A DNA stretch of 64,000 nt from Microtetraspora malaysiensis (GTDB taxonomy: Bacteria; Actinomycetota; Actinomycetes; Streptosporangiales; Streptosporangiaceae). Where the stretch lies: NCBI RefSeq assembly GCF_001528665.1, contig NZ_BBYJ01000006.1:62001-126000 (forward strand), written 5' to 3'. How positions within the stretch are numbered: position 1 is the stretch's first letter; each line of letters starts with the position of its first letter. The notes beneath the pieces are model-generated. The model had not been told where the DNA came from. It saw nothing but the letters and a program-made list of their open reading frames with translations, and searched no databases. Positions 1-64,000 of this stretch are shown in pieces. The position numbers and the translations under genes are program-made.

Positions 1-118
1 AGAAGACCAGGCTGACCACGGCCACCAATGCGTTACGCCACCGGCCGGGGAGCAGCCAGTATGCAGTGAGCGTGACCGGCATGAAGAGCCAGAGGAAAAT
101 CGGCGAAGCGAAAGACAT
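1..118 (-). CDS. MBOAT-family acyltransferase, N-terminal end only (partial)
   Basis: The minus strand reads from ATG at 118 off the left edge of the window. It encodes 39 residues beginning MSFASPIFLWLFMPVTLTAY, followed by WLLPGRWRNALVAVVSLVF. This is the usual first membrane segment of AlgI-like membrane-bound O-acyltransferases, which begin with a short tail and then a long hydrophobic helix ending in YxLLP and RN. A good ribosome binding site (AGGAG, five bases from the ATG) supports the start. AlgI-like proteins transfer acyl groups to extracellular polysaccharide or wall polymers. The catalytic His lies outside the window, so the function is inferred only from the N-terminus. Confidence 0.7.
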   Translation of the reverse strand, partial: MSFASPIFLWLFMPVTLTAYWLLPGRWRNALVAVVSLVF

Positions 119-996
119 CGGTCTCCTGGTGCGGGGGAAAGAGAGATCCTGGCGGCCGCGTGGGAAAGTTCGGTCCCTTTAACCGCGTCCGGGCGTCACA
201 CGGAAAAGGAGAGAACTCGCGCAGGACAGGGCCCCCGGGCGGCTCATCGCGACGAAAACCGCTGAAGCGTGAGCGTCGCCCGGGCGGTGGAGCCGTGCGG
301 CCGAAACTGCCGTGACGGGGGCCTCGGCAACCTTTGAGAGGGCACTACTCCGCGTTATCCTTGCCCGGTCACGCTTTCGCGGGACTCCCGCGTTCCACTG
401 GGCGATGCCAATGCATCAGATGGCCGTCGACGTGTTCCAAGCTCAGGTCCTGGTCGTACCGCACAGGGATGTCCTCGACCTAAGTGAGTGGAACACGCTC
501 CTCCTTGGGCGCCTCTTTGGGGGAAACCTCCAGAACTGCGGCTACCCGGGTGTCGCAAAAGTATCGTGATCGACTATAAAGCCAATGTAAGCAGTTCATG
601 ACGAGGCGACAAATCGGAAGTCAGACATGGCGGGCCGGGATCTCGCCGCGCGCGGGCTGTCCCTGCTCTCGCCTCCGATCACCGCCAAGGTCCTGGGCGC
701 CGCGGGGCGTGGCTGGACCGTCTCGAAGCATCACCCTCGGTGACGCGCTGGAGCATGTAGCCGAGCGCTGATCTTGCCGCCCCCGGTCGAGTCCGAGGCC
801 AGGGGTTCGGAGCGTGGGGCCGGTGGCGGGCGAAGACGCGGGTGACGGTCCGAGGAGAATCCATTGCTTCGCGAACTGGGGCATTCGAATCACCGGTCCC
901 GGCATGATCACGGATCAATTCCAAGTGGGAAACGTGAACAATGGTGCCCTGTGCCGGCATTAGAAGATGACTCCTCGCCCTGCTTCGAGGAGTCTC
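119..996. other. long stretch with no supported gene
   Basis: About 880 bases separate the MBOAT start from the DUF4328 gene. Short open frames exist on both strands, but none has a convincing ribosome binding site joined to a recognisable protein. The part around 560-620 is less GC-rich than its surroundings and contains TATAAA. It may carry regulatory sequence or an eroded gene, but nothing specific can be named. Confidence 0.5.
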
Positions 997-1731
997 ATGT
1001 ATCCCACCGGATCGCCTACGCCTCTGCGGCCGATACGTGGCCTGGGGACGGCGGCCGTCGTGATGCTGGCCGTCGATTCTCTGGTGAGCGTGATCGCGTC
1101 CGTCATAAGCGCGCAAAGGGTCATTCTCATCGACAGGATGCTGGCCGACAGCGACTCCGTCTCCATGAGCGAGGTCGAGGCCAGTGACGCGCTTAATGCC
1201 GGGTCCGGCCTGGTGGAGATCATCGTCTATGTCGCCACAGCTGTCATGTTCCTGATCTGGCTGTTTCGCGCCCGGACGAACGCGGAGGTGCTGAGCCCGT
1301 GGCCGCATCGACGTGCCAGGCCATGGCTGATCTTCGGATGGTTCGTCCCCATCGTCAGCTGGTGGTTCCCGAAGCAAATCGTCGATGACATCTGGACGTC
1401 TTCAAAGACTGGCGCCCTGGCGGAGACCGGAAACTTCGCGACCGCCCGCCGTTCCGGCCTGATCTGGGCCTGGTGGCTGGCGTGGCTGGTCACCGCGTGG
1501 GTCACAAAGCTGGTGGGCCGCGAATACGTGAATGTCGAAGAGCTGCCGGACTTACGGAATGCGGCCGTTTTCGACATCGTCGGCAACGCGCTCTCCATTG
1601 GCGCGGCCGCCCTGGCCGTCGCGGTCGTCCTGGCGATCACCCGTCTCCAGGAGGACCATTACCGAAATGTGGCAGGGCGGCCGCCGCGCGTGGCGTGGTG
1701 GGAGATCGACGCCGCCCGGCAAGGGATGTAA
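997..1731 (+). CDS. DUF4328 membrane protein
   Basis: This 244-residue membrane protein has about five hydrophobic segments. The centre carries the DUF4328 pattern: an FRARTNAEVL stretch, then GWFVPIVSWWFPKQIVDDIW and further Trp-rich helices. The family is widespread in actinobacteria and has no established biochemical role. I chose ATG 997 because GAGGAG lies eight bases upstream; an in-frame ATG at 967 has a weaker site and would add ten residues. The gene stands alone, with a non-coding stretch upstream and a convergent secreted-protein gene downstream. A role in the membrane or in development would be a guess. Confidence 0.72.
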   Translation: MYPTGSPTPLRPIRGLGTAAVVMLAVDSLVSVIASVISAQRVILIDRMLADSDSVSMSEVEASDALNAGSGLVEIIVYVATAVMFLIWLFRARTNAEVLSPWPHRRARPWLIFGWFVPIVSWWFPKQIVDDIWTSSKTGALAETGNFATARRSGLIWAWWLAWLVTAWVTKLVGREYVNVEELPDLRNAAVFDIVGNALSIGAAALAVAVVLAITRLQEDHYRNVAGRPPRVAWWEIDAARQGM

Positions 1732-1829
1732 GGAGGGCGTCGGCAGGACCACCACGCTGTCGATGGCCGTCGGCCCGCTGCGCCCGGACGGCGGCCGTCG
1801 CGGGGGGACAGGGACGTGCGTCGGAGCCG

Positions 1830-2516
1830 TCAGTAGGTGGCGCATCCGACGTTGACCGGGACGCGCGCCGACGCGCGGCCGGACTTCAGGTCGTACGCCT
1901 GGACATAGCCGTTCGGCTTCCCGGACCCGGAGCAGTAGAGGAGGTCGAGCTTCTTGCCGAAGCTTCCCCCGGCGTAATCGGCGTTGGCGACGGCCTTCAC
2001 GTAACCGCTCTTGTGGATCTGCCCGTTGTTGAAGCGGAAGACGATCGAGACGGTGCCGAAGTTGTAGTGGTCGCCGTTGACCTGGATGCGCGGGATGGTC
2101 CCCGGCCCGTTCGGCCGGTACGTGCTGATCCAGAGGCGGGCCAGGACCTTGCGGTCGGAGGAGGTCTTGTTGGCGTCCAGCGTCTCGTCGCGGAGTTCGG
2201 GGGAGACGCAGACGTCGTCTCCGGTGAACGCCTCGCGCCAGACCAAACCGGTCAGGCAGGTGTGCGGGCCGTACGCGCCGTCGGTCCAGCGGGCGGCTTT
2301 GGTGCGGTTCTCCTGAGCGGTCCGGGTGCGCACCTCGGGCGTGACGCAGACCAGGTCCGAGGGGCGCGCCTCCCGCCACACGTAGCCCTGAAGGCAGGTC
2401 TCGGGACCGGGGTCGGGGGCGGCGGCGGACGCGGGCGCGGCGAGGATCGTCGCGGGGACGGCGAGGGAGAGGCCGGCGATCGCGGCGGCGGCCAGGCCGA
2501 GCGTGGTGCGCTTCAT
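1830..2516 (-). CDS. secreted protein with two Cys/Trp repeats
   Basis: The 228-residue product starts with MKRT, a hydrophobic stretch and an Ala-rich cleavage region (PASAAA), so it is probably exported by Sec. Residues around 40-75 and 85-125 form two copies of a repeat of the form CLxGxVWREAxxxDxVCVxPExR, each with two cysteines that could form a disulfide. The C-terminal 90 residues are a separate beta-rich region with a further Cys pair. Similar repeats occur in many uncharacterised secreted actinobacterial proteins. AGGAG lies seven bases before the ATG. It is transcribed toward the DUF4328 gene. The function is unknown; a surface or matrix role is plausible. Confidence 0.72.
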   Translation of the reverse strand: MKRTTLGLAAAAIAGLSLAVPATILAAPASAAAPDPGPETCLQGYVWREARPSDLVCVTPEVRTRTAQENRTKAARWTDGAYGPHTCLTGLVWREAFTGDDVCVSPELRDETLDANKTSSDRKVLARLWISTYRPNGPGTIPRIQVNGDHYNFGTVSIVFRFNNGQIHKSGYVKAVANADYAGGSFGKKLDLLYCSGSGKPNGYVQAYDLKSGRASARVPVNVGCATY

Positions 2517-2735
2517 GGTGATCTCCTGACGGGGTGCTTCCCTGCGGTGTGCGTTCAGGAAACGACCGGGCGCTTTCAGCTCCCTTGATCACGGCATGCA
2601 GAAAGTTCTGCAAGTCGGCAAGTGCCCCATCTGGGCGGTCAAGGCCGGGGCCTGGCCCCCGCCCCGTGACCGGATCGCCGTATCGGGTTGCCGGCCGAGG
2701 GGCGGGGGAGGCGTGGGCGCGCGTGACGAGCGGGT

Positions 2736-3527
2736 TCAGTTGTCGGCGGTGAGCCCTTCGGCGATCTTCTTCAGTTCGGCGTCGATCGCCTTGGCGCCGG
2801 TGAACTTCTTGGCGTAGACGGGACTGAACATGATCTCGGCACGTCGCTTCTCGCCCATGTTCAGGATGAGGGTCGGGGTGCCCTTCATGCCGTCCTCGCC
2901 GACCCACTGGGTGACCAGGTAGCCGGTCCGGTCGCCGATGGTCACCTCCTTGCCTTTCCCTTCCTCCCGGTAGGCGCGCTGGCGCTCGTCGACCTCCTGG
3001 ACGGCCTCCGGGCCTTCATGGACGTAGATCTGGACGCAGTAGAAGCCGTTCTTGTCGCCGTCGTAGTTCCACGAGGTCGTGTACTTGTCGCCGAAGTCCA
3101 GCGACCAGTGGGACCACTGCAGGCCGTCGGGCAGGTAGCCCACCCTGACGTGTCCGAAGGCCTTCCCGTCGCCCAGGTCCCCGAGGTCACGTTCCTCCGG
3201 CGCGGGATCGTCGTCGGCGGGGACGACGATGGCGGGGGGCTCCTGCGCGGCCTGATCGGTGGTGTCCGGCTGCGAGGTCGCGGAGACGTCGCCGGGCGCG
3301 CCGACCCCGGATCCCTGCAGGGAGGCGGAGCCCGGGCTGAGGATCAGGTACGCGGGGGCGGCGACGCCCGCGACAGCCACCGCGGTGGCCAGCGTGGCGA
3401 GCCTGATTCGGTTCGTCTTCCTGCGCCGTGTGGAGCGGATGACCCGGTTCACCAGGTCCGGCGGGGCGTACAGCCGCGCGGTCTCGTCCGCCATGATCTG
3501 GCGGATGTCGTCTTCAGGCATGGACAT
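2736..3527 (-). CDS. single-pass membrane protein paired with ECF sigma factor (putative anti-sigma-like)
   Basis: This 263-residue protein has a cytoplasmic N-terminus of about 40 residues rich in charged side chains, one membrane segment at roughly 43-65, an acidic Pro/Gln/Ala linker, and an extracytoplasmic domain of about 150 residues. Its first codons overlap the 3' end of the sigma factor gene, so the two are co-transcribed and probably translationally coupled. That topology and position are typical of regulators that hold an ECF sigma factor at the membrane. I see no zinc-binding HxxxCxxC motif, so it is not a classical ZAS anti-sigma factor. GGAAGGA precedes the ATG at 3527. The anti-sigma role is inferred from position and topology only. 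Confidence 0.7.
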   Translation of the reverse strand: MSMPEDDIRQIMADETARLYAPPDLVNRVIRSTRRRKTNRIRLATLATAVAVAGVAAPAYLILSPGSASLQGSGVGAPGDVSATSQPDTTDQAAQEPPAIVVPADDDPAPEERDLGDLGDGKAFGHVRVGYLPDGLQWSHWSLDFGDKYTTSWNYDGDKNGFYCVQIYVHEGPEAVQEVDERQRAYREEGKGKEVTIGDRTGYLVTQWVGEDGMKGTPTLILNMGEKRRAEIMFSPVYAKKFTGAKAIDAELKKIAEGLTADN

Positions 3528-4029
3528 TCCTGATCATTCCTTCCGATGATCGCCCGCCGAGCGCCGTACGGAGTTTGGCGAGCGCTTTCGATGCCTGGCT
3601 TTTCACCGTGCCTGCCGAGCAGCCGAGGATCTCCGCGGTCTGCGCCTCGCTGAGGTCCTCCCAGTAGCGCAGGACGATCACCGCGCGCTGCCGGGGAGGC
3701 AGGGCGCGCAGGGTGTCCATGAGCACGTGGCGCAGGTCGACGTCTGTCTCGTGCGGCGACGGCTCGGGAGGAGTGTGCATCGGGATGATCCGCAGGATCG
3801 CCCGGCGCCGGGCACGGTCGATGGAGGTGTTGACGATGATGCGGCGGACGTAGGGCTCGGGATTGTCGTACCGCACCCGGTCCCAGTTCCGATACGCGCG
3901 CTCCAGCGCCGTCTGCAGCAGGTCTTCGGCCTCCCCCTCGTTGCCGCTCGTGAGGTAGGCGACCCGCAGCAGACTCGTGCCGCGGGCGGCCACGAACGCG
4001 GCGAACTCGTCGTCTTCGGCGCTGCTCAC
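3514..4029 (-). CDS. RNA polymerase sigma factor, SigE family (ECF type)
   Basis: The 171-residue product has only sigma regions 2 and 4, as ECF factors do. Region 2 is around residues 20-50 (NEGEAEDLLQTALERAYRNW). Region 4 is around 105-155, with LPPRQRAVIVLRYWEDLSEA followed by the helix-turn-helix CSAGTVKSQASKALAKLR. Length and sequence fit the actinobacterial SigE-family subgroup. I chose GTG 4029, which gives the normal family length; the open frame continues upstream but that part does not look coding. A promoter matching the one in front of the divergent secreted-protein gene lies just upstream, suggesting the factor drives both itself and that gene. Confidence 0.85.
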   Translation of the reverse strand: MSSAEDDEFAAFVAARGTSLLRVAYLTSGNEGEAEDLLQTALERAYRNWDRVRYDNPEPYVRRIIVNTSIDRARRRAILRIIPMHTPPEPSPHETDVDLRHVLMDTLRALPPRQRAVIVLRYWEDLSEAQTAEILGCSAGTVKSQASKALAKLRTALGGRSSEGMIRNVHA

Positions 4030-4055
4030 GCCGGTTCGTCCAGTTCCATGACCCC

Positions 4056-4086
4056 TAATACGTATGGGGCTTCCCACGCGTTGCCC
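4056..4086 (-). promoter_or_regulatory. ECF-type promoter of the sigma factor gene
   Basis: On the minus strand, GGGCAAC (4086-4080) is followed by a 17-base spacer and CGTATTA (4062-4056), then GGGG. ECF promoters typically have an AAC-containing -35 and a CGT-containing -10 at this distance. The same elements at identical spacing recur in the opposite direction at 4183-4213. Confidence 0.65.
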
Positions 4087-4182
4087 ACACCCGTGGACGA
4101 CCCCCACGTTTCCTGGAACCCCGAAAGCCGGGAGGAAAGTGGCAACGAGCCCGCGCTTTGTCCGGAACCCCGGGGCGTAGGC

Positions 4183-4213
4183 GGGCAACCCGTCAGGCGG
4201 CCCAGCCGTATTA
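4183..4213 (+). promoter_or_regulatory. ECF-type promoter of the CU044_5270-family gene
   Basis: GGGCAAC (4183-4189), a 17-base spacer and CGTATTA (4207-4213) followed by GGGGG lie about 35 bases upstream of the ATG at 4248. The two motifs and the spacer length match the divergent copy at 4056-4086, while the spacer sequences differ. That is what a shared sigma factor recognition site should look like. Confidence 0.65.
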
Positions 4214-4247
4214 GGGGGCACACAATCGGACGTTCCGGAGGAACCAG

Positions 4248-5180
4248 ATGAAGTTCGTGACCACCTCTGCCCGGTCGCTGATCGCGCTCGGGCTCGGCCT
4301 GGCCACAGTGGGCGCCATGGCTCTGCCGGCCGCGGCGGACACGCTGAACCTGCGGCTCACCGCCGCCACCCGGTCGGCGACGGCTCCCGCGCAAGGCGCT
4401 TACTGGCATACCAAGATGCTGCGGACGGCCACCCACCCCTGGCAGTTCGGGAAGGGGACGAACCGCTACTGGCTGGAGGACCAGCGAGTCTTTGAGCAGT
4501 GGACCTCGCCCGATGGCAAGGCCTGGGTGGGGCAGCGGAACCTGGGGGTCCACCCCAAGAGCGCGGCGGACGAGGAGGCGTGGCGTCGCGACGGCTCCCC
4601 GGCCACGTGGAAGCGCGCGGCGAACGGCTCGGCCGTGTCGCTGTCCAGCGAGCCGGACAAAGGCAGGGTCTTTCCCGTGAAGGCCCCGGCCACGTTCTCG
4701 CTGGCCGGGCAGCGGCTGTCCTACGAGCAGCTCCAGGAGTTGCCCGCGGACGCGGCGGGGTTGAAGACCTGGCTCGAGAAGGCCGCGCGCGCCGCCAAGG
4801 TTGCCGATGACGTCGTCGCCGGTTACGTGACCCAGGCGCTGACCACCCTGCTGAGTGACCTTCCGGCGCCGAAGGAGGTCCGCGCCTCCGCGTACAAGGC
4901 GCTGCCGACGATGCCCGGCGTCCGCTCCCTGGGGGCGGTCAAGGACTCCCAGGGCAGGGCCGGCGAGGGCCTGTCCGTCGGCCACGGGCGGACCCGCCAG
5001 AAGTTCGGCACGATCGCGTCCACGACCGAGCTCATCGTCGACACCGACACGATGCTGCTGCTGGCCGACAGCCTGACGACCACGATCAACGGCAAGCCGT
5101 TCCTGGACAAGACCTGGACCGAGACCGTGCTCCAGGTCGGCTGGACCGACGACAAGCCGTCGGTTCCCGCTCTCCAGTAG
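4248..5180 (+). CDS. secreted CU044_5270-family protein
   Basis: The 310-residue product begins with a Sec-type signal peptide ending at about residue 30 (LPAAADT). It then shows the landmarks of the CU044_5270 family: an early YWHTKM-like segment, a W-rich region with DGKAWVGQR, the block LSYEQLQELPAD, and PGVRSLGAVKDSQGRAGEGL. These proteins are commonly encoded beside SigE-family sigma factors, and their activity is not known. Here the gene is divergent from the sigma gene and has a matching promoter, so it is probably a regulon member exported in response to the sigma factor. GGAGGAA precedes the ATG. Confidence 0.8.
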   Translation: MKFVTTSARSLIALGLGLATVGAMALPAAADTLNLRLTAATRSATAPAQGAYWHTKMLRTATHPWQFGKGTNRYWLEDQRVFEQWTSPDGKAWVGQRNLGVHPKSAADEEAWRRDGSPATWKRAANGSAVSLSSEPDKGRVFPVKAPATFSLAGQRLSYEQLQELPADAAGLKTWLEKAARAAKVADDVVAGYVTQALTTLLSDLPAPKEVRASAYKALPTMPGVRSLGAVKDSQGRAGEGLSVGHGRTRQKFGTIASTTELIVDTDTMLLLADSLTTTINGKPFLDKTWTETVLQVGWTDDKPSVPALQ

Positions 5181-5191
5181 GCAACCGGGCT

Positions 5192-5247
5192 GCCCCTGCC
5201 ATCAGGGGCGTTCGCGATCCCGGGGACGGGGAACCCCCGGGATCGCG
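5192..5247 (+). terminator. double hairpin terminator
   Basis: Two hairpins follow the stop codon. The first is GCCCCT/AGGGGC (5192-5209) with a six-base loop. The second is a perfect 13-bp stem CGCGATCCCGGGG/CCCCGGGATCGCG (5213-5225 and 5235-5247) with a nine-base loop. There is no long T-run, as is usual in high-GC actinomycetes. Confidence 0.7.
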
Positions 5248-5382
5248 CCTTGGGACGAGAAACCACCGAGAACGGGGACGTGCACGTTGGCGGGAGCGCG
5301 GCGTGGTCAGCTGTGCGCATGACCACCTAAACGGGAGGCGCCGCTCCGTCTCGTCGAGCCCGTGGCGGCTCGCCGGGCGCTG

Positions 5383-7176
5383 CTAGGAGGTGAACCGCAC
5401 GGTGTTGATCATGTGGTCGATCAGGTCGGAATCGCACTTCGCGCAGAAGAACGTGATCAACACCGACGACTCTCCGGAGCCCTGCCGTACGACGTAGGCG
5501 GAGAAGTCGAGGCGGCCGCCCTGCCCGGGGTCGCCCGCCACGCCGGACAGCTTGACGGCGGGGCGGCCTCCTACCGTGACCGCCATCGGTGCGCCGGTGA
5601 AGGCGACGGTGCCCGGCAGCGCGGACGGCAGGCTCTGCTGGAGTTCCACGGGGGAGTCCGACGTGCTCAGCGCGTTGTTGACCTGGGCGAAGATCCCCGA
5701 GGCGCGCTCCGGCTGCCCGTTGATGACCGGGTTGACCTTGGACCAGTCGGTGTTCCCCGGGATGGCGAACAGGGCGTTGAAGTCGTCGGTCGCGGGTGTG
5801 GCGATCATCCACTGGTCGCCGTTGGTCTTCGCGGTCCCCCAGGTCGAGGGGTAGGCGATCGTGAAGGGCGCCGCGACGGATCCCGGATAGGTGTTCCAGG
5901 TCGCCGCCGTATCGCCGCCCCGGGTGAGGATCAGCACGGCCGCCACCACGACGGACACCAGTACGGCACAGCCGCCGATCAGCGGCCCGAGCGGCAGCCG
6001 CCGGCGTCGCCCGGCGCCGACGACGGTCGCCTCAGGGGAACGAGCAGGCTCCGGCGTCCGGGGCGCGGCGCGCCCGGGGGCCGGGGGGTATGAGGTCGGT
6101 CCGGACGGCGCGCCGTACCCGGGCGGATTCGAGGTCGGACCGGAGGACGCGGCGTACCCCGGGGGATTCGAGGCCGGAGCGGGCGTCGGGGGATACGACG
6201 TGGGAGTGCCGGATCCGGCCGGCCCCGCTCCCGGAACCGGCGCGGGACGCCCGCCGGGGTGCGGCGGGGGAGGTGCCACCGGCGTGGGCGTGCCGCCGGC
6301 ACCGCCACCGCCGCCGATCTCCGCGCCGTGCCCGCTGATCGCGTCGCGCAACGCGGCCACGAACGCCTGGCAGGTCGGATAGCGCTCGTCCGGTGACTTG
6401 GCCAGCGCCCGCGCCATGACGTGGTTGACCGCGTGCGGCAGGTCCGGCCGGTACGGCGTGACCGGCGGCGGCTCGTGCGAGACGTGCGCGTACAGCAGCG
6501 CCAGCTCGCTGTCCCGCTGGAACGGCGGCAGCCCGGTGAGCGCCTCGTACGCCACGCAGGCGAAGGCGTACAGGTCGCTGCGACCGTCCACGGGCAGGCC
6601 GCGGATCTGCTCCGGGGCGACGTAGCGGGGCGTGCCCATGAAGTGGCCGTGGCTGGTCAGCCCCGCCTCCGCCGACGAGCTCTTGGTGAGCCCGAAGTCG
6701 GTGAGGTAGACGTGGTCGCCGTCCGCCACCAGGATGTTGGCCGGTTTCACGTCGCGGTGGACCAGCCCGTCGGCGTGCGCCGCGTCCAGCGCCGAGGCGA
6801 TCTGCGCGAACAGCCGGTACGCCCGCGCCACCGGCAGCGGCCCGGCCGACAGCAGGAGGCGGCGCAGGTCGCTGCCCTCGACGTACCGCATGGCGATGAA
6901 CAGCAGCTCGTCCCGCTCGCCCGCCTCGTAGATCGGGATGATGTTCGGGTGGTCGATGCTCGCGACCATCCGGGACTCGCGGACGAACCGCTCGCGGAAC
7001 CGGTGGTCGTGGGTGAGCTGCGGGGCGAGGATCTTCAGTGCGACGGCGCGGCCGAGCCGCCGGTCGCGCGCGCGGTACACGGTCGCCATGCCGCCGCGTC
7101 CGACGACGGCCTCGATCGTGTAGTCGCCCAGCGTGCGGCCGACCAGCCCGGACGGCGTCTGCGCTCCCTCGCTCAT
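5383..7176 (-). CDS. membrane-anchored Ser/Thr protein kinase (PknB type)
   Basis: The 597-residue protein has a complete kinase domain at about 18-280: glycine loop GRGGMATVYRA, the lysine in VALKIL, HRDVKPANIL near 138, DFGLTKS and YVAPEQ. A Pro/Gly-rich linker with repeated PTSYPP/NPPGY units follows, then one membrane helix around 395-420, and an extracellular domain of about 150 residues containing FFCAKC. This is PknB-like topology, although the extracellular part is not a PASTA array. The start ATG overlaps the upstream gene stop as ATGA, so the two are translated together. The partner ends in a zinc ribbon and has a degenerate protease domain, which suggests a joint sensing unit. Confidence 0.9.
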   Translation of the reverse strand: MSEGAQTPSGLVGRTLGDYTIEAVVGRGGMATVYRARDRRLGRAVALKILAPQLTHDHRFRERFVRESRMVASIDHPNIIPIYEAGERDELLFIAMRYVEGSDLRRLLLSAGPLPVARAYRLFAQIASALDAAHADGLVHRDVKPANILVADGDHVYLTDFGLTKSSSAEAGLTSHGHFMGTPRYVAPEQIRGLPVDGRSDLYAFACVAYEALTGLPPFQRDSELALLYAHVSHEPPPVTPYRPDLPHAVNHVMARALAKSPDERYPTCQAFVAALRDAISGHGAEIGGGGGAGGTPTPVAPPPPHPGGRPAPVPGAGPAGSGTPTSYPPTPAPASNPPGYAASSGPTSNPPGYGAPSGPTSYPPAPGRAAPRTPEPARSPEATVVGAGRRRRLPLGPLIGGCAVLVSVVVAAVLILTRGGDTAATWNTYPGSVAAPFTIAYPSTWGTAKTNGDQWMIATPATDDFNALFAIPGNTDWSKVNPVINGQPERASGIFAQVNNALSTSDSPVELQQSLPSALPGTVAFTGAPMAVTVGGRPAVKLSGVAGDPGQGGRLDFSAYVVRQGSGESSVLITFFCAKCDSDLIDHMINTVRFTS

Positions 7177-8711
7177 CGCGGGTCCGCCGGATGCCCGCAG
7201 AAGCCGCAGAACCGGTGGCCCGGCCCGAGCCGCATCCCGCACTGCGTGCAGAACTTGAGCTGCGCCTGCCCGCGCGGCGGCGAGGGGTCCGGCGCGGGCG
7301 GCGCGGCGGCTGCCGGAGCGGCCGTCCCGGCTTCCCTGGTGACGTCCCGCTCGGGGGAGACAGGAGGCTCGTACGGCGCGGCCTCGAACACCTGGGTCGC
7401 GGCGGGCGGCCAGGAGGCGACCGCCGGCCCGGAGGCCACCCCGTCGGGGGCCGGATCGTGCGCGTGCTCGGCGGCGCTCCCGCCTTCCACGCCGGATCGC
7501 CGCCGCCGACGGCGGGCCAGGGCCAGTACGGCTCCCGCCGCGATCACGATCACGACCGCCGCTCCGCCGCCCAGCCAGAGCAGCGGCGAGATCGCCGAGG
7601 ATTTCTTCGCCACGGCCACCGGCGAGGCCGTGGCCCGGGCGCCCGCGTCCTCGCCGGTCCCCGTCTTGGCTCTGGCGACCTTGAGGTGGTCGAGCGCGAC
7701 CGCCTGGTCCGGCCGCAGGTTGAGCACCTGGAGCAGCACCGGGACCGCTTCGGCGTACAGCTTGTTGTGGTAGGACGCCAGCGCGCTCTCGTACACGACG
7801 TCCACCGGGCCGCGGCGCGGCGTGACACCGGCGGCGACCAGGGAGGTGCGGATCTCGTCCGCGGGCGTGATCGTCAGCGGCGTGCCAGAGTCGCCGGCCA
7901 GCAGTCCGACGACCTCGCTCTTGTCGTCGTCGATGAGCGCGCCGCCGGTCGCGCCGTTCTTGAGCAGCTTCGCGAGCTTGTCGCGGTCCTCCTGCTTGAA
8001 CGTGCGGGTGCCCGGCGGGTCCAGGTGGGCGGTGTCGGCCTTGGCGGGCTGCTTGGCCGACGGGCGGCCGGCGAACGAGATCACGTCGAGGGCGACGACG
8101 GACGGGCCGAGCGAGACGCCCACCGGCACGGTGGGGAGGGTCTGCTTCTCGCCGCCCTTGGTGACCTTCAGTACGGCGGGGGCGGCGGGGGAGGCGCCGG
8201 TGGTGAGGATCTGGGCGGGCAGCCCGTCCGGCAGCGGGGGATCGAGATTGGGGAAGACGGTGACGTCGGTGGTGACCGTCGCGATGCAGGTCGAGTTCTG
8301 TCCCTGTGGGGGATAGCAGGCCTGTAATCGCCGGTTGAGGTCGGGGTCGTCGAGGGTGTGCCGGGAGAAGTCCGCCGGGATCTTGACCTTGAAGTATTCG
8401 GAGAAGATCCGGTTCGCGGCGTGGATCCGGGGGTCGCGGCTCGCCTGCACCACGCCGGTCGCGGTGACGACCACGCCGTCGGGGGTGACGGTGAACCCGC
8501 TGCCCTCGGCCAGGTCGACGTCGTACTCGCGGACGGCCTGCTGGATGACGCTGCGGTCGTCGAGCAGGGTGATCGACACGTGTGAGGTGGACTCGACCCG
8601 TACGACACCGGGAGTGACCCGGTCGGTGGAGCCGCTGGGGTGGGGGTGGAATGGCAGCGAGAGCAGGCCGAGGGCGCCCAGCCCCGCAATGAGGGAGTGC
8701 AGGGAGGGCAT
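7173..8711 (-). CDS. degenerate trypsin-like protein with membrane helix and C-terminal zinc ribbon
   Basis: This 512-residue protein starts with a hydrophobic segment, then a trypsin/Do-like domain (about 35-300). The usual TNAHVV motif appears as TATGVV and GNSGGP as GATGGA, so the catalytic His and Ser both appear to be lost. Residues 300-345 look like a short TPR (ALASYHNKLYAEAVPVLLQV). A membrane helix lies at about 374-398, then a linker, and a C-terminal zinc ribbon with CTQC and CGFC. Topology puts the protease-like part outside and the ribbon inside. It overlaps the kinase gene by four bases, so it is probably a sensory or scaffold partner or substrate of that kinase. No enzymatic activity is expected. 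Confidence 0.78.
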   Translation of the reverse strand: MPSLHSLIAGLGALGLLSLPFHPHPSGSTDRVTPGVVRVESTSHVSITLLDDRSVIQQAVREYDVDLAEGSGFTVTPDGVVVTATGVVQASRDPRIHAANRIFSEYFKVKIPADFSRHTLDDPDLNRRLQACYPPQGQNSTCIATVTTDVTVFPNLDPPLPDGLPAQILTTGASPAAPAVLKVTKGGEKQTLPTVPVGVSLGPSVVALDVISFAGRPSAKQPAKADTAHLDPPGTRTFKQEDRDKLAKLLKNGATGGALIDDDKSEVVGLLAGDSGTPLTITPADEIRTSLVAAGVTPRRGPVDVVYESALASYHNKLYAEAVPVLLQVLNLRPDQAVALDHLKVARAKTGTGEDAGARATASPVAVAKKSSAISPLLWLGGGAAVVIVIAAGAVLALARRRRRRSGVEGGSAAEHAHDPAPDGVASGPAVASWPPAATQVFEAAPYEPPVSPERDVTREAGTAAPAAAAPPAPDPSPPRGQAQLKFCTQCGMRLGPGHRFCGFCGHPADPR

Positions 8712-8891
8712 CGCCGCCTCCTACGACCCGGTGGGAACAGTCCAAGAGTCCCAGCGCGGAGAGTGATGTTCAAGAGCCGGTACGGTGACCGACATCCACT
8801 TGATACCGGCGCCGGGTCGCGCGCTCACTTGTCATCCACTTGTCGTCTGATTGAGGCCCCGGTCGGGACGGTGCCACTCTCCGGAGCGGCA

Positions 8892-8898
8892 TATTAAT
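8892..8898 (+). promoter_or_regulatory. candidate -10 element giving a near-leaderless transcript
   Basis: TATTAAT lies ten bases upstream of the ATG at 8908, in GC-rich surroundings and with no ribosome binding site. That spacing would start transcription at or just before the start codon. Two copies of CATCCACTTG occur upstream, near 8792 and 8830, and could bind a regulator. Confidence 0.35.
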
Positions 8899-8907
8899 GT
8901 GCGCGTC

Positions 8908-9573
8908 ATGACCTCCCTGACGCGCCATTTCCGATCACTCCCTTTGGTGGACGTGCTGATCGGCGCCGCCGTGATCACCCTCGGCACGCTCGAGGCGATG
9001 ACGGGCGCGACGTCCTACGGGTCGGCGCGGAACCCGCAGTTCTGGTGGGTGGCCCAGGCGGTCGTCACCGGCGTGCTGGTCCTCTACCGCCGTAGGTTCC
9101 CGGTGGCGGTCTTCATCCTGATGCTGCTCGCGCAGTACGCCTGGCACCGGCAGGGCAACGAGGGCTGTCCCGTGTGGCAGCTCGCCTCGCTGCTCATCGT
9201 CTTCCACACGATCGGCGCGAAGCTGCCGCCGAAGCCGGGGGCGGCGTGGGTGATCGCAGGCATCCTCATCTTCGACTCGGGGGCGGTGGACCACCGTCCG
9301 CTGGACGAGGTCATCTTCCTCACCGTCGTCTTCGGCTCCGCGTACCTGACCGGGCTGGCGCTGCGCGGCTACCAGATGCGCGCGCAGCGGATGGCCGAGC
9401 GGGCGGCCCGCCTGGAGCTGGAGCGCGAGCGCCGGGCCGCGGAGGCGGTCGCCGCCGAGCGCACCCGCATCGCCAGGGAGCTGCACGACGTGGTCGCGCA
9501 CAGCGTGAGCATGATGGTCATGCAGGCCGGGGTGCTGCTGTTCCAGGGAGTCTCCATGAGCGAGCACGCGTGA
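8908..9573 (+). CDS. NarL-type sensor histidine kinase lacking its ATPase domain
   Basis: The 221-residue product has about four membrane helices (residues 10-150), a charged coiled linker rich in RAxRLELERERR, and an H-box (ARELHDVVAHSVSMMVMQAG) near 189-208 with the phospho-accepting His. It stops after about 13 more residues, so the HATPase domain expected over the next 130 residues is missing. The stop codon overlaps the response regulator start (TGATG), so the short form is a tidy reading frame and not an obvious frameshift. Either an internal deletion removed the ATPase domain, or the protein now works with an ATPase in trans. I chose ATG 8908; GTG 8899 is also possible. Confidence 0.75.
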   Translation: MTSLTRHFRSLPLVDVLIGAAVITLGTLEAMTGATSYGSARNPQFWWVAQAVVTGVLVLYRRRFPVAVFILMLLAQYAWHRQGNEGCPVWQLASLLIVFHTIGAKLPPKPGAAWVIAGILIFDSGAVDHRPLDEVIFLTVVFGSAYLTGLALRGYQMRAQRMAERAARLELERERRAAEAVAAERTRIARELHDVVAHSVSMMVMQAGVLLFQGVSMSEHA

Positions 9574-10244
9574 TGAGTGAGGCGTCCACGATCCGCGTCG
9601 TCGTCGCCGACGACCAGGCCATGATCCGCGTGGGGCTGCGCATGGTCGTGGAGAGCGAGCCCGGTATGGAGGTCGTCGGCGAGGCCGCCGACGGTGTGGA
9701 GGCGGTCGCCGTGGTCCGGCGGTGCCGGCCGGACGTCGTCCTCATGGACATCTCGATGCCCCGCATGGACGGCCTGACCGCGGCCAGGCGGCTGCTCGAC
9801 GCCCCGCACCCGCCGAAGATCGTCGTGCTGACGACGTTCGACACCGACGAGAACCTGTACGCCGCGCTGCGCGCCGGGACGAGCGGCTTCCTGCTGAAGG
9901 TGTCGCCGCCGGAGCAGCTCGTCGAGGCCATCAGGGTGGTGGCCGGAGGCGACGGGCTGCTCGACCCCGCGGTGACCACGCGCGTGATCGCGTCCTTCGC
10001 GGGACGGCACGAGCCGGTCCGCCCGCCGCAGCTCGCCGAGCTGACGCCGCGCGAGCTGGAGGTGCTCCGGACGCTCGCCCGCGGCCTCACCAACGCCGAG
10101 ATCGCCGGGGAGCTCTTCGTGGGCGAGGCCACGGTGAAGACCCATGTGGCGCGGGTGCTCATGAAGCTGAACCTCCGCGACCGCGCTCAGGCGGTCGTCT
10201 TCGCGTACGAGTCGGGCGTGGTGAGGCCGGGGGCGGCGGGGTAG
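9573..10244 (+). CDS. NarL/FixJ-family response regulator
   Basis: The 223-residue regulator has a receiver domain (about 5-120) with the acidic pair DDQ, the phosphorylation site in VVLMDISMP near residue 56-60, the threonine in VVLTTFD, and the lysine in LLKVSPPE. A LuxR-type helix-turn-helix lies at 150-210 (LTPRELEVLRTLARGLTNAE). It begins inside the stop codon of the upstream kinase gene, so the two are coupled. Because that kinase lacks an ATPase domain, phosphorylation may come from another kinase or from small phosphodonors. The targets are not evident from the sequence. Confidence 0.9.
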   Translation: MSEASTIRVVVADDQAMIRVGLRMVVESEPGMEVVGEAADGVEAVAVVRRCRPDVVLMDISMPRMDGLTAARRLLDAPHPPKIVVLTTFDTDENLYAALRAGTSGFLLKVSPPEQLVEAIRVVAGGDGLLDPAVTTRVIASFAGRHEPVRPPQLAELTPRELEVLRTLARGLTNAEIAGELFVGEATVKTHVARVLMKLNLRDRAQAVVFAYESGVVRPGAAG

Positions 10245-10461
10245 TAGGCGGCCCACGCGCCGTCGCCCATCCGGAGCACCAGGGGCGACGGTCAGCGGCG
10301 TGCCGGTGGCGACGCGCCTGAACCTGGTCGTTTTCCTGAGCATGGGATTTCCCTCACATCGGGGCCTTCCGATCGTTCTTCGATCGCGCTGGACCCTAGG
10401 CGGTTCGCGTGTGGGCGCACGTCCGCCGCCGGGCTGATTCGCCATCCACCGCTTGGGGGAC

Positions 10462-10490
10462 TTGTGGTAACAGGCCGTCCTGTGTGTATA
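10462..10490 (+). promoter_or_regulatory. candidate promoter of the DUF6421 operon
   Basis: TTGTGG (10462-10467) and TGTATA (10485-10490) are separated by 17 bases in a locally AT-rich patch, about 38 bases before the ATG at 10528. GGGAG lies eight bases before that ATG. Confidence 0.4.
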
Positions 10491-10527
10491 TTTTTCGGCA
10501 GATAGGTCCTGAATCGGGAGATATTTC

Positions 10528-12669
10528 ATGACGACGTTCCCCTCGATCCTGTTCGACGAGGCACACAGCGAGGCATGGACCATCCGGCGCGACGTCGCTG
10601 AGGCCATGAACCCGGCGCATCCTGACGACAACAGCTACGCCAGGGCGGCGGGAGCGCTGCGCGCGCTCGGCCACGCGGTCGCCGCCCACACCGAAGGACC
10701 GATCACGCCGTCATTGCTGAGCGCCCACGACGTCTTCGTCGTCGCGCACCCGTCGGCGGAGCTGTGGGAGCGGACCACCGGCCTGGGCAGCCCCGTCTTC
10801 CCGGTCGAGGAGCTGGACGCGATCGAGGCGTACGTCGCCGACGGCGGCGGGCTGATCGTGCTGGCCGAGTGCGAGCAGGAGAAGTACGGGAGCAACCTGA
10901 CCGAGCTGCTGGCCCGCTTCGGCGTCGGCGTGGAGCACCTCACCGTCCAGGACCCGGCCAACTGCCACAACAAGGTCGCGACCTGGGTCCTCGGCGCTCC
11001 GCAGACCGCGGTCGTGCCCGGCGCCGCGGTCGCGGGCACGGACGCCGCCCCCGCGCAGGACCTGCTCGCCGGCGCCCGCCAGGCCTGCTTCTACCGCTCC
11101 GGCACGCTCGTCCCGCCGGACGGCGCGACCGTGCTCTTCGCGACCTCGGGCACCGCCGACCCCGCCCGCCGCCCCCTCGCCCTCGCCGTACGGCACGGCC
11201 GGGGCCGGATCGTCGTCCTCGCCGACTCCGACCTCTTCGGCGACGACTCGATCGGCGACTACGACCACGAGCGCCTCTGGGAGAACCTCGTCACCTGGGT
11301 CGCCCGCGACCCCGCCGACGCCGCCGGGGAGCGCGCCTCCCACGTGGCCGGCGCGCAGGACGCCCAGGAGGAGGAGTACGTCCGGGTGTTCGCCGGGCTC
11401 AAGGCGGCCGTCGAGGAACTGCGCGGCCTCCAGGCCAAGGACGGCTCCGTGACCGGCGACCGCGACCGCGCCGTCGCGCTCGTCGGCGACATCGTGGACC
11501 ACGTCGTACGGCTCGCGCCGCGCTTCCCGCACGACCGCGCGTACCTGGACGCGGTCGTCGCCGACTTCCGCAAGTGGGTGGCCGACGGGCTCGGCGTGCC
11601 CGACTTCCTCGACTCCCTCGACGCCTTCCACCCCGACACCCAGCGGGTGGACGGGCTGGAGCACCTCGTCGTCTTCCCGATGTACACCCAGAACGGCAAC
11701 CTGGACCGCAACATCGAGGCCGTCTGGATCCGCACCGTCTGGCCGGAGTGGCTGGCCGAGCTGGAGCGCGGCGGCTACGACAACCCGATGTTCGTCCCGA
11801 TCGCGTTCGTGGACTTCACCTCGGGCTACGACACCAACTCGGCGGTGCTGTTCCCCGAGACCGTCGCCGTGCGGCGGACGCCGCCCGCGTTCACCTGGGG
11901 CGGCATCTTCTGCGACCGCGAGGCCGCCCGGTTCCGCGTCGTCAGCGGCGCCGCGGCCGCGACGCTGAAGCTGGCCCTGCCGCCGGACGCGGCCCGGCTG
12001 ATCGCCTCCCAGCAGCTCGCCCAGGACACGTTCGTGATGTGGGACCTGATCCACGACCGGACGCACAGCCACGGCGACCTGCCGTTCGACCCCTTCATGA
12101 TCAAGCAGCGGATGCCGTACTGGCTGTACGCCCTGGAGGAGCTGCGCTGCGACCTGACGGCGTTCGGCGAGGCGGTGAAGCTGGAGGAGGCCGGCGTTCC
12201 GCAGGCCAAGTACGTCCAGTACGCGATCCTGTTCGACCGGCTGTTCCGCTTCCCGATCACCGGTGACCGGGTGCGCAACTACGACGGGCTCGGCGGCCAG
12301 CTCCTCTTCGCGTACCTGCACCGGAACGACATCGTGCGCTGGACCGACAACCGGCTCACCGTCGACTGGGAGCGCATCGCCGACGGCATCGCCGACCTGC
12401 GCGGCGAGGTCGAGAAGCTCTACCGCGACGGCATCGACCGGGCCAAGCTCGCCCACTGGCTCGCCGCGCACCAGCTCGTGGCCGCCTACGTCGAGCCCCA
12501 CCCGGCCTCGGTCTGGCACAAGGGCGCGGACGCGCTGCCGGTCGAGGGCTTCCCCAAGGCCGTCGTGGACGCCGTCCTGTCGGACGAGTTCCCCCTGAGC
12601 ATGTTCTACGAGGCGCTGCGCCGTAAGCTCACCGATGTCGTCGAGTCCACTCGTGGGATCAGGGCGTGA
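10528..12669 (+). CDS. DUF6421 family protein (putative metal-dependent hydrolase)
   Basis: The 713-residue protein matches the actinobacterial DUF6421 family as I know it. The first 240 residues look like a class I glutamine-amidotransferase/ThuA-like fold (FDEAHSEAW at the start, then DVFVVAHPS, VADGGGLIVLAECE and a late GRIVVLADSDLF). The rest is a large alpha-helical domain. Near residue 504 lies MWDLIHDRTHSHG, and about 30 residues later EELRCD (537-542). A His-rich HxxxH followed by EExR(C/A)(D/E) recalls the zinc site of M49 peptidases, but the spacing differs and this is only a resemblance. It is first in an operon with an SDR and a threonine-aldolase-like enzyme. The reaction is unknown. 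Confidence 0.72.
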   Translation: MTTFPSILFDEAHSEAWTIRRDVAEAMNPAHPDDNSYARAAGALRALGHAVAAHTEGPITPSLLSAHDVFVVAHPSAELWERTTGLGSPVFPVEELDAIEAYVADGGGLIVLAECEQEKYGSNLTELLARFGVGVEHLTVQDPANCHNKVATWVLGAPQTAVVPGAAVAGTDAAPAQDLLAGARQACFYRSGTLVPPDGATVLFATSGTADPARRPLALAVRHGRGRIVVLADSDLFGDDSIGDYDHERLWENLVTWVARDPADAAGERASHVAGAQDAQEEEYVRVFAGLKAAVEELRGLQAKDGSVTGDRDRAVALVGDIVDHVVRLAPRFPHDRAYLDAVVADFRKWVADGLGVPDFLDSLDAFHPDTQRVDGLEHLVVFPMYTQNGNLDRNIEAVWIRTVWPEWLAELERGGYDNPMFVPIAFVDFTSGYDTNSAVLFPETVAVRRTPPAFTWGGIFCDREAARFRVVSGAAAATLKLALPPDAARLIASQQLAQDTFVMWDLIHDRTHSHGDLPFDPFMIKQRMPYWLYALEELRCDLTAFGEAVKLEEAGVPQAKYVQYAILFDRLFRFPITGDRVRNYDGLGGQLLFAYLHRNDIVRWTDNRLTVDWERIADGIADLRGEVEKLYRDGIDRAKLAHWLAAHQLVAAYVEPHPASVWHKGADALPVEGFPKAVVDAVLSDEFPLSMFYEALRRKLTDVVESTRGIRA

Positions 12670-12713
12670 CCCCGTCCAGCCACACGAGCCGTACGCGAGA
12701 GAGTGAGTGATCG

Positions 12714-13370
12714 ATGAGCAGAGTGATCCTTGTCGCCGGTGCGGCGGGACCCGCCGGGCAGGCCGTCGTCCGCCGGTTCGAGGAGCTCGGCGACACGGTG
12801 ATCGGCGTCGACCGGACCGGAGCCGACGGCTGCCTCCCGGTCGACCTGCTCGACGAGCAGGCCGTACGCGACCTGGCCGAGCGGATCGGTGAGGAGCACG
12901 GCCGGGTGGACGGCATCGTCCACCTCGTCGGCGGCTGGCGCGGGTCCAAGACCTTCGCCGAGACCTCGCTCGCCGACTGGGACCTGCTGCACGACCTGCT
13001 GGTCCGCACGCTCCAGCACGTCTCGCTCGCGTTCGAGCCGCTGCTGCGGGCCAGCGAGGACGGCCGGTTCGTGATCGTCTCGGCCAAGGCGGCGCAGAAG
13101 CCCACCCAGGGCAACGCGGCGTACGCGACGGCGAAGGCCGCCGCGGAGGCGTGGACCCTCGCGTTCGCCGACGCCCTGAAGGGCACGGCGTCCGCGGCGA
13201 CGATCCTGGTGGTGATGGCCCTGGTCAACGACGCGATGCGGGCGGCCAGCCCGGAGCGGCCGTTCAAGGGGTACACCGACGTCGCTACCCTGGCTCAGGC
13301 CGTCTCCGACCTGTGGGGCCGCCGCCCCGAGGAGGTCAACGGGCAGCGGATCGACCTCACGGCGAGCTGA
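12714..13370 (+). CDS. short-chain dehydrogenase/reductase
   Basis: The 218-residue protein has a Rossmann nucleotide-binding start (ILVAGAAGPAGQAVV) and the catalytic YxxxK within AAYATAKAAAEAW near residue 138. Hydrophobic strands ending in IVHLVGGW replace the usual NNAG. The short C-terminus is normal for a classical SDR. It sits 44 bases behind the DUF6421 gene and 80 bases before the aldolase-like gene, all in one direction, so a joint pathway is likely: oxidation or reduction of a hydroxy/keto compound that is then cleaved or formed by the PLP enzyme. The substrate cannot be deduced. Confidence 0.85.
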   Translation: MSRVILVAGAAGPAGQAVVRRFEELGDTVIGVDRTGADGCLPVDLLDEQAVRDLAERIGEEHGRVDGIVHLVGGWRGSKTFAETSLADWDLLHDLLVRTLQHVSLAFEPLLRASEDGRFVIVSAKAAQKPTQGNAAYATAKAAAEAWTLAFADALKGTASAATILVVMALVNDAMRAASPERPFKGYTDVATLAQAVSDLWGRRPEEVNGQRIDLTAS

Positions 13371-13385
13371 ACGGTGACCCGGGTG

Positions 13386-13407
13386 CCGGGCCGGGAGACC
13401 GGCCCGG
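13386..13407 (+). promoter_or_regulatory. GAGA-loop hairpin between SDR and aldolase genes
   Basis: A perfect 9-bp stem CCGGGCCGG/CCGGCCCGG closes a GAGA tetraloop, 44 bases before the GTG of the next gene. It could pause transcription, stabilise an mRNA end or partially terminate. There is no T-run. Confidence 0.45.
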
Positions 13408-13450
13408 GGCCCGGCTGGACTATCACGACGAGAAACATGGGGGAGCTTCC

Positions 13451-14524
13451 GTGACCACGGATGCCGTTCGGCGCCACGATCCCGAGATCAAGACGTTCGC
13501 GAGCGACAACTACGCGGGCGTGCATCCCGAGATCCTGGAGGCCGTCGCCCTCGCGAACGGAGGTCACCAGATCTCCTACGGCGACGACGTCTACACGGAG
13601 GCGATTCAGGAGATCTTCCGCGGGCACTTCGGTGAGCGGGCGGAGGCGTGGCCGGTCTTCAACGGCACGGCGGCCAACGTCATCTCGCTGCGCTCGATGT
13701 GCGCCCCCTGGGAGGCCGTGGTGTGCGCGGAGAGCGCGCACATCAACACCGACGAGGGCGGCGCGCCCGAGGTGACCGGCGGGCTCAAGCTGCTGACGGT
13801 GCCGACCCCGGACGGCAAGCTCACGCCGGAGCTGATCGACCGGCAGGCGTGGGGCTTCGGCGACGTGCACCGGGCGCAGCCGCGGGTCGTCTCCATCTCC
13901 AACGCCACCGAGCTGGGCACGCTCTACACGCCCGCCGAGATCAAGGCGATCTGCGACCACGCCCACGAGCTGGGCATGATCGTCCACCTGGACGGCTCCC
14001 GCATCACGAACGCGGCGGCCGCCCTGGACGTGCCGCTGCGCGCGCTCACCACCGACGCCGGGGTGGACGTGCTCTCGTTCGGCGGCACCAAGATCGGCTT
14101 GCTGCTGGGGGAGGCGGTGGTCGTCCTCAACCCCGCGGCCGTGCGCGGCCTGCCGTACCTCCGGAAGACCAGCATGCAGCTCGCCTCCAAGATGCGGTTC
14201 GTCTCGGTGCAGTTCGAGGCGCTCCTCGCGGGCGACCTGTGGCTGCGCAACGCCCGCCAGGCGAACACGATGGCGGCCCGGCTGGCGAGCGCCGTACGCG
14301 AGATCCCCGGCGTGGAGGTGCCGCGGCCGGTCGAGGCGAACGCGGTGTTCGCGATCCTGCCCGCCGACGCGGCGGACCGGCTGCGCAAGCGCTACCGCTT
14401 CTACAACTGGAACGAGCAGGTCGGCGGCGGCCGGGTCGAGGTCCGCTGGATGTGCGCCTTCGACACCACCGAGGCCGACGTGGACGCCTTCGCGGCCGCC
14501 CTCGCCGCCGAGATGCACGCCTGA
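13451..14524 (+). CDS. low-specificity threonine aldolase / beta-eliminating lyase family, PLP enzyme
   Basis: The 357-residue protein follows the threonine aldolase family: FASDNYAGVHPEIL at the start, the PLP-phosphate region FNGTAANVISL, an aspartate in VHLDGSRITNAA, and the PLP lysine in LSFGGTKIGLLLGEAV. These enzymes cleave beta-hydroxy amino acids such as threonine to glycine and an aldehyde. The start is GTG 13451 with GGGGGAG upstream; an ATG just downstream is out of frame. It is the last gene of the DUF6421 operon, so it may process an amino acid made or modified by its partners. A relaxed substrate range is typical of the family. Confidence 0.88.
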   Translation: MTTDAVRRHDPEIKTFASDNYAGVHPEILEAVALANGGHQISYGDDVYTEAIQEIFRGHFGERAEAWPVFNGTAANVISLRSMCAPWEAVVCAESAHINTDEGGAPEVTGGLKLLTVPTPDGKLTPELIDRQAWGFGDVHRAQPRVVSISNATELGTLYTPAEIKAICDHAHELGMIVHLDGSRITNAAAALDVPLRALTTDAGVDVLSFGGTKIGLLLGEAVVVLNPAAVRGLPYLRKTSMQLASKMRFVSVQFEALLAGDLWLRNARQANTMAARLASAVREIPGVEVPRPVEANAVFAILPADAADRLRKRYRFYNWNEQVGGGRVEVRWMCAFDTTEADVDAFAAALAAEMHA

Positions 14525-14557
14525 GAGAGGCGTCCGACAGCTCCGGCCGGCGTACGC

Positions 14558-14583
14558 GGTGCCCGGCACGCCGGCCGGGCACC
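14558..14583. terminator. bidirectional hairpin between convergent genes
   Basis: GGTGCCC/GGGCACC encloses an inner GGC/GCC stem, between the end of the aldolase-like gene and the end of the DUF3467 gene on the other strand. It could terminate both. Confidence 0.5.
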
Positions 14584-14603
14584 TGTCGTCCGGGAAGGGC
14601 GGC

Positions 14604-14900
14604 TCAGAGCTTGTGACCGGTCTCCTTCTCGAACGCGGTCAGCTGCTGCTCCAGCGCCTTCATCAGCTCGAAGACCTGAGCGGGAGGGATCCGGACCCGG
14701 CTGACGATCCGCGTCGGGACGCTCACGTACTGCGTGCCCGACTGAGGGTCGTCCGCCATGGCCGGGGGCCGGGTGATCACTGCGAAATCCAGGATGAACC
14801 CATCACGGGTGTGCCACACCGAGGCGAAATTGGCGTACTGCCCCGCCTCCACCTCAGGTGAGATGGTCACCTCAAGGCGGCTCTCCGGCTCGTCAATCAA
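14604..14900 (-). CDS. DUF3467 protein
   Basis: This 98-residue protein matches DUF3467: an early YANFASVWHTRDGFILDF strand pattern, a central conserved segment with RIVSRVRIPP, and a C-terminal helix (AQVFELMKALEQQLTAFEKE). The start codon is TTG at 14900, supported by GGAGGAGAGG six bases upstream. The family is small, soluble and widespread, with no assigned role. It lies alone between convergent and divergent neighbours. Confidence 0.82.
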   Translation of the reverse strand: MIDEPESRLEVTISPEVEAGQYANFASVWHTRDGFILDFAVITRPPAMADDPQSGTQYVSVPTRIVSRVRIPPAQVFELMKALEQQLTAFEKETGHKL

Positions 14901-15003
14901 TGTTCGCCTCTCCTCCGGACACTTCCCCTCATGTTGCCCTGGCAGGCGCGTTTCCGCGCACTAGGACACGGTGCGAATGAGGGGGTGCGCACCGGAAGCC
15001 AGT

Positions 15004-15702
15004 TCACTGGGTGAGGATCGACGGGAGCGGCTGCCCACCGCGCGCCTGGAGGAAGCCCTTCATCAACGTGATCTCGGCGGTCTGGCCGTCGACGATGTGC
15101 TGGGCCAGCTCGCGGACCTCGACGCGGTCCGACAGTCGCACCGCGCCCCTGGCCATGTCCACGCCGCCCTCATGATGACGGATCATCAACTGGAGGAAGA
15201 GGATCTCGGCGTCCCGCCCCTTGGCGGCACGCAGCCGGTCCATCTCCTCGGGCGTGGCCATCCCCGGCATCACGCCCTGCGTCCCGGTGGCCGCGCCCGT
15301 GCTCGGGCCGCCGTGGCCGTGACCGGCCATCCACGCCATCGGCGGACGGTCGGACGCCTGGTCGAGGCCCCACTGCTGCAGCCAGCCCATGAAGATCCCG
15401 CGCTGGGTGGACTGCGTGGTGATGATGTCGTACGCCAAATTGCGGATCGGGCCGTCGGTGCTCGCGTCGCGCACCGCGAACGCCATCTCGACCGCCTGCG
15501 CGTGATGGACGGCCATGTCCCGGGCGAACCCGGCCTCGGGAGAGGTGTCGCCGGGCGTCCCCGGTCGCGCCACGACCAGCAGGAGGAACGCGGCCGCCGC
15601 GACCGCGAGGGCGATCAGGCCGACCAGGAGGGCGCCCCGCCGAGGAGGCGCCGCCACCTCGCCGATGGGCTCGGCGGCGGAGGGAACGGTCTCGGTGCTC
15701 AT
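15004..15702 (-). CDS. DUF305 protein, membrane-anchored
   Basis: The 232-residue protein has one membrane helix near residues 24-46 and an extracytoplasmic DUF305 domain. The latter carries the paired motifs DMAVHHAQAVEMA and LMIRHHEGGVDMARGA, which put two His pairs and nearby acidic/Met residues in helices of a four-helix bundle. A Met/His-rich insert (MAWMAGHGHGGP and VMPGMATPEEM) could bind metal. DUF305 proteins are often found near copper or metal handling genes. The divergent gene encodes a DUF3105 protein, a common neighbour. I chose ATG 15702 as the start. Confidence 0.85.
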   Translation of the reverse strand: MSTETVPSAAEPIGEVAAPPRRGALLVGLIALAVAAAAFLLLVVARPGTPGDTSPEAGFARDMAVHHAQAVEMAFAVRDASTDGPIRNLAYDIITTQSTQRGIFMGWLQQWGLDQASDRPPMAWMAGHGHGGPSTGAATGTQGVMPGMATPEEMDRLRAAKGRDAEILFLQLMIRHHEGGVDMARGAVRLSDRVEVRELAQHIVDGQTAEITLMKGFLQARGGQPLPSILTQ

Positions 15703-15825
15703 CGCCACCCAGGCTACTGGCCTCGTGGCCGGAAAGGGCCATCGTGCGAACGTCGTCTTTACGGACGAACCCACTATTCTCCATACGCAATGCGGGGAGT
15801 TTGGTGACCAGTCGCTGGAGGACCG

Positions 15826-16563
15826 ATGAGCAAGGAAAAGGCGCAGGCGCGGCGCGAGCACCTCGCCCGCATGAGGGCGGAGCAGAAGCGTAAGGAGCGG
15901 CGCGCCGGGCTGCTCATGTGGGGCATCGGCGGCCTGGTCATCGTCGTGCTCGTCGGCCTCGTCGGGTTCTACGTGATCAACGACCGGTCGCAGAAGTCGC
16001 TGGACGGCGTGCAGACCTTCGCCTACAAGGGGTCGGAGCACACCTGGGACAAGGTCGCGTACAAGGAGGCGCCCCCGACGGGCGGCCCGCACAACTACTA
16101 CTGGCAGAACTGCGGCATCTATGACCAGCCGATCCACAGCGAGCACGGCGTGCACTCGCTCGAACACGGGGCCGTGTGGATCACCTACCGCCCGAGCCTG
16201 CCCAAGGCCGACGTGGACAAGCTGAAGACTCTCGCGTCGAGCGACTTCATGCTGCTCAGCCCGTACGAGGGGCTGAAGGCCGACGTCATGGTCAGCTCGT
16301 GGAACCACCAGCTCGTCCTCAACGGCGCCGACGACCCCCGGCTCCCCGCGTACATCAAGAAGTACAAGCAGAACCCGACCTTCACCCCTGAGTTCGGCTC
16401 CGCCTGCGACCGGGGCGTCGGCACCACCGCGGGCCAGCAGCCGCTCCCGACCCCCGACCCCGAGCTCGACCCGCACGCCGAGGCGTCGGCGGTGCCCACG
16501 CCGCAGCCCTCCACCCAGTTCACGGTCGGGCCGGACGCCACGCCCAGCCCGGCCGCGTCCTGA
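15826..16563 (+). CDS. DUF3105 protein, membrane-anchored
   Basis: The 245-residue protein has a basic, Arg/Lys-rich cytoplasmic N-terminus, one membrane helix at about 28-52, and an outer DUF3105 domain with [11 protein letters not shown], a Cys in [22 protein letters not shown], and a Trp-rich core. A Pro/Thr-rich tail ends the protein. The conserved His and Cys residues suggest metal binding, but the function of the family is not established. It is divergent from the DUF305 gene, a pairing seen in many actinobacteria, so the two probably work together at the membrane surface. Confidence 0.86.
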
Positions 16564-16588
16564 CCGGTTCCGTGCCGCGGCTTCCGCG

Positions 16589-17704
16589 TCAGGCGAGCGC
16601 CCGCTCCAGGGGCACCGCCTCCAGCCCGTGCGCCTCGGCCACGGGCCGGCTGGTCAGGTGCCCCTCGTGCGCGTTGAGCCCCCTGGCCAGCGCGGGGTCG
16701 GCGAGCAGGGCCTCCCGCCAGCCGAGATCGGCGATCGCCAGCGCGTACGGCACCGTCGCGTTGGTCAGGGCGAACGTCGAGGTGTGCGGCACCGCGCCCG
16801 GCATGTTCGCCACGCAGTAGAACACCGAGTCGTGCACCCGGTAGACCGGGTTCGCGTGCGTCGTCGGCCGCGAGTCCTCGAAGCAGCCGCCCTGGTCGAT
16901 CGCGATGTCGACCAGGACGGAACCGGTCTGCATCCGCGCCACCAGGTCGTTGGTGATCAGCGTGGGCGCCTTGGCCCCCGGCAGCAGCACCGCGCCGATG
17001 ACCAGGTCCGCGTCGAGCACCGCCCGCTCGATCTCGTACGCGTTGGACGCCACGGTCTGGCAGTGCCCCTGATAGATGATGTCGGCCTGGCGGAGCCGGT
17101 CGATGTTCACGTCCAGCAGCAGGACCTCGGCCTGCATCCCGACCGCGATCGCGGCGGCGTTCATGCCGGTGACGCCCGCGCCGATCACCACCACCTTGGC
17201 CGCGTAGACGCCCGAGGCGCCGCCCATCAGCACCCCGCGCCCGCCGCCCTGGCGCATCAGGTGGTACGCGCCGACCTGGGGCGCGAGCCGTCCGGCGACC
17301 TCCGACATCGGCGCCAGCAGCGGCAGCGCCCCGATCTCCGTCTGCACGGTCTCGTACGCGATGGCGGTGACGCCCGAGTTCAGGATCGCCCTGGTGCAGG
17401 GCTCCGACGCGGCCAGGTGCAGGTAGGTGAACAGCACCTGCCCCTTGCGCATCCAGTGGTACTCCTGGGGGACCGGCTCCTTGACCTTGAGGACGAGTTC
17501 GGAGCGGGCCCAGATCTCCTCGGCCGACTCCACGATCCGCGCGCCCGCCGCGGTGAAGTCGTCGTCCGTGATGGCCGACCCGACCCCGGCCCCCTTCTCG
17601 ACGAGCACCTCGTGGCCGTGCAGTACCAGCTCGTGGGCGCCGGCGGGAGTGAGGGCGACGCGGTACTCCTGGCTCTTGATCTCGCGCGGGACTCCGACCT
17701 TCAT
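16589..17704 (-). CDS. ald: alanine dehydrogenase
   Basis: The 371-residue enzyme converts L-alanine to pyruvate and ammonia with NAD+, or the reverse. It shows the family start [20 protein letters not shown], the catalytic-lysine region [12 protein letters not shown], the His in LFTYLHLAA, the Rossmann motif [16 protein letters not shown], and a C-terminal block with [19 protein letters not shown]. Length is exactly that of the family. I chose ATG 17704, which has AAAGGAG upstream; the frame extends further but that part does not match. It is convergent with the DUF3105 gene and leaves only 25 bases between stops. Confidence 0.95.
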
Positions 17705-17880
17705 CCCTTCACTCTCCTTTCGGGGGAGCGCGGACGGGAGGGCCCCAGATGCAACCAATTGCCTGTCATTCGTGACAAATTGTGATCAATGCCTGTCGAG
17801 GGGAAGTCACTGATCTTCCGATTACCTCGGCATGGCATAGCTCGATAGGCTCTGCGGCGATGTCAGGGATCGAGGTCGGG

Positions 17881-19143
17881 ATGCAGAACACGCCGGTTCC
17901 AGGTGGCCAGGGATCCGATCGCGGGGCGGAAGGCTCCGGAGCCGCACCGGCGGCGGGCGCCCCCGGTCCGGCCGGGCTCCCAGGTTCAGCAGGTGGACCT
18001 GGCTCGGCAGGTACCCCAGGTTCGGCAGGTCCAGCAGGCGCGGCCGGTCCGGCGGCTTCCTCGTCCGGCGCGCCGGACTCTTCGGCTCCCGCGCCCGCGG
18101 ACGCCGCGGCTGCGGCGGGCGCCTCCGGCGCCGGCTCCTCGGGCCCCGCGTCCGGTCCGGTCACGCCTCCGGGGCCGCCGCAGGCGACGCGCGGCACCAC
18201 GATCGTCCTGGCGGTGGCGCTCGTCCTCGTCGTCGTCATGACCGGGGTGCTGGGCGCGGTCGCCGTGTTGATGACCCGCGATCCGGACTCTCCTCCGCTC
18301 TCCCGCGCGCCGCTCCGCACCCTGCGGACGTCCATTCACTTCGCGCCGGTCATCGGTGTGCGCGCCGCGCCCTGCACGGGAACCGACGCGGTGCCCGACG
18401 ACGCCGGGACCACCTGCTATCAGCTCGATCCCGGGGTCACGGTCACCAGTGTCCAGAAGATCGAGCGGGTGGCCGAGCAGAACGGCACCTTCTCCGTCCG
18501 GGTCGTCCTGGCGCCCGCCACGCGGGAGCAGGTCGCCGACCTGACCCGGGAGACGGTGAAGCAGCAGCTCGCCATCGTCGTCGGGGACCAGGTCATCGCC
18601 GCGCCGCGGGTGGCGCAGGAGATCACCCAGGACAGCCTCAGCATCGCGGGCTTCACCGAGCCCAACGCCGACGCCCTGATCGCCCGCCTCCTCGGCAGCG
18701 GCGCGGGTGACGGCGGCACCGGCCCGACCGGCGGTGACACCACGGGTAATCCCGCCGGGACGACCGACACCACGGGCGGTACAGGCGGCACGACCGACAC
18801 CACCACAGGCACCACGGGCGGCACGGGAGACACGACCGGCACCACCGGCGGGACCACCGGGGGCACGACCGACACGGACACGACGGGTGGTACGACGGGG
18901 ACCACCGGCGGCACGACGGGTGGCGCGACCGGCACCACCGGGGGCGCGACGGGTACGGGTGCCACCGGCGGGGCCGTCACCACGCGGAGCGGCACCCAGC
19001 CGACCGAACCCGGCCGGTTCGCGACCTGCAAGGAGGCCCGGGAGGCCGGCTACGGGCCGTACACCCGGGGCGTCCACAAGGAATACGCCTGGTATGTCGA
19101 CGTCAACCAGAACGGCGTCGCCTGCGACTCAGGCGACCTCTGA
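17881..19143 (+). CDS. collagen-like / SecDF-P1-like / Excalibur membrane-surface protein
   Basis: About 420 residues. An N-terminal Gly/Pro/Ala-rich, collagen-like Gly-X-Y stretch (about 20-60) is cytoplasmic if the single membrane helix (about 105-130) is oriented normally. Outside the membrane comes a domain like the P1 head of SecD (FSVRVVLAPATREQVADL, then VVGDQVIAAPRV). About 85 residues of Thr/Gly-rich repeats (TTG and GGT units) follow. The last 40 residues form an Excalibur domain: CKEAREAGYGPYTRGVH followed by the calcium-binding loop DVNQNGVACD. The start is uncertain: ATG 17881 has GAGG five bases upstream, while 17860 and 17782 are in frame. It may bind calcium or the cell wall. 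Confidence 0.7.
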   Translation: MQNTPVPGGQGSDRGAEGSGAAPAAGAPGPAGLPGSAGGPGSAGTPGSAGPAGAAGPAASSSGAPDSSAPAPADAAAAAGASGAGSSGPASGPVTPPGPPQATRGTTIVLAVALVLVVVMTGVLGAVAVLMTRDPDSPPLSRAPLRTLRTSIHFAPVIGVRAAPCTGTDAVPDDAGTTCYQLDPGVTVTSVQKIERVAEQNGTFSVRVVLAPATREQVADLTRETVKQQLAIVVGDQVIAAPRVAQEITQDSLSIAGFTEPNADALIARLLGSGAGDGGTGPTGGDTTGNPAGTTDTTGGTGGTTDTTTGTTGGTGDTTGTTGGTTGGTTDTDTTGGTTGTTGGTTGGATGTTGGATGTGATGGAVTTRSGTQPTEPGRFATCKEAREAGYGPYTRGVHKEYAWYVDVNQNGVACDSGDL

Positions 19144-19194
19144 CCCCGGGCCACGCCGCCTGACCACGACGGATCGTCCCCGGAGGTCACCGCT

Positions 19195-19833
19195 TCACGG
19201 GAGGAGCCCGTTCACGATGGCGCGCACGCCCTTGGCGTAGGTGTCGCGGGCGGTCAGCTCCTCCCAGCGCCCGGCCACCTCGCTCAGCCGGGGAAACTCC
19301 TCGGCGTCCAGCTCGGCGAACACCCGTTCCCGATGGGTGTCCCCACCCTCCTGGCGCCGCTTGCGCGCCGCCGCCCGGCCGCCGATCTCGCCCGCCGTGT
19401 AGTGCCAGATGATCCGGTACGCGTCCACGGCCTCCTCCAAAGTGAGCCCCGCGCGTACGGCGGCGTCGACGATCCGCTCCGGATACCACAGCGCCCCCAC
19501 CGACATCAGGTCGTCGGCCCTGAGTACGTCCACGGCCCACGCGCACCCGGACACCGCCTCGCGCATCGCCGTGGCGGCGGCCACCATGCGCTCGCCCGGC
19601 TCCTCCGGCAGCTCGGGCCGCGGGATCCCGGCCGCGTAGTCGTCCAGTAGCAGCAGGAGCAGCTCCTCCTTGTCGCGCACGTGGTGATAGATCGCCATCG
19701 CCGTGCTGCCGACCTCCCTGGCCAGCCTGCGCATGGTGAGCCCGCCCACTCCCTCTTCCTCGATCACCCGGAGGGCGGCGGCCATGATCTCCGCCCGGGA
19801 GATCTTGGGCGGTCTTCCTGTACGCGTCGGCAT
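19195..19833 (-). CDS. TetR-family repressor of the adjacent MFS exporter
   Basis: The 212-residue protein has a TetR N-terminal DNA-binding domain (RAEIMAAALRVIEEEGVGGL, then MRRLAREVGSTAMAIYHHV) and a TetR_C-type ligand-binding helical domain. It is divergent from an MFS transporter with only 22 bases between start codons. A short palindrome (TATAC-N2-GTATA) lies in that gap, so the repressor probably controls both genes and is released by a substrate of the pump. The product of tetR-like genes with such a C-terminal domain usually senses small hydrophobic compounds. Confidence 0.88.
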   Translation of the reverse strand: MPTRTGRPPKISRAEIMAAALRVIEEEGVGGLTMRRLAREVGSTAMAIYHHVRDKEELLLLLLDDYAAGIPRPELPEEPGERMVAAATAMREAVSGCAWAVDVLRADDLMSVGALWYPERIVDAAVRAGLTLEEAVDAYRIIWHYTAGEIGGRAAARKRRQEGGDTHRERVFAELDAEEFPRLSEVAGRWEELTARDTYAKGVRAIVNGLLP

Positions 19834-19850
19834 CCTGCCATGTTACTTTC

Positions 19851-19862
19851 TATACGTGTATA
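19851..19862. promoter_or_regulatory. palindrome at the tetR/MFS divergent promoter
   Basis: TATAC (19851-19855), two bases, then GTATA (19858-19862) lie in a locally AT-rich spot that also holds the GTG start of the MFS gene. It is a candidate TetR operator overlapping the start of a leaderless transcript. Confidence 0.45.
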
Positions 19863-21178
19863 AAAACTTATGGGTCGTAGCCGTGCTCGCGTTCGCGGTG
19901 GCCGTGGGGACCCTCCAGATGACCGTCGTCGTACCACTGCTGCCGGGCCTCGAACGGCAGCTCCACGCCTCGTCCACCACCGTTTCGTGGACGCTCACCG
20001 CCGGACTGCTGTCGGGCGCGGTCTCGATACCGCTGCTGGCCCGGCTCGGCGACATGTACGGGCGGCGCACGGTGTCGCTGGTCGCGATCGGACTGCTCAT
20101 CACCGGTTCGGCGCTCAGCGCCGTGGCGGGCACGCTGCCTTTGCTCATCGTCGGCCGGGTGCTGCAGGGAGCGGCGGCGCCGCTGCTCCCACTGGCCATG
20201 GGGCTGGTCAGGCAGGTGGTGCCCGATCACCGGCTGCCAAGCGCGATCGGGGTGCTGAGCGCCACCATCGGCGTCGGGAGCGGCGGCGGCATGATCCTCG
20301 CCGGGCTCCTGGACGGGAACCACCGGACGGTGTTCTGGACGCTGGCCGGGCTGGCCGCGCTGAGCTTCGTCCTGGTGGCGGCCGTGGTCCGGGATGCGCC
20401 CGCGCGCGGGTCGGGACGGCCGGACCTGGCCGGGGCGGTGCTGGTCGCGGTGTGGCTCGGCTGCCTGCTGCTGGCGATCAGCAAGGGCGCGGCCTGGGGC
20501 TGGACCTCGCCGCTGACGCTGGGCCTGTTCGCCACGGCGGTGGTGGTGGCGGCGGTGTGGGTCGCGACCGCCCGCCGTACCGCGTCGCCGCTGATCGAGA
20601 TCCCCATGCTGCTGCACCGGGCGACGGTGGGGGCGACCGTGGCGTCGTTCCTGCTGGGGTTCGCCCTGTTCGCGGCCATCACCACGGTGTCGGCGGTGGC
20701 CCAGGGCGCGCTCCGGGCCTCGGTGCTGCAGGTCGGGATCTACCTGCTGCCGACGACGGTGCTGATGCTTGTGGTGTCCGTGCTCGCAGGCTCCCTGATG
20801 CGCCGCTTCACCGCGTCCGCGCTCGTGGTGGCCGGTTCGGCCCTGGTGACGGCCGCCGCCCTGTGGCTGGCGGTGTCCAGCTCCTCGGGCGCGGACCTGT
20901 ACGGGGCCGCGACGTTGCTGGGGCTGGGCGTCGGCCTCGGCTACGCGGCGCTCGGGACGATGGCCGTCGAGCACGTGGAGCCCGCCAAGACCGCGGCGGC
21001 CGGCGGTGTGAACGCGCTGGTCAGGCTGGTGGGCAGCAGCGTGGCGGGGGCGGTGGGCGCGGCGCTGCTGTCGAGCGGAGGCGCCGTGTGGACCTTCGGC
21101 GTCGCGGCCGGCGCGGCCCTGCTGGCAGCGCTCTTCGCCGCCGTCTATGGGAATCTCTCGCGAAAGGAACTGGCATGA
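19856..21178 (+). CDS. MFS drug exporter
   Basis: The 440-residue protein has 14 hydrophobic segments typical of DHA2-like exporters. It shows the motif LARLGDMYGRRTV between helices 2 and 3 and a GRVLQGAAA motif in helix 4. The likely start is the GTG at 19856, directly downstream of a TATAC box, which makes a leaderless message plausible. Its stop overlaps the start of a truncated hemerythrin-like frame by four bases (ATGA), so the original operon had at least one further gene. Regulation by the divergent TetR protein is expected. Substrates cannot be read from sequence. Confidence 0.85.
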   Translation: MYKNLWVVAVLAFAVAVGTLQMTVVVPLLPGLERQLHASSTTVSWTLTAGLLSGAVSIPLLARLGDMYGRRTVSLVAIGLLITGSALSAVAGTLPLLIVGRVLQGAAAPLLPLAMGLVRQVVPDHRLPSAIGVLSATIGVGSGGGMILAGLLDGNHRTVFWTLAGLAALSFVLVAAVVRDAPARGSGRPDLAGAVLVAVWLGCLLLAISKGAAWGWTSPLTLGLFATAVVVAAVWVATARRTASPLIEIPMLLHRATVGATVASFLLGFALFAAITTVSAVAQGALRASVLQVGIYLLPTTVLMLVVSVLAGSLMRRFTASALVVAGSALVTAAALWLAVSSSSGADLYGAATLLGLGVGLGYAALGTMAVEHVEPAKTAAAGGVNALVRLVGSSVAGAVGAALLSSGGAVWTFGVAAGAALLAALFAAVYGNLSRKELA

Positions 21179-21258
21179 CGGACGAACAGCGCATCGTCGC
21201 CTGGGGCGACGAGCTGATCAAACTGCACGACGGCATTCGCCGGGCGCCGGGCGTGGCC
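21175..21258 (+). pseudogene. 5' remnant of a hemerythrin-domain-like gene
   Basis: An ATG overlapping the MFS stop codon opens a frame whose first 24 residues (MTDEQRIVAWGDEL, then IKLHDGIRRA) resemble the start of actinobacterial hemerythrin-like proteins with an ExxxxHxxLR helix. After about 21250 the similarity ends and the frame runs antisense into the xanthine dehydrogenase gene. The gene was probably cut by a deletion, leaving only its translationally coupled 5' end. The assignment rests on a short stretch. Confidence 0.4.
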
Positions 21259-21263
21259 CCCGA

Positions 21264-23561
21264 TCAGCCGGTGTGGGCGAGGGCGATGTCTTCGGGGCGG
21301 ATGGGGACGCGCGGCAGCGCGAGGCCCGTAGCCGCGCGGACGGCCGCCGCCACGGCGGGCGTGGAGGACAGCGTGGGCGGCTCCCCGGCGCCGCGCAGGC
21401 CGTAAGGGGCGTTGGGGTCCGGATTCTCCAGGATCGACAGCCGCATCGGCGGCATGTCGAGGATGGTCGGGATCAGATAGTCGGTGAACGAGGGGTTGAG
21501 CACCCTGCCGTCGCGCATCTGGATCTCCTCCAGGAGGGCGAGGCCGAGGCCCTGCGCCGAACCGCCGTGGATCTGCCCCTCCAGCGCGAGCGGGTTCAAG
21601 ATCCGGCCGACGTCCTGGACGGCGGCGAGTTCGACGACCTTGACCAGCCCGAGCTCCACGTCCACGTCCACGACGGCCCGGTGGACGCACAGCGCGAGCT
21701 GGGTGTGCGAGTCGCCCTGGCCGGTCACCGGGTCCAGCGGGACCGTCGGCCGGTGGCGGTACTCCCGTGTCTCCTCCACCGGGCCGTACCGGTCGAGCAG
21801 CTCCCCGAGCGAGAGCCCGGGGTCGGCGGCGGCGAGCGCCTCCAGGCGTCGCCGCACGGCCTCGCACGCCGCCTTGACCGCCCCTCCTGTGACGTAGGAC
21901 TGGCGGGAGGCGGAGGAGGATCCGGCCGACCCGACGGAGGTGTCCGCCGGGGCCACGGTGACCCGGTCGACTCCCAGCTCGGTGCGGGCGATCTGGGCCT
22001 GGACCGCGACGAGACCCTGCCCGACCTCGGCCGCCGCCGTGTGGACGAGCGCGTGCGGCTCGCCGCCGAGGAGCTCGACCCGGACCCGGGCCGTCGAGTA
22101 GTCGTCGAAGCCCTCGGAGAAGCAGATGTTCTTGATGCCGACGCCGTAGCCGACCCCGCGCCGCACGCCTTCGCCGCGCGTGGTCCGGCCGACGCCGCCC
22201 GGCAGCCGCCGGGGGTCGGGCTCCTCCCGCGTGCCGATCATCCCCCTCGCACGCGCCCCGCTCCCGCCCTGCCGGCGCGAACCGGACGGCGCGTACGCCG
22301 GGGGGCCGGGGAGGGGCATCGCGGCGAGCTCGCCGAGCATCGCGGCGAGCGGCGCCGGAGAGTCGATGACCTGCCCGGTCGCCAGCCGGGACCCCTGCGA
22401 CACGGCGTTGCGCACGCGGATCTCGACCGGTGAGAGGCCGCACGCCGCCGCGAGCCGGTCCATCTGCGACTCGTACGCGTAGCACGCCTGGACGGCGCCG
22501 AACCCCCGCATCGCGCCGCACGGCGGGTTGTTGGTGTAGGCGGCGTAGGCGTCGATCCACACGTTCTCCACCTCGTACGGCCCGACGCCGAGCGAGGCGG
22601 CGTTGCCGACGACGGCGGGGGAGGAGGAGCAGTAGGCGCCGCCGTCGAGCACGATCTCGGCCTTCACGTAGACGAGCCGCCCGTCGGCGGTCGCCCCGTG
22701 CTCGTAGCGCATCCACGCCGGGTGCCGGTGGACGTGCCCGAAGAACGACTCCTCCCGGCCGTACACGATCTTCACGGGGCGGCCGGTGCGCAGCGCCAGC
22801 ATCGAGGCGTGGATCTGCATCGACAGGTCCTCGCGGGCGCCGAAGGCGCCGCCGACGCCGGCCAGCGTGAGCCGTACCTTGTCCTCGGGCAGGGCGAGGC
22901 AGGGCGCGATCTGGTCCCGGTCCACGTGCAGCCACTGGGTGGCGACGTAGAGATCCACGCCTCCGTCGTCCGCCGGTACGGCGAGGCCGGCCTCGGGGCC
23001 GAGGAACGCCTGGTCCTGCATCCCGACCTCGTACTCGCCGGTGACGACGACCTCGGCCCCGGATCCGGCCGATCCGGCCCGTACCGGCTGGTGCCGTACG
23101 ACGTTGCCGCCGGGGTGCACGAGGGGACAGGCGGGATCGAGGGCGGCGCGGCGGGCGTCGGTGACCGCCGCGCGGACCTCGTACTCGACGACGACGGCGG
23201 CGGCCGCCCTGCGGGCCGTCTCCGGATGGTCGGCCGCGACGATCGCCACCGGCTCGCCCTGGTAGCGGACCTGGTCCACGGCGAGCACCGGCTGGTCGGC
23301 GTGCTCCAGGCCGTAGAACTTCGCGCCGGGCACGTCCTCGTGCGTCAGCACGGCGAATACCCCCGGCAGGGCGAGGGCCGGGCCGACGTCGATCGAACGG
23401 ATCCAGGCCGACGGGTGCGGGCTGCGCAGCGTCGCGCCCCACAACATCCCGTCGAGCCACAGGTCCGAGGCGTAGGCGAACGCGCCGGCCACCTTCAACG
23501 CGCCGTCGGGGCGCGGGGCGCTCGCGCCGACGCCCAGGCTGGTGCGGGTCTCGGTCTTCAA
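21264..23561 (-). CDS. xanthine dehydrogenase molybdopterin-binding subunit, without its partner subunits
   Basis: The 765-residue protein has the aldehyde oxidase/xanthine dehydrogenase a/b hammerhead domain (RPDGALKVAGAFAYASDLW to about residue 120). The large molybdopterin-binding domain includes GVGGAFGAREDLSMQ, AMRGFGAVQACYAYE and GEPPTLSSTPAVAAAVR, with the catalytic glutamate region near the end. It would hydroxylate hypoxanthine and xanthine to urate. The start is TTG 23561 with GGGGAG six bases upstream, matching the usual N-terminus. The FAD and 2Fe-2S subunits normally encoded alongside are absent here. Only a pucR remnant lies upstream, so the locus seems to be decaying unless partners exist elsewhere. 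Confidence 0.85.
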   Translation of the reverse strand: MKTETRTSLGVGASAPRPDGALKVAGAFAYASDLWLDGMLWGATLRSPHPSAWIRSIDVGPALALPGVFAVLTHEDVPGAKFYGLEHADQPVLAVDQVRYQGEPVAIVAADHPETARRAAAAVVVEYEVRAAVTDARRAALDPACPLVHPGGNVVRHQPVRAGSAGSGAEVVVTGEYEVGMQDQAFLGPEAGLAVPADDGGVDLYVATQWLHVDRDQIAPCLALPEDKVRLTLAGVGGAFGAREDLSMQIHASMLALRTGRPVKIVYGREESFFGHVHRHPAWMRYEHGATADGRLVYVKAEIVLDGGAYCSSSPAVVGNAASLGVGPYEVENVWIDAYAAYTNNPPCGAMRGFGAVQACYAYESQMDRLAAACGLSPVEIRVRNAVSQGSRLATGQVIDSPAPLAAMLGELAAMPLPGPPAYAPSGSRRQGGSGARARGMIGTREEPDPRRLPGGVGRTTRGEGVRRGVGYGVGIKNICFSEGFDDYSTARVRVELLGGEPHALVHTAAAEVGQGLVAVQAQIARTELGVDRVTVAPADTSVGSAGSSSASRQSYVTGGAVKAACEAVRRRLEALAAADPGLSLGELLDRYGPVEETREYRHRPTVPLDPVTGQGDSHTQLALCVHRAVVDVDVELGLVKVVELAAVQDVGRILNPLALEGQIHGGSAQGLGLALLEEIQMRDGRVLNPSFTDYLIPTILDMPPMRLSILENPDPNAPYGLRGAGEPPTLSSTPAVAAAVRAATGLALPRVPIRPEDIALAHTG

Positions 23562-23775
23562 CGGTCGCTCCCCACTTCCGCACGTCCGCGGGATGTCGAG
23601 TGGAGATCTCCCCAAATAATGCGATCTGCACGCTTCTACGGGATCCACTGGCCGGAGAGAAGCCGCGAACGGCGGAGCCGTGCGGAGGCGGGGTTCTCCG
23701 GCGACGAGACGGAGCTGAGTTATGTGCGTACGGGCCGCCGTCGACGACGGTGCCGGACGGCGTACGCGGGAAGTG

Positions 23776-24001
23776 CGGGAGCCGGTCGCTCGACCCGCTC
23801 GTGGGCTACCACCGGCGCCACCAGGGGGAGCTGCCGCGGACCTGCGGCATGTTCTCGGACCGTTCGTGGAACGCGTGCGATAAGTGGCCGTACGTCCACG
23901 TCAACACGGTGCGGTTCCGGATCCGCCGCATCGAGGAGCTCAGCGGATCTCTCCTCGATGGCGGACCGGGTGGATCTGTTACCTCGCGCTGCGGGCGGAT
24001 G
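23776..24001 (+). pseudogene. C-terminal remnant of a PucR-family regulator
   Basis: The plus strand encodes LDPLVGYHRRHQGELPRT, then SWNACDKW and HVNTVRFRIRRIEELSG. These match the C-terminal helix-turn-helix of PucR regulators (LL.YD..H...L..TL.....SWN..A..L.VHVNTVRYRI.RIEELTG). The next matching segment, DLSSMADRVDLLPRA, lies in a different frame, so a frameshift separates them. Nothing of the large N-terminal part is recognisable. PucR usually controls purine degradation and is often divergent from xanthine dehydrogenase genes, which fits this position. The surrounding 23562-24058 stretch holds no other gene. Confidence 0.65.
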
Positions 24002-24058
24002 AGCCCGCCGGGGGGACAGATGGGCTCGAAGCGGATGGGGCCGGGGACAGATAACGAC

Positions 24059-24190
24059 TCAGCAGCACCAGTCGCGGAGTGCCTGCCCGGGGGAAGACGT
24101 GGCGGCGTTCACGGCCGTAGCATTTGTCGCAAGAACCACACTGGTTGAGAAGAGAACAGCCAAGGCAGAGACGATGAGTCGGCGGCGCAT
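24059..24190 (-). CDS. small secreted peptide precursor (43 residues), divergent from an HTH-TPR regulator
   Basis: The minus strand from ATG 24190 encodes 43 residues. They begin MRRR, then a hydrophobic core LIVSALAVLFSTSVVLA, then small residues with possible cleavage after ATA or VNA, ending in SPGQALRDWCC. A strong ribosome binding site (AGGAG, six bases before the ATG) supports expression. Codons are less GC-rich than in neighbouring genes. It has the form of a pre-pro-signal peptide: an N-terminal secretion signal and a short C-terminal part. It sits 55 bases from the divergent start of an HTH-TPR protein, the architecture of peptide receptors such as PlcR. It could also be a truncated secreted protein, since the mature part is very short. 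Confidence 0.6.
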   Translation of the reverse strand: MRRRLIVSALAVLFSTSVVLATNATAVNAATSSPGQALRDWCC

Positions 24191-24207
24191 GATCAGCTCC
24201 TGTCGGA

Positions 24208-24221
24208 AAATCGTCTGATTT
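24208..24221. promoter_or_regulatory. palindrome in the peptide/regulator divergent promoter
   Basis: AAATC-GTCT-GATTT lies midway between the two start codons (24190 on the minus strand and 24246 on the plus strand), in the only AT-rich stretch there. It is a candidate operator for the HTH-TPR protein controlling both genes. Confidence 0.4.
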
Positions 24222-24245
24222 ACACCATTCTTGCAGGGGGAGCCC

Positions 24246-25538
24246 GTGACGAGTCAAGATCTAGTAGGCCAGCGCATCAAGATGATTCGCCGTCAACGTG
24301 GTCTTTCCCAAGCTCAGCTCGCACATCCGGAGCTTTCGGACAGCTATGTCTCGCTGATCGAGAGTGGAAAGCGGACGCCCACTCCGGCAGTTTTGGAACT
24401 GCTCGCTCAGAAGCTCGATTGTTCGCTCACTTATCTGATCAATGGAGTGACCGCCGAGCAGATGGAGGAGCTGGAGCTCGGTCTGCGCTTCGCCCGGCTC
24501 GCCCTGGACAACGGCGAGGTCGAGGAGGCCCGGCGCCGCTTCGGCGAGCTGCTGGCGGACCGGAGCCTGATCGGGCTCTCCCAGCTCCACCAGGACGCCG
24601 AGTTCGGCTACGCGCTCGCCGCCGAGGCGTGCGGCCACCGCGGCGAGGCCATCGCGATCCTCAACCGCCTGCTCGACACCGAGGCCGGGATCATGCCCGA
24701 GGACCGTCGGGTGGCGATCGCCGTCGCGCTGTGCCGGTGCTACCGCGAGAAGGGCGACCTCGGACCCGCCGTCGAGGTGGGCGAGACGATGCTCAAGGAC
24801 ATGAACCGGACCACCTGGACCGACGACCTGATCGAGCTCGCCGCGACCCTGCTCGCCGCGTACGGCGTGCGCGGCGACCTGCTGCGCGCCACCCAGTTCG
24901 CGAACGAGCTGCTCGCCGCCGCCGACCTGCTCGGCACGCCGCGCGCGACCGTCGCCGCGAACTGGAACGCCGCCAGGATCGCCGAGCTGACCGGCCGGGG
25001 CGAGGAGTCGATCGCGCTGGCCGAGCGTGCCCTGGCCGTACAGAGCGAGAACGGCGACTCGCGCAACCTCGCCCGGCTCCGCCTCGCGTACGCGATCCTG
25101 CTGCTCCGGGTCCGCCCGGACGACCTGGAGACGGCCCGCGACCTGCTGGCGCGCACCCACCGGGAGCTCGGCGAGTCGGCGGCGAGCAGGGCCGACATCG
25201 CCCGCTGCTCGGTCTTCCTGGCCCGCACCGAGCTGGCCCTGGGCCGCCCGGAGGAGGCCGCCGAGCACGCCCTCGCCGCCAAGGACCTGATGGAGGAGCC
25301 GCACGGCGAGCTGCGCTCCGAGGCGCACCTCGTGCTCGGCCAGGCGTACGAGCAGCTCGGCAGGCGCGAGGAGGCGGCGGCCGAGCTGGCCGCGGCCGGC
25401 GAGTGGCTGGAGCGCTCCCCCAAGATCAGGATTGCCGCGCAGGGCTGGATGGAGGCCGCCGAGGCGTTCCAGCGCATCGAGGACGGCTCCGCGAGCACCG
25501 CCGCCTACCAGCGCGCGCTCGCCTGCGTCGGCCTGTAG
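24246..25538 (+). CDS. XRE-type HTH plus TPR regulator (RRNPP-like architecture)
   Basis: The 430-residue protein has an N-terminal helix-turn-helix (about 5-60: GQRIKMIRRQRGLSQAQLA, then DSYVSLIESGKRTPTPAVLE). The remainder, about 75-430, is a series of helical TPR-like hairpins. Typical examples are ARRRFGELLADRS, AIAILNRLL, ESIALAERALAVQ, EAAEHALAAKDLM and QAYEQLGRREEAAAEL. This domain order matches peptide-binding RRNPP regulators (PlcR, NprR, Rap). The start is GTG 24246 preceded by GGGGGAG. A 43-residue secreted peptide gene is divergent from it. It may sense that peptide after re-import. Other actinobacterial HTH-TPR proteins exist without a known ligand, so this is an inference from architecture and position. 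Confidence 0.85.
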   Translation: MTSQDLVGQRIKMIRRQRGLSQAQLAHPELSDSYVSLIESGKRTPTPAVLELLAQKLDCSLTYLINGVTAEQMEELELGLRFARLALDNGEVEEARRRFGELLADRSLIGLSQLHQDAEFGYALAAEACGHRGEAIAILNRLLDTEAGIMPEDRRVAIAVALCRCYREKGDLGPAVEVGETMLKDMNRTTWTDDLIELAATLLAAYGVRGDLLRATQFANELLAAADLLGTPRATVAANWNAARIAELTGRGEESIALAERALAVQSENGDSRNLARLRLAYAILLLRVRPDDLETARDLLARTHRELGESAASRADIARCSVFLARTELALGRPEEAAEHALAAKDLMEEPHGELRSEAHLVLGQAYEQLGRREEAAAELAAAGEWLERSPKIRIAAQGWMEAAEAFQRIEDGSASTAAYQRALACVGL

Positions 25539-25560
25539 CCCCGCGCCAGAGCGCGCCGAG

Positions 25561-25586
25561 CGCCCGCCTCCTTCCGGGGGCGGGCG
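25561..25586 (+). terminator. hairpin terminator after the HTH-TPR gene
   Basis: An 8-bp stem CGCCCGCC/GGCGGGCG with a ten-base loop lies 22 bases after the stop codon. Confidence 0.5.
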
Positions 25587-25734
25587 GCGGCGCGGAACCG
25601 CCCCCGGTGCGCCGGACGTGTGGGGCCGCCGAGCCCCCTGCGGCGGCCGTCACATGGAGTTACCGAAGTGTCCCGGCCCGGTGCCTCACGCGGGGTAAGG
25701 ACCGGGCACATGCGTCGGTAGCCTTGTTGCTGCC

Positions 25735-26340
25735 ATGAGAAAATCCCCGCTTGCGGCCGTCGTCGCCTTCGTTGTGACCCTCCTGCTCGGCACGGCTCTC
25801 GCCATGCCCGCGCTGGCCCACACCTCGCTCCGGAGCAGCGACCCGAAGGAGAACTCCCGGGTCGACGCACTCACGAAGGTGAACCTGACCTTCTCGGAAT
25901 CGGTCCGCTACCCGGTCGTGCTGGTACGCGGCCCGGACGGCCGGCAGTACGAGTCGGGCACCCCGGCCGTCCACGGCTCGGAGGTGACCCAGGCCGTGTC
26001 CGGCTCCCTGCCCGCCGGAAAGTACAGCGTCGCCTGGCGGGTCGTCTCCAGTGACGGTCACCCGATCGAGGGAGAGATCCCGTTCACGGTGACCGGCTCC
26101 GCCGCGGCCGGCCAGGACGGAACCGAAGCCGCCGCCGTGGCGCCTTCCACCCCGGCCGCCTCCGATGGCACGCCGGCCCCCGAGCAGAGCGCCGCGCCGG
26201 CCGCGGCGACGGCGGCGGCGGACGATCAGGCCGAAGCGGACGCGGGCAAGGGCGGCGTCCCGGCCTGGGTGTGGATCGTGGTCTTCGGCATCGGGGGCGT
26301 CGGCATCGGGATGGCCATCAGCATGCGGAAGAAGCCATGA
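25735..26340 (+). CDS. copC: CopC-domain copper-binding protein
   Basis: The 201-residue protein has a signal peptide ending ALA, so the mature form begins with His29 (HTSL), the copper ligand typical of CopC. The CopC domain runs to about residue 122, with SSDPKENSRVDALTKVNLTF and the second histidine in SSDGHPIEGEIPF. An Ala/Pro-rich linker leads to a C-terminal membrane helix (VPAWVWIVVFGIGG) with a basic end. It binds copper outside the membrane and is expected to hand it to CopD. The stop overlaps the next start as ATGA, so the two are translated together. Confidence 0.92.
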   Translation: MRKSPLAAVVAFVVTLLLGTALAMPALAHTSLRSSDPKENSRVDALTKVNLTFSESVRYPVVLVRGPDGRQYESGTPAVHGSEVTQAVSGSLPAGKYSVAWRVVSSDGHPIEGEIPFTVTGSAAAGQDGTEAAAVAPSTPAASDGTPAPEQSAAPAAATAAADDQAEADAGKGGVPAWVWIVVFGIGGVGIGMAISMRKKP

Positions 26341-28328
26341 GCCGCGCCGCGCGTCTGGGCATCGCCGCCGTCTGCGCGGCGGTCGTCGCGCTGGTGATCG
26401 CGATGGTGGCCGGAGGCGCGGCCAGCCCGCGCATCATCCCCGGGCTGCCCGACGAGGGCGCGTTCACCCGGTGGATGCTCCCGCTGTCCAAGCTCGCCAT
26501 GGACGGCGCGGGCCTCGTCACGATCGGCCTGCTCGTGATGAGCGTCGCGTTCCTCCCGAGCGACAAGGGAGTGCTCGGCAAGCCCGCCCAGGAATACGTC
26601 AAGGCCGCTTCCTGGTCGGCGCTGGTCTGGGCGGCCGCGGCCGCGGCCGCCCTCGTCTTCAACCTGTCCGACGCGCTCGGCATGCCGGTCGCGGACGTCC
26701 TCGGCGGCAACGAGCTGACCAGCTACGCCAGCCAGGTCCCGCAGGGCATCTCGCTCACGCTGGTCGTGCTCTTCGCGGTCGCCGTCGCGTTGTTCGCGCG
26801 CGGCGCGATCACCGTCGGCGCGGCGGCGGGGCTGCTGCTCTTCGCGGTGGCGACGCTGCTGCCGCCGGCGCTGACCGGCCACTCGTCCTCCTCGCCCAAC
26901 CACAGCCTCGCCACCACCTCGGTCGCCTTTCACGTGATCTTCCTGGCGCTGTGGGTGGGCGGCCTCGGCGTGCTGTGCGTGCACGCCTACCGCGGCGGCG
27001 ACCGGCTCGACGTCGCCGCCGCGCGCTTCTCCCGGATGGCCCTCTGGTGCTTCGCCGGCGTCGGGCTGTCCGGCGTCGCGAGCGTCCTCGCCCGGCTCGC
27101 GTCGGTCGAGGAGCTGTTCACCACGTCGTACGGCCTGCTGATCGTGGCCAAGACGGTGGCGTTCGCCGGGCTCGGCGTGATCGGCTGGTGGCACCGCGGC
27201 CGCACGGTGCCCGCGCTGGCCGCCGGGAAGCCCGGGGCGTTCCTGCGCCTCGCCCTCGGCGAGATCCTGCTCATGGCCGCGACGATCGGCCTGGCCGTCG
27301 CCCTCGCGCGCACCGCCCCGCCGGTGATCAAGGGGCCGATCGACCGCGCCTACGAGCTGCTCGGCTACCTCGTGCCGCCGCCGATCTCGGTGGGCAACCT
27401 GGTGACGCTGTGGTGGTTCGACCTGTTCTTCGCGATCGTCGCCGCCGCCCTCGCCGGCCTCTACGCGGCCGGTCTGGTACGGCTGGCCCGCCGGGGCGAC
27501 GCCTGGTCGCACGGCCGGACCGCCGCCTGGTTCCTCGGCGTCATCGTCCTCGTCATCGCCACCCAGAGCGGCGTCGCCAAGTACGCGCCGGTGCTGTTCA
27601 GCGTCCACATGTCCGAGCACATGGTGCTCGCCATGCTGGTGCCGATCCTGCTCGTGCTCGGCGCGCCCATCACCCTCGCGCTGCGTGCGCTCAAGCCCGC
27701 CGTACGACGCGGCGACCGGGGCCCCCGCGAGTGGCTGACCGTGCTCCTGCACAGCCGCTACGCCAGGTTCATCGCGCACCCCGCGATCGCGACCGCGATC
27801 TTCATCGTGTCGACGTACGCGCTGTACTTCACCCCGCTGTTCGCGGCGGCGATGGAGGAGCACCTCGGGCACATCGCGATGACGGTCCACTTCCTGGTGA
27901 GCGGCTGCCTGTTCTTCTGGGTGATCATCGGGGTGGACCCGGGGCCGCACCGGCTGCCCCACGTCGGCCGGTTGCTGCTGCTGTTCATCACCATGCCGTT
28001 CCACGCGTTCTTCGGCATCGCGCTGATGAGCATGACCACGATCCTCGCCCCCGAGTGGTACGGCCAGCTCGGCCGCACCTGGGGCGCGTCGTCGGTGTCA
28101 GACCAGCAGACCGGAGGGGCGATCGCCTGGGGGTTCGGCGAGATCCCGACCCTGATCGTGGTCCTCGCGCTGGCGCTGCAGTGGTGGCGGGCCGACGACC
28201 GGCAGGCCCGCCGCGCCGACCGCCGGGCCGAGCAGCGGGCCGCGAAGGTGGGCGGCACCGGCGACGCCGAAATGGACGCCTACAACGACTACCTCGCCAA
28301 GCTGAACAAGCGCGACACCGCCCAGTGA
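26337..28328 (+). CDS. CopD / CtaG fusion: copper import and cytochrome oxidase assembly
   Basis: The 663-residue membrane protein joins two domains. Residues about 1-340 are CopD-like, with eight or so helices and the His motifs GHSSSSPNHSLATTSVAFH. Residues about 365-640 are a Caa3-type CtaG domain with HMSEHMVLAMLVPILLVLGAP, MTVHFLVSGCLFFW and FHAFFGIALMSM. CopD moves copper across the membrane with CopC, and CtaG delivers copper to cytochrome c oxidase. The fusion is known from other actinobacteria. It overlaps copC by four bases. The pair is probably a copper supply route for respiration. Confidence 0.92.
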   Translation: MSRAARLGIAAVCAAVVALVIAMVAGGAASPRIIPGLPDEGAFTRWMLPLSKLAMDGAGLVTIGLLVMSVAFLPSDKGVLGKPAQEYVKAASWSALVWAAAAAAALVFNLSDALGMPVADVLGGNELTSYASQVPQGISLTLVVLFAVAVALFARGAITVGAAAGLLLFAVATLLPPALTGHSSSSPNHSLATTSVAFHVIFLALWVGGLGVLCVHAYRGGDRLDVAAARFSRMALWCFAGVGLSGVASVLARLASVEELFTTSYGLLIVAKTVAFAGLGVIGWWHRGRTVPALAAGKPGAFLRLALGEILLMAATIGLAVALARTAPPVIKGPIDRAYELLGYLVPPPISVGNLVTLWWFDLFFAIVAAALAGLYAAGLVRLARRGDAWSHGRTAAWFLGVIVLVIATQSGVAKYAPVLFSVHMSEHMVLAMLVPILLVLGAPITLALRALKPAVRRGDRGPREWLTVLLHSRYARFIAHPAIATAIFIVSTYALYFTPLFAAAMEEHLGHIAMTVHFLVSGCLFFWVIIGVDPGPHRLPHVGRLLLLFITMPFHAFFGIALMSMTTILAPEWYGQLGRTWGASSVSDQQTGGAIAWGFGEIPTLIVVLALALQWWRADDRQARRADRRAEQRAAKVGGTGDAEMDAYNDYLAKLNKRDTAQ

Positions 28329-28336
28329 GCGGCTCC

Positions 28337-28368
28337 GGACCCGCTCGCCGAAGAGACGCGAGCGGTCC
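28337..28368 (+). terminator. hairpin after the CopD/CtaG gene
   Basis: CCGCTCGC (28341-28348) pairs with GCGAGCGG (28358-28365) around a nine-base loop. Flanking GGA/TCC extends the stem with one bulge. It begins within 15 bases of the stop codon. The rest of the 323-base gap to the next gene shows only weak frames and no convincing gene. Confidence 0.55.
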
Positions 28369-28651
28369 GGCCGCTCGGCGTGGACGGCGTTCCGCTCGTC
28401 GTGCCGTACCGGCTGTTCACCGGAAAGGGCCGCCGGGACGGGCGGAGCGGAGTCGCGCGATGACCCGCCCGGCGACGCCGCCCGCGGGTACGGTGGAAGC
28501 GCGTGACCTGCCGGGCGGTGGGCATAACCGCAGGTGACGCCCGCCCCGGGAGCGGGGCGGGTCACGGTGGCGAACCTGTTCGAAGCCCGTGCCGCCGGCG
28601 TCCGCGTCGCCCGTCCGCCGGAAGGCGGCGCGACGATTGAGGAGGGGCGGG

Positions 28652-29068
28652 GTGGCGGAGGAACTGCGGATCCGGCCGAACGGCGATCTGGCCGCGGCCC
28701 TGGAGGGCTACCTCGCGGAGTGGTCCGGGCGCTGCGGCGTCGCCGTCGAGATCTGGGCGCTGCCTGCCGCGGCCGTGTCGCGGCGGGTCGCGCAGGTCGT
28801 GTACGCCACCTTCGTCGAGGCGCTGTCCAATGTCGAACGGCACAGCCGCGCGCGGCAGGTCTCCGTCGCCGTCACCGTCGGGAAGGCGGGCCTGCGAATG
28901 ACCGTGAGCGACGACGGAGCCGGGTTCGGCGTGGACGAGGTCGCACCCGGCTCGGGGCGGGGACTGGCCGCCATGCGGGCCCGCTTCGCCGAGGCCGGGG
29001 GCACGTTGACGATCAACAGTGTCCCCGGCGGCGGGACGACCGTCACCGGAGTGATCCGCTCCCGCTGA
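28652..29068 (+). CDS. orphan histidine-kinase-type ATPase domain
   Basis: The 138-residue protein is only an HATPase domain of the NarL-type kinase class. It has the N-box FVEALSNVERHSRARQVSVA, the G1 box VSDDGAGFG, the G2 region GSGRGLAAMRARFAEAGG, and the end motif SVPGGGTTVTGVI. There is no dimerisation/His domain and no membrane segment. The start is probably GTG 28652, preceded by GGAGGGG. The first residues correspond to the point just after a DHp domain in full kinases. It could be a remnant of a kinase, or a stand-alone ATPase acting in trans. The 5' flank holds no kinase N-terminal half. Confidence 0.7.
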   Translation: MAEELRIRPNGDLAAALEGYLAEWSGRCGVAVEIWALPAAAVSRRVAQVVYATFVEALSNVERHSRARQVSVAVTVGKAGLRMTVSDDGAGFGVDEVAPGSGRGLAAMRARFAEAGGTLTINSVPGGGTTVTGVIRSR

Positions 29069-29098
29069 CGCCCACCGGGCGACGCAGCGGGCGCGACC

Positions 29099-29947
29099 CT
29101 AGGGGAGCGTCAGGATCTCGTGGCCCGAGTCGGTGACCAGGATCGTGTGCTCGAACTGGGCCGTACGCTTGCGGTCTTTGGTCACGGCGGTCCAGTTGTC
29201 CGGCCAGATGTCGTAGTCGATCGTCCCCAGCGTGAGCATGGGCTCGATCGTGAACGTCATGCCGGGCACGAGCGTGACCGCGAGCGAGGGGTCGTCGTAG
29301 TGCGGAACGACCAGGCCGGAGTGGAACGACGTGCTGATGCCGTGACCGGTGAAGTCGCGGACGACGCCGTAGCCGAACCGCTTCGCGTACGCCTCGATCA
29401 CCCGGCCGACCACGTTGAGCTGGCGCCCGGGCGCGACCGCCCGGATCGCGCGCATGGTGGCCTCACGGGTGCGCTCGACCAGCAGCCGGGACTCCTCGTC
29501 CACCTCGCCGACGAGGTACGTCGCGTCGGTGTCCCCGTGGACGCCCCCGATGTACGCGGTGATGTCGACGTTGACGATGTCGCCGTCGTTCAGCACCGTG
29601 TCGTCGGGGATGCCGTGGCAGATCACCTCGTTGATCGAGGTGCACAGCGACTTGGGATATCCGCGGTAGCCCAGGGTCGAGGGGTAGGCGTCGTGGTCGC
29701 AGAGGAACTCGTGGCCGATACGGTCGAGCTCGTCGGTGGTGACACCGGGCGCGACGTGCCGGCCGACCTCCTCGAGGGCCTGGGCGGCGATCCGGCCCGC
29801 GATCCGCATCTTCTCGATCGTCTCCGGCGTCTGGACGTCGGTGGCGCCCTTCTTCGGGGCGGCCTTCCCCACGTACTCCGGGCGTTCGATGTGGGCGGGG
29901 ACCTTACGCATGGGCGACACTCGCCCTGGCCGGAGGAGTGTTGTCAT
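29099..29947 (-). CDS. map: methionine aminopeptidase, type I
   Basis: The 282-residue enzyme removes the initiator methionine from new proteins. Its metal ligands are visible: Asp pair in [20 protein letters not shown], His in [11 protein letters not shown], Glu in [10 protein letters not shown], and Glu in QFEHTILV. The N-terminal extension [12 protein letters not shown] followed by IERPEYVGK matches the actinobacterial type Ic form, which places the start at ATG 29947 and not at the internal ATG 29911. A TAGACT sequence ten bases upstream may be the -10 of a nearly leaderless transcript. The gene is divergent from a 58-residue protein that commonly sits beside it. Confidence 0.94.
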
Positions 29948-29989
29948 GCGGCCAAGTCTAGATGCGGTCTGGAGGGGGAGGATTAGCCC

Positions 29990-30166
29990 GTGAGCGGTCA
30001 ATGGTGGTTCTGTCTGAAACACATGCGCGTCGAGCCGGAGAAGGGCTGTCCCGACAAGGATCGGATGGGTCCGTACGCGACGGAGGCGGAGGCGGCGCAC
30101 GCGCTGCAGACCGCCTCCGATCGGAACGAGGCGTGGCAGGTCCAGGACGAGGAATGGGACGAGTAG
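29990..30166 (+). CDS. 58-residue conserved protein next to map
   Basis: This small protein starts at GTG 29990 behind a strong GGGGGAGG site. Its sequence, [16 protein letters not shown] then [17 protein letters not shown] and ending QVQDEEWDE, matches a family of short actinobacterial proteins commonly encoded divergently from methionine aminopeptidase. The two cysteines, the His in CLKHMRVE and the short helix with Ala/Glu repeats suggest a small SPOR-like or zinc-binding fold. The role is unknown. The conserved pairing with map suggests a link to translation or N-terminal processing. Confidence 0.8.
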
Positions 30167-30237
30167 CGCCTTGACCTGATATTGGGGGACACGCCCGCCG
30201 GTGGCCTGCGAAGCTGGCCTAGGGCGGGAGGTGACTC

Positions 30238-30681
30238 ATGATGGACCTCGGCGAGCCGGGAGCCCTGAGCGGCGTGGACGAACGCGCCCGTCGCCTGTCC
30301 GGTCCGGAGCGCAGGGTCGCGGCACTGCTGGCGGCCGAGGGGCATCGTGTCGTCGCCGTGGCCCCCGTCAGCGAGCGGCGTCCCGGCGTCCCGTCTCGGG
30401 CCAGCCGTCCGGATGCCCTCGTGGACGGGCGGCCCACGGACTTCGCCGTGCTCACCGAAGGTGACACCGGCGTCGCGGTCACGATGGCGCTGAGCCGCGC
30501 CGCCCGCCACGCGGACCGGGCCGTGATCGACGCCCGCGGCACCGGGCTGGGCCGCGCCGCCGCCGAGGCGGGCGTCCGCTGGTTCACCGCCGTCCCGCAC
30601 AGCAACGTGCTGCGCGGGTGGCGGGTCATCGGCGACGGCTACGACCTCACTCACGAGAACGACCACGACGCGAGAGCGTAG
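30238..30681 (+). CDS. small protein resembling the CdiA C-terminal tRNase fold
   Basis: The 147-residue protein has GGAGGT seven bases before its ATG. The central part reads RRVAALLAAEGHRVVAV, then RPDALVDGRPTDFAVL, then LSRAARHADRAVIDARGTGL. This order, with a PDxxVDGxxxDF motif and a later hydrophobic strand preceded by ARHADRAV, recalls the CdiA C-terminal tRNA nuclease domain. The usual catalytic Lys after DF is not evident, so activity is doubtful. No immunity gene or secretion domain is attached. A plain conserved actinobacterial hypothetical protein is the alternative. The gene lies between the map locus and a SIS-like gene on the other strand. Confidence 0.55.
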   Translation: MMDLGEPGALSGVDERARRLSGPERRVAALLAAEGHRVVAVAPVSERRPGVPSRASRPDALVDGRPTDFAVLTEGDTGVAVTMALSRAARHADRAVIDARGTGLGRAAAEAGVRWFTAVPHSNVLRGWRVIGDGYDLTHENDHDARA

Positions 30682-30748
30682 GAATCGCGGGCGGCCGGCC
30701 GCACCGGCGTCGCGGTGCCCCCGGTGTCCGGCGCCCCGTGTGCGCGCG

Positions 30749-31327
30749 TCAGTCGGTAACGCGCGGCCCGCTGACCCGGTCCACGAGGCGGGCCAGGCGC
30801 TCACGCAGGCTGAGCCGCCGGACGTCGCCCGCCGCGCTGCTCACCAGGTGCTGGGCGCCGTCGAAGCTGAGCGGGCCGTCCAGGCGCGGGATGGCCAGCG
30901 CGTCGTGGGCCAGCGACTCCAGGGAGGGGTCGCCGCCGTCGAGGGCGAGGATCGTGGCCCCGGTCCGCCGTGCGTCGTCGACGCGTTCCAGCAGCGGCAC
31001 GGGGGCCTGCTCCTCGGCGACCACGAAGAGCGTCTCTCCGCGCCGGGCCTCGCGCAGCCGGTCGAGCCCGACCCGCAGGTGGGTGGGCGCGTTCGCGGGC
31101 GGTGACCAGCGCAGCAGGGTCGGGGTGAGCTGGGAGAGTCCGGACAGCCGCGCCTCGTCCGACAGGTGGGCGGTCAGGTGCCAGGGTTCGTCGTCGGGTG
31201 TCCCCACCAGGAGCAGCCCTCCGGGAGACCGGGTCGTACGCAGCGCCCGTCCCAGCTCTCGGGTGCGCTCCAGCCAGTCGGTCGAGGCGAGCACCTCGCG
31301 GAGGAGGCTCACCGAGTCAGCATCCAT
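30749..31327 (-). CDS. SIS-like domain protein
   Basis: The 192-residue protein begins MDADSVSLLREVLASTDWLE and shows a Rossmann-like order: GLLLVGTPDD early, TLFVVAEEQAP in the middle, then ERVDDARRTGATILALDGGDP and SLESLAHDALAIP. The latter resembles the SIS domain of phosphosugar isomerases (strand, helix, GA-strand, then a terminal helix before aD..l.ip). No full active site is apparent, so it may be a regulatory sugar-phosphate-binding protein. I chose ATG 31327; the frame continues upstream through the tandem repeat region, which is not part of the protein. The divergent neighbour is an F420-linked reductase. Confidence 0.7.
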   Translation of the reverse strand: MDADSVSLLREVLASTDWLERTRELGRALRTTRSPGGLLLVGTPDDEPWHLTAHLSDEARLSGLSQLTPTLLRWSPPANAPTHLRVGLDRLREARRGETLFVVAEEQAPVPLLERVDDARRTGATILALDGGDPSLESLAHDALAIPRLDGPLSFDGAQHLVSSAAGDVRRLSLRERLARLVDRVSGPRVTD

Positions 31328-31408
31328 GCGCCCCATCGTGCCTGACATGTCCGCGCGCGGTCCGGCGAATGTCGCTCCTGACCCGCCGGGACACCCCGCC
31401 GTCGCCAT

Positions 31409-31466
31409 ACGTGATGTCTGCCACACGTGATGTCTGCCACACGTGATGTCTGCCACACGTGATGTC
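31409..31466. repeat. 16-bp tandem repeat array (iteron-like)
   Basis: Four copies of ACGTGATGTC occur at 31409, 31425, 31441 and 31457. The first three copies carry the full 16-bp unit ACGTGATGTCTGCCAC without mismatches. The array lies in the divergent region between the SIS-like gene and the F420 reductase gene. The repeat core CACGTG is palindromic. Confidence 0.9.
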
Positions 31467-31568
31467 GCTCTTCAGCCACGGGGAACCCCGGAGCGTGGCC
31501 GCCCGGCCGGTACGGCAGGCGCCGCCCCAGGCGGTGGCGTGCCTGCGGCGCCCTGGCATGATCTGCCT

Positions 31569-32234
31569 ATGGCTGAGCTGAAAGACCTTCCGGACGTTTC
31601 CGGCCTCTCCATCGGCATCCTCGGCGGCACCGGCGACCAGGGCAAGGGCCTGGCGCGCAGGTTCGCCCTCGCCGGGCACACCGTGCTGATCGGCTCGCGC
31701 AACATCGAGCGCGCCCGCGAGGCCGCCGAGAGCATCGGCGTACGCGGCGCAGAGAACGCCGTCGTCGCCGCCGAGGCGGACATCGTGATCGTGGCCGTGC
31801 CGTGGGAAGGACACAAGGCGACCCTGGAGTCCCTGCGCGGCGAGCTGGCCGGGAAGATCGTCGTCGACTGCGTGAACCCGCTCGGGTTCGACAAGCAGGG
31901 CCCGTACGCGCTGCCGGTAGAGGAGGGCAGCGCGGCCCAGCAGGCGGCGGCCGTCCTTCCGGACAGCCGCGTCGTCGCGGCGTTCCACCACGTGTCCGCG
32001 GTCATCCTGCTCGATCCGGAGGTGGCCGAGGTCGGCCTGGACGTCCTCGTTCTCGGCGACGACCGGGAGGCCACGGACATCGTCCAGGCGCTCGCGTCGC
32101 GCATCTCGGGAATGCGGGGCATCTACGGCGGACGGCTGCGCAACGCGGGCCAGGTCGAGGCGCTGACCGCCAACCTGATCGCGATCAACCGCCGGTACAA
32201 GGCCCACGCCGGGTTCCGGGTCACCGACGTCTGA
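31569..32234 (+). CDS. NADPH-dependent F420 reductase
   Basis: The 221-residue enzyme moves hydride between NADPH and coenzyme F420. It begins MAELKDLPDVSGLSIGILGGTGDQGKGLA, where GGTGDQGKGLA is the family nucleotide-binding loop, followed by GSRNIERAREAAE, which recognises the NADP phosphate. Further landmarks are DIVIVAVPWEG, VDCVNPLGF, AAFHHVSA and the C-terminal GRLRNAGQVEALTANLI. The start is ATG 31569. It has no strong ribosome binding site. The four 16-bp repeats upstream may bind a regulator. Presence of this enzyme fits an F420-using actinomycete. Confidence 0.9.
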   Translation: MAELKDLPDVSGLSIGILGGTGDQGKGLARRFALAGHTVLIGSRNIERAREAAESIGVRGAENAVVAAEADIVIVAVPWEGHKATLESLRGELAGKIVVDCVNPLGFDKQGPYALPVEEGSAAQQAAAVLPDSRVVAAFHHVSAVILLDPEVAEVGLDVLVLGDDREATDIVQALASRISGMRGIYGGRLRNAGQVEALTANLIAINRRYKAHAGFRVTDV

Positions 32235-32342
32235 CGCGGTCCGGGGCGCGGGAGGCACGGCGTCGTCCGACGGCGGTCACCCGCGCTCAGGCTGTCAGCG
32301 AGAGTGGCGGCTGATTTCTGACGCTTTGTACGGGTTTATGGC

Positions 32343-32369
32343 GGCCCCTGGATCTGACATCCGGGGGCC
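32343..32369 (+). promoter_or_regulatory. strong hairpin in the leader of the trans-sulfuration gene
   Basis: GGCCCCTGGAT (32343-32353) pairs with ATCCGGGGGCC (32359-32369) around CTGAC, with one wobble pair, 21 bases before the ATG at 32391. It may terminate the upstream transcript or act in the leader. It does not match SAM riboswitch landmarks. Confidence 0.5.
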
Positions 32370-32390
32370 GGCCGGGTAATCCTTGTGGGC

Positions 32391-33560
32391 ATGACCCTGC
32401 GCCCGGAGACGCGAGCCGTCCACCTGCCCCGACCCGATCTGAACGGCAGCACGCCGATCACGATCCCCATCTACCAGACGTCGGGCTTCGCGTTCGACAG
32501 CCCGGAGGTCTTCGCCGACGGGATGGGGCGCCCGGACGGCGCCTTCGTCTACGGGCGGCTCTCCAACCCCACCGTGCGCGCGCTGGAGGAGGCCGTCGCC
32601 GGACTGGAGGGCGGACAGGCGGCCGTGGCCACCGGCTCCGGCATGGGGGCCATCAACTCGGTGCTGCTCGCGCTGCTGAGCCCGGGCGACCACGTGATCG
32701 CCCAGCGCCCGCTGTACGGCGGCACCGCCCACATGCTGGCCGACCTGACCGCGCGGTTCGGCGTCGAGGTGACGTACGTCCACGAGGCGGACCCGGCGGC
32801 GGTGCGCGCGGCCGCGCGGCCGGAGACGAAGCTGCTCTACCTGGAGACGATCGCCAACCCGATGACCCAGGTCGCCGACCTGCCCGGGATGGCGTCCGCC
32901 GCGCGCGAGGCGGGGGTGCTGACCGTCGTGGACAACACGTTCGCCTCACCCGTCCTGTGCCGGCCGATCGAGCACGGGGCGGACGTGGTGGTGCACTCCA
33001 CCACGAAGTACCTCTCCGGCCACACCGACGTCCTCGGCGGCGTCGCGGTCTTCGCCTCCGCCGAGCTGCATCGCAAGGTCTGGTCGTACGCGATCGAGCT
33101 GGGCGCCACGGCGGACCCGTTCGCCGCCTGGCTCACCCTGCGCGGCATCCAGACCCTGCCGCTGCGCATGGAGCGCCACTGCGCCAACACGCGCCTGCTG
33201 GCCACCCGCCTCGCCGAGCACCCCGCCGTGGCGGCCGTGCACTGGCCCGGCCTGCCGTCGCACCCGTCGTACGACGTGGCGGCCAAGCTGCTGCCGGACT
33301 TCGGCGGGGTGTTCTCGTTCGACCTGCACGGGGGCCGCGCGGCCGGCGAGGCGTTCATGAGCTCCGTACGGCTCGCGCTGCTCGCGCCCTCGCTCGGCGG
33401 CGTCGAGACGCTGATCCTGCACCCGGCCACGACGTCGCACCGGTCGCTCGACGCGGCCGGGCTGGCCGCCGCGGGGATCGGCGAGGGGACGGTCCGGGTG
33501 TCCGTCGGCATCGAGCACCCGGAAGACCTGTGGGCCGACTTCGCGCAGGCGCTCGGCTGA
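32391..33560 (+). CDS. trans-sulfuration family PLP enzyme (cystathionine gamma-synthase / methionine gamma-lyase type)
   Basis: The 389-residue protein has the family landmarks IPIYQTSGFAF, YGRLSNPTVRALEEAVA, the Gly loop TGSGMGAINSV, RPLYGGTAHM, VVDNTFASPVL, the PLP lysine at residue 206 (HSTTKYLSGHTDV), and a C-terminal VETLILHPATTSHRSL. It may make cystathionine from activated homoserine or degrade sulfur amino acids. The SxGxxE region does not settle which. GTG 32385 is an alternative start. A hairpin lies just upstream. The downstream panB gene is convergent and separated by a strong bidirectional hairpin. Confidence 0.9.
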   Translation: MTLRPETRAVHLPRPDLNGSTPITIPIYQTSGFAFDSPEVFADGMGRPDGAFVYGRLSNPTVRALEEAVAGLEGGQAAVATGSGMGAINSVLLALLSPGDHVIAQRPLYGGTAHMLADLTARFGVEVTYVHEADPAAVRAAARPETKLLYLETIANPMTQVADLPGMASAAREAGVLTVVDNTFASPVLCRPIEHGADVVVHSTTKYLSGHTDVLGGVAVFASAELHRKVWSYAIELGATADPFAAWLTLRGIQTLPLRMERHCANTRLLATRLAEHPAVAAVHWPGLPSHPSYDVAAKLLPDFGGVFSFDLHGGRAAGEAFMSSVRLALLAPSLGGVETLILHPATTSHRSLDAAGLAAAGIGEGTVRVSVGIEHPEDLWADFAQALG

Positions 33561-33579
33561 CGCCGTTCACCGGCGGACC

Positions 33580-33602
33580 CGGCCCCGCGGGACACGGGGC
33601 CG
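33580..33602. terminator. bidirectional hairpin between convergent genes
   Basis: CGGCCCCG (33580-33587) pairs with CGGGGCCG (33595-33602) around seven bases, between the end of the trans-sulfuration gene and the end of panB. Confidence 0.6.
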
Positions 33603-33616
33603 ATCCGCGGTCGCGG

Positions 33617-34459
33617 TCAGTGGTAGCTGTGCTCGGGGGCGGGGAAGACGCCGGAGACGACCTCGTCGGCGTACGCCCGGACGGCCTGGCTCATCTCGCC
33701 CGCGAGGTCGAAGTACTTCTTCACGAACTTCGCCGGGCGCGGGGTGAGACCCATCAGGTCCTGCCAGACGAGGACCTGGGCGTCGGTGCCCCCGCCCGCT
33801 CCGATGCCGATGGTGGGGATGCTCAGTGACGCGGTCACCCGCTCCGCCAGCTCGGCCGGGACGCACTCCAGCACGACGGCGAACGCGCCGGCGTGCTCAA
33901 GGGCCTTGGCGTCGGCCATCAGCTCGTCGCCCGACTGGCCCCGGCCCTGAACGCGGTAGCCGCCGAGGACGTTCACCGACTGCGGGGTCAGGCCGATGTG
34001 CGCCATGACCGGCACGCCGGCCGACACGAGCATCTCGGCCTGCGACAGCACGCGACGGCCGCCCTCCAGCTTCACGGCGTGGGCCCCGGCCTCCTTCATG
34101 AACCGGGCCGCCGTCTCCAGCGCCTGCTGCGGCGACGCCTGGTAGGACGCGAACGGCAGGTCGGCGACCACCATCGCGCGGCTGGAGCCGCGTACCACGG
34201 CGGCGGTGAGCGGAATGAGGTCGTCGACCGTGACCGGCAAGGTCGAGTCGTACCCGTAGACGACCATCGCGGCCGAGTCGCCGACGAGCAGGACGGGGAT
34301 GCCCGCCTCGTCGAAGATCTTCGCCGTCATCGCGTCGTACGCGGTGACCATCGGCCACTTCTCGTGGCGTTCCTTCGCTGCCGCGAGATCGCGGACGGTC
34401 ACCCTGCGCCCCGACGTGCCGCCGTAAAGAGCGGTGGGTGCAGCGGAAACAGAGGACAT
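33617..34459 (-). CDS. panB: 3-methyl-2-oxobutanoate hydroxymethyltransferase
   Basis: The 280-residue enzyme makes ketopantoate, the first dedicated step toward pantothenate and CoA, using methylene-tetrahydrofolate. The conserved core is seen: [82 protein letters not shown] and [24 protein letters not shown] precedes the ATG. Its neighbourhood (panB, nadE, glnA2, glnE within 30 kb) is the known actinobacterial arrangement and supports a core chromosomal location. Confidence 0.96.
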
Positions 34460-34616
34460 GGCTACCTCCAGGTCTCGTGGCGCCCCTGTGGCGTCCCCGG
34501 ACAGTCAGATCATCGCATGGTGCCCGCAAATAGAACACCCGAAGGGTGGACCGTAATCCGGTGGAAATCCTGTCGGTGCGGCACGGCACAATGCCTTCCC
34601 GGAGGTACGCACCAAA

Positions 34617-35822
34617 ATGGCACTCGAACGTTATCGGAGGGTTCTCGCCCTGCCGGGAGTCCGCACGTTGCTGCTGGTCGGCATGCTCGCCAGGATCCCG
34701 CTGACGGGCACGGGCATCACGCTCACCCTGCACGTGGTCAACGGGCTCGGCATGGGCTTCCTGCAAGCCGGGCTGGTCGGCACGGGCAACCTGATCGGGG
34801 CCGCGATCGGCTCGCCGCTCGCCGGGCGGTTCGTCGACCGGCGCGGGCTGCGTCCCGTGCTCGCGGTGACCACGGCGGTCCAGTTCGCCTTCTGGTGCTC
34901 CGCTCCGCTGCTCCCGTACGAGGCGCTGATCCCGGGCGCGATCGTCGCGGGGCTGTTCGCCCAGCCCGTCTTCGGCGCGCTCCGGCAGTGCCTGGGCGCG
35001 ATGGTCCCCGCGGAGCGCCACCAGTCGGCCTTCGCGCTGGACTCCATGGCCGTCGAGCTGTCGTACATGGTGGGCCCGGCCCTGGCGGTCGCCCTCTCGA
35101 CCGGGTTCGGCACCACCGTGACGATGTACGCGGTGGGCGTCGGACTGGTCGGCACCGGCGTCGCCCTGTACGCGCTGAACCCGCCGACACAGTCCCCGGG
35201 CGAGGTGAGCCCCGAGAGGGTGCCGCGGCGCAGCTGGCTCGGGCCCGGGCTATTCACGCTGCTCGGAGTCGCGTCGTCGCTCACCTTCGTCCTCACCACC
35301 ACCGAGCTGTCGGTCGTCGCCATGCTCAAGGCGGGGGCGGCCACCCAGTGGACCGGGCTGGTGATCGGGGTCTGGTGCGGATACTCCCTCATCGGCGGGT
35401 TCGTGTACGGCGGGCTGCCCCGGGGGTTCTCGCCCCTGCTCCTCACCGGCGCCATGTGTGTGTTCACCGTGCCGATCGGCCTCGTCGGCGGCGGGTGGTG
35501 GTGGCTCTGCCTGGCGCTGGTCCCGGCCGGCCTGCTGTGCGCGCCCGCGATGTCGGCCACCGTGGGAGCGATCCAAGGGCGGGTGCCCGCGGGCGCGCGC
35601 GGCGAGGCGATGGGCCTGCACGGCACCGCGCTGCTGATCGGTGGCGCCTGCGCCGGCCCGGCGGCCGGGGCGGTGGTCGACGCGCACGGTCCGGTCTGGG
35701 CGTTCGCGGCCGCGGGCTGCCTCGGGCTGGTGCTGGTCCTGATCGCCTTCCCGTTCTGGCGGGACGCCAGGCGGCCGGCGGCCGCCGAGCCGGTGTCGGC
35801 GTCGGTGTCGGCGTCGCTCTGA
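34617..35822 (+). CDS. MFS transporter
   Basis: The 401-residue protein has 12 predicted membrane segments and a motif between helices 2 and 3 (LAGRFVDRRGLRPVL). It resembles sugar or drug efflux MFS proteins that lack long loops. GGAGGT lies 11 bases before the ATG. It is divergent from panB with 157 bases between the starts. Nothing nearby suggests a substrate. Confidence 0.85.
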   Translation: MALERYRRVLALPGVRTLLLVGMLARIPLTGTGITLTLHVVNGLGMGFLQAGLVGTGNLIGAAIGSPLAGRFVDRRGLRPVLAVTTAVQFAFWCSAPLLPYEALIPGAIVAGLFAQPVFGALRQCLGAMVPAERHQSAFALDSMAVELSYMVGPALAVALSTGFGTTVTMYAVGVGLVGTGVALYALNPPTQSPGEVSPERVPRRSWLGPGLFTLLGVASSLTFVLTTTELSVVAMLKAGAATQWTGLVIGVWCGYSLIGGFVYGGLPRGFSPLLLTGAMCVFTVPIGLVGGGWWWLCLALVPAGLLCAPAMSATVGAIQGRVPAGARGEAMGLHGTALLIGGACAGPAAGAVVDAHGPVWAFAAAGCLGLVLVLIAFPFWRDARRPAAAEPVSASVSASL

Positions 35823-35837
35823 CGCGCTGATCCGCCG

Positions 35838-35948
35838 GGTTTCGTTTCCGGAACGTTCCGAGGCTGTTCGGGGAACGTTCCGAGGCCGTCCCGGGGGCGT
35901 TCCGAGGTCGTTCTGAGGTCGTTCCGGGAACGCTGCGAGGCTGTCCGG
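35838..35948. repeat. imperfect 22-bp tandem repeats (CGTTCCGAGG units)
   Basis: Units of 22 bases beginning CGTTCCGAGG start at 35854, 35876 and 35898. A partial copy lies before them and shortened copies follow to about 35948. Several units end in GGAA, so the junctions read GGAACGTTCC, a palindrome. The array fills much of the 314-base gap between two MFS genes. Confidence 0.8.
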
Positions 35949-36092
35949 TGTTCGCCTTCGAGGAGGCACGGGGACGGGGGCGGCGTTGCCGTATCCACGG
36001 CCGGGCCGCCCCATCCGTCATCCGGGCGTGAGCGCGGCGTGGCCGGGCCTGACGGCTGGGGGCCTGGCCGTCCACATTATGAAACGAGACGG

Positions 36093-36126
36093 TTGCGTAT
36101 CGAATCTGCTTCCGCTACGGTACCGT
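36093..36126 (+). promoter_or_regulatory. promoter with overlapping palindrome upstream of the DHA2 exporter
   Basis: TTGCGT (36093-36098) and TACGGT (36116-36121) are 17 bases apart. The perfect palindrome ACGGTACCGT (36117-36126) overlaps the -10 and ends ten bases before the ATG. A repressor bound there would block transcription. GCGTATCGAA occurs at 36095 and again at 36139. Confidence 0.5.
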
Positions 36127-36136
36127 TCCGAAACTC

Positions 36137-37729
36137 ATGCGTATCGAAACTTCACTGGGGGACCCTTTGGACGCGCATACCGGGCACCCACGCCGATGGC
36201 AGATTCTCGGCGTCATGGTGTTCAGCCTGCTGGCCGTCGTGCTCGACAACACCATTCTCAACGTCGCGATCAAGACGATCGCCGACCCGGTGCAGGGGCT
36301 GGGGGCCACCCAGAGCGAGCTCGAGTGGGCGATGAACTCCTACACGCTCGTCTTCGCGGGGCTGCTGTTCACCTTCGGCGTGCTGGGCGACAGGTACGGC
36401 CGTAAGAAGATGCTGCTGGTCGGCATGGTCATCTTCGGTATCGCGTCGCTGGTCAGCGCGTACGCGCAGGACCCGATGCAGCTCATCATGGCCCGCGCGC
36501 TGATGGGTCTCGGCGGCGCGGCCATCATGCCGGCCACGCTGGCGATCATCTCGAACGTCTTCCCGATCCACGAGCGGGGCAAGGCGATCGGCATCTGGGC
36601 GGGCGGCGTCGGCATCGCCGTCGCGATCGGCCCGATCACCGGCGGCCTGCTCCTTGAGCACTTCTGGTGGGGCTCGGTCTTCCTGGTCAACATCCCGATC
36701 GTGCTGATCGGCCTGGTGTTGATCGGGACCGTGGTGCCCGACTCCAAGGACCCCGGCAAGACCGGCCTCGACCCGGTCGGCGTGCTGCTGTCGATCGTCG
36801 GCCTGGTGGCCCTGGTCTACGGCATCGTGCGGATCAGCGACCTCGGCACCGTCGCCGACGTCTCGGTCGTCGTCCCGTCGCTGCTCGGCCTCGCCATCCT
36901 CGGCGTGTTCTTCTGGTACGAGCGGCGCATCGACCACCCGGCCTTCGACGTGCGCCACTTCAGGAACGCCGCCTTCTCCACCGCGATCGCCAGCGTCGGC
37001 CTGGTCTTCTTCGCGGCGATGGGCGTGATGTTCTTCATGGCCTTCTACTGGCAGATCGTCCGGGGATACTCGCCGCTCCAGTCGGGCGCCCTGGTGCTGC
37101 CGTTCGCGGTGGCCCAGCTCATCTTCGCGCCGCGCAGCTCCAAGGTCGTCGAGAAGTACGGCGCCAAGGCGGTCGGCACGGTCGGCATGTTTGTGATCAC
37201 CGCCTGCCTCGCGGCCTACTCCCTCGTCGGTGTGGACACGCCCATCTGGATCCTGCTGGTCCTCACGTTCGTCCAGGGGGCGGCGATGGCCCACATCATG
37301 CCGCCCGCGACCACCGCGATCATGAACGCGCTGCCCCGTGAGAAGGCCGGCGTCGGCTCCTCGATGAGCAACGTCGTGCGCCAGGTCGGCGGCACCCTCG
37401 GCATCGCCATCCTCGGCGCGGTGCTCTCCGCCGTGTACCGCGACGGCATGGAGGGCAAGGTGACCGGCGTCCCGGAACAGCTCCACCACGTCGTGACCGA
37501 GTCGATCTCCGGCGCCGCCGGTGTCGCCGAGAGTCTCGGCGCGCAGGGCGCCGGGCTGATGAAGGCGGCCGGCGAGGCGTTCGTCGGCGGCATCCACTGG
37601 GCGGCCCTCGGCTCGGCCGCGGTCGCGCTGGTCGGCGCCCTCCTGATGGCCCGCTGGATGCCGGGAAAGCCCGTTCCGGCCGCTCCGGACGGTATGCCGG
37701 AGGTGGAAAAGGAAGCGGCGGTAGTGTGA
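36137..37729 (+). CDS. DHA2-family MFS multidrug exporter
   Basis: The 530-residue protein has 14 membrane segments. It shows the DHA2 motifs LDNTILNVAIKTI in helix 1, LGDRYGRKKML between helices 2 and 3, RALMGLGGAAIMPATLAI in helix 4, and PITGGLLLEHF in helix 5. These transporters export drugs, dyes or natural products with proton uptake. The next gene, seven bases downstream, encodes a TetR regulator, so the two are co-transcribed and self-regulated through the palindrome at 36117. Confidence 0.93.
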   Translation: MRIETSLGDPLDAHTGHPRRWQILGVMVFSLLAVVLDNTILNVAIKTIADPVQGLGATQSELEWAMNSYTLVFAGLLFTFGVLGDRYGRKKMLLVGMVIFGIASLVSAYAQDPMQLIMARALMGLGGAAIMPATLAIISNVFPIHERGKAIGIWAGGVGIAVAIGPITGGLLLEHFWWGSVFLVNIPIVLIGLVLIGTVVPDSKDPGKTGLDPVGVLLSIVGLVALVYGIVRISDLGTVADVSVVVPSLLGLAILGVFFWYERRIDHPAFDVRHFRNAAFSTAIASVGLVFFAAMGVMFFMAFYWQIVRGYSPLQSGALVLPFAVAQLIFAPRSSKVVEKYGAKAVGTVGMFVITACLAAYSLVGVDTPIWILLVLTFVQGAAMAHIMPPATTAIMNALPREKAGVGSSMSNVVRQVGGTLGIAILGAVLSAVYRDGMEGKVTGVPEQLHHVVTESISGAAGVAESLGAQGAGLMKAAGEAFVGGIHWAALGSAAVALVGALLMARWMPGKPVPAAPDGMPEVEKEAAVV

Positions 37730-37736
37730 GCGCACG

Positions 37737-38351
37737 ATGATGACGCGGCAGATGGCGGAAGGGGCGGCTCGCGCCGCGGGGCGCCCCCGCAGTGAGAAGG
37801 CGGAGAAGTCGATCATCGAGGCCACTCTCGAAATGATCGGCGAGGGCATCGCGGTGTCCGAGCTGTCCATCGAGGGCATCGCATCCCGGGCGGGTGTCGG
37901 CAAGACGACGATCTATCGCCGCTGGTCCAACAAGGAAGATCTCGTCGTCGACGCCCTGGCGACGTTGAAACCGCCGCTCCCGCCGCTGCGGGGGGACTCC
38001 GTCCGGGACGACCTGGTCGCCTATCTCAGAGTCATCCAGGACGAGTCCCGCCACAGCCGCACGCGCTGCATCATGAACATCGCGATGAGCGACTCCGACC
38101 GGCACCCCCGCCTGGCCGCCCGCTTCGATGAGCTGGCCATCCAGCCGCGCCGCGCCGTCATGGCGGAGGTGCTGCGGCGCGGTGTCGAGCGCGGGGAGCT
38201 GCGCCCCGACCTCGACGTCGAGATGGCGATGGCCATACTGACCGGCGCGATGCTGTGGCACACCAAGTGGTCGCAGCGCGCCACCGATCTGCCCGACGAC
38301 CTGGCCGAGCGGATCGTGGACGAGGCACTGCGCGGCTTCTGCCCCCGCTGA
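37737..38351 (+). CDS. TetR-family regulator of the upstream exporter
   Basis: The 204-residue protein has a TetR DNA-binding domain (RSEKAEKSIIEATLEMIGEG, then IEGIASRAGVGKTTIYRRWSNKEDLV) and a TetR_C_11-like ligand domain (RCIMNIAMSDSDRHPRLAARF). It lies seven bases behind the exporter gene in the same direction. Repressor-behind-pump operons are usually autoregulated; here the palindrome over the promoter is the likely operator. ATG 37737 and 37740 are both possible starts. Confidence 0.9.
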   Translation: MMTRQMAEGAARAAGRPRSEKAEKSIIEATLEMIGEGIAVSELSIEGIASRAGVGKTTIYRRWSNKEDLVVDALATLKPPLPPLRGDSVRDDLVAYLRVIQDESRHSRTRCIMNIAMSDSDRHPRLAARFDELAIQPRRAVMAEVLRRGVERGELRPDLDVEMAMAILTGAMLWHTKWSQRATDLPDDLAERIVDEALRGFCPR

Positions 38352-38410
38352 ACGCGGGCACTGTCCGGCTTCCGCCCGCGCCGAACGCGGGCACTGTCCG
38401 GCTTCCGCCC
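38350..38410. repeat. 33-bp direct duplication
   Basis: GAACGCGGGCACTGTCCGGC plus eight further bases occurs identically at 38350-38377 and 38383-38410, so the period is 33 bases. A weaker partial copy of its 3' part precedes the TetR stop codon. Confidence 0.85.
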
Positions 38411-38480
38411 ATGTCGGACGACGAGGCGCCGCCCGGCTGCCATCCCTCGCTGAGGGCGAAGCCGGGTCGGCGCCGGACGG

Positions 38481-40259
38481 TCAGCGGGTGGTCTCCCGCC
38501 ACCGGTTCGTGATCGGCAGCCGCCGGTCGCGGCCGAAGTTCTTCGGCGTGATCTTCGGCCCCGGCGGGTACTGGCGCCGCTTGTACTCCGCGAGGTCCAC
38601 CAGCCGGATGATCCGGCTCACCAGCTCGCTGTCGTGCCCGGCCGCCACCAGCTCCGGGGCGCCCATGTCCTTCTCCACGTACTCGTCCAGCAGCCGGTCG
38701 AGCACGTCGTACGGCGGGAGCGAGTCGGTGTCGCGCTGGTCGGGCCGCAGCTCGGCGCTGGGCTCCTTGGTGATCGAGTTCTCCGGGATCGGCGGCCCGT
38801 CCGTGCGGAGCAGGAAGAAGTCGTCCGGGCCGTGGGCGTTGCGCCACGTGGACAGCTCCCAGACCAGGGTCTTCGGCACGTCCTTGATGGGGGCGAACCC
38901 GCCCGCCGAGTCGCCGTAGAGGGTGGAGTAGCCGGTGGCCAGCTCGCTCTTGTTGCCGGTGGTCAGCACCAGGTGGCCGTGCTCGTTCGACAGGCTCATC
39001 AGCAGCATGCCGCGCACGCGGGCCTGGAGGTTCTCGGCGGCCAGGCCGTCCAGGTCGATCTCCTTCTCGAACGCGGTGACGATGTCGGCGATCGGGACGG
39101 TCCGCGCGGTGACGCCCTGCCGCCGTACCAGCTCCTCCGCGTCACCGACCGAGTGCTCGGACGAGTAGCGCGAGGGCATCAGCACGACGTTCACCCGCTC
39201 CGGCCCGATGGCGTCGGACGCGATCGTCGTGGCGAGGGCGGAGTCGATGCCGCCGGACAGGCCGAGGATCACCGAGCGGAAGCCGTTCTTGGTGACGTAG
39301 TCGCGCACGCCGAGGACGAGGGCGTGGTAGATCTCGGCGAGGTCGTCCAGCCGCGGGGCCATGACGGGCGGCACGGGCGCGTACGGCTCGACCGGCCCGC
39401 CCGTGAGCTCCAGCCGTTCGACGGTGATGGTGGTGCCGTCCTGTGCGTCCACGGGGAACTCGCCGGGCTCGCCGGTGCCGAGCGGCAGGTCGAGGTCGGT
39501 GACGAGCAGCTCCTCCTTGAACTGCGAGGCGCGCGCGATCAGGGCGCCGGAGGCGTCCACCACGATCGAGTCGCCGTCGAAGACGAGCTCGTCCTGCCCG
39601 CCGACCTGGTTGACGTAGGCGAGGGCGCAGCCCGCTTCCCGGGCCCGCCTCTCGACCAGCTCCCGTCGCACGTCGTCCTTCTCCACCTCGTACGGCGAGG
39701 CGTTGGGGACGACGAGCAGGCCGGCGCCGGCCCGGGCGACCGTGGAGACCGGCCCGCCGTCCTGCCAGAGGTCCTCGCAGACGGCGATGGCGACGTCCAC
39801 GCCGCGCACCCGCACGATGGGCATCCGGTCGCCGCGTACGAAGTAGCGGTACTCGTCGAAGACGCCGTAGTTGGGCAGGTGGTGCTTGGCGCTGCGTGCG
39901 ACCACGCGCCCGCCGTACAGCACGGCCACGGCGTCGAGGGGCGCGCCCTTCGGCTGGCCGGCCCGGGGTTCGAGGTCGGCCCGGTCGACGTAGCCGGTGA
40001 TGACGGGAAGCTCGCCGAGCCCCTCGTCGGCGAGACGGCGCGCCACGGCCTCGAGGGTCGCGATGGAGGCGTCCACGAACGAGGAGCGGAGCACCAGGTC
40101 CTCGACGGGATATCCGGTCAGGAACATCTCCGTGAAGACCACCAGGTGCGCGCCCTCGTGGGCGGCGCGGTGGGTCCACTCGACGAGCCGGTTCGCGTTC
40201 CCGGCGAGGTCGCCGACGACGGGGTTGGTCTGGGCCAGGGCGATACGCAGTTGTGCCAC
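38481..40259 (-). CDS. nadE: glutamine-dependent NAD+ synthetase
   Basis: The 592-residue enzyme makes NAD+ from nicotinate adenine dinucleotide, taking ammonia from glutamine. The N-terminal nitrilase-type domain (1-260) has the Glu in VVFTEMFLTGYP, the Lys in SAKHHLPNYGVFDEYRYF, and the Cys in VAICEDLWQDG. The C-terminal synthetase has the P-loop LGLSGGIDSALAT, then LVLTTGNKSELATGYSTLYGD. I chose GTG 40259, where the family similarity starts (MAQLRIALAQTNP), over an ATG 36 bases upstream. Neither has a clear ribosome binding site. Confidence 0.95.
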   Translation of the reverse strand: MAQLRIALAQTNPVVGDLAGNANRLVEWTHRAAHEGAHLVVFTEMFLTGYPVEDLVLRSSFVDASIATLEAVARRLADEGLGELPVITGYVDRADLEPRAGQPKGAPLDAVAVLYGGRVVARSAKHHLPNYGVFDEYRYFVRGDRMPIVRVRGVDVAIAVCEDLWQDGGPVSTVARAGAGLLVVPNASPYEVEKDDVRRELVERRAREAGCALAYVNQVGGQDELVFDGDSIVVDASGALIARASQFKEELLVTDLDLPLGTGEPGEFPVDAQDGTTITVERLELTGGPVEPYAPVPPVMAPRLDDLAEIYHALVLGVRDYVTKNGFRSVILGLSGGIDSALATTIASDAIGPERVNVVLMPSRYSSEHSVGDAEELVRRQGVTARTVPIADIVTAFEKEIDLDGLAAENLQARVRGMLLMSLSNEHGHLVLTTGNKSELATGYSTLYGDSAGGFAPIKDVPKTLVWELSTWRNAHGPDDFFLLRTDGPPIPENSITKEPSAELRPDQRDTDSLPPYDVLDRLLDEYVEKDMGAPELVAAGHDSELVSRIIRLVDLAEYKRRQYPPGPKITPKNFGRDRRLPITNRWRETTR

Positions 40260-40307
40260 AGGCCCAGCGTAGAACCCCGCGTTATTTGTCGTCAAAGCGA
40301 CGATAAG

Positions 40308-41774
40308 TCATCGTTCGGAGGACCCGGGACTGACCAGGCCGCTCTCGTACGCGAGGACCACGAGCTGCGCCCGGTCGAGCAGCTCCAGCCGGTCGAGCAG
40401 CGCGGCCACCTCCTCGGCCACCTCGCTTTCCGGCACGGCCAGGGTGACGGCGATCTGCCGGTTGGTGAAGCCGCGCGCCACCAGCTTGACCAGGTCGAGG
40501 TCGGAGTCCGAGAGCCCGGCGGGGGCGGCCGGGTCGCGCCGCCCGGCGAAAGCCGCGATCAGATGCGTGGTGACCGCCGGGTCGAGCAGGGCGTCGCCCG
40601 CGACCGCGGCCCGGATCGCCGCGATGAGCTGCTCCGGCGGGGAGGTCTTGAGCACGAAGCCGCTCACCCCCGCGCGCAGCGCGGCGTAGAGGTTCTCGTC
40701 GGTCCCGAAGGTCGTCATCATGATCACCTTCGGCGGGTCGCCGTCCGCGAGGATCCGCCGCGCCGCGGCCAGGCCGTCGAGCCGGGGCATCTGGATGTCC
40801 ATCAGGACCACGTCCGGCCGCGCCGCCCGGACGAGGGCGATCGCCTGCTCGCCGTTCTCGGCCGCGCCGGCGAACTCCAGGCCGGGCTCCGAGTCCAGGA
40901 CCATCTTCAGGCCGGCGCGTACCAGCGCCTGATCATCGGCGACCAGGACGCGGATCGCCGCCGGAGGGGCGTACGACGCCGGCCCGGCCGTCGGCGCGCC
41001 CGAGCCGCGGGGCTTCGGGCCGTCCAGGTGCGGCGCCTGCGAGAAGATGTCCTGCTCCAGCCGCTGCAGGGCGGGCCCCAGGTCCAGGCCCAGCTCCTCG
41101 CGGAGGGCCTCGCGCGCCCGCCGCAGGGCGCCGAGCGCGTCCCCCTGCCGTCCCTCCCGGTACAGCGCCAGTGCGAGCAGCCGCCAGGCCTCCTCACGCA
41201 GCGGGTACGTCGACGCGTGGGCCTCCAGATCGGGGACCAGCGCGCCGGCCCGGCCCAGCCGGATGGCCGCGTCACCTCGGCGTTCGACCGCGAGCAGGCG
41301 CAGCTCCTCCAGCCGCAGCCCCTCGGCCACCGCCCACGGCAGGTCGAGGAACTCGGCCAGCGCGGGACCGCGCCACAGGCCGAGCGCGGTCTCCATCCGC
41401 TCCAGCGTGTGTGCCGGATCGTCGTCCTGGTCGCTCTTGACGAGCTTCTCGAACCACCAGGAGTCGACCTGCTCCACCGTGGCGCGCAGCGCGTACCCCG
41501 GGGGAGCCGAGACCAGGATCCCGGCCTGCTCGCGGGGCGCGCGGCGCGGTTCGAGCGCGCGGCGCAGCCGCGACACGTATCCCTGGATGGTCGAGAGCGC
41601 CTGGCCGGGCGGCTCGCCCGGCCACAGCTCGTCGATGAGCACGCCGACGGGTACGGCCCGGCCGCCCGCGACGACCAGCCGGGCCAGCACGGCCTGCTGC
41701 CGCTGACCTCCCAGGTCGAGGACCTGACCATCCGATTCCGCCTGGAACGGTCCGAGAGCACGAAATTTCACCAT
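40308..41774 (-). CDS. winged-helix/BTAD plus receiver plus LuxR fusion regulator
   Basis: The 488-residue protein joins two regulator types. Residues 1-95 are an OmpR-like winged helix and 95-240 a BTAD domain, as in SARP activators (VLIDELWPGEPPGQALSTIQ; then WRGPALAEFLDLPWAV). A Pro/Gly linker follows. Residues 267-383 are a receiver with the phosphorylation site in VVLMDIQMPRLDG. Residues 405-470 are a LuxR-type HTH (SDSDLDLVKLVARGFTNRQ) that lacks part of the usual motif. Such a fusion is unusual. The downstream-read histidine kinase gene at 41909 lies upstream in the same direction, 134 bases away, and is the probable partner. Confidence 0.85.
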   Translation of the reverse strand: MVKFRALGPFQAESDGQVLDLGGQRQQAVLARLVVAGGRAVPVGVLIDELWPGEPPGQALSTIQGYVSRLRRALEPRRAPREQAGILVSAPPGYALRATVEQVDSWWFEKLVKSDQDDDPAHTLERMETALGLWRGPALAEFLDLPWAVAEGLRLEELRLLAVERRGDAAIRLGRAGALVPDLEAHASTYPLREEAWRLLALALYREGRQGDALGALRRAREALREELGLDLGPALQRLEQDIFSQAPHLDGPKPRGSGAPTAGPASYAPPAAIRVLVADDQALVRAGLKMVLDSEPGLEFAGAAENGEQAIALVRAARPDVVLMDIQMPRLDGLAAARRILADGDPPKVIMMTTFGTDENLYAALRAGVSGFVLKTSPPEQLIAAIRAAVAGDALLDPAVTTHLIAAFAGRRDPAAPAGLSDSDLDLVKLVARGFTNRQIAVTLAVPESEVAEEVAALLDRLELLDRAQLVVLAYESGLVSPGSSER

Positions 41775-41908
41775 CGCACTGGTAAGCGTAGGGCTATCCG
41801 ATGCGCCAGAGCAGTGCCCGATCCGAGCTGTCTCCCGCCGTCCGTCCTCGCCGCGTTCTTCCCCGCCGGGCGACCGGCGCGGTGCGGGCCGGGACCGGCG
41901 GGAGAGGG

Positions 41909-44008
41909 TCAGCGGCCGGGAGCGGGGTCGGGGGAGGCGCTCGTGGCGGAGTCGGTGGGGGAATCCGGAGCGGGGCCGGTCGGGATGGCCGGGGTGGACC
42001 CGGCCGCGGAGTCGTCCGGCGCGGGCGGCTCGCCGGGGGAGGCGAGCGGGAACCGGGCCTCCACCGTGGTGCCCCCGCCGGGAGCGGCGGCGATGACGCA
42101 GCTCCCGCCCAGCTCGGCGGCGCGTTCCCGCATCGACGACGTCCCGACCCCGGCCCGTCGGTCCTCCGGCAGGCCGATCCCGTCGTCGGTGACGGTGACC
42201 CGCAGCTCGGCGTCCCGGGAGAGCGTCACGCTCACGCGCTCGGCTCGGGCGTGCCTGCGGACGTTGGTCAGCGCCTCCTGCACGATGCGGTACGCCGCCA
42301 CCTCCACCGCGGCGGGCAGCCCCGACGCCTCGCCCTCGACGACGACCTCCGCGGGCGGCGGCGCCTCCTCCGCCAGGGCCCGTACGGCTCCCGCCAGGCC
42401 GAGGTCGTCGAGCGCCGGGGGCCGCAGGCCGTACACGAGCCGGCGGATGTCGCCGGTGACGGCGTCCATGCCGGCGTGCAGGTCGCGGAGTAGTTCGTCG
42501 GCCGTGGAGCGGGAGCGCGTGAGGCTGTACCGCGCCATGTTGACGGTCATCGCCATGGCGGACAGGGTCTGGCCGAGGCCGTCGTGCAGGTCGCGGCGCA
42601 GCCGGCGGCGCTCCTCCTCACGGGCGGCGAGGATCCGCTCCCGGGACCGCTGCAGGTCCGAGGCCATGCGCACGGCGTGCGCCACGTCGGCGACGTGGGG
42701 CAGCAGCGTGGCGATGACCCGCTCGTCGTGAGCGGCGGCGAACCGCCGTGGCCCCGGCTCGCCGATCAGCAGGCGGCCCACCGGCTCGCCGTGCCAGACC
42801 AGGGCGATCTTCCTGGGGGAGCCGCCGACGTCGCCGCGCGCGACGTAGCCGGGCCGCCCGCCGGTCACCTCGACGGCGGCGCCACCGACGGCCAGGCCGT
42901 CCCGCACGACCGCGACGACGGAGGCGAGCGCGTCGGCGGGACCGGCCAGGCGCACCTCCTGGGTGAGCCGGTCGGCGAGGACCGCGGGATCGCCGACCGG
43001 GCCGTAGAGCATCCGGTCGATCGCGCGCTGGAGGGCGCCGCGCAGCGGCTGGAAGAACGCGCCGGACAGCACCGCCGCCGCGACCCCGGCGACCTGGTGG
43101 TATCCCGACGCCAGCAGGCCGGCCAGCCCGCTCGCCCCGAAGTAGACGCCGCCGACCACGGCGAGCAGGCCCGCCGCCACGAAGGTCCTGCTGATGACCG
43201 TGTCGATGCCGTACAGCCGGTAGCGCAGCGCCGAGAAGAGGATTGCGATGGGGATGGCGGCCGTCCACGCCGACGCCGGCACCACCATGGACGGGCCCGA
43301 CAGATAGAAGACGACATATCCGGCGAAGGCGATGAGCGGCCAGGCGATCTGCCGCCGGGTGACCGGGTCGGCCCCGCGCAGCCGCAGCACCAGCGAGAGC
43401 AGCGCGGCGACCACGCACACCGCGATGGCGTACGCCAGCGCCGAGACGACCTGGTCGTAGTACGGCGCGAGCGCCTCGATCGCCAGCGGGTTGGGGATGA
43501 CGGCGGGCAGGCGGTAGCGCGCCGGGTCCGGAGTGGGGCGGGCGACGATCACAACGATCTCCGCGAGCGTCGCCAGGACGCCGGCCACGACCACCGGCCG
43601 CCACCGGCGCGAGGGCAGCCGGCCGGTCGGCGAGTAGAGGGGCAGCACGATCGCGAGCAGCAGCCCCGCGACGGCCCAGCACGTCACCTCCAGCCAGCGC
43701 AGCACCCCGGCGACGTCGAGGTCGCCCCGCGAGGCGGTGTGAAGGAGCAGCGCGCCGCCGATCACGTTGCCCGCGCCGAGCAGCCCGCCCGCGCACATCA
43801 GCCAGGCGAGGCTCAGCCGCGGGCGCTGCGCGACCAGGAAGGCGCCGACGGGCGCGAAGGCGAGGCCGACGCCGAGGTCCGGGGAGACCGGGAAGCCGGG
43901 CTGCCAGTCAGGAGGGAGCCGGAGCTGGACCAGCAGGCCGATTGCCGTCAGGGCGACCGACGCGACCGCCATGACGGCGGCGACCGCCTGGCCGCGTCGT
44001 TCGTTCAT
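41909..44008 (-). CDS. NarL-type sensor histidine kinase
   Basis: The 699-residue kinase has a long membrane part with about nine helices (1-310), a linker with GAF-like features (about 330-460), a HisKA_3 domain (AREEERRRLRRDLHDGLGQT, His near 490), and an HATPase domain with N-box IVQEALTNVRRHARAERVS, the G1 box VTDDGIGLPED, and GGGTTVEARFPL. A Pro/Ser-rich tail ends the protein. It is read in the same direction as the fusion regulator 134 bases further on, so the two probably form a two-component system. The signal is unknown. Confidence 0.9.
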   Translation of the reverse strand: MNERRGQAVAAVMAVASVALTAIGLLVQLRLPPDWQPGFPVSPDLGVGLAFAPVGAFLVAQRPRLSLAWLMCAGGLLGAGNVIGGALLLHTASRGDLDVAGVLRWLEVTCWAVAGLLLAIVLPLYSPTGRLPSRRWRPVVVAGVLATLAEIVVIVARPTPDPARYRLPAVIPNPLAIEALAPYYDQVVSALAYAIAVCVVAALLSLVLRLRGADPVTRRQIAWPLIAFAGYVVFYLSGPSMVVPASAWTAAIPIAILFSALRYRLYGIDTVISRTFVAAGLLAVVGGVYFGASGLAGLLASGYHQVAGVAAAVLSGAFFQPLRGALQRAIDRMLYGPVGDPAVLADRLTQEVRLAGPADALASVVAVVRDGLAVGGAAVEVTGGRPGYVARGDVGGSPRKIALVWHGEPVGRLLIGEPGPRRFAAAHDERVIATLLPHVADVAHAVRMASDLQRSRERILAAREEERRRLRRDLHDGLGQTLSAMAMTVNMARYSLTRSRSTADELLRDLHAGMDAVTGDIRRLVYGLRPPALDDLGLAGAVRALAEEAPPPAEVVVEGEASGLPAAVEVAAYRIVQEALTNVRRHARAERVSVTLSRDAELRVTVTDDGIGLPEDRRAGVGTSSMRERAAELGGSCVIAAAPGGGTTVEARFPLASPGEPPAPDDSAAGSTPAIPTGPAPDSPTDSATSASPDPAPGR

Positions 44009-44020
44009 AGTGAATGGGGA

Positions 44021-45241
44021 TTATGTCGGCAAGGGGGCCTCGGCGCCAGCCCGGCGGCGGATCGCCGGGGCGATGGCGAGCATCGCCGCGGCGGCCAGCG
44101 CTCCCAGCACGCCGCAGGTGATCCACAGCACCGGCGCGCCCACATCCAGCAGCCGGGTGCCGAGCAGCGGCGCGAGCAGCGAGGCGGCCGACCAGGCGAA
44201 GCCGTTCAGGCCGGCGTAGCGGCCCCGCAGGTGGGGCGGGGCGAGCGCGGCGACGATCGTGCCGGGGATGCCCGCCAGGGCGATCTCGCCGAGCGTCCAG
44301 ACGGCGATCGCGGCGCCGTGGCCGAGGGCCGACGACATCAGGGTGGTGAGCGCGAACCCTCCGCCCACGACGACGAAGCCGAGGGCCAGCAGGCGGCTCG
44401 GGTCGCGGTGGGCGAGCCATGCGTTCGTCAGCGGCTGGATGACCACGATCAGCACGCCGTTCACCGCCATCGCGCTGCCGTACGCGCTGGTCGGGAGGCC
44501 CTGACCGGCCATCGCCAGCGGCAGCGTGGTGAACCCCTGGAGGTAGACGAACGCGTACACGAGGTTGACCAGCGTGAAGGCGACCATCAGCCGGTCGCGC
44601 AGCACGTCGCCGAACCCGCCCTCGGACACCTCGCTCTTGGCCGGGCGGGTCTCGGGGATCGCCCGCCACACCAGGACGGCGAAGGCGGCGCAGGTGATCG
44701 CGTCGATCCAGAACAGCGTGGTGAAGCCGCCCTTGGCCAGCCAGCCGCCGGCGATCATCGCGACGGAGAAGCCCAGGTTGAGCGCCCAGTAGATCAGGCC
44801 GTACGCGCGGGGCCGATCCTCGGGGGAGACCAGGTCGGCCACCAGCGCATGGGAGGCGGGGCGGTAGGCGTCGATCACGATCCCGAGCACGAACATGCCG
44901 ACGACGATCCCCGGGATGCTCGTCGTATACCCGAGCGCGATGAACGCGACCGCCGTCAAGAGCATCGATCCGGCCAGCGTCACCCGTCGCCCGAAGCGGT
45001 CGGCCATCCAGCCCGCGACCGGCTGGGACGCCAGCGACCCCGCGCCGTAGACGGTGAGCACCAGGCCGGTCGCCGCGAGCGACATCCCGCGCGACTGGGT
45101 CAGGTAGACGCCGATGAACGGGTCCACCATGGTGCCGAGACGGTTGACGAGGGTGCCGCCGAAGAGGGCCCAGAAGGGGCGGGGGAGGCCGCCGATCCGT
45201 GACCGGAGGAAGCCAGTTCTGGCGATGGTCGTGCTTGTCAC
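44021..45241 (-). CDS. MFS transporter, controlled by the divergent ArsR-type regulator
   Basis: The 406-residue protein has 12 membrane segments and the motif VAGWMADRFGRRVTL between helices 2 and 3, plus NLGFSVAMIAGGWLA in helix 5. It resembles drug-efflux MFS proteins paired with ArsR-like regulators. The start is GTG 45241. Two palindromes lie between it and the divergent regulator gene. The downstream histidine kinase gene starts 13 bases after the stop codon, so read-through is possible. Confidence 0.87.
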   Translation of the reverse strand: MTSTTIARTGFLRSRIGGLPRPFWALFGGTLVNRLGTMVDPFIGVYLTQSRGMSLAATGLVLTVYGAGSLASQPVAGWMADRFGRRVTLAGSMLLTAVAFIALGYTTSIPGIVVGMFVLGIVIDAYRPASHALVADLVSPEDRPRAYGLIYWALNLGFSVAMIAGGWLAKGGFTTLFWIDAITCAAFAVLVWRAIPETRPAKSEVSEGGFGDVLRDRLMVAFTLVNLVYAFVYLQGFTTLPLAMAGQGLPTSAYGSAMAVNGVLIVVIQPLTNAWLAHRDPSRLLALGFVVVGGGFALTTLMSSALGHGAAIAVWTLGEIALAGIPGTIVAALAPPHLRGRYAGLNGFAWSAASLLAPLLGTRLLDVGAPVLWITCGVLGALAAAAMLAIAPAIRRRAGAEAPLPT

Positions 45242-45261
45242 GGGGAAAGCTTCGGACAGGT

Positions 45262-45297
45262 GTTCGCTACGATGCGAACGATTTAGCTGTCGCTAAA
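45262..45297. promoter_or_regulatory. two adjacent palindromes in the MFS/ArsR divergent promoter
   Basis: GTTCGC-N6-GCGAAC (45262-45279) and TTTAGC-N4-GCTAAA (45282-45297) lie between the two start codons. Both are six-base-arm inverted repeats and candidate operators for the ArsR-type regulator. Confidence 0.6.
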
Positions 45298-45322
45298 AGC
45301 TCCTGCGGGGAAAGGAGGGCCG

Positions 45323-46285
45323 GTGAGCATCGAGTGGTGGTTCGCCCCCGGTGACGTGGCCCGGCTGCGGTTCGCGTTCTCGCCGCTGTGGGAGCTGGTG
45401 TCGAGCCTGCGCGTGCTGCGGCAGCCCGGGCGGCACTCGGTCCACCTGCCATGGCTGCGCGCCGTGCGGCCCCGGGTGGCCGGGCTCGACCTCGCCGAGC
45501 TGTACGCGCTCGTCCCGATGCGGGGTTACCTCCCCGACTTCCTGACGCCGCCGCCGGACACGACGCTTCCGGACTTCGCGGCCGAGCTGGAAAGAGTGCG
45601 GCACACACGGCCCGAGACGGCGCGGGAAGAGGCGGCTCACGTGCGCTCCCCCGACCCGGAGGCGCAGCGCAGGTTCGCCGACGACCCGGAGGCCGGCATC
45701 CGCCGCGTGTCCGACACGCTGTGGAACCTGTGGACCGTCGCCATGGAAGAGTTCTGGCCGCAGGTCTACGGCGTGCTGGAGGCCGACGTCATGCGGCGTT
45801 CCCGCATCCTCGCGACCGGAGGAGTGCAGGCGGTGTTCACCGACCTGCACGACTCCGTGACCTGGCACGGAGACCGGCTCGTCACGGCCAAGGAGTGGAA
45901 CCACTCCGGACCGATCACGGGGGACGGCCTGCTGCTCGTGCCCAGCGCGTTCCACTGGCCCGACGTCGCGGTCGTGTGCGAGCCGTACCAGCCGCTGCTG
46001 TGCTATCCGGCGCACGGCGTCGGCACGCTGTGGACGACGGGACGGCCGTGCACCTCCGGCGGGCTCAGCGCGCTCATCGGCCGTACCAGGGCGGGCATCC
46101 TCACCGCGCTGGAGGAGCCCGCCTCGACCTCCGGGCTGGCCCGCCGGATGGATCTCACCCCGGGAGCGGTGAGCCAGCATCTGACCGTGCTGTCCGGCGG
46201 CGGGCTCGTCGCCCGGCAGCGGATGGGCAGGGAGGTGCTCTACCGGCGCACCTCCATGGGGGACGCGCTGGTCAGCGGGGCGTGA
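45323..46285 (+). CDS. ArsR-type regulator with DUF5937 N-terminal domain
   Basis: The 320-residue protein begins with a DUF5937-like domain (MSIEWWFAPGDVARLRFAFS, then ELVSSLRVLRQPGRH). It ends with an ArsR winged helix (about 245-320: RAGILTALEEPASTSGLARR, then LTPGAVSQHLTVLSGGGLVA). No metal-binding Cys cluster is seen, so it is not a metal sensor of the classical kind. The start is GTG 45323 with GGAGG seven bases upstream. It is divergent from an MFS exporter across two palindromes, so it probably represses both genes and responds to a pump substrate. Confidence 0.88.
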   Translation: MSIEWWFAPGDVARLRFAFSPLWELVSSLRVLRQPGRHSVHLPWLRAVRPRVAGLDLAELYALVPMRGYLPDFLTPPPDTTLPDFAAELERVRHTRPETAREEAAHVRSPDPEAQRRFADDPEAGIRRVSDTLWNLWTVAMEEFWPQVYGVLEADVMRRSRILATGGVQAVFTDLHDSVTWHGDRLVTAKEWNHSGPITGDGLLLVPSAFHWPDVAVVCEPYQPLLCYPAHGVGTLWTTGRPCTSGGLSALIGRTRAGILTALEEPASTSGLARRMDLTPGAVSQHLTVLSGGGLVARQRMGREVLYRRTSMGDALVSGA

Positions 46286-46323
46286 CGGCCGTCCCTGTCC
46301 GGTCACGGAGGACGCGTTCCCTC

Positions 46324-46339
46324 GTAATGCAGGTGAAAC
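46324..46339 (+). promoter_or_regulatory. possible GlnR half-site upstream of glnA2
   Basis: GTAAT-N6-GAAAC matches the GlnR pattern GTnAC-N6-GaAAC at nine of ten positions, 55 bases before the glnA2 start. The second half-site is poor. It may be coincidental. Confidence 0.3.
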
Positions 46340-46393
46340 ACGCAGAGGGCACACTGGTACGAGACCAGACGTGTAGTTCCCGAGAGGTACGCC

Positions 46394-47755
46394 GTGGACC
46401 GCCAGCAGGAATTCGTTCTCCGAACGCTCGAAGAGCGCGACATCCGGTTCATCCGGCTGTGGTTCACCGACGTACTCGGCTTCCTCAAGTCGGTGGCCGT
46501 GGCGCCCGCGGAGCTCGAAGGGGCCTTCGCCGAAGGCATCGGGTTCGACGGGTCGGCGATCGAGGGCTTCTCCCGCGTCTACGAGTCCGACATGCTGGCC
46601 AAGCCGGACCCGTCCACGTTCCAGATCCTGCCGTGGCGCAGCGAGTCGCCGGGCGCGGCCCGCATGTTCTGCGACATCCTCATGCCGGACGGCTCGCCGT
46701 CGCACGCCGACCCGCGCTGGGTGCTCAAGCGCACCCTGGCCAGGGCGGCGGAGATGGGGTTCACCTTCTACACCCACCCCGAGGTGGAGTTCTTCCTGCT
46801 GCGTGACCGGCCCGAGCGCGGGGAGCGGCCCAGCCCGATCGACGAGGGCGGCTACTTCGACCACACGCCGCACAGCGCGGGCCACGACTTCCGCCGACAG
46901 GCGATCATGATGCTGGAGTCGATGGGCATCTCGGTGGAGTACAGCCACCACGAGGGCGCCCCCGGCCAGCAGGAGATCGACCTGCGCTACGCCGACGCGC
47001 TGACGACCGCCGACAACATCATGACCTTCCGGCTGGTGATGAAGGAGGTCGCCCTGGAGCAGGGCATCTGGGCGTCCTTCATGCCCAAGCCGTTCACCGA
47101 GTACCCCGGCTCGGGCATGCACACCCACATGTCGCTCTTCGAGGGCGACCGGAACGCCTTCTACGAGCCGGGCGCCGACTACCAGCTCTCCAAGGTCGGC
47201 CGGTCGTTCATCGGCGGCCTGCTGCGGCACGCCGCCGAGATCACGGCGGTCTGCAACCAGTGGGTGAACTCGTACAAGCGGCTGTGGGGCGGCGCCGAGG
47301 CGATCGCCGGGCAGGGCGGCGAGGCCCCCTCCTACATCTGCTGGGGCCACAACAACCGATCCGCGCTGGTCCGGGTCCCGATGTACAAGCCGCACAAGGG
47401 CGGCTCGACCCGCATCGAGTTCCGTTCGCTGGACTCCTCGTGCAACCCCTACCTCGCGTTCGCGGTGATCCTCGCCGCCGGTCTGAAGGGCATCGAGCAG
47501 GGGTACGAGATGCCGCCCGGCGCGGAGGACGACGTCTGGGCGCTGACCAGCGGGGAGCGCCGGGCGCTCGGCATCCAGCCGCTGCCGCAGTCGCTCGACG
47601 AGGCGATAAGCGTGATGGAGCGCAGCGAGCTGGTCGCCGAGACGCTGGGCGAGCACGTCTTCGACTTCTTCCTGCGCAACAAGCGGACCGAGTGGCGCGA
47701 GTACCGTCGCCAGGTCACCGAGTTCGAGCTGGGGCGCTACCTCCCGATCCTGTGA
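46394..47755 (+). CDS. glnA: glutamine synthetase, GlnA2 type
   Basis: The 453-residue type I glutamine synthetase has GFDGSAIEGFSRVYESDM, EVEFFLL, the metal-binding EIDLRYADALTTADN, PKPFTEYPGSGMHTHMSLF, and NPYLAFAVILAAGL. It lacks a recognisable adenylylation loop Tyr, so it is probably not a GlnE target. In Streptomyces and Mycobacterium the glnA2 gene lies near glnE, as here. S. coelicolor GlnA2 has been linked to gamma-glutamylation of polyamines, so polyamine use is as plausible as nitrogen assimilation. The start is GTG 46394 with GAGAGGT upstream. Confidence 0.92.
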   Translation: MDRQQEFVLRTLEERDIRFIRLWFTDVLGFLKSVAVAPAELEGAFAEGIGFDGSAIEGFSRVYESDMLAKPDPSTFQILPWRSESPGAARMFCDILMPDGSPSHADPRWVLKRTLARAAEMGFTFYTHPEVEFFLLRDRPERGERPSPIDEGGYFDHTPHSAGHDFRRQAIMMLESMGISVEYSHHEGAPGQQEIDLRYADALTTADNIMTFRLVMKEVALEQGIWASFMPKPFTEYPGSGMHTHMSLFEGDRNAFYEPGADYQLSKVGRSFIGGLLRHAAEITAVCNQWVNSYKRLWGGAEAIAGQGGEAPSYICWGHNNRSALVRVPMYKPHKGGSTRIEFRSLDSSCNPYLAFAVILAAGLKGIEQGYEMPPGAEDDVWALTSGERRALGIQPLPQSLDEAISVMERSELVAETLGEHVFDFFLRNKRTEWREYRRQVTEFELGRYLPIL

Positions 47756-47832
47756 CCCGTGTCTATTTGCGCTCGCTCCGCTCGCGCGGCTCGGCGTCGT
47801 AGCGATCGATGGCGCTCACGTCTGGCTCGGGG

Positions 47833-47849
47833 CGGGCCGTTCCGGCCCG
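47833..47849 (+). terminator. hairpin after glnA2
   Basis: CGGGCC-GTTCC-GGCCCG lies 78 bases after the stop codon. The stretch to the next gene (47850-47999) is less GC-rich and includes TAAAAT at 47931, a possible -10 for the next gene. Confidence 0.45.
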
Positions 47850-47999
47850 TGAGGAATGTAATTGCTCCGTTACACATAGTGAGAATGGCTGACATCCGGG
47901 TCTGTTTAACTTCCCTTAAGCGGAGAAGCGTAAAATCGGAGGGTTGGTTACGACTGATGCGGATGGGCCGCAATTGGGCGTGACGTTGGAGGGTGTTGC

Positions 48000-48761
48000 A
48001 TGACGACGGCTGCCGGGCTGCAGACCGTTCTGACCGTTCCGGAGCGCTTCCGGGGGCCCGAGGGAACCGCCAACGGCGGGTGGATCTCGGGCACACTGGC
48101 CGGCGTTCTGACCGGTGCGAGTGACGGTTCGGCCGTCGAAGTCACCCTGCATAAACCCGTCCCGCTGGAGAAGGAGCTGGGGGTCGCCCACGTCGGCAAC
48201 ACCCTCGCTCTCGGCGACGGCGATCGGCATCTCGCCGAGGCCATCCCGGTCGCCGAGTCCCTGACCCCGCCCCCGTTCGTGCCGTTCACGGACGCCGCGC
48301 GGGCCGAGGCCGGGTTCGCGGGCCTGCGCGGGCACGCGATCGCCGGGTGCTTCGCGTGCGGCCTGCGCGAGCCGGGCGACGGCCTGCGCATCTTCCCCGG
48401 CCCGGTGCCGGAGGCGGGCGCGGTGGCGGCGGGCTGGCGGGTCCCGGCCAACGTGACCGACGAGGACGGCGTCGTCCCCGAGTCGATCGTCTGGGCCGCA
48501 CTCGACTGCGTGACCTTCTGGGCGCACTTCGGCGGCCCCGGCGCGCCCGCCGAGCCGCAGCCGCAGCCCGGCCAGTCCGCGCTTCTCGGCCGGCTGACCG
48601 CGCAGGTCTACCGCCGGGTCTACCCGCTCGGCCGCTACTCCGTGGTCGGCCGCGTCTCCGGCCGCGACGGCCGCAAGCTCTTCGGTGAGAGCGCCGTCTA
48701 CGAGGTCGACGGCACCCTGGTCGCGGCCGCCAAGGCCACCTGGATCGTTCCGCGCGGCTGA
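48000..48761 (+). CDS. double-hotdog, thioesterase-like protein
   Basis: The 253-residue protein looks like two hotdog halves. The first has FRGPEGTANGGWISGTLAG and VEVTLHKPVPLE. The second has CFACGLREPGDGLRIFPGPV, ESIVWAALDCVTFWAHFG, and a C-terminal GESAVYEVDGTLVAAAKATW. The CFxCG...GLxIFPGP motif is typical of an actinobacterial family related to thioesterases. Substrates would be acyl-CoA or acyl-carrier-protein esters, but the catalytic residue is not clear. GGAGG lies nine bases before the ATG. A strong hairpin follows. Confidence 0.75.
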   Translation: MTTAAGLQTVLTVPERFRGPEGTANGGWISGTLAGVLTGASDGSAVEVTLHKPVPLEKELGVAHVGNTLALGDGDRHLAEAIPVAESLTPPPFVPFTDAARAEAGFAGLRGHAIAGCFACGLREPGDGLRIFPGPVPEAGAVAAGWRVPANVTDEDGVVPESIVWAALDCVTFWAHFGGPGAPAEPQPQPGQSALLGRLTAQVYRRVYPLGRYSVVGRVSGRDGRKLFGESAVYEVDGTLVAAAKATWIVPRG

Positions 48762-48786
48762 GTCCGCGGCGCGGCGACCCACGTCC

Positions 48787-48830
48787 GACGGCCCGTGGCC
48801 CCCGCGAGAGCGGGGCGGTCACGGGCCGTC
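48787..48830 (+). terminator. two-tier hairpin after the hotdog gene
   Basis: An 11-bp outer stem GACGGCCCGTG/CACGGGCCGTC (48787-48797, 48820-48830) encloses CCCCGC-GAGA-GCGGGG (48800-48815). It begins 25 bases after the stop codon. Confidence 0.75.
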
Positions 48831-48966
48831 GCGCGTCGTGGAACGGTGGTCCGCCGTCGAGCCGGGGGAGCACTGCCCGCTCTGGGCCGGTTCTCCTTCT
48901 CGGCCCGCGGACCGTTGCGCCGCGGCTGGGTACAGGCGCGCGGAATCCGTGTTCATGAGAGCCCCA

Positions 48967-48991
48967 GCTCCTTCCTCCTCCGGGAAGGAGC
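48967..48991 (+). terminator. second hairpin followed by TTTT
   Basis: GCTCCTTCC (48967-48975) pairs with GGAAGGAGC (48983-48991) around TCCTCCG, followed by GGGAGTTTT. It ends 15 bases before the stop codon of the convergent regulator gene and shields it from read-through. Confidence 0.65.
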
Positions 48992-49006
48992 GGGAGTTTT
49001 CGTCGT

Positions 49007-50365
49007 TCAGACGGTCATTTCAAGGAAGTCCCGCACGGCAGGCACCTGCTGGTGAGCATTGAGGCGGCTACGCAGCTCGGCGATCGTGCCGGTGGCTCGC
49101 GCTGACTCGACACCGCCCATGCGAACCAGGACCTCGTGCGCGGTCCCCACTGCGGCGTCGACATCTCCGAGGGCGAGATGCGCCTCGGCTCGGCGCGCGA
49201 GATAGATGACCGCCCCTCGTGCTTCTTTGTCGACGTCGTAGGGGTCGTGATGGCGGATCGCGGCGTCGAAGTGCTGGAGTGCTCGTCGAGGCTCGCCGAT
49301 GGTGAGGGCCGCGCTGGCTGTGGACTGATGCAGCTCGCCCGCGGTCAGCCAGTACATGCCGGGCCTGTCCTCGGTGACGGGGCCGGAACGGTCGTAGGCG
49401 CGGAAGGCGTCGTCCATCGCCCGGTAGGCGGCCGCCGGTTCCCTGGCCATGGAATGGGCGCGGGCACGCCGGACGTGCAGCATGGCCAGCACACGCGGCG
49501 ATCCGATCCTGTGCGAGTCCGCCAGCGCCGCGTCGATGAGCCCGAGAGCGCCGGCTGTGTCGCACCCAGGAGCCGCATACCGGAGGTTGGCCCAGAACGC
49601 GAGAACCGTCGCACCTGTGGTGTGATCGCCTGCGCTTGCGGCGGCGCGGAGCGCGGCGACGAAGTGCCGCTCGGCAGCGGCGTGGTGGCCAGCATCGTAG
49701 GCGCACCAGCCCGCGAGCCGTGCTGCCTCGGCCGCGGAGGCGTACAAGCGGCGGCCGACGCGTTCCGTGTAGGAGGCGTCAGACAGCAGGCGCGTTATGA
49801 GACGAAGTTCGACCGTGGCGGCATCGTAGGTCTGCGCAGAGCCGACCTCATCGTCGAGGTGGCGCAGAGCGTCCAGGCGGGCGTCGCAGAGGTCTGCGAC
49901 GTGTTCGCCGATGCGGCGGCCTGCGGACAAGGTGGCTGTCGCATGCGCGGCGGTGGCCCATTGGGAGGCGATGGCAGCCAGAGCGCTCGTCGATGCGATC
50001 AAGAAGCCGCGTCGGTCCACTGGCCCTCCCACATCTTGCAGTGCCTTGACCGTACCCATCGGCGTCCAGGGTGATTCCAAAACGGTGCAGTCGTCCCGAA
50101 TGGCGAGCAATAGCCAATCGGGCCAGGCACGATGACGGACCTCCTCGGCCTGGACTCCGACCAGGGCAGCTATAGCGAGCTGGGTGGTGTACCCCGGCAC
50201 GGCGGTTCGTGCTATCCAGCGGGAGACCTTCTCGCGCCGCGTAGCGATAGTGCCGTACCCGAGGTCGCGGTGGCGGGCGGCGACGCGGCACAAGAAACCC
50301 TCGGCGGTCCAGCCTTGCCGGGCGAGCAAAATGCTGAGCGGATGGCGCTCGGTTGCGGTATCCAC
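49007..50365 (-). CDS. HTH-TPR regulator at the edge of the FAD/Nudix island
   Basis: The 452-residue protein has a divergent N-terminal helix-turn-helix (HPLSILLARQGWTAEGFLCR, then TRREKVSRWIARTAVP) and a Tat-like or buried hydrophobic stretch near 120 (GGPVDRRGFLIASTSALAAI). Repeated TPR-like helices continue to the end (AERHFVAALRAAASAG, ALQHFDAAIRHH, AVGTAHEVL). It is a common actinobacterial regulator form. The start is GTG 50365. It is divergent from a FAD oxidoreductase operon, with phased GCAAC repeats between. It is the probable controller of the island. Confidence 0.8.
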   Translation of the reverse strand: MDTATERHPLSILLARQGWTAEGFLCRVAARHRDLGYGTIATRREKVSRWIARTAVPGYTTQLAIAALVGVQAEEVRHRAWPDWLLLAIRDDCTVLESPWTPMGTVKALQDVGGPVDRRGFLIASTSALAAIASQWATAAHATATLSAGRRIGEHVADLCDARLDALRHLDDEVGSAQTYDAATVELRLITRLLSDASYTERVGRRLYASAAEAARLAGWCAYDAGHHAAAERHFVAALRAAASAGDHTTGATVLAFWANLRYAAPGCDTAGALGLIDAALADSHRIGSPRVLAMLHVRRARAHSMAREPAAAYRAMDDAFRAYDRSGPVTEDRPGMYWLTAGELHQSTASAALTIGEPRRALQHFDAAIRHHDPYDVDKEARGAVIYLARRAEAHLALGDVDAAVGTAHEVLVRMGGVESARATGTIAELRSRLNAHQQVPAVRDFLEMTV

Positions 50366-50443
50366 GCGTCCCCCTCTGATCCAAAGGGTTGGACCTCAGT
50401 GTGATCCATCAACCGCGCGCTGTGAACGACGACGTGCGAGAAG

Positions 50444-50479
50444 GCAACACGAAGCAACGAAGCGGCAACGCAAGGCAAC
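50444..50479. promoter_or_regulatory. helically phased GCAAC repeats in the island promoter
   Basis: GCAAC occurs at 50444, 50454, 50465 and 50475, that is, with 10, 11 and 10-base spacing, on one face of the helix. The array is 79 bases from the regulator start and 79 bases from the FAD gene start. The 11-mer GCAACGCAAGG (50465-50475) recurs inverted upstream of the Nudix gene. Confidence 0.75.
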
Positions 50480-50557
50480 GCCCATGTCCTTCCGGAGATC
50501 TCCTTCGCACGGTGTGCTGATGACGGCCGGAACGATCACTTCACCTTGGGGGTTCCG

Positions 50558-52009
50558 ATGCACCCGCACGTCGTCATCGCAGGCGCAGGCCCGGCCGGGC
50601 TCGCCTGCGCCCGAGCCATCCTGAACGAGCGGCCCGACCTGAACGTCCTCCTTCTGGAGGCCGGCCGCCCGTACCGGCGCCGCCCCTGCCCCGTGGACCG
50701 TGGCCTCAGATGCACGGGCTGCGCTGGTGTCTGCAACGTCGTCAGCGGCTTCGGCGGATCGATGCACTGGGGGGATGGCGCCAAGCTGAGCCTGCTTCCC
50801 TCCGGGCGTCGGCTGGTTCCGCACCTGGGAGAGGAGAACGCCCAGGAGCTGTGCGCCACCGCGTTCGAGTGGCTGACCGCTCCGCTTCCCGCCAAGCCGG
50901 TCCTGCAGGGGGAGCACCTGTCCGAGGACGCGCTGAACGCGTTCGCCACCAACAAGCTCCAGATCCGCGAGTACCCGGTCGCGGTCCTGGGCGAGAGCGA
51001 TCTCCGCGCCGTCATCGAAGGCTGGTACAGCGACCTGGTGCCCGCGCTGAACCTGTGGCACACCGCCGAACTGGTCGGTGCCGAGCCGCACGGTAGCGGG
51101 CTCCGGCTGACGGTGCGGACTGCTCGCCGAGAGCAGCACATCACCACCGACCACCTGGTCCTCGCCACCGGGCGTCGCGGCGTCACCTCCACCACCTCCC
51201 TGCTGCAAAGCCTCGGGGTGCGCACGGAGCTGCCCGATATCTCGGTCGGAGTGCGGCTGGAGATGGCGGTCGACTTGCTCGCCGCCATCGGGGAGGAACA
51301 CCCCGATCTGAAGGTCAGCCAGCTCGACCACGCGCAGAAGATCAAGTCGTTCTGCTTCTGCGGCGGTCCGAACGGCGGAAGGATCAAGCTGACGAACTAC
51401 CAGTCGGCCTTCGGAGAGCCCGTGATCACCCTCGACGGGCACGAGACCACGGAGCGGCCATGCGGCGGCCGGCCCCTGGCGTCGAACTTCGGCCTGCTGT
51501 GCCAGGTGCAGGGACGCGGTAACGCGCTGGAGGCGCGAGACTCGTTCATCGCCACCTACCGGGAGAGGAACCGGGGCCGACCGTTCGCCCAGAGTCTTCG
51601 GGCGTTCCTGGACCGGACAGGCGATCCCGGCACCTGGCGGACGCTGGACGCCCGGATGCCCTTCCAGCCGTCCATCCAGGACCTGTCCGCCGGCCGGGTC
51701 GACCGGCTGTTCACCAACGCCGAGCACGCCAGCCTCACCGCCGGATTCCGCCGGTTCATGGGCGCGATCCTCACCCACTCCGGGGTGGGCCTGACGGTGG
51801 ACGACGTGCTGGACGAGGTTCTCGTCGTTGGCCCGGAGATGGAGTTCCTCTGGGAGAAGCCGGAGATCGACGCCGACTGCAAGGTGCCGGACCTGCCGGT
51901 GTACGTGGTCGGCGACTCCGCCGGTATCGCCCAGGGGATCGTGCAGGCCGCGATGATGGGTATCGCCGCAGGCCGCGCCATCAACAGCGCCGACTTTGCG
52001 GGGGTGTGA
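50558..52009 (+). CDS. FAD-dependent oxidoreductase
   Basis: The 483-residue protein starts with the FAD-binding loop HVVIAGAGPAGLACARAI and an acidic end of the second strand (LLLEAGRPY). A Cys-rich segment RCTGCAGVCNVVSGFGGSM follows, then TTDHLVLATGRRGVTS and a late FAD-contact region VPDLPVYVVGDSAGIAQGIV. It resembles the uncharacterised dehydrogenases of the COG2509 group. The Cys cluster could hold a metal or Fe-S centre or act in catalysis. The stop overlaps the next gene start by four bases (GTGA). ATG 50558 has GGGGG upstream. The substrate is unknown. Confidence 0.82.
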   Translation: MHPHVVIAGAGPAGLACARAILNERPDLNVLLLEAGRPYRRRPCPVDRGLRCTGCAGVCNVVSGFGGSMHWGDGAKLSLLPSGRRLVPHLGEENAQELCATAFEWLTAPLPAKPVLQGEHLSEDALNAFATNKLQIREYPVAVLGESDLRAVIEGWYSDLVPALNLWHTAELVGAEPHGSGLRLTVRTARREQHITTDHLVLATGRRGVTSTTSLLQSLGVRTELPDISVGVRLEMAVDLLAAIGEEHPDLKVSQLDHAQKIKSFCFCGGPNGGRIKLTNYQSAFGEPVITLDGHETTERPCGGRPLASNFGLLCQVQGRGNALEARDSFIATYRERNRGRPFAQSLRAFLDRTGDPGTWRTLDARMPFQPSIQDLSAGRVDRLFTNAEHASLTAGFRRFMGAILTHSGVGLTVDDVLDEVLVVGPEMEFLWEKPEIDADCKVPDLPVYVVGDSAGIAQGIVQAAMMGIAAGRAINSADFAGV

Positions 52010-53292
52010 CCACGATGAGCGTCGCCACATCCCACTGGGTTCGCTCCCAGTCCGCCACGCTCGACAGCCTCTACCCGGCCGACGCATGGGACCTGCCGGT
52101 GAACGCCGCGCTTCCCGCGCCTCGGCTGCCCGCGCCGCCCGAGGAACAGTGCAACCTGACCGGATACCGGGACCACTACCAGCGGTTCATCCTCCGCGAG
52201 TTCCCGGTCCCGGGTCATGTGGAGCGGATCGTCGCGATCGACAAGGCGTTCCCGCACAGTCTCTACGACCTCATGCTCATGGTCGGCCGCGACGACGAGT
52301 TGCGCACCGACGTCAGCAACACGCCTGACGCCGTCCTCGCCGCGCTGCTGCACGCCGCCCGCGGCTTCGCCGACTTCACCGCCGACGCCGCGGTGCAGCG
52401 CGCCTTCGGCCTCGCGGGCAGCCAGCTCGGCATCGCATGGAACCATGACCCCACGAGGGACCGCGACAACGGGCAGTGGTGGGACAAACGCCTCCACCTC
52501 CACCTCAACTGCTGGACCGCCGACGTCCGTGCGACGGTCCAGCCGGTCCGCCTCGTCGAGATCTCCGACACCGCCACGCGCCGTTCTCTCGTCGACCCTG
52601 CCGCCCACCTTGCCCACCGCGTCATGCTCGACGCTCTGCGCGGCACACCGCTGCCCGCAGGATGCGACCTACTCGAACCAGATCTGCGGCGGGACGCGGC
52701 TTGGGGCCTGCCCATCGGGCTGAAGCTCCGGCTGCCTGGCTGGCAATTCGTCACCACCGCGCAGTGTCGAGCCCTGCTGCGATCACTCCACGCCACCGGC
52801 ACCGCCGGCTATCAGGCGCTGCTCACCGCCTTCACCGGCTCCCGCGACGCCCCGGCACCATGGACCCGTCCCCATCTGCTGCCGCCCGCGGAGGTGGAGC
52901 GCAACATCGGCGCGCTGCCGTGGCTGTCTGCTGCTTCCCGGTCCGACCTGCTGCGTCTGCGCCATGTCCTGCGGGATGTGACGGACCGGGAGATGCGGCT
53001 GCTGGCGGACCGGCCTTGGATCGCGAACCGCTGTCTCACCCTCGGCGGCCTGAGCTACAACATCGCGTTCTTCGCCCCGCAGACCGTAGACCAGCCGGGC
53101 GACGGCCTCTACTTGGTCATGCAGTTCAAGCTCGTCAGCTACATCGGCAGCAGCCCGTCCATCGGCGGTGCTGTCGCCTCCATCATCGACCGCAGCGGCG
53201 GCCCCATCATGACCGCCGCAGACCGGGTGAGCCGAGCCGCATTCCAGCGCGCCTACCTCAACACCCTCACAGCCCTCGACACCGCAGCCTGA
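52006..53292 (+). CDS. protein of unknown function with an HLHLN motif
   Basis: The 428-residue protein is not one I can assign. It begins at GTG 52006 inside the FAD gene stop. Around residues 150-172 it reads GIAWNHDP, then WWDKRLHLHLNCW, a stretch reminiscent of the HxHxH centre of HIT/GalT-like nucleotidyl transferases, but the third His is replaced. Other features are FPHSLYDLMLMV, PDLRRDAAWGLPIGLKL, and a C-terminal LTLGGLSYNIAFFA. It is soluble with no signal peptide. Its tight coupling to the FAD enzyme and methyltransferase suggests a step in the same pathway. Confidence 0.75.
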   Translation: MTTMSVATSHWVRSQSATLDSLYPADAWDLPVNAALPAPRLPAPPEEQCNLTGYRDHYQRFILREFPVPGHVERIVAIDKAFPHSLYDLMLMVGRDDELRTDVSNTPDAVLAALLHAARGFADFTADAAVQRAFGLAGSQLGIAWNHDPTRDRDNGQWWDKRLHLHLNCWTADVRATVQPVRLVEISDTATRRSLVDPAAHLAHRVMLDALRGTPLPAGCDLLEPDLRRDAAWGLPIGLKLRLPGWQFVTTAQCRALLRSLHATGTAGYQALLTAFTGSRDAPAPWTRPHLLPPAEVERNIGALPWLSAASRSDLLRLRHVLRDVTDREMRLLADRPWIANRCLTLGGLSYNIAFFAPQTVDQPGDGLYLVMQFKLVSYIGSSPSIGGAVASIIDRSGGPIMTAADRVSRAAFQRAYLNTLTALDTAA

Positions 53293-53309
53293 GCGGGAAA
53301 GGCGAACCG

Positions 53310-54146
53310 ATGATCGATACCGACATCATCGACTTCTACAACCGGGGCCTGGAGCAGGAGCGGCTCAAGGACGCCCGCCGCTCGATCGAGTACCACCGCA
53401 CCATGGACGTCCTCCAGCGCTTCCTGCCTCCGCCCCCGGCGACCATCCTCGACGTCGGCGGCGGGCCTGGCCTGTACGCGCTCACCCTCGCCGCCCTCGG
53501 CTACCAGGTGCACCTCATCGACCCTGTCCCGTTGCACGTCGAGCAGGCTCAGGCCAGCTCTGATCTGGCCGAGCACCGCCTGGCGAGTGCCAGGCTGGGC
53601 GACGCCCGTGACCTCTCCCAGGCCGACGCCTCCGCCGACGCGGTCCTCCTCCTTGGCCCGCTCTACCACCTCACCACGGTCGCCGACCGGCACCAGGCGT
53701 GGTCGGAAGCGCGCCGCGTGCTGCGGCCAGACGGCATGGTGGTCGCGGCCGGGGCGTCCCGCTACTACACCATCTGGGAGATGCTCTCCAAGGGCATCTT
53801 GAACGTGCCCGGCGCCGAGGAGACCGTGCAGCAGCACATCGCCACCGGGCAGCACCGCAATCCAGGGCGCGACTTCGAACGGTTGTGGACTACCGCCTAC
53901 TTCCATGACCCGCACGAGCTTGCCTCGGAGGCTGTCGCCGCGGGCCTCGCCGTACGGGCGCTTTTCGCCGTTGAGGGGCCGGCCAAGCTGCTCCCCGACC
54001 TGGCCGACCGCATGCGCGACAGCGTGAGCAGAGAGCAGGTCGTGGCGGCGATCCGACGCCTGGAGTCCGAGCCCAGCGTCCTCGGCCTCTCCTCCCACAT
54101 ACTGGTCATCGCCGACAAAGCCCCCGCAGGGAAGGAGGAGCGGTGA
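53310..54146 (+). CDS. SAM-dependent methyltransferase, class I
   Basis: The 278-residue protein has a complete Rossmann methyltransferase core: motif I TILDVGGGPGLYALTLA, the acidic residue in VHLIDPVPLHVEQA, the DARDLSQADASADAVLLLGP region, and EARRVLRPDGMVVAAGASRY. It resembles UbiE/small-molecule methyltransferases more than DNA or rRNA ones. A GAAAGG site precedes ATG 53310, 17 bases behind the previous stop. It overlaps the MazG-like gene by four bases. It is one of the four coupled island genes. Confidence 0.88.
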   Translation: MIDTDIIDFYNRGLEQERLKDARRSIEYHRTMDVLQRFLPPPPATILDVGGGPGLYALTLAALGYQVHLIDPVPLHVEQAQASSDLAEHRLASARLGDARDLSQADASADAVLLLGPLYHLTTVADRHQAWSEARRVLRPDGMVVAAGASRYYTIWEMLSKGILNVPGAEETVQQHIATGQHRNPGRDFERLWTTAYFHDPHELASEAVAAGLAVRALFAVEGPAKLLPDLADRMRDSVSREQVVAAIRRLESEPSVLGLSSHILVIADKAPAGKEER

Positions 54147-54490
54147 ACTCCGACCGGACCAACACGCTCATCCGCGAAGTCTCCGCCTGGATCGACAACT
54201 CCCCTGACAACCAGGGACGAGACCGCGAGGCACTGCTGTGGGGCAGGGTGGCCAAGGTCGCCGAGGAGGCCGGCGAGGTGATCGAGAAACTCGTCGGGAT
54301 GACCGGCCAGAACCCACGCAAGGGCCGATCGGCCACGCAGCAGGACGTCGAGTACGAGCTCCTGGACGTCGCGATGACGGCCCTGGCAGCGTTGGCCCAC
54401 CTGCACGCAGACGATCCGCACCCGCCTGACCTGCTCAGCCTCCTCGCACAGCACATCGAGGTCGTTGCCCGGCGAGCAGACCTCATCTGA
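54143..54490 (+). CDS. MazG-like nucleotide pyrophosphohydrolase
   Basis: The 115-residue protein has the MazG-type metal-binding helices: AKVAEEAGEVIEKLVG, an ExxE pattern, then QDVEYELLDVAMTALAAL, an ExxD pattern. Members hydrolyse nucleoside triphosphates to monophosphates and pyrophosphate, or act on (d)NTP analogues. The start GTG 54143 overlaps the methyltransferase stop (GTGA), so the two are coupled. It is convergent with the UDP-sugar dehydrogenase gene. With the tandem Nudix protein it gives the island two nucleotide-diphosphate hydrolases. Confidence 0.85.
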   Translation: MNSDRTNTLIREVSAWIDNSPDNQGRDREALLWGRVAKVAEEAGEVIEKLVGMTGQNPRKGRSATQQDVEYELLDVAMTALAALAHLHADDPHPPDLLSLLAQHIEVVARRADLI

Positions 54491-54500
54491 ACACGAGGCT

Positions 54501-54534
54501 GGTTCGGGCGGCCAGGACACAGGCCGTCCAAACC
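54501..54534. terminator. hairpin between convergent MazG-like and dehydrogenase genes
   Basis: A 13-base stem GGTTCGGGCGGCC/GGCCGTCCAAACC with one mismatch and one wobble and an 8-base loop lies between the two stop codons. Confidence 0.6.
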
Positions 54535-54538
54535 AACG

Positions 54539-55837
54539 TCATGGCCGGCCGACGCTGATGTAGGTGAAGCCGAGCGCGCGCATCTCGGCGGGCTCCAGCA
54601 GATTCCGGCCGTCGAAGAGCACCGGCCGCCGCATCGTCGTGGCGGCCTGCGCCCAGTTGACCTCCTTGAGCTGCGGCCACTCGGTCACCACGATTGCCGC
54701 GTCCGCCCCGTCCACTGCCAACTCCGGGGTCGCGTGGCGGCTCGTCCACGTCCAAGGCTCCGTCTCGGCCGGACGAGCCATCGGATCCCAGCAGCGCACC
54801 CCGGCACCTTCCGCGAGCAGGCGGGAGGCCAACACCGTGCTCGGCGCCTCCCGCATGTCGTCGGTGCCTGGTTTGAACGTCAGCCCGAGCAACGCCACCC
54901 TCATGCCGGCCAGCGTGCCGAGTACATCGGTGAGCCTTTGGATCGCTCGACGCTTCTGCAGGTTGTTGACCTCGATCACTGCCGAAAGCAGTTGCAGGTG
55001 ATAGCCGGTGTTGCTGGCCAACTGCCGCAGCGCCTCGGAGTCCTTGGGGAAGCAGGAGCCGCCCCAGCCGATACCAGGACGCAGGAAGTGGTGGCCGAGG
55101 CGGTGGTCGAGGCCGACCGCGCGAGCGACGTGCTCGATGTCGGCGCCGGTCTTCTCGCACAGGGTCGCGATCTCGTTGATGAAGCTGATCTTTGTGGCGA
55201 GCAGGGCGTTCGAGGCGAGCTTCACCATCTCGGCTGACCGCACATCCATCTCGGCGACTGGTCCATCTACGCCGTGGTGCAGCCCTGCGATCAGGCGGGC
55301 GGTCGCCTCGTCGGACGCGCCGACGACGATTCGGTCCGGGTGCAGGAAGTCGTTGACGGCCGTGCCTTCGGCCGTGAACTCGGGGTTTGAGGCGTATCCG
55401 ATGTGTTCGAGGCCAGCGGCGTCGAGCACCGCGCGAACGCGGCTGCCGGTGCCCACGGGCACGGTGGTCTTCATCACCACCGCCCGCAGGTGGGATGCGC
55501 CCTCCAGGGACTTGACGACTGACCAGACCCGAGACAGATCAGCGTCACCGGATGCTGATGGCGGCGTGTCCACGCACACGTACGCGATCTCGGCCTCGGC
55601 CAGGGTCTCCTGAAGGTCTTCTGTGAAGGTCAGGCGTTCCTTGTTCCGGGTGATCAGGTCGCCCAGCCCCGGCTCGTAGATCGGCACGTCCCCGGATCGC
55701 AGCACTGCGATCTTCGCTGGGTTGATGTCGCGCACCACTACCTGGTGGCCGAGTTCGGCGAGGCAGGCACCGGTCACCAGACCGATGTAGCCGGCACCGA
55801 ACACAGCAACCTGACGCGGCTTGCCAACCATGGCCAT
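54539..55837 (-). CDS. UDP-glucose/GDP-mannose dehydrogenase family enzyme
   Basis: The 432-residue enzyme has the NAD-binding start VAVFGAGYIGLVTGACLAE, then VDTPPSASGDADL, the substrate-handling TTVPVGTG and NPEFTAEGTAVNDF, the lysine in AEMVKLASNALLATKISF, and the catalytic Cys in GIGWGGSCFPKDSEAL. It oxidises a nucleotide-sugar to the uronic acid, most often UDP-glucose to UDP-glucuronate. It is divergent from the tandem Nudix gene across a region carrying GCAAC motifs, so it probably belongs to the same regulon. ATG 55831 is an alternative start. Confidence 0.92.
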   Translation of the reverse strand: MAMVGKPRQVAVFGAGYIGLVTGACLAELGHQVVVRDINPAKIAVLRSGDVPIYEPGLGDLITRNKERLTFTEDLQETLAEAEIAYVCVDTPPSASGDADLSRVWSVVKSLEGASHLRAVVMKTTVPVGTGSRVRAVLDAAGLEHIGYASNPEFTAEGTAVNDFLHPDRIVVGASDEATARLIAGLHHGVDGPVAEMDVRSAEMVKLASNALLATKISFINEIATLCEKTGADIEHVARAVGLDHRLGHHFLRPGIGWGGSCFPKDSEALRQLASNTGYHLQLLSAVIEVNNLQKRRAIQRLTDVLGTLAGMRVALLGLTFKPGTDDMREAPSTVLASRLLAEGAGVRCWDPMARPAETEPWTWTSRHATPELAVDGADAAIVVTEWPQLKEVNWAQAATTMRRPVLFDGRNLLEPAEMRALGFTYISVGRP

Positions 55838-55935
55838 CCATTCTCGAACCGACTCGGGGAGGTCGTGCCCAAAGCCTGCGAAGAGTGCTCAACCATAACG
55901 CGCGCATCAGGAGGAATGCGGTCGTTCCTGAGATT

Positions 55936-55988
55936 GGCAACAGGCCGATCTGCAGGACCAGCGCGGCCTAAGCTGCCCCTTGCGTTGC
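55936..55988. promoter_or_regulatory. GCAAC motifs shared with the island regulator promoter
   Basis: GGCAAC at 55936-55941 and CCTTGCGTTGC at 55978-55988 lie between the dehydrogenase and Nudix genes. The 11-mer is the exact reverse complement of 50465-50475 in the regulator/FAD promoter, 5.5 kb away. It ends 25 bases before the Nudix ATG. Confidence 0.65.
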
Positions 55989-56013
55989 TGACGGGACGCT
56001 GCCTGGAGGACTC

Positions 56014-56928
56014 ATGACGGACGTCGCCCTGCTCGCGAAGGAGGCGGCCCGAGACGGCATCACACACCTTGTCGCCGGAGTCGCCGCCTTCGACATCAAG
56101 GGACGGATCCTCTTGTTACGCCAAGCACCGGGCACGGCTGTTCCCGGCTTATGGGAGCTACCGAGCACGACGGTCGAAGGCGGCGAACCTCCCGAGCACG
56201 CGGCCAAACGCGGACTCCAAGAGGAAACCGGACTGGACGTTGACCTCGACGGATACGCGGGCCACTGCGACTATGGCACCGCTCGAGGCGTCGCCCGGCA
56301 GTTCGTGTTCACGGCGTACGCCGACTCAGGTCCCGACGTAGTCCTGTCGGCTGGACACGACGACTACACCTGGCGGCACGATGATGCCTTGCCGGCGGTC
56401 AGGAAGGAAGCCCTCGACCTGATTCGCCGCATCGCTCCGTCGAAGCCGCAACTGGACGCCGATGAGTGGCAGCACAGCCTGCCACGCTGGCACGTCGGCG
56501 CCAACGCTCTCGTTCGGGATCAGAGCGGCCGGATCCTGATCGTGCGCCCAGGCCGAAGCCGCACCTTCCAGCTCCCCGGTGGCCAAGTCGACGCTCATGA
56601 GACTCCCCAGGACGCCGCGGGCCGCGAACTGCATGAGGAGACGGGGCTGCGTCTTCCCGTGGGGCCTCTGCTCGCGATTTCTTTCGAGCACCCGAGCCCT
56701 GGTTGGGACCATCCCACTCAGATCATGCTTTTCGACCTCGGGGTCGTCGATTCGACCACGACTCGGATCATCGCGCATGATCCAGAGATCGATGAGCACC
56801 GCTGGGTTTATCCCGACGAAGCTGAGGCGCTCCTCGGCCCTGCCCGGACGGAGCGTCTACGAGCAGGGTTCCTCGGCCTGCGCCGAGGTCGCCCGACTCT
56901 CTTCACTATCACCGACCCGGAAGTCTGA
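56014..56928 (+). CDS. tandem Nudix hydrolase
   Basis: The 304-residue protein holds two Nudix domains. The first (about 18-145) has EPPEHAAKRGLQEETGL, with the RE of the Nudix box changed to RG and the leading Gly missing, so it may be inactive or altered. The second (about 160-295) has a full box GGQVDAHETPQDAAGRELHE followed by ETGL. Nudix enzymes hydrolyse nucleoside diphosphates linked to another group. GGAGG lies six bases before the ATG. It is divergent from the UDP-sugar dehydrogenase and ends in a very strong terminator. Confidence 0.9.
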   Translation: MTDVALLAKEAARDGITHLVAGVAAFDIKGRILLLRQAPGTAVPGLWELPSTTVEGGEPPEHAAKRGLQEETGLDVDLDGYAGHCDYGTARGVARQFVFTAYADSGPDVVLSAGHDDYTWRHDDALPAVRKEALDLIRRIAPSKPQLDADEWQHSLPRWHVGANALVRDQSGRILIVRPGRSRTFQLPGGQVDAHETPQDAAGRELHEETGLRLPVGPLLAISFEHPSPGWDHPTQIMLFDLGVVDSTTTRIIAHDPEIDEHRWVYPDEAEALLGPARTERLRAGFLGLRRGRPTLFTITDPEV

Positions 56929-56938
56929 CCTAGATGAC

Positions 56939-56978
56939 AAAGTGCCCGCTTCTCCAACCCCGGAGAAGCGGGCACTTT
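56939..56978 (+). terminator. 17-bp perfect-stem terminator
   Basis: AAAGTGCCCGCTTCTCC (56939-56955) pairs perfectly with GGAGAAGCGGGCACTTT (56962-56978) around AACCCC, 10 bases after the Nudix stop codon. Confidence 0.92.
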
Positions 56979-56984
56979 CGCGTT

Positions 56985-57122
56985 CCCCTCTACCGCTACG
57001 CCGAGGGCGAGGTGTCCCTCGCATACCTGGCCGCCGAGTACAGCGTCGGACGCTCCACCATCCACGGCCCGGAAACCCCGGGTAAACCACAGGATCAACG
57101 CCTACCTTGCGGCTCACCGTAG
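56985..57122 (+). pseudogene. remnant of a helix-turn-helix gene at the island edge
   Basis: After the terminator the plus strand encodes YRYAEGEVSLAYLAAEYSVG followed by RSTIH, a helix-turn-helix of the sort found in resolvases and transposon-linked proteins. The frame loses similarity at once and stops at 57122. No start codon or ribosome binding site of its own is seen. It may be a scar of the element that brought the island. Confidence 0.45.
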
Positions 57123-57186
57123 CCGTAGGCGCGACTCCCGGGCGTTCTCGTAGGGATCGATCCCGCGCGCGACGGTCCCGCCGCGG

Positions 57187-58047
57187 TCAGTCGGCGGTCA
57201 GCCGATCGACGACCGTGCGGACGCAGCGCTCGTCGAAGATGATCGTGTAGTGGTTGCAGTCCTCGACGACCTCGTCCCGCAGTCTGGGGAGCCGTGCCTT
57301 CCACTGCGCGGCCAGGTCGTCGGGCTGCATGCCGACCTCCTGGTTGAGGAGGCCGCGCGGCGCCCGCAGCAGGCTGAGCGGGGACTTGGCGCCCTCCAGC
57401 GCCCGGCCGATCTCCTCGGCCCCGGTCAGCAGCCAGCGGCCGTCCTGGCGTACCGCGTCCTCCTGGGCCCGGGAGCGGACGGCGTCGGCCGGGCCGGTCG
57501 CGTCGTAGCGCACGTACTCGTCCACCACGGGGGACCAGTGCCCGGCGAACGCCGGGTGCGCCTGGAAGAAGCTGACGTAGTCGTCCACGCCGGCGTAGGT
57601 CTGGCTCAGCCGCGCGATCGCCGGGCCGAGCGTGGCCTCCAGCACCGCGTCCGGGTCGGCGCCCGGCGGCATCGGCAGCGGGAGCCCGCCGTCCAGCAGG
57701 ACGATCTTGGCGTACGCGCGCCGCGCGCCGTGCAGCGCCGCGATGTACGCGCCCATGGAGTGGCCGGTGAGGACGGACGTCTCGTCCGCGCCGACGTGGT
57801 CGGCGACGAGGTCGAGGTCCTCGGCGTGCCGGGGCAGCCCGTACGGGCCGGGTACGTCGGCGCTGTGGCCGCGCCCGCGCAGGTCGACGGCGACCAGCGA
57901 CCACCCCTCGGGGAGCGCCTCGCCCACCGCCCGCCAGGCCATGAGGGAGGCGGTGATGCCGTGGGCCGCGATGATCAGGCGCGGGCCGGTGCCGAACGTC
58001 GCGATCCGCAGCCTGCCGCCCGGTACCGTGACCTCGTCGAGCCGCAT
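57187..58047 (-). CDS. alpha/beta hydrolase
   Basis: The 286-residue protein has the oxyanion region AAHGITASLMAW, VAVDLRGRGHS, the nucleophile elbow LTGHSMGAYIAA (Ser near 95), and a C-terminal catalytic His in EDCNHYTIIF. The acid is probably an Asp/Glu near residue 130 or 250. It resembles small-molecule esterases and epoxide-hydrolase-like proteins. GGGAGGAA precedes the ATG. It lies alone between the island and the amidotransferase gene. The substrate is unknown. Confidence 0.88.
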   Translation of the reverse strand: MRLDEVTVPGGRLRIATFGTGPRLIIAAHGITASLMAWRAVGEALPEGWSLVAVDLRGRGHSADVPGPYGLPRHAEDLDLVADHVGADETSVLTGHSMGAYIAALHGARRAYAKIVLLDGGLPLPMPPGADPDAVLEATLGPAIARLSQTYAGVDDYVSFFQAHPAFAGHWSPVVDEYVRYDATGPADAVRSRAQEDAVRQDGRWLLTGAEEIGRALEGAKSPLSLLRAPRGLLNQEVGMQPDDLAAQWKARLPRLRDEVVEDCNHYTIIFDERCVRTVVDRLTAD

Positions 58048-58153
58048 CGGTTCCTCCCGGGATGAACGATCTTTCCGTGCTGTTGCCCGGCACTGTACGC
58101 CAGCGGCGCCGCAAAAGGTACGTCCAGTGACAGACGTGTAATTACTCCCCCTT

Positions 58154-58159
58154 TATGCT
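58154..58159 (+). promoter_or_regulatory. candidate -10 for a leaderless transcript
   Basis: TATGCT lies seven bases upstream of ATG 58167, which has no ribosome binding site. That distance would place the transcript start at the A of the ATG. Confidence 0.35.
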
Positions 58160-58166
58160 CGTCGGC

Positions 58167-58877
58167 ATGAGCGAGCGTGTCGTCGTGGTGGAGCATGAGG
58201 TCGGCGCGGGCCTGGGGTTCTTCGCGGGCTGGCTGGAGGACGCGGGGATCGAGTACGAGATCGTCCGGCCGCACAGGGGAGAGGCGGTGCCCTCCGACCC
58301 CGGAGCCGGGCTCCTCGTGCTCGGCGGATCGCCCTCGGCGTGGGACGACGACGGCTGCGCCTGGCTGCCGGACGCCCGCGCGCTCATCGCCGAAGCGGTG
58401 GAGAGCGGCGTTCCGACGCTCGGCATCTGCCTGGGCGCGCAGCTCATGACCATCGCCTGCGGCGGCACCGTCGCGCGCGGCGCCGACGGCCTGGAGATCG
58501 GCCTCACCTCGATCGAACTGCTGCCCGAGGCGGACGGCGACCGCCTGTTCGGCCCCGTCGCGGCGGCGGTACCGGAACCGCGTGCGGTGCAGTACCACTA
58601 CGACGCGATGACCGAGTTGCCGCCGGGCGCGGTGCGCCTGGCGACCGGGTCGCGCTATCCCAACCAGGCGTACCGGCTCGGCGACTCCGCGTGGGCGGTG
58701 CAGTTCCACCCGGAGGCGACCCCGGAGATCTTCGCGAGCTGGACCGCCGAGGGCAATCCGCCTGATCACGACGTGGCGGAGCTGGACCGCGAGGTGAAGG
58801 AGGCGGAGGACGGGCTCCGGGCCGCGTGGCGTCCCCTGGCGGAGGCGTTCGCCGCGGTCGTCCGCGACCACCGCTGA
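58167..58877 (+). CDS. class I glutamine amidotransferase-like protein
   Basis: The 236-residue protein has the nucleophile motif LGICLGAQLMT with its Cys near 93, and the His/Glu pair in VQFHPEATPEI. The N-terminus VVVVEHEVGAGLGFFAGWL and LVLGGSPSAWDDD resemble GMP-synthase-like GATase proteins. Stand-alone members remove ammonia from glutamine or cleave gamma-glutamyl bonds. The closeness of glnA2, which may gamma-glutamylate polyamines, is suggestive but not evidence. ATG 58155 is an alternative start. Confidence 0.87.
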   Translation: MSERVVVVEHEVGAGLGFFAGWLEDAGIEYEIVRPHRGEAVPSDPGAGLLVLGGSPSAWDDDGCAWLPDARALIAEAVESGVPTLGICLGAQLMTIACGGTVARGADGLEIGLTSIELLPEADGDRLFGPVAAAVPEPRAVQYHYDAMTELPPGAVRLATGSRYPNQAYRLGDSAWAVQFHPEATPEIFASWTAEGNPPDHDVAELDREVKEAEDGLRAAWRPLAEAFAAVVRDHR

Positions 58878-58974
58878 CGCGGTCGCTGGCAGCCCGAATC
58901 TCCGGGATCTTCCCGCCAGTCAGGGTGCAGATCCAGATGGCTCCGGTCCGAATCGCCGCCCTCGAAGCGGCGGA

Positions 58975-59350
58975 TCAGTGAGCCCGGGCATTGAGGCCGA
59001 CGATGACAACTTGGATGCGTTCGCGGAGTTCGTCATCGTCGGGCATGTCGAGATGGAAGACGAGGCGGTGGTAGAGAGTGCCGTGCAGAAGGTCGTTGAG
59101 GAGGTTCAGGTCGGCGCCTTCGGGGATCTCGCCGTGGCGCTGGGCGGAGCGCATCCGCTCGTCGAAGAGCCCGATGTTCGGCATGATCAGTTGCTCACGC
59201 AGGTTGGCCGCAAGGTCATCGTCGCGGAGCGCTTCGGCGATGATGCCCGTGAGCGCCGAAGTCTGATGGGGCGTGAGCAGCGCGATCACGGCCTTGAGCT
59301 GCGCGAGCACATCCTCGACGAGGTTGCCGGTGTCGGGATGGCCGGCCGTG
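58975..59350 (-). pseudogene. C-terminal part of a TetR-family regulator, DNA-binding domain lost
   Basis: The minus strand encodes about 120 residues matching the TetR_C_11-type ligand domain: PDTGNLVEDVLAQLKAVIAL, GIIAEALRDDDLAANLREQ, EIPEGADLNLLNDLLHGTLY and a closing RERIQVVIVGL. The helix-turn-helix that should precede it is missing. At the break, the sequence joins the 3' part of a DUF4287 gene on the other strand, so one deletion removed both 5' ends and their shared promoter region. A nearby GTG opens the frame but is unlikely to be real. Confidence 0.7.
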
Positions 59351-59362
59351 TCTGCGGCCTCC

Positions 59363-59563
59363 GATGAGACCGCCAAGGCCACGCCGATCCTCGACTGGCT
59401 GAAGCAGGACTACGACCTCGGGCGCGGGCACGGCATGGCGCTCGTGCACGTGATCACCAAGGGTCCGCAGATCAGCGGCAAGCACGTCGGAACCACCGGC
59501 ACCCACGCCGACGCCAGCGACATGCTCTGGCTCGACGGCGCCGCCACCAACCCAAACCGATGA
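59363..59563 (+). pseudogene. C-terminal part of a DUF4287 gene
   Basis: The plus strand encodes ETAKATPILDWLKQDYDLG, RGHGMALVHVITKGPQIS and KHVGTTGTHADASDMLWLDG. This matches the end of DUF4287 proteins, where a WLKxxYxLGRGHAMALV motif is characteristic. The first part of the gene is missing at the join with the truncated TetR gene. No start is available. Confidence 0.7.
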
Positions 59564-59593
59564 CCCGATGCCCCGGAAAGGGAGCGCATCGTC

Positions 59594-59749
59594 ATGACCA
59601 CCACCCGTGACCCGGTCTACACCGGCTTCATCTCGCTCGACGGCGTCGTCGACGAAGCGCCCGAGACCTGGCCGCGGGTGCCGCTCGCCGTCACCGCGAC
59701 GACCACCTTCCCCTCCGGCGTCATCAACGCCGTCTACACACCCGCCTGA
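59594..59749 (+). pseudogene. internally deleted dihydrofolate reductase/RibD-like gene
   Basis: A 51-codon frame with a good GGGAG site starts MTTTRDPVYTGFISLDGVVD, the usual start of RibD-C/dihydrofolate-reductase-like proteins. It ends with PLAVTATTTFPSGVINAVYTPA, close to the usual family C-terminus. About 130 middle residues are missing, so an in-frame internal deletion is likely. The product could still be made but would lack the cofactor site. Confidence 0.6.
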
Positions 59750-59941
59750 ACCGCGGGACGACTCAGCGATCCGCCGCGGTCACACCGATAGGAGCCGGGC
59801 GCACAGCGTGCCCGGCTCTCGTCGATCCGAACAACGGCACCGGCGCCGGCGGCCGGCGGGAACCCCGCGGCGCGCCGGAGTCGATCTCCGCGGGGGAGCC
59901 TCTCCCGTCGTGTGTACCGTTGCTGCGAAGGCCTGTCCACG

Positions 59942-62900
59942 ATGGCCGATGTGATCGACGTCGAGCTGGAAGAAGGCACGGTGAACGCCGACTCCCGGAT
60001 GCAGACCACGGCGGGGCGCCTGGCCAGGCTCGGATTCACCGACGGAGCCAGGGCGGAGCGGCTGCTGGACCAACTCGGCCCGGAGGCGGTCGGCGACGTC
60101 GAGCTGCTCGACGACCTCCTCGCGACCGCCGACCCCGACCTCGCGCTCGCCTCGCTGGCCCGCCTGGTCGAACGCGACCCGAGTGTGCTCGGGGCGTTCC
60201 GCGCGAATCCCGCCCTGCGCGCGCGGCTGCTGCGCGTTCTCGGCCTGAGCGCCGCGCTCGGCGACCACGTCGTCCGGCATCCGGAGCACCTGCGGCTTCT
60301 GGAGCGGCCCGGGGACGACAGGGCCGGGCCACCCGCGACCGGTTCCGAGGCCGGGGCCGCCGGGCCGGGAAGGGCCGGTCGGCCGACCGAGCGTGAGCTG
60401 CGCGAAGAGCTGATCACCGCCGTCACCGCGTTCCCGCAGGACCGCCGGGCCGCGCTGGACGCCCTCCGGGTGGCTTACCGGGGACGGCTGCTCCACCTCG
60501 CGGCCCGCGACCTGATGGGCGAATCGGCCTTCGCCGACACCACCGCCGAGCTGTCCGACCTCGCCGCGGCCGCGCTCGACGCCGCCCTGGAGATCGCCCG
60601 CACCGAGGTCCCGGACGCGGGCGACGTACGGCTCGCCGTCATCGGCATGGGCAAATGCGGCGCGAGGGAGCTCAACTACATCTCCGACGTCGACGTGGTC
60701 TTCGTGGCCGAGCCGAGGGACGGCGCCGACGAGACCAAGGCGCTGCAGGCCGGGACCCGGCTGGCCCAGGCGATGATGCGGGCCTGCTCCGAGAGCACCC
60801 CCGAGGGCGCGCTGTGGGAGGTCGACGCGGGACTGCGCCCCGAAGGCAGGCTGGGCCCGCTGGTCCGCACGCTCGACAGCCACCTCGCGTACTACCGGCG
60901 CTGGGCCAAGACCTGGGAGTTCCAGGCGCTGCTCAAGGCCCGGCCGGTGGCCGGCGACCTGGAGCTCGGCCAGGAATACGTCGCCGCCGTCAACGAGCTG
61001 GTCTGGCAGGCCGCGGCCAGGGAGAACTTCGTCGAGGACGTGCAGGCGATGCGCCGCCGCGTGGAGGCCCAGGTCAGGGCCGGCGACGCCGAACGCCAGA
61101 TCAAGCTCGGGCCGGGCGGGCTGCGCGACATCGAGTTCGCCGTCCAGCTCCTCCAGCTCGTCCACGGGCGCGGCGATCCGCTGCTGCGCCGCCGCGCGAC
61201 GCTGTCCGCGCTCGCCGCCCTGTCCAGGGGAGGGTACGTCGGCCGGGACGACGCCAAGTCGCTCGCCGAGGCGTACACGTTCCTGCGCCGGGTCGAGCAC
61301 CTGATCCAGCTGCACCGGCTGCGCCGTACGCACGTCGTGCCGTCGGAGACCGCCGACCTGCGCAGGCTCGGGCGGGCACTCGGCATGACGAGCGACCCTG
61401 TCGGCCAGTTCACCAGGACGTGGCGGCGGCACGCGCTGGAGGCGCGGCGGCTGCACGAGAAGCTCTTCTACCGGCCGCTGCTGCAGGCCGTCGCGCGGCT
61501 GCCCGAGACCGAGACCCGGCTGTCCGCGGCCGCCGCGAGAGCTCGGCTGGAGGCGCTCGGATACACCGACGCCGAGGGTGCGCTGCGGCACATCGCCGCC
61601 CTCACCAGCGGGGTGTCCCGCCGCGCCGCGATCCAGCGCACGCTGCTGCCCGTCATGCTCGGCTGGTTCGCCGACGCGCCCGACCCGGACGCCGGGCTCC
61701 TCGGGTTCCGGCAGATCAGCGACAAGCTCGGGGCCACGCCGTGGTATCTGCGGCTGCTCCGGGACGAGACCGCGGTCGCCGAACGGCTCGCCCACCTGCT
61801 CGGGACCAGCCGCTACGTCACCGGGTTGCTGCTGCACGCGCCGGAGGCCGTCGCGATCCTCGGCTCCGACGCCGCCCTCGCCGTACGGCCGGCCGCCGCG
61901 CTCACGGCCGAGGCCGCCGCGGCGGTCGGCCGGCACGGCGGGGACGCCGAGACCGCCGTCGCCGCCGTCCGCGCGCTGCGCCGCCGCGAACTGCTGCGTA
62001 CGGCGTGCGCCGACCTGGCCGGGCTGATCGACATCGAGGGCGTGGGGCAGGCGCTCTCCGCGCTCAACGACGTGACCATCCAGGCCGCGCTCGACGCGGC
62101 GGTCAACAAGGTGAGCGCCGAGCGGCGCGGGCCGATGCCGACCCGGATCGCCGTGATCGCGATGGGCCGGCTGGGCGGCCTGGAGAGCTCGTACGCGAGC
62201 GACGCCGACGTGATGTTCGTGCACGCCCCGCTGCCGGGCGCGGCCGACCGGGACGCCACCGACGCCGCGCACGCCGTCGCCGAGGAGCTGCGCCGGCTGC
62301 TCGCGCTCCAGGCCCCCGATCCGCCGCTGCCGGTGGACGCCGGGCTGCGGCCCGAGGGCAGGCAGGGGCCGCTGGTCCGCACGATCGCGTCCTATGCGGC
62401 GTACTACGCCCGCTGGTCGTCCCACTGGGAGGCGCAGGCGTTGCTGCGCGCCCGGTTCTGCGCGGGGGACGCCGAGCTCGGAGCCGAGTTCATCGCCATG
62501 ATCGACCCGGTGCGCCATCCCGCCGACGGCATCCCGGGCGACGCCGTACGGGAGATCCGCAAGCTCAAGGCACGCATGGAGGCCGAACGGCTGCCGCGCG
62601 GCGCCGATCCCGCCCTGCACACAAAGCTGGGCCGGGGCGGGCTCTCGGACGTGGAGTGGGTGGCGCAGCTCATCCAGCTCCGCCACGCGGGAGCCGTACC
62701 GGCGCTGCGCACGACCCGGACGCTCGGCGCGCTGCGCGCCGCGGTCGACGAGGGCCTGCTGGCGGCCGAGGACGAGGCCGTGCTCGACCAGGCGTGGCGG
62801 TTCGCCTCGCGGATCAGGGACGCCGTGATGCTGGTCAGGGGCCGGGCCGGGGACACGATCCCCACGGCGGTCAAGGAGCGGTCGCTGATCGCGCGGGCGC

Positions 62901-63001
62901 TCGGCTACCCGCCGGACGGCTCCGAGGACTTCATCGAGGACTACCGCCGGGTCACCCGCCGGGCCAGGACGGTCGTGGAGCGCCTCTTCTACGAGGACTG
63001 A
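59942..63001 (+). CDS. glnE: glutamine synthetase adenylyltransferase / adenylyl-removing enzyme
   Basis: The 1,019-residue enzyme adds and removes AMP on glutamine synthetase. It has two nucleotidyltransferase halves. The N-terminal, deadenylating half has GMGKCGARELNYISDVDVVF near 235-255. The C-terminal, adenylylating half has AMGRLGGLESSYASDADVMF near 740. Each half is followed by a helical PII-uridylyl-transferase-like domain (GPGGLRDIEFAVQLLQL; GRGGLSDVEWVAQLIQLRH). Start ATG 59942 is weak; GTG 59981 has GAAGAAGG upstream and is a good alternative. The adjacent glnA2 lacks the adenylylated loop, so its target is another glutamine synthetase. Confidence 0.95.
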   Translation: MADVIDVELEEGTVNADSRMQTTAGRLARLGFTDGARAERLLDQLGPEAVGDVELLDDLLATADPDLALASLARLVERDPSVLGAFRANPALRARLLRVLGLSAALGDHVVRHPEHLRLLERPGDDRAGPPATGSEAGAAGPGRAGRPTERELREELITAVTAFPQDRRAALDALRVAYRGRLLHLAARDLMGESAFADTTAELSDLAAAALDAALEIARTEVPDAGDVRLAVIGMGKCGARELNYISDVDVVFVAEPRDGADETKALQAGTRLAQAMMRACSESTPEGALWEVDAGLRPEGRLGPLVRTLDSHLAYYRRWAKTWEFQALLKARPVAGDLELGQEYVAAVNELVWQAAARENFVEDVQAMRRRVEAQVRAGDAERQIKLGPGGLRDIEFAVQLLQLVHGRGDPLLRRRATLSALAALSRGGYVGRDDAKSLAEAYTFLRRVEHLIQLHRLRRTHVVPSETADLRRLGRALGMTSDPVGQFTRTWRRHALEARRLHEKLFYRPLLQAVARLPETETRLSAAAARARLEALGYTDAEGALRHIAALTSGVSRRAAIQRTLLPVMLGWFADAPDPDAGLLGFRQISDKLGATPWYLRLLRDETAVAERLAHLLGTSRYVTGLLLHAPEAVAILGSDAALAVRPAAALTAEAAAAVGRHGGDAETAVAAVRALRRRELLRTACADLAGLIDIEGVGQALSALNDVTIQAALDAAVNKVSAERRGPMPTRIAVIAMGRLGGLESSYASDADVMFVHAPLPGAADRDATDAAHAVAEELRRLLALQAPDPPLPVDAGLRPEGRQGPLVRTIASYAAYYARWSSHWEAQALLRARFCAGDAELGAEFIAMIDPVRHPADGIPGDAVREIRKLKARMEAERLPRGADPALHTKLGRGGLSDVEWVAQLIQLRHAGAVPALRTTRTLGALRAAVDEGLLAAEDEAVLDQAWRFASRIRDAVMLVRGRAGDTIPTAVKERSLIARALGYPPDGSEDFIEDYRRVTRRARTVVERLFYED

Positions 63002-63143
63002 CACCGCCCCCTGTCGAGGTCGCGGCCGTTCCCCCGATTCCGTTGCCGCGGCCCGGCGTCCCGGTGTATCAACAGTGCGATCGACGTCCCCCGGTGAGCC
63101 CCGATCCGCTGGACGGGGCCGCGCGTAGATTCGCGGTGATCCT

Positions 63144-64000
63144 GTGATCTCGTACTACACCGATTTCGCCCTCGGCCTGGTGCTCGCCTTCCTGCTGCTG
63201 TCGTTGCTGGTCAGCGGCGTCAACGAGGGCATCGTCCGGCTGCTCGGCATCCGCAGCAAGTTCCTGTGGGCGTACCTGCGCGACACCCTCGACGGCGCGG
63301 AGGTCGCGCGGCGGGTCCCGGTGGCACTGCGGGTCCTGACGGGGGTGCTCGACCGGTTGAAGGGCGTGGGGCGCTGGCTGTGGGCCCGGTTGGCCGACCT
63401 GCTCCCGCCGTCCGGAGAGGGCCGGTCCCGGCTGCCCGCGACCGTGCTCGGCGTGTTCGCGAAGCTGCCGTTCGGGCGGGACCCGCGACCGGCGTTCAGC
63501 GCGCGGCCCGCGCCCGTGCAGAGCCCGCCGCTCGCCGGCCGGCCGGAGGGGGGCAAGTCGCTGGCCGACCTCCTGCACGAGCGGCTGCAGGAGATCGACC
63601 ACTCGGCGCGCGGCCGGACCAATATCGCGCAGATCCCCCCGGCCCGGTTCGCCGTCGCGCTGATGGAGATCGCCACCGACATGGGCGGCGTCGAGCGGCT
63701 GATGCGCGAGCTGGACACGCTCAGGAGCCCGCTCTACCGGCCGCTCAAGGCCGTCTGGGACCGTGCGTCCCACGACATCGAGGCGTTCCGCAACGGGGTC
63801 GCGGACTGGTTCGACGGCGAGATGCAGCGGCTCACCATGCTGTACCGGAGGTACGTCCGCTGGGTGATCGCCGTGCTCAGCCTGCTCGTCACGGCGCTCT
63901 TCGGCATGGACTCCCTGGAGTACGGCAAGTCGCTGCTGAACGACAGCGCCTACCGCAGCTCGGTCGCGGCGTTCGCCCAGTCGGGCGCGGAGGCGCTGGC
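63144..64000 (+). CDS. membrane protein of unknown function, 5' part only
   Basis: From GTG 63144 the frame runs off the right edge after 285 residues. The N-terminus YYTDFALGLVLAFLLLSLLV followed by SGVNEGIVRLLGIRSKFLWA matches a broad family of bacterial membrane proteins that begin with one helix ending in S.vNE and a RAKxLxxxL stretch. A long soluble region follows, then a second membrane helix (WVIAVLSLLVTALFGMDS, about residue 241-260). The function of the family is not known to me. It follows glnE after 142 bases. Confidence 0.7.
   Translation, partial: MISYYTDFALGLVLAFLLLSLLVSGVNEGIVRLLGIRSKFLWAYLRDTLDGAEVARRVPVALRVLTGVLDRLKGVGRWLWARLADLLPPSGEGRSRLPATVLGVFAKLPFGRDPRPAFSARPAPVQSPPLAGRPEGGKSLADLLHERLQEIDHSARGRTNIAQIPPARFAVALMEIATDMGGVERLMRELDTLRSPLYRPLKAVWDRASHDIEAFRNGVADWFDGEMQRLTMLYRRYVRWVIAVLSLLVTALFGMDSLEYGKSLLNDSAYRSSVAAFAQSGAEAL

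Follow-up and report, generated by a model that had tools for sequence, protein, structure and literature searches.

The RRNPPA systems have been surveyed and described in Firmicutes (PMC9765709), and the RRNPP receptors are likewise placed there in an account that names Streptomyces only for butyrolactones (PMC13220807). Among them, PlcR-PapR of the Bacillus cereus group combines a receptor bearing an N-terminal XRE-type helix-turn-helix (HTH) and TPR repeats with an adjacent gene for a short exported-type precursor, and NprR-NprX and Rap-Phr of Bacillus use a TPR superhelix to bind re-imported peptides. The peptide genes of NprR-NprX and Rap-Phr are adjacent and co-directional, and Rap is without a DNA-binding HTH. 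Signals of Actinomycetota are typically small molecules (PMC10075063), the known one-component signalling of actinobacteria being that of the gamma-butyrolactones, on which one account centres, also naming 'cyclic or modified peptides' (PMC4748050). These butyrolactone systems have a small-molecule signal, an unrelated receptor and no encoded peptide. A further TPR protein, that of the FxSxx-COOH system (NCBIfam NF040586), belongs to a system named after a short C-terminal motif.

Here we describe a gene pair in the window, that is, the whole stretch of 64,000 nucleotides of Microtetraspora malaysiensis DNA that was analysed. We read this pair as an RRNPP-like intracellular peptide-receptor pair that is widespread in Actinomycetota, a reading that we consider likely (probability roughly 0.75) and in which peptide binding, export, import and targets are inferred.

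A peptide precursor gene lies divergent from an HTH-TPR regulator gene

The two genes start back to back, with the following features:

24059-24190, minus strand: peptide precursor gene, candidate pheromone precursor (ATG start; 43 codons plus TGA)
24197-24201, minus strand: AGGAG ribosome-binding site of the peptide gene
24104-24190, minus strand: signal-peptide part, about residues 1-29 (cleavage near AVNA/NAA, placed by eye without a predictor)
24062-24103, minus strand: likely mature segment, about TSSPGQALRDWCC (boundary inferred; variable apart from the tail)
24062-24067, minus strand: codons of the C-terminal Cys-Cys, the invariant tail (CC in 72 of 81 rows)
24191-24245, no strand: divergent intergenic region, 55 nt from ATG to GTG
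24235-24242, plus strand: AGGGGGAG ribosome-binding site of the regulator, kept in the relatives' alignment
24246-25538, plus strand: regulator, candidate cytoplasmic peptide receptor (GTG start; 430 aa; XRE-type HTH and about nine TPR units)
24267-24443, plus strand: HTH DNA-binding domain, about residues 8-66 (Pfam HTH_3, E 1e-11)
24453-25526, plus strand: TPR superhelix, residues 70-427 (9 A/B helix pairs in the model)

The peptide gene translates to MRRRLIVSALAVLFSTSVVLATNATAVNAATSSPGQALRDWCC, 43 residues that begin with a short positively charged segment, run through a hydrophobic stretch to an A-x-A type end (placed by eye) and finish in a short tail, the Sec-type signal being judged from the n-region and hydrophobicity without a dedicated predictor. 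By our script's criteria, exactly one CC-tailed secreted small frame exists in the whole window. The preliminary description had claimed a 43-residue secreted-type peptide with AGGAG, divergent and 55 nt from an XRE-HTH/TPR regulator, and this held to the base. Searching ten diverse peptides of this type against NCBIfam and Pfam returned matches only below curated cut-offs, such that genes of this type escape family models (0 of 10 tested peptides reach a curated cut-off).

The regulator, which an alternative TTG start at 24231 would extend by five residues, carries three TPR families above Pfam cut-offs, and its 14 Pfam matches include no RRNPP-specific family. Its AlphaFold2 model (mean pLDDT 92.1, pTM 0.83) comprises nine A/B helix pairs beyond the HTH, and the closest named regulator is that of M. 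fusca, at 96% identity.

Given this arrangement, we infer that the promoters of both genes must sit within 24191-24245 or overlap the genes. A palindrome pointed out earlier between the two starts exists only as an inverted repeat with 5-bp arms (AAATCGTCTGATTT, 24208-24221), found also in the M. fusca row and not visible in the aligned rows of 13 other relatives; it is therefore not supported as a shared operator. Two further short inverted repeats lie in the same intergenic region. In family f21, a different palindrome, CTGTCATGACAG, spans the regulator start codon in 11 of 12 rows of one group and its core, TGTCATGACA, appears in 6 of 6 rows of another group, so that CTGTCATGACAG is a better operator candidate in that family.

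The pairing recurs across Streptosporangiaceae

Matches to the regulator at E 1e-20 occur in 22 of 60 relatives' genomes, and of the 16 close orthologues from this set, counting the window's own, 14 lie divergent to a frame with CC as its exact end; one locus (L026), for which upstream DNA is missing, was left out of this count. Of 185 confirmed loci in named genomes, we took the best 80, from Streptosporangiaceae, as our named loci, which together with the window form the 81 rows referred to throughout. All 80 named loci carry, at the corresponding place, a short frame with a similar signal sequence, peptide homology being judged by position and signal sequence. These peptides end exactly in CC in 71 loci, in W-x-x-P-x in 8 (GWNHPD twice, GWNHPG, GWVYPG, PWGYPI, SWSYPD, GWSYPD and GWGYPD) and in neither in one (L131, ending GPLNNAE). 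Start-to-start spacing is 50-63 nt in 77 of 81 rows, and in the other four the script chose a start closer to the regulator, at 15-22 nt.

To gauge chance, we can set beside these counts 1,036,618 nt of flanks, in which the same kind of criteria returned a single CC-tailed secreted frame (L081), apparently a second copy of the peptide. Only 4 of 4379 small-ORF-capable frames end in CC, and allowing up to two residues after CC returned 4 frames in 989,077 nt. Because the window holds one such frame and the arrangement recurs in 71 of 80 loci (CC) and in 80 of 80 (position and signal), it exceeds chance. Homologous regulators lacking any adjacent small frame had been named at the outset as a possible refutation; such a frame is present beside all 80 named close orthologues, and some distant members lack one. 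No recognisable peptide was found beside the regulators of three close relatives in the window's family (L144-L146) or beside the regulator paralogue in the same genome.

The surrounding genes are partly conserved as well. CopC (25735-26340) and then CopD/CtaG (26271-28328) follow the regulator in the window. A neighbour of the CopD/CtaG type occurs in 79 of the 80 named loci, and 80 of 81 rows (window included) give a CopD match; an M24 peptidase gene belongs to the conserved neighbourhood in 69 of 80 loci. On the other side, 23651-23947 is what is left of a PucR gene, from its C-terminal part; among the 80 relatives' loci, 38 have a full-length PucR gene on this side. The suggestion that the pair survives in an otherwise decaying locus thus held only in part, being true for this one neighbour.

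Tail peptides extend across Actinomycetota

Within the class, 68 of 394 sampled genomes match the regulator. Our tally of 64 further loci (L133-L196) leaves out loci scored with other sets (L006, L012-L014, L020 and L132), second Streptosporangiaceae copies (L189 being the exception) and six places in other families where the match was weak or partial. CC-tailed secreted frames (up to 2 extra residues allowed) are present in 49 of these loci, WxxP tails in 5 and neither in 10, two of these ten misses (L167, L168) being truncated by contig ends. The 49 CC frames are mostly divergent (35), with 13 convergent just downstream and 1 co-directional, and four loci of family f21 have both a divergent and a convergent CC peptide. 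Grouped by family, a tail peptide (CC or WxxP) is found in 11 of 15 loci in the window's family and in 43 of 49 loci in eight others.

Very short secreted frames also lie beside the regulator in two other classes, at 16 of 22 loci (11 of 13 and 5 of 9), counting identical start regions once, with L243, L244 and L254 being without an N-terminus. Their tails include YPWPK, FPWPK, NWPHH, NWPKH, NWPHVP, GWPKH and KWPWG, and three are mixed (APWPHCC, APWPPCC and APFPGCCG); finding W/F-P and CC in one tail hints that the two tail types are related. As a control, we counted W/F-P-tailed frames on both strands of the remaining DNA of those loci, about 195 kb, and obtained 6. From this we roughly estimate 0.4 divergent cases by chance over all 56 loci, compared with the 12 observed. 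A third other class, that of genome G527, had a tail peptide in 0 of 30 loci, one of which has only 204 nt upstream. Judged by tail, none of the four loci of family f20 had one either, although three of them carry a divergent frame that is secreted-like but of a different type.

Taken over this range, a precursor with a Sec-type signal and a constrained tail recurs with an HTH-TPR regulator over great evolutionary distance. On a tree of 89 regulator rows, the peptide labels are clustered, yet the CC label has to change at least 11 times on branches with good support, and gains, losses or missed peptides must therefore be frequent. Mobile or phage-borne versions were considered and set aside: searching phages returned a single unannotated contig, which has no CC frame, and ten viral contigs match the regulator in the HTH region only. 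Six plasmid-collection records were examined, with the remaining matches left out. One of these, a chromosome-sized record of Nonomuraea gerenzanensis (L227), has a divergent CC peptide, and one Streptomyces plasmid (L229) has a co-directional CC-tailed frame just downstream of the regulator; the other four have no CC frame.

The peptide gene bears evolutionary signs of translation and a constrained tail

Assessing the 72 CC rows codon by codon, we found evolutionary signs of translation and constraint on the tail. The residue preceding CC is of 15 kinds, and the two Cys codons vary synonymously (70 TGC and 2 TGT for one, 68 TGC and 4 TGT for the other). Across 17 non-overlapping close pairs, these two codons have undergone 3 synonymous and 0 nonsynonymous changes, with pN/pS at 0.61 for the signal part (codons before the last 16) and 0.88 for the mature part. 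We infer from sequence alone that this pattern fits a translated gene in which the last two residues are fixed and the mature part changes fast. A lack of constraint on the peptide C-terminus across relatives would have spoken against the preliminary description, and we found strong constraint instead.

A change of tail coincides with changes in the regulator TPR domain

In a maximum-likelihood tree of the 81 regulators, the nine non-CC rows fall on one side of one branch (support 100/100), such that the CC to WxxP change occurred once on the regulator tree. Excluding the HTH and using a threshold fixed beforehand, we found 17 regulator positions that separate the CC from the non-CC groups. 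Thirteen of them lie on TPR A-helices (binomial p 0.005), and 8 are on the A-helices of repeats 4-6, which together comprise 52 residues (p 0.0013), a region picked after the positions were known. Tail and regulator have switched jointly, and three of the tail-associated codons are:

24846-24848, plus strand: T201 codon (Q in 8 of 9 switched regulators)
24966-24968, plus strand: N241 codon (non-N in 9 of 9 switched regulators)
25065-25067, plus strand: N274 codon (R in 8 of 9 switched regulators)

The pairs E197/A237 and T201/N241 hold the same register in successive TPR repeats, where residues of TPR proteins point into the groove, although this register is inferred from the TPR motif and not from coordinates.

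We also evaluated these residues in distant regulators, with counts that ignore phylogeny and with four CC loci (L191, L195, L196 and L215) having one or two residues beyond CC. T201 is found in 27 of 36 CC-paired regulators, 1 of 12 W/F-P regulators, 2 of 19 that have no tail peptide and none of the 7 paralogues; for N274 the corresponding counts are 21 of 36, 0 of 12, 3 of 19 and 0 of 7, and for N241 they are 30 of 36, 8 of 12, 6 of 19 and 0 of 7. With the caveat on phylogeny, T201 and N274 thus separate CC from both the W/F-P and the no-peptide groups; N241 separates CC from the no-peptide group, not clearly from W/F-P. Among distant CC regulators, only 8 of 36 retain E197.

Finally, a partial Mantel analysis of the 71 CC rows related the tail to the regulator TPR domain beyond CopD (r 0.384, 0 of 2000 permutations). 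The signal part gave 0.306 against the same domain, nearly equal to the tail, and we therefore take the Mantel result to show co-inheritance, not tail-specific coevolution. The CC signature, the tail switch and the phylum-wide extent had all been missed by the earlier reading of the locus.

Comparison with described RRNPP systems

The locus meets three RRNPP hallmarks, namely the HTH-TPR receptor architecture, an adjacent small exported-type precursor gene (80 of 80 named loci plus the window) and a constrained C-terminal end of the precursor. When the family profile is compared with the PDB, the natural protein that matches best is PlcR (positions 2-185, E 1.3e-15), with three engineered TPR proteins ranking ahead of it, and Foldseek places the PlcR-PapR7-DNA complex at rank 4 for the regulator model. 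The Rap and NprR peptide receptors reach structural Z scores of 22-24 against the model, but LGN and APC/C subunits, which are unrelated TPR proteins, score as high, so that the fold alone proves little.

Compared with PlcR-PapR, the N-terminal XRE HTH, the TPR receptor and the adjacent short exported-type precursor are shared, and here the C-terminal end of the precursor would be the signal. The differences are the phylum (Actinomycetota rather than Bacillota), the longer TPR array (430 aa versus 293 for PlcR), the tail (Cys-Cys or W/F-P versus ADLPFEF in PapR7) and the gene order, mostly divergent and sometimes convergent here. With NprR-NprX and Rap-Phr the regulator has the TPR superhelix in common, and unlike Rap it carries an HTH; neither of these systems is known to have a Cys-Cys tail. 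The FxSxx-COOH system has a different tail from the CC peptide, and the regulator matches NF040586 only weakly, at 32.5 bits, far under the 300-bit cut-off.

That the two genes form an RRNPP-type pair was the central proposal of the preliminary description. It is supported by the adjacent frame, the tail constraint, the TPR change that accompanies the tail change and PlcR as best natural PDB match; peptide binding itself remains inferred. The pair is RRNPP-like by anatomy, with membership unproven: it does not belong to the described Bacillota RRNPP clades, its nearest named relatives being Microtetraspora, Actinomycetota. To our knowledge, the Cys-Cys and Trp-Pro tails and the phylum are the new part. 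It had been said that no characterised actinobacterial equivalent was known, and in the literature that we searched (preprints and most subscription journals being outside its scope) we found neither a description of this pair nor an intracellular TPR receptor with an encoded peptide in actinobacteria.

Alternative explanations

Given the genes next door, one could read the locus as envelope copper or thiol-redox sensing, in which the exported CC peptide would either take up Cu(I) or close into a vicinal disulfide, with copC and copD-ctaG under the control of the regulator. CopC and CopD/CtaG do follow the regulator, the latter type of neighbour is nearly universal in the named loci (79 of 80), and adjacent cysteines are a plausible metal or redox group. 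However, CC and CopC/CopD come apart both ways: none of the 49 loci of other families has CopC or CopD within 3-6 kb and 43 carry CC peptides, two loci of the window's own family (L016, L017) have a CC peptide without CopC/D, and WxxP-tailed loci (L133, L136, L140-L142) keep both CopC and CopD. The conserved neighbourhood moreover includes the M24 peptidase (69 of 80) and PucR (38 of 80) genes. We therefore reject a copper/redox operon as a general theme and hold this reading very unlikely. Similarly remote is the possibility that the peptide is the precursor of a modified peptide antibiotic or RiPP, with the regulator as its local regulator. In its favour, the precursor is small, its core varies and its C-terminal Cys residues are conserved, but in the larger clusters of neighbour genes around the 80 named Streptosporangiaceae loci we recognised no modification enzyme or dedicated exporter (clusters read by eye, five neighbour proteins checked with Pfam, this family only), one clade replaces CC by WxxP, Cys-free W/F-P tails occur in another class, and the ten diverse peptides had no NCBIfam or Pfam match above a curated cut-off.

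A small hydrophobic peptide divergent from an XRE regulator would also be expected of a toxin-antitoxin-like module, that is, a membrane-acting toxic peptide with its repressor. Against this, it is the last two residues that are most strongly constrained, TPR changes accompany the switch of tail, such a module explains neither the tail nor these changes, and the neighbour genes are stable in one family, without a sign of mobility there; we see very little room for it. Less remote, though still unlikely in our assessment, is that the regulator does bind the peptide and that the output reports the same cell's secretion or proteolysis (self-sensing) rather than cell density. The anatomy would be the same and there are no density-dependence data, so that density dependence remains inferred; the fast change of the mature part and the 15 kinds of residue at position -3 favour strain-specific signalling, not exclusively.

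Proposed mechanism and implications

Returning to the RRNPP-like reading, we propose that the precursor would be exported and then cut after the signal sequence, and that the C-terminal peptide (about TSSPGQALRDWCC, perhaps trimmed further) would be re-imported by an oligopeptide ABC transporter. Export, cleavage and import are all inferred; 29 SBP_bac_5 matches in the genome make peptide import possible, and no more than possible. Inside the cell, the Cys-Cys end is predicted to dock in a concave groove made by the A-helices of TPR repeats 4-6, a groove that we place from the register of the TPR motif and the list of helices rather than from measured coordinates. Binding, itself inferred, may then alter the regulator's hold on DNA, both in the 55-nt promoter region that the two genes share and at other targets yet to be identified, an effect likewise inferred. 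Peptide and receptor would diversify together, giving rise to lineage-specific pherotypes.

A bolder reading, which we regard as possible, is that the pair represents an old, phylum-wide family of intracellularly sensed pheromones whose signature is a free C-terminal Cys-Cys or Trp-Pro, with the vicinal cysteines being part of the signal chemistry. For example, a strained vicinal disulfide might exist outside the cell and the reduced form be read inside, in which case one molecule would report both the presence of kin and successful import. If so, the Streptosporangium/Planomonospora/Planobispora clade would be a natural experiment in which ligand and pocket have both been swapped.

On the main reading, Actinomycetota would possess a form of cell-to-cell signalling hitherto known from a different bacterial phylum. 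The pair provides named strains, exactly defined peptides for synthesis and candidate residues for specificity, and, if the reading is true, it would open peptide signalling in a phylum that makes many antibiotics.

Genes neighboring the regulator and its peptide

Evaluating the genes on either side of the XRE-HTH/TPR regulator and its divergent peptide gene, we identified two neighboring features in the window:

25735-28328 (+), where the regulator gene is immediately followed by a CopC gene and then by a CopD-CtaG fusion
23651-23947 (+), a PucR-type regulator remnant that covers only the C-terminal region (49-56% identity across ~100 of 500 residues)

A CopD-CtaG gene was found near the regulator in 79 of the 80 named Streptosporangiaceae loci, with a separate CopC gene resolved by our script in only 36 of the 80, and neither gene was found beside the regulator in loci of other families. 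On the remnant's side of the regulator, 38 of the 80 named loci carry a full-length PucR gene, indicating that this gene decayed in the window's lineage while the adjoining peptide gene was kept intact.

Additional frames and variant tails

Beyond the single divergent CC-tailed (Cys-Cys-ending) peptide, four loci of family f21 (L157, L158, L161 and L165) possess two CC-tailed secreted frames flanking a single regulator, one divergent and the other convergent with a longer tail (e.g., DTPDGGSDFCC), such that one receptor could conceivably serve two signals. In Spongiactinospora sp. TRM90649, what appears to be an additional copy of the peptide gene (L081, 5340, -) is located ~1.7 kb upstream of where the regulator begins and carries a CC tail of its own (DAPRCC). 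A Streptomyces goshikiensis plasmid (L229) encodes a relative of the regulator, and the frame directly downstream of it (4601, +), annotated as a hypothetical protein, is secreted-like and CC-tailed.

Other tails were also seen. Secreted-like small frames divergent to the regulator in family f20 (L221, L224, L225) share an 'ALVxAAxAGP' region, lack a CC or W-P tail, and might represent a further tail type. Within the clade whose peptides switched from the CC tail, Planomonospora sp. ID82291 (L131) encodes a similar precursor ending in GPLNNAE, which is neither CC nor WxxP.

A palindrome at the f21 regulator start

Among f21 rows drawn from L153-L166 and L147-L152, a palindrome, CTGTCATGACAG, spans the regulator start codon in 11 of 12 rows of one group, and its core, TGTCATGACA, occurs in all six rows of the other. 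Preceded by a -10-like AATACT or AATAGT, this palindrome is a candidate autoregulatory operator, and the f21 regulator transcript may be leaderless.
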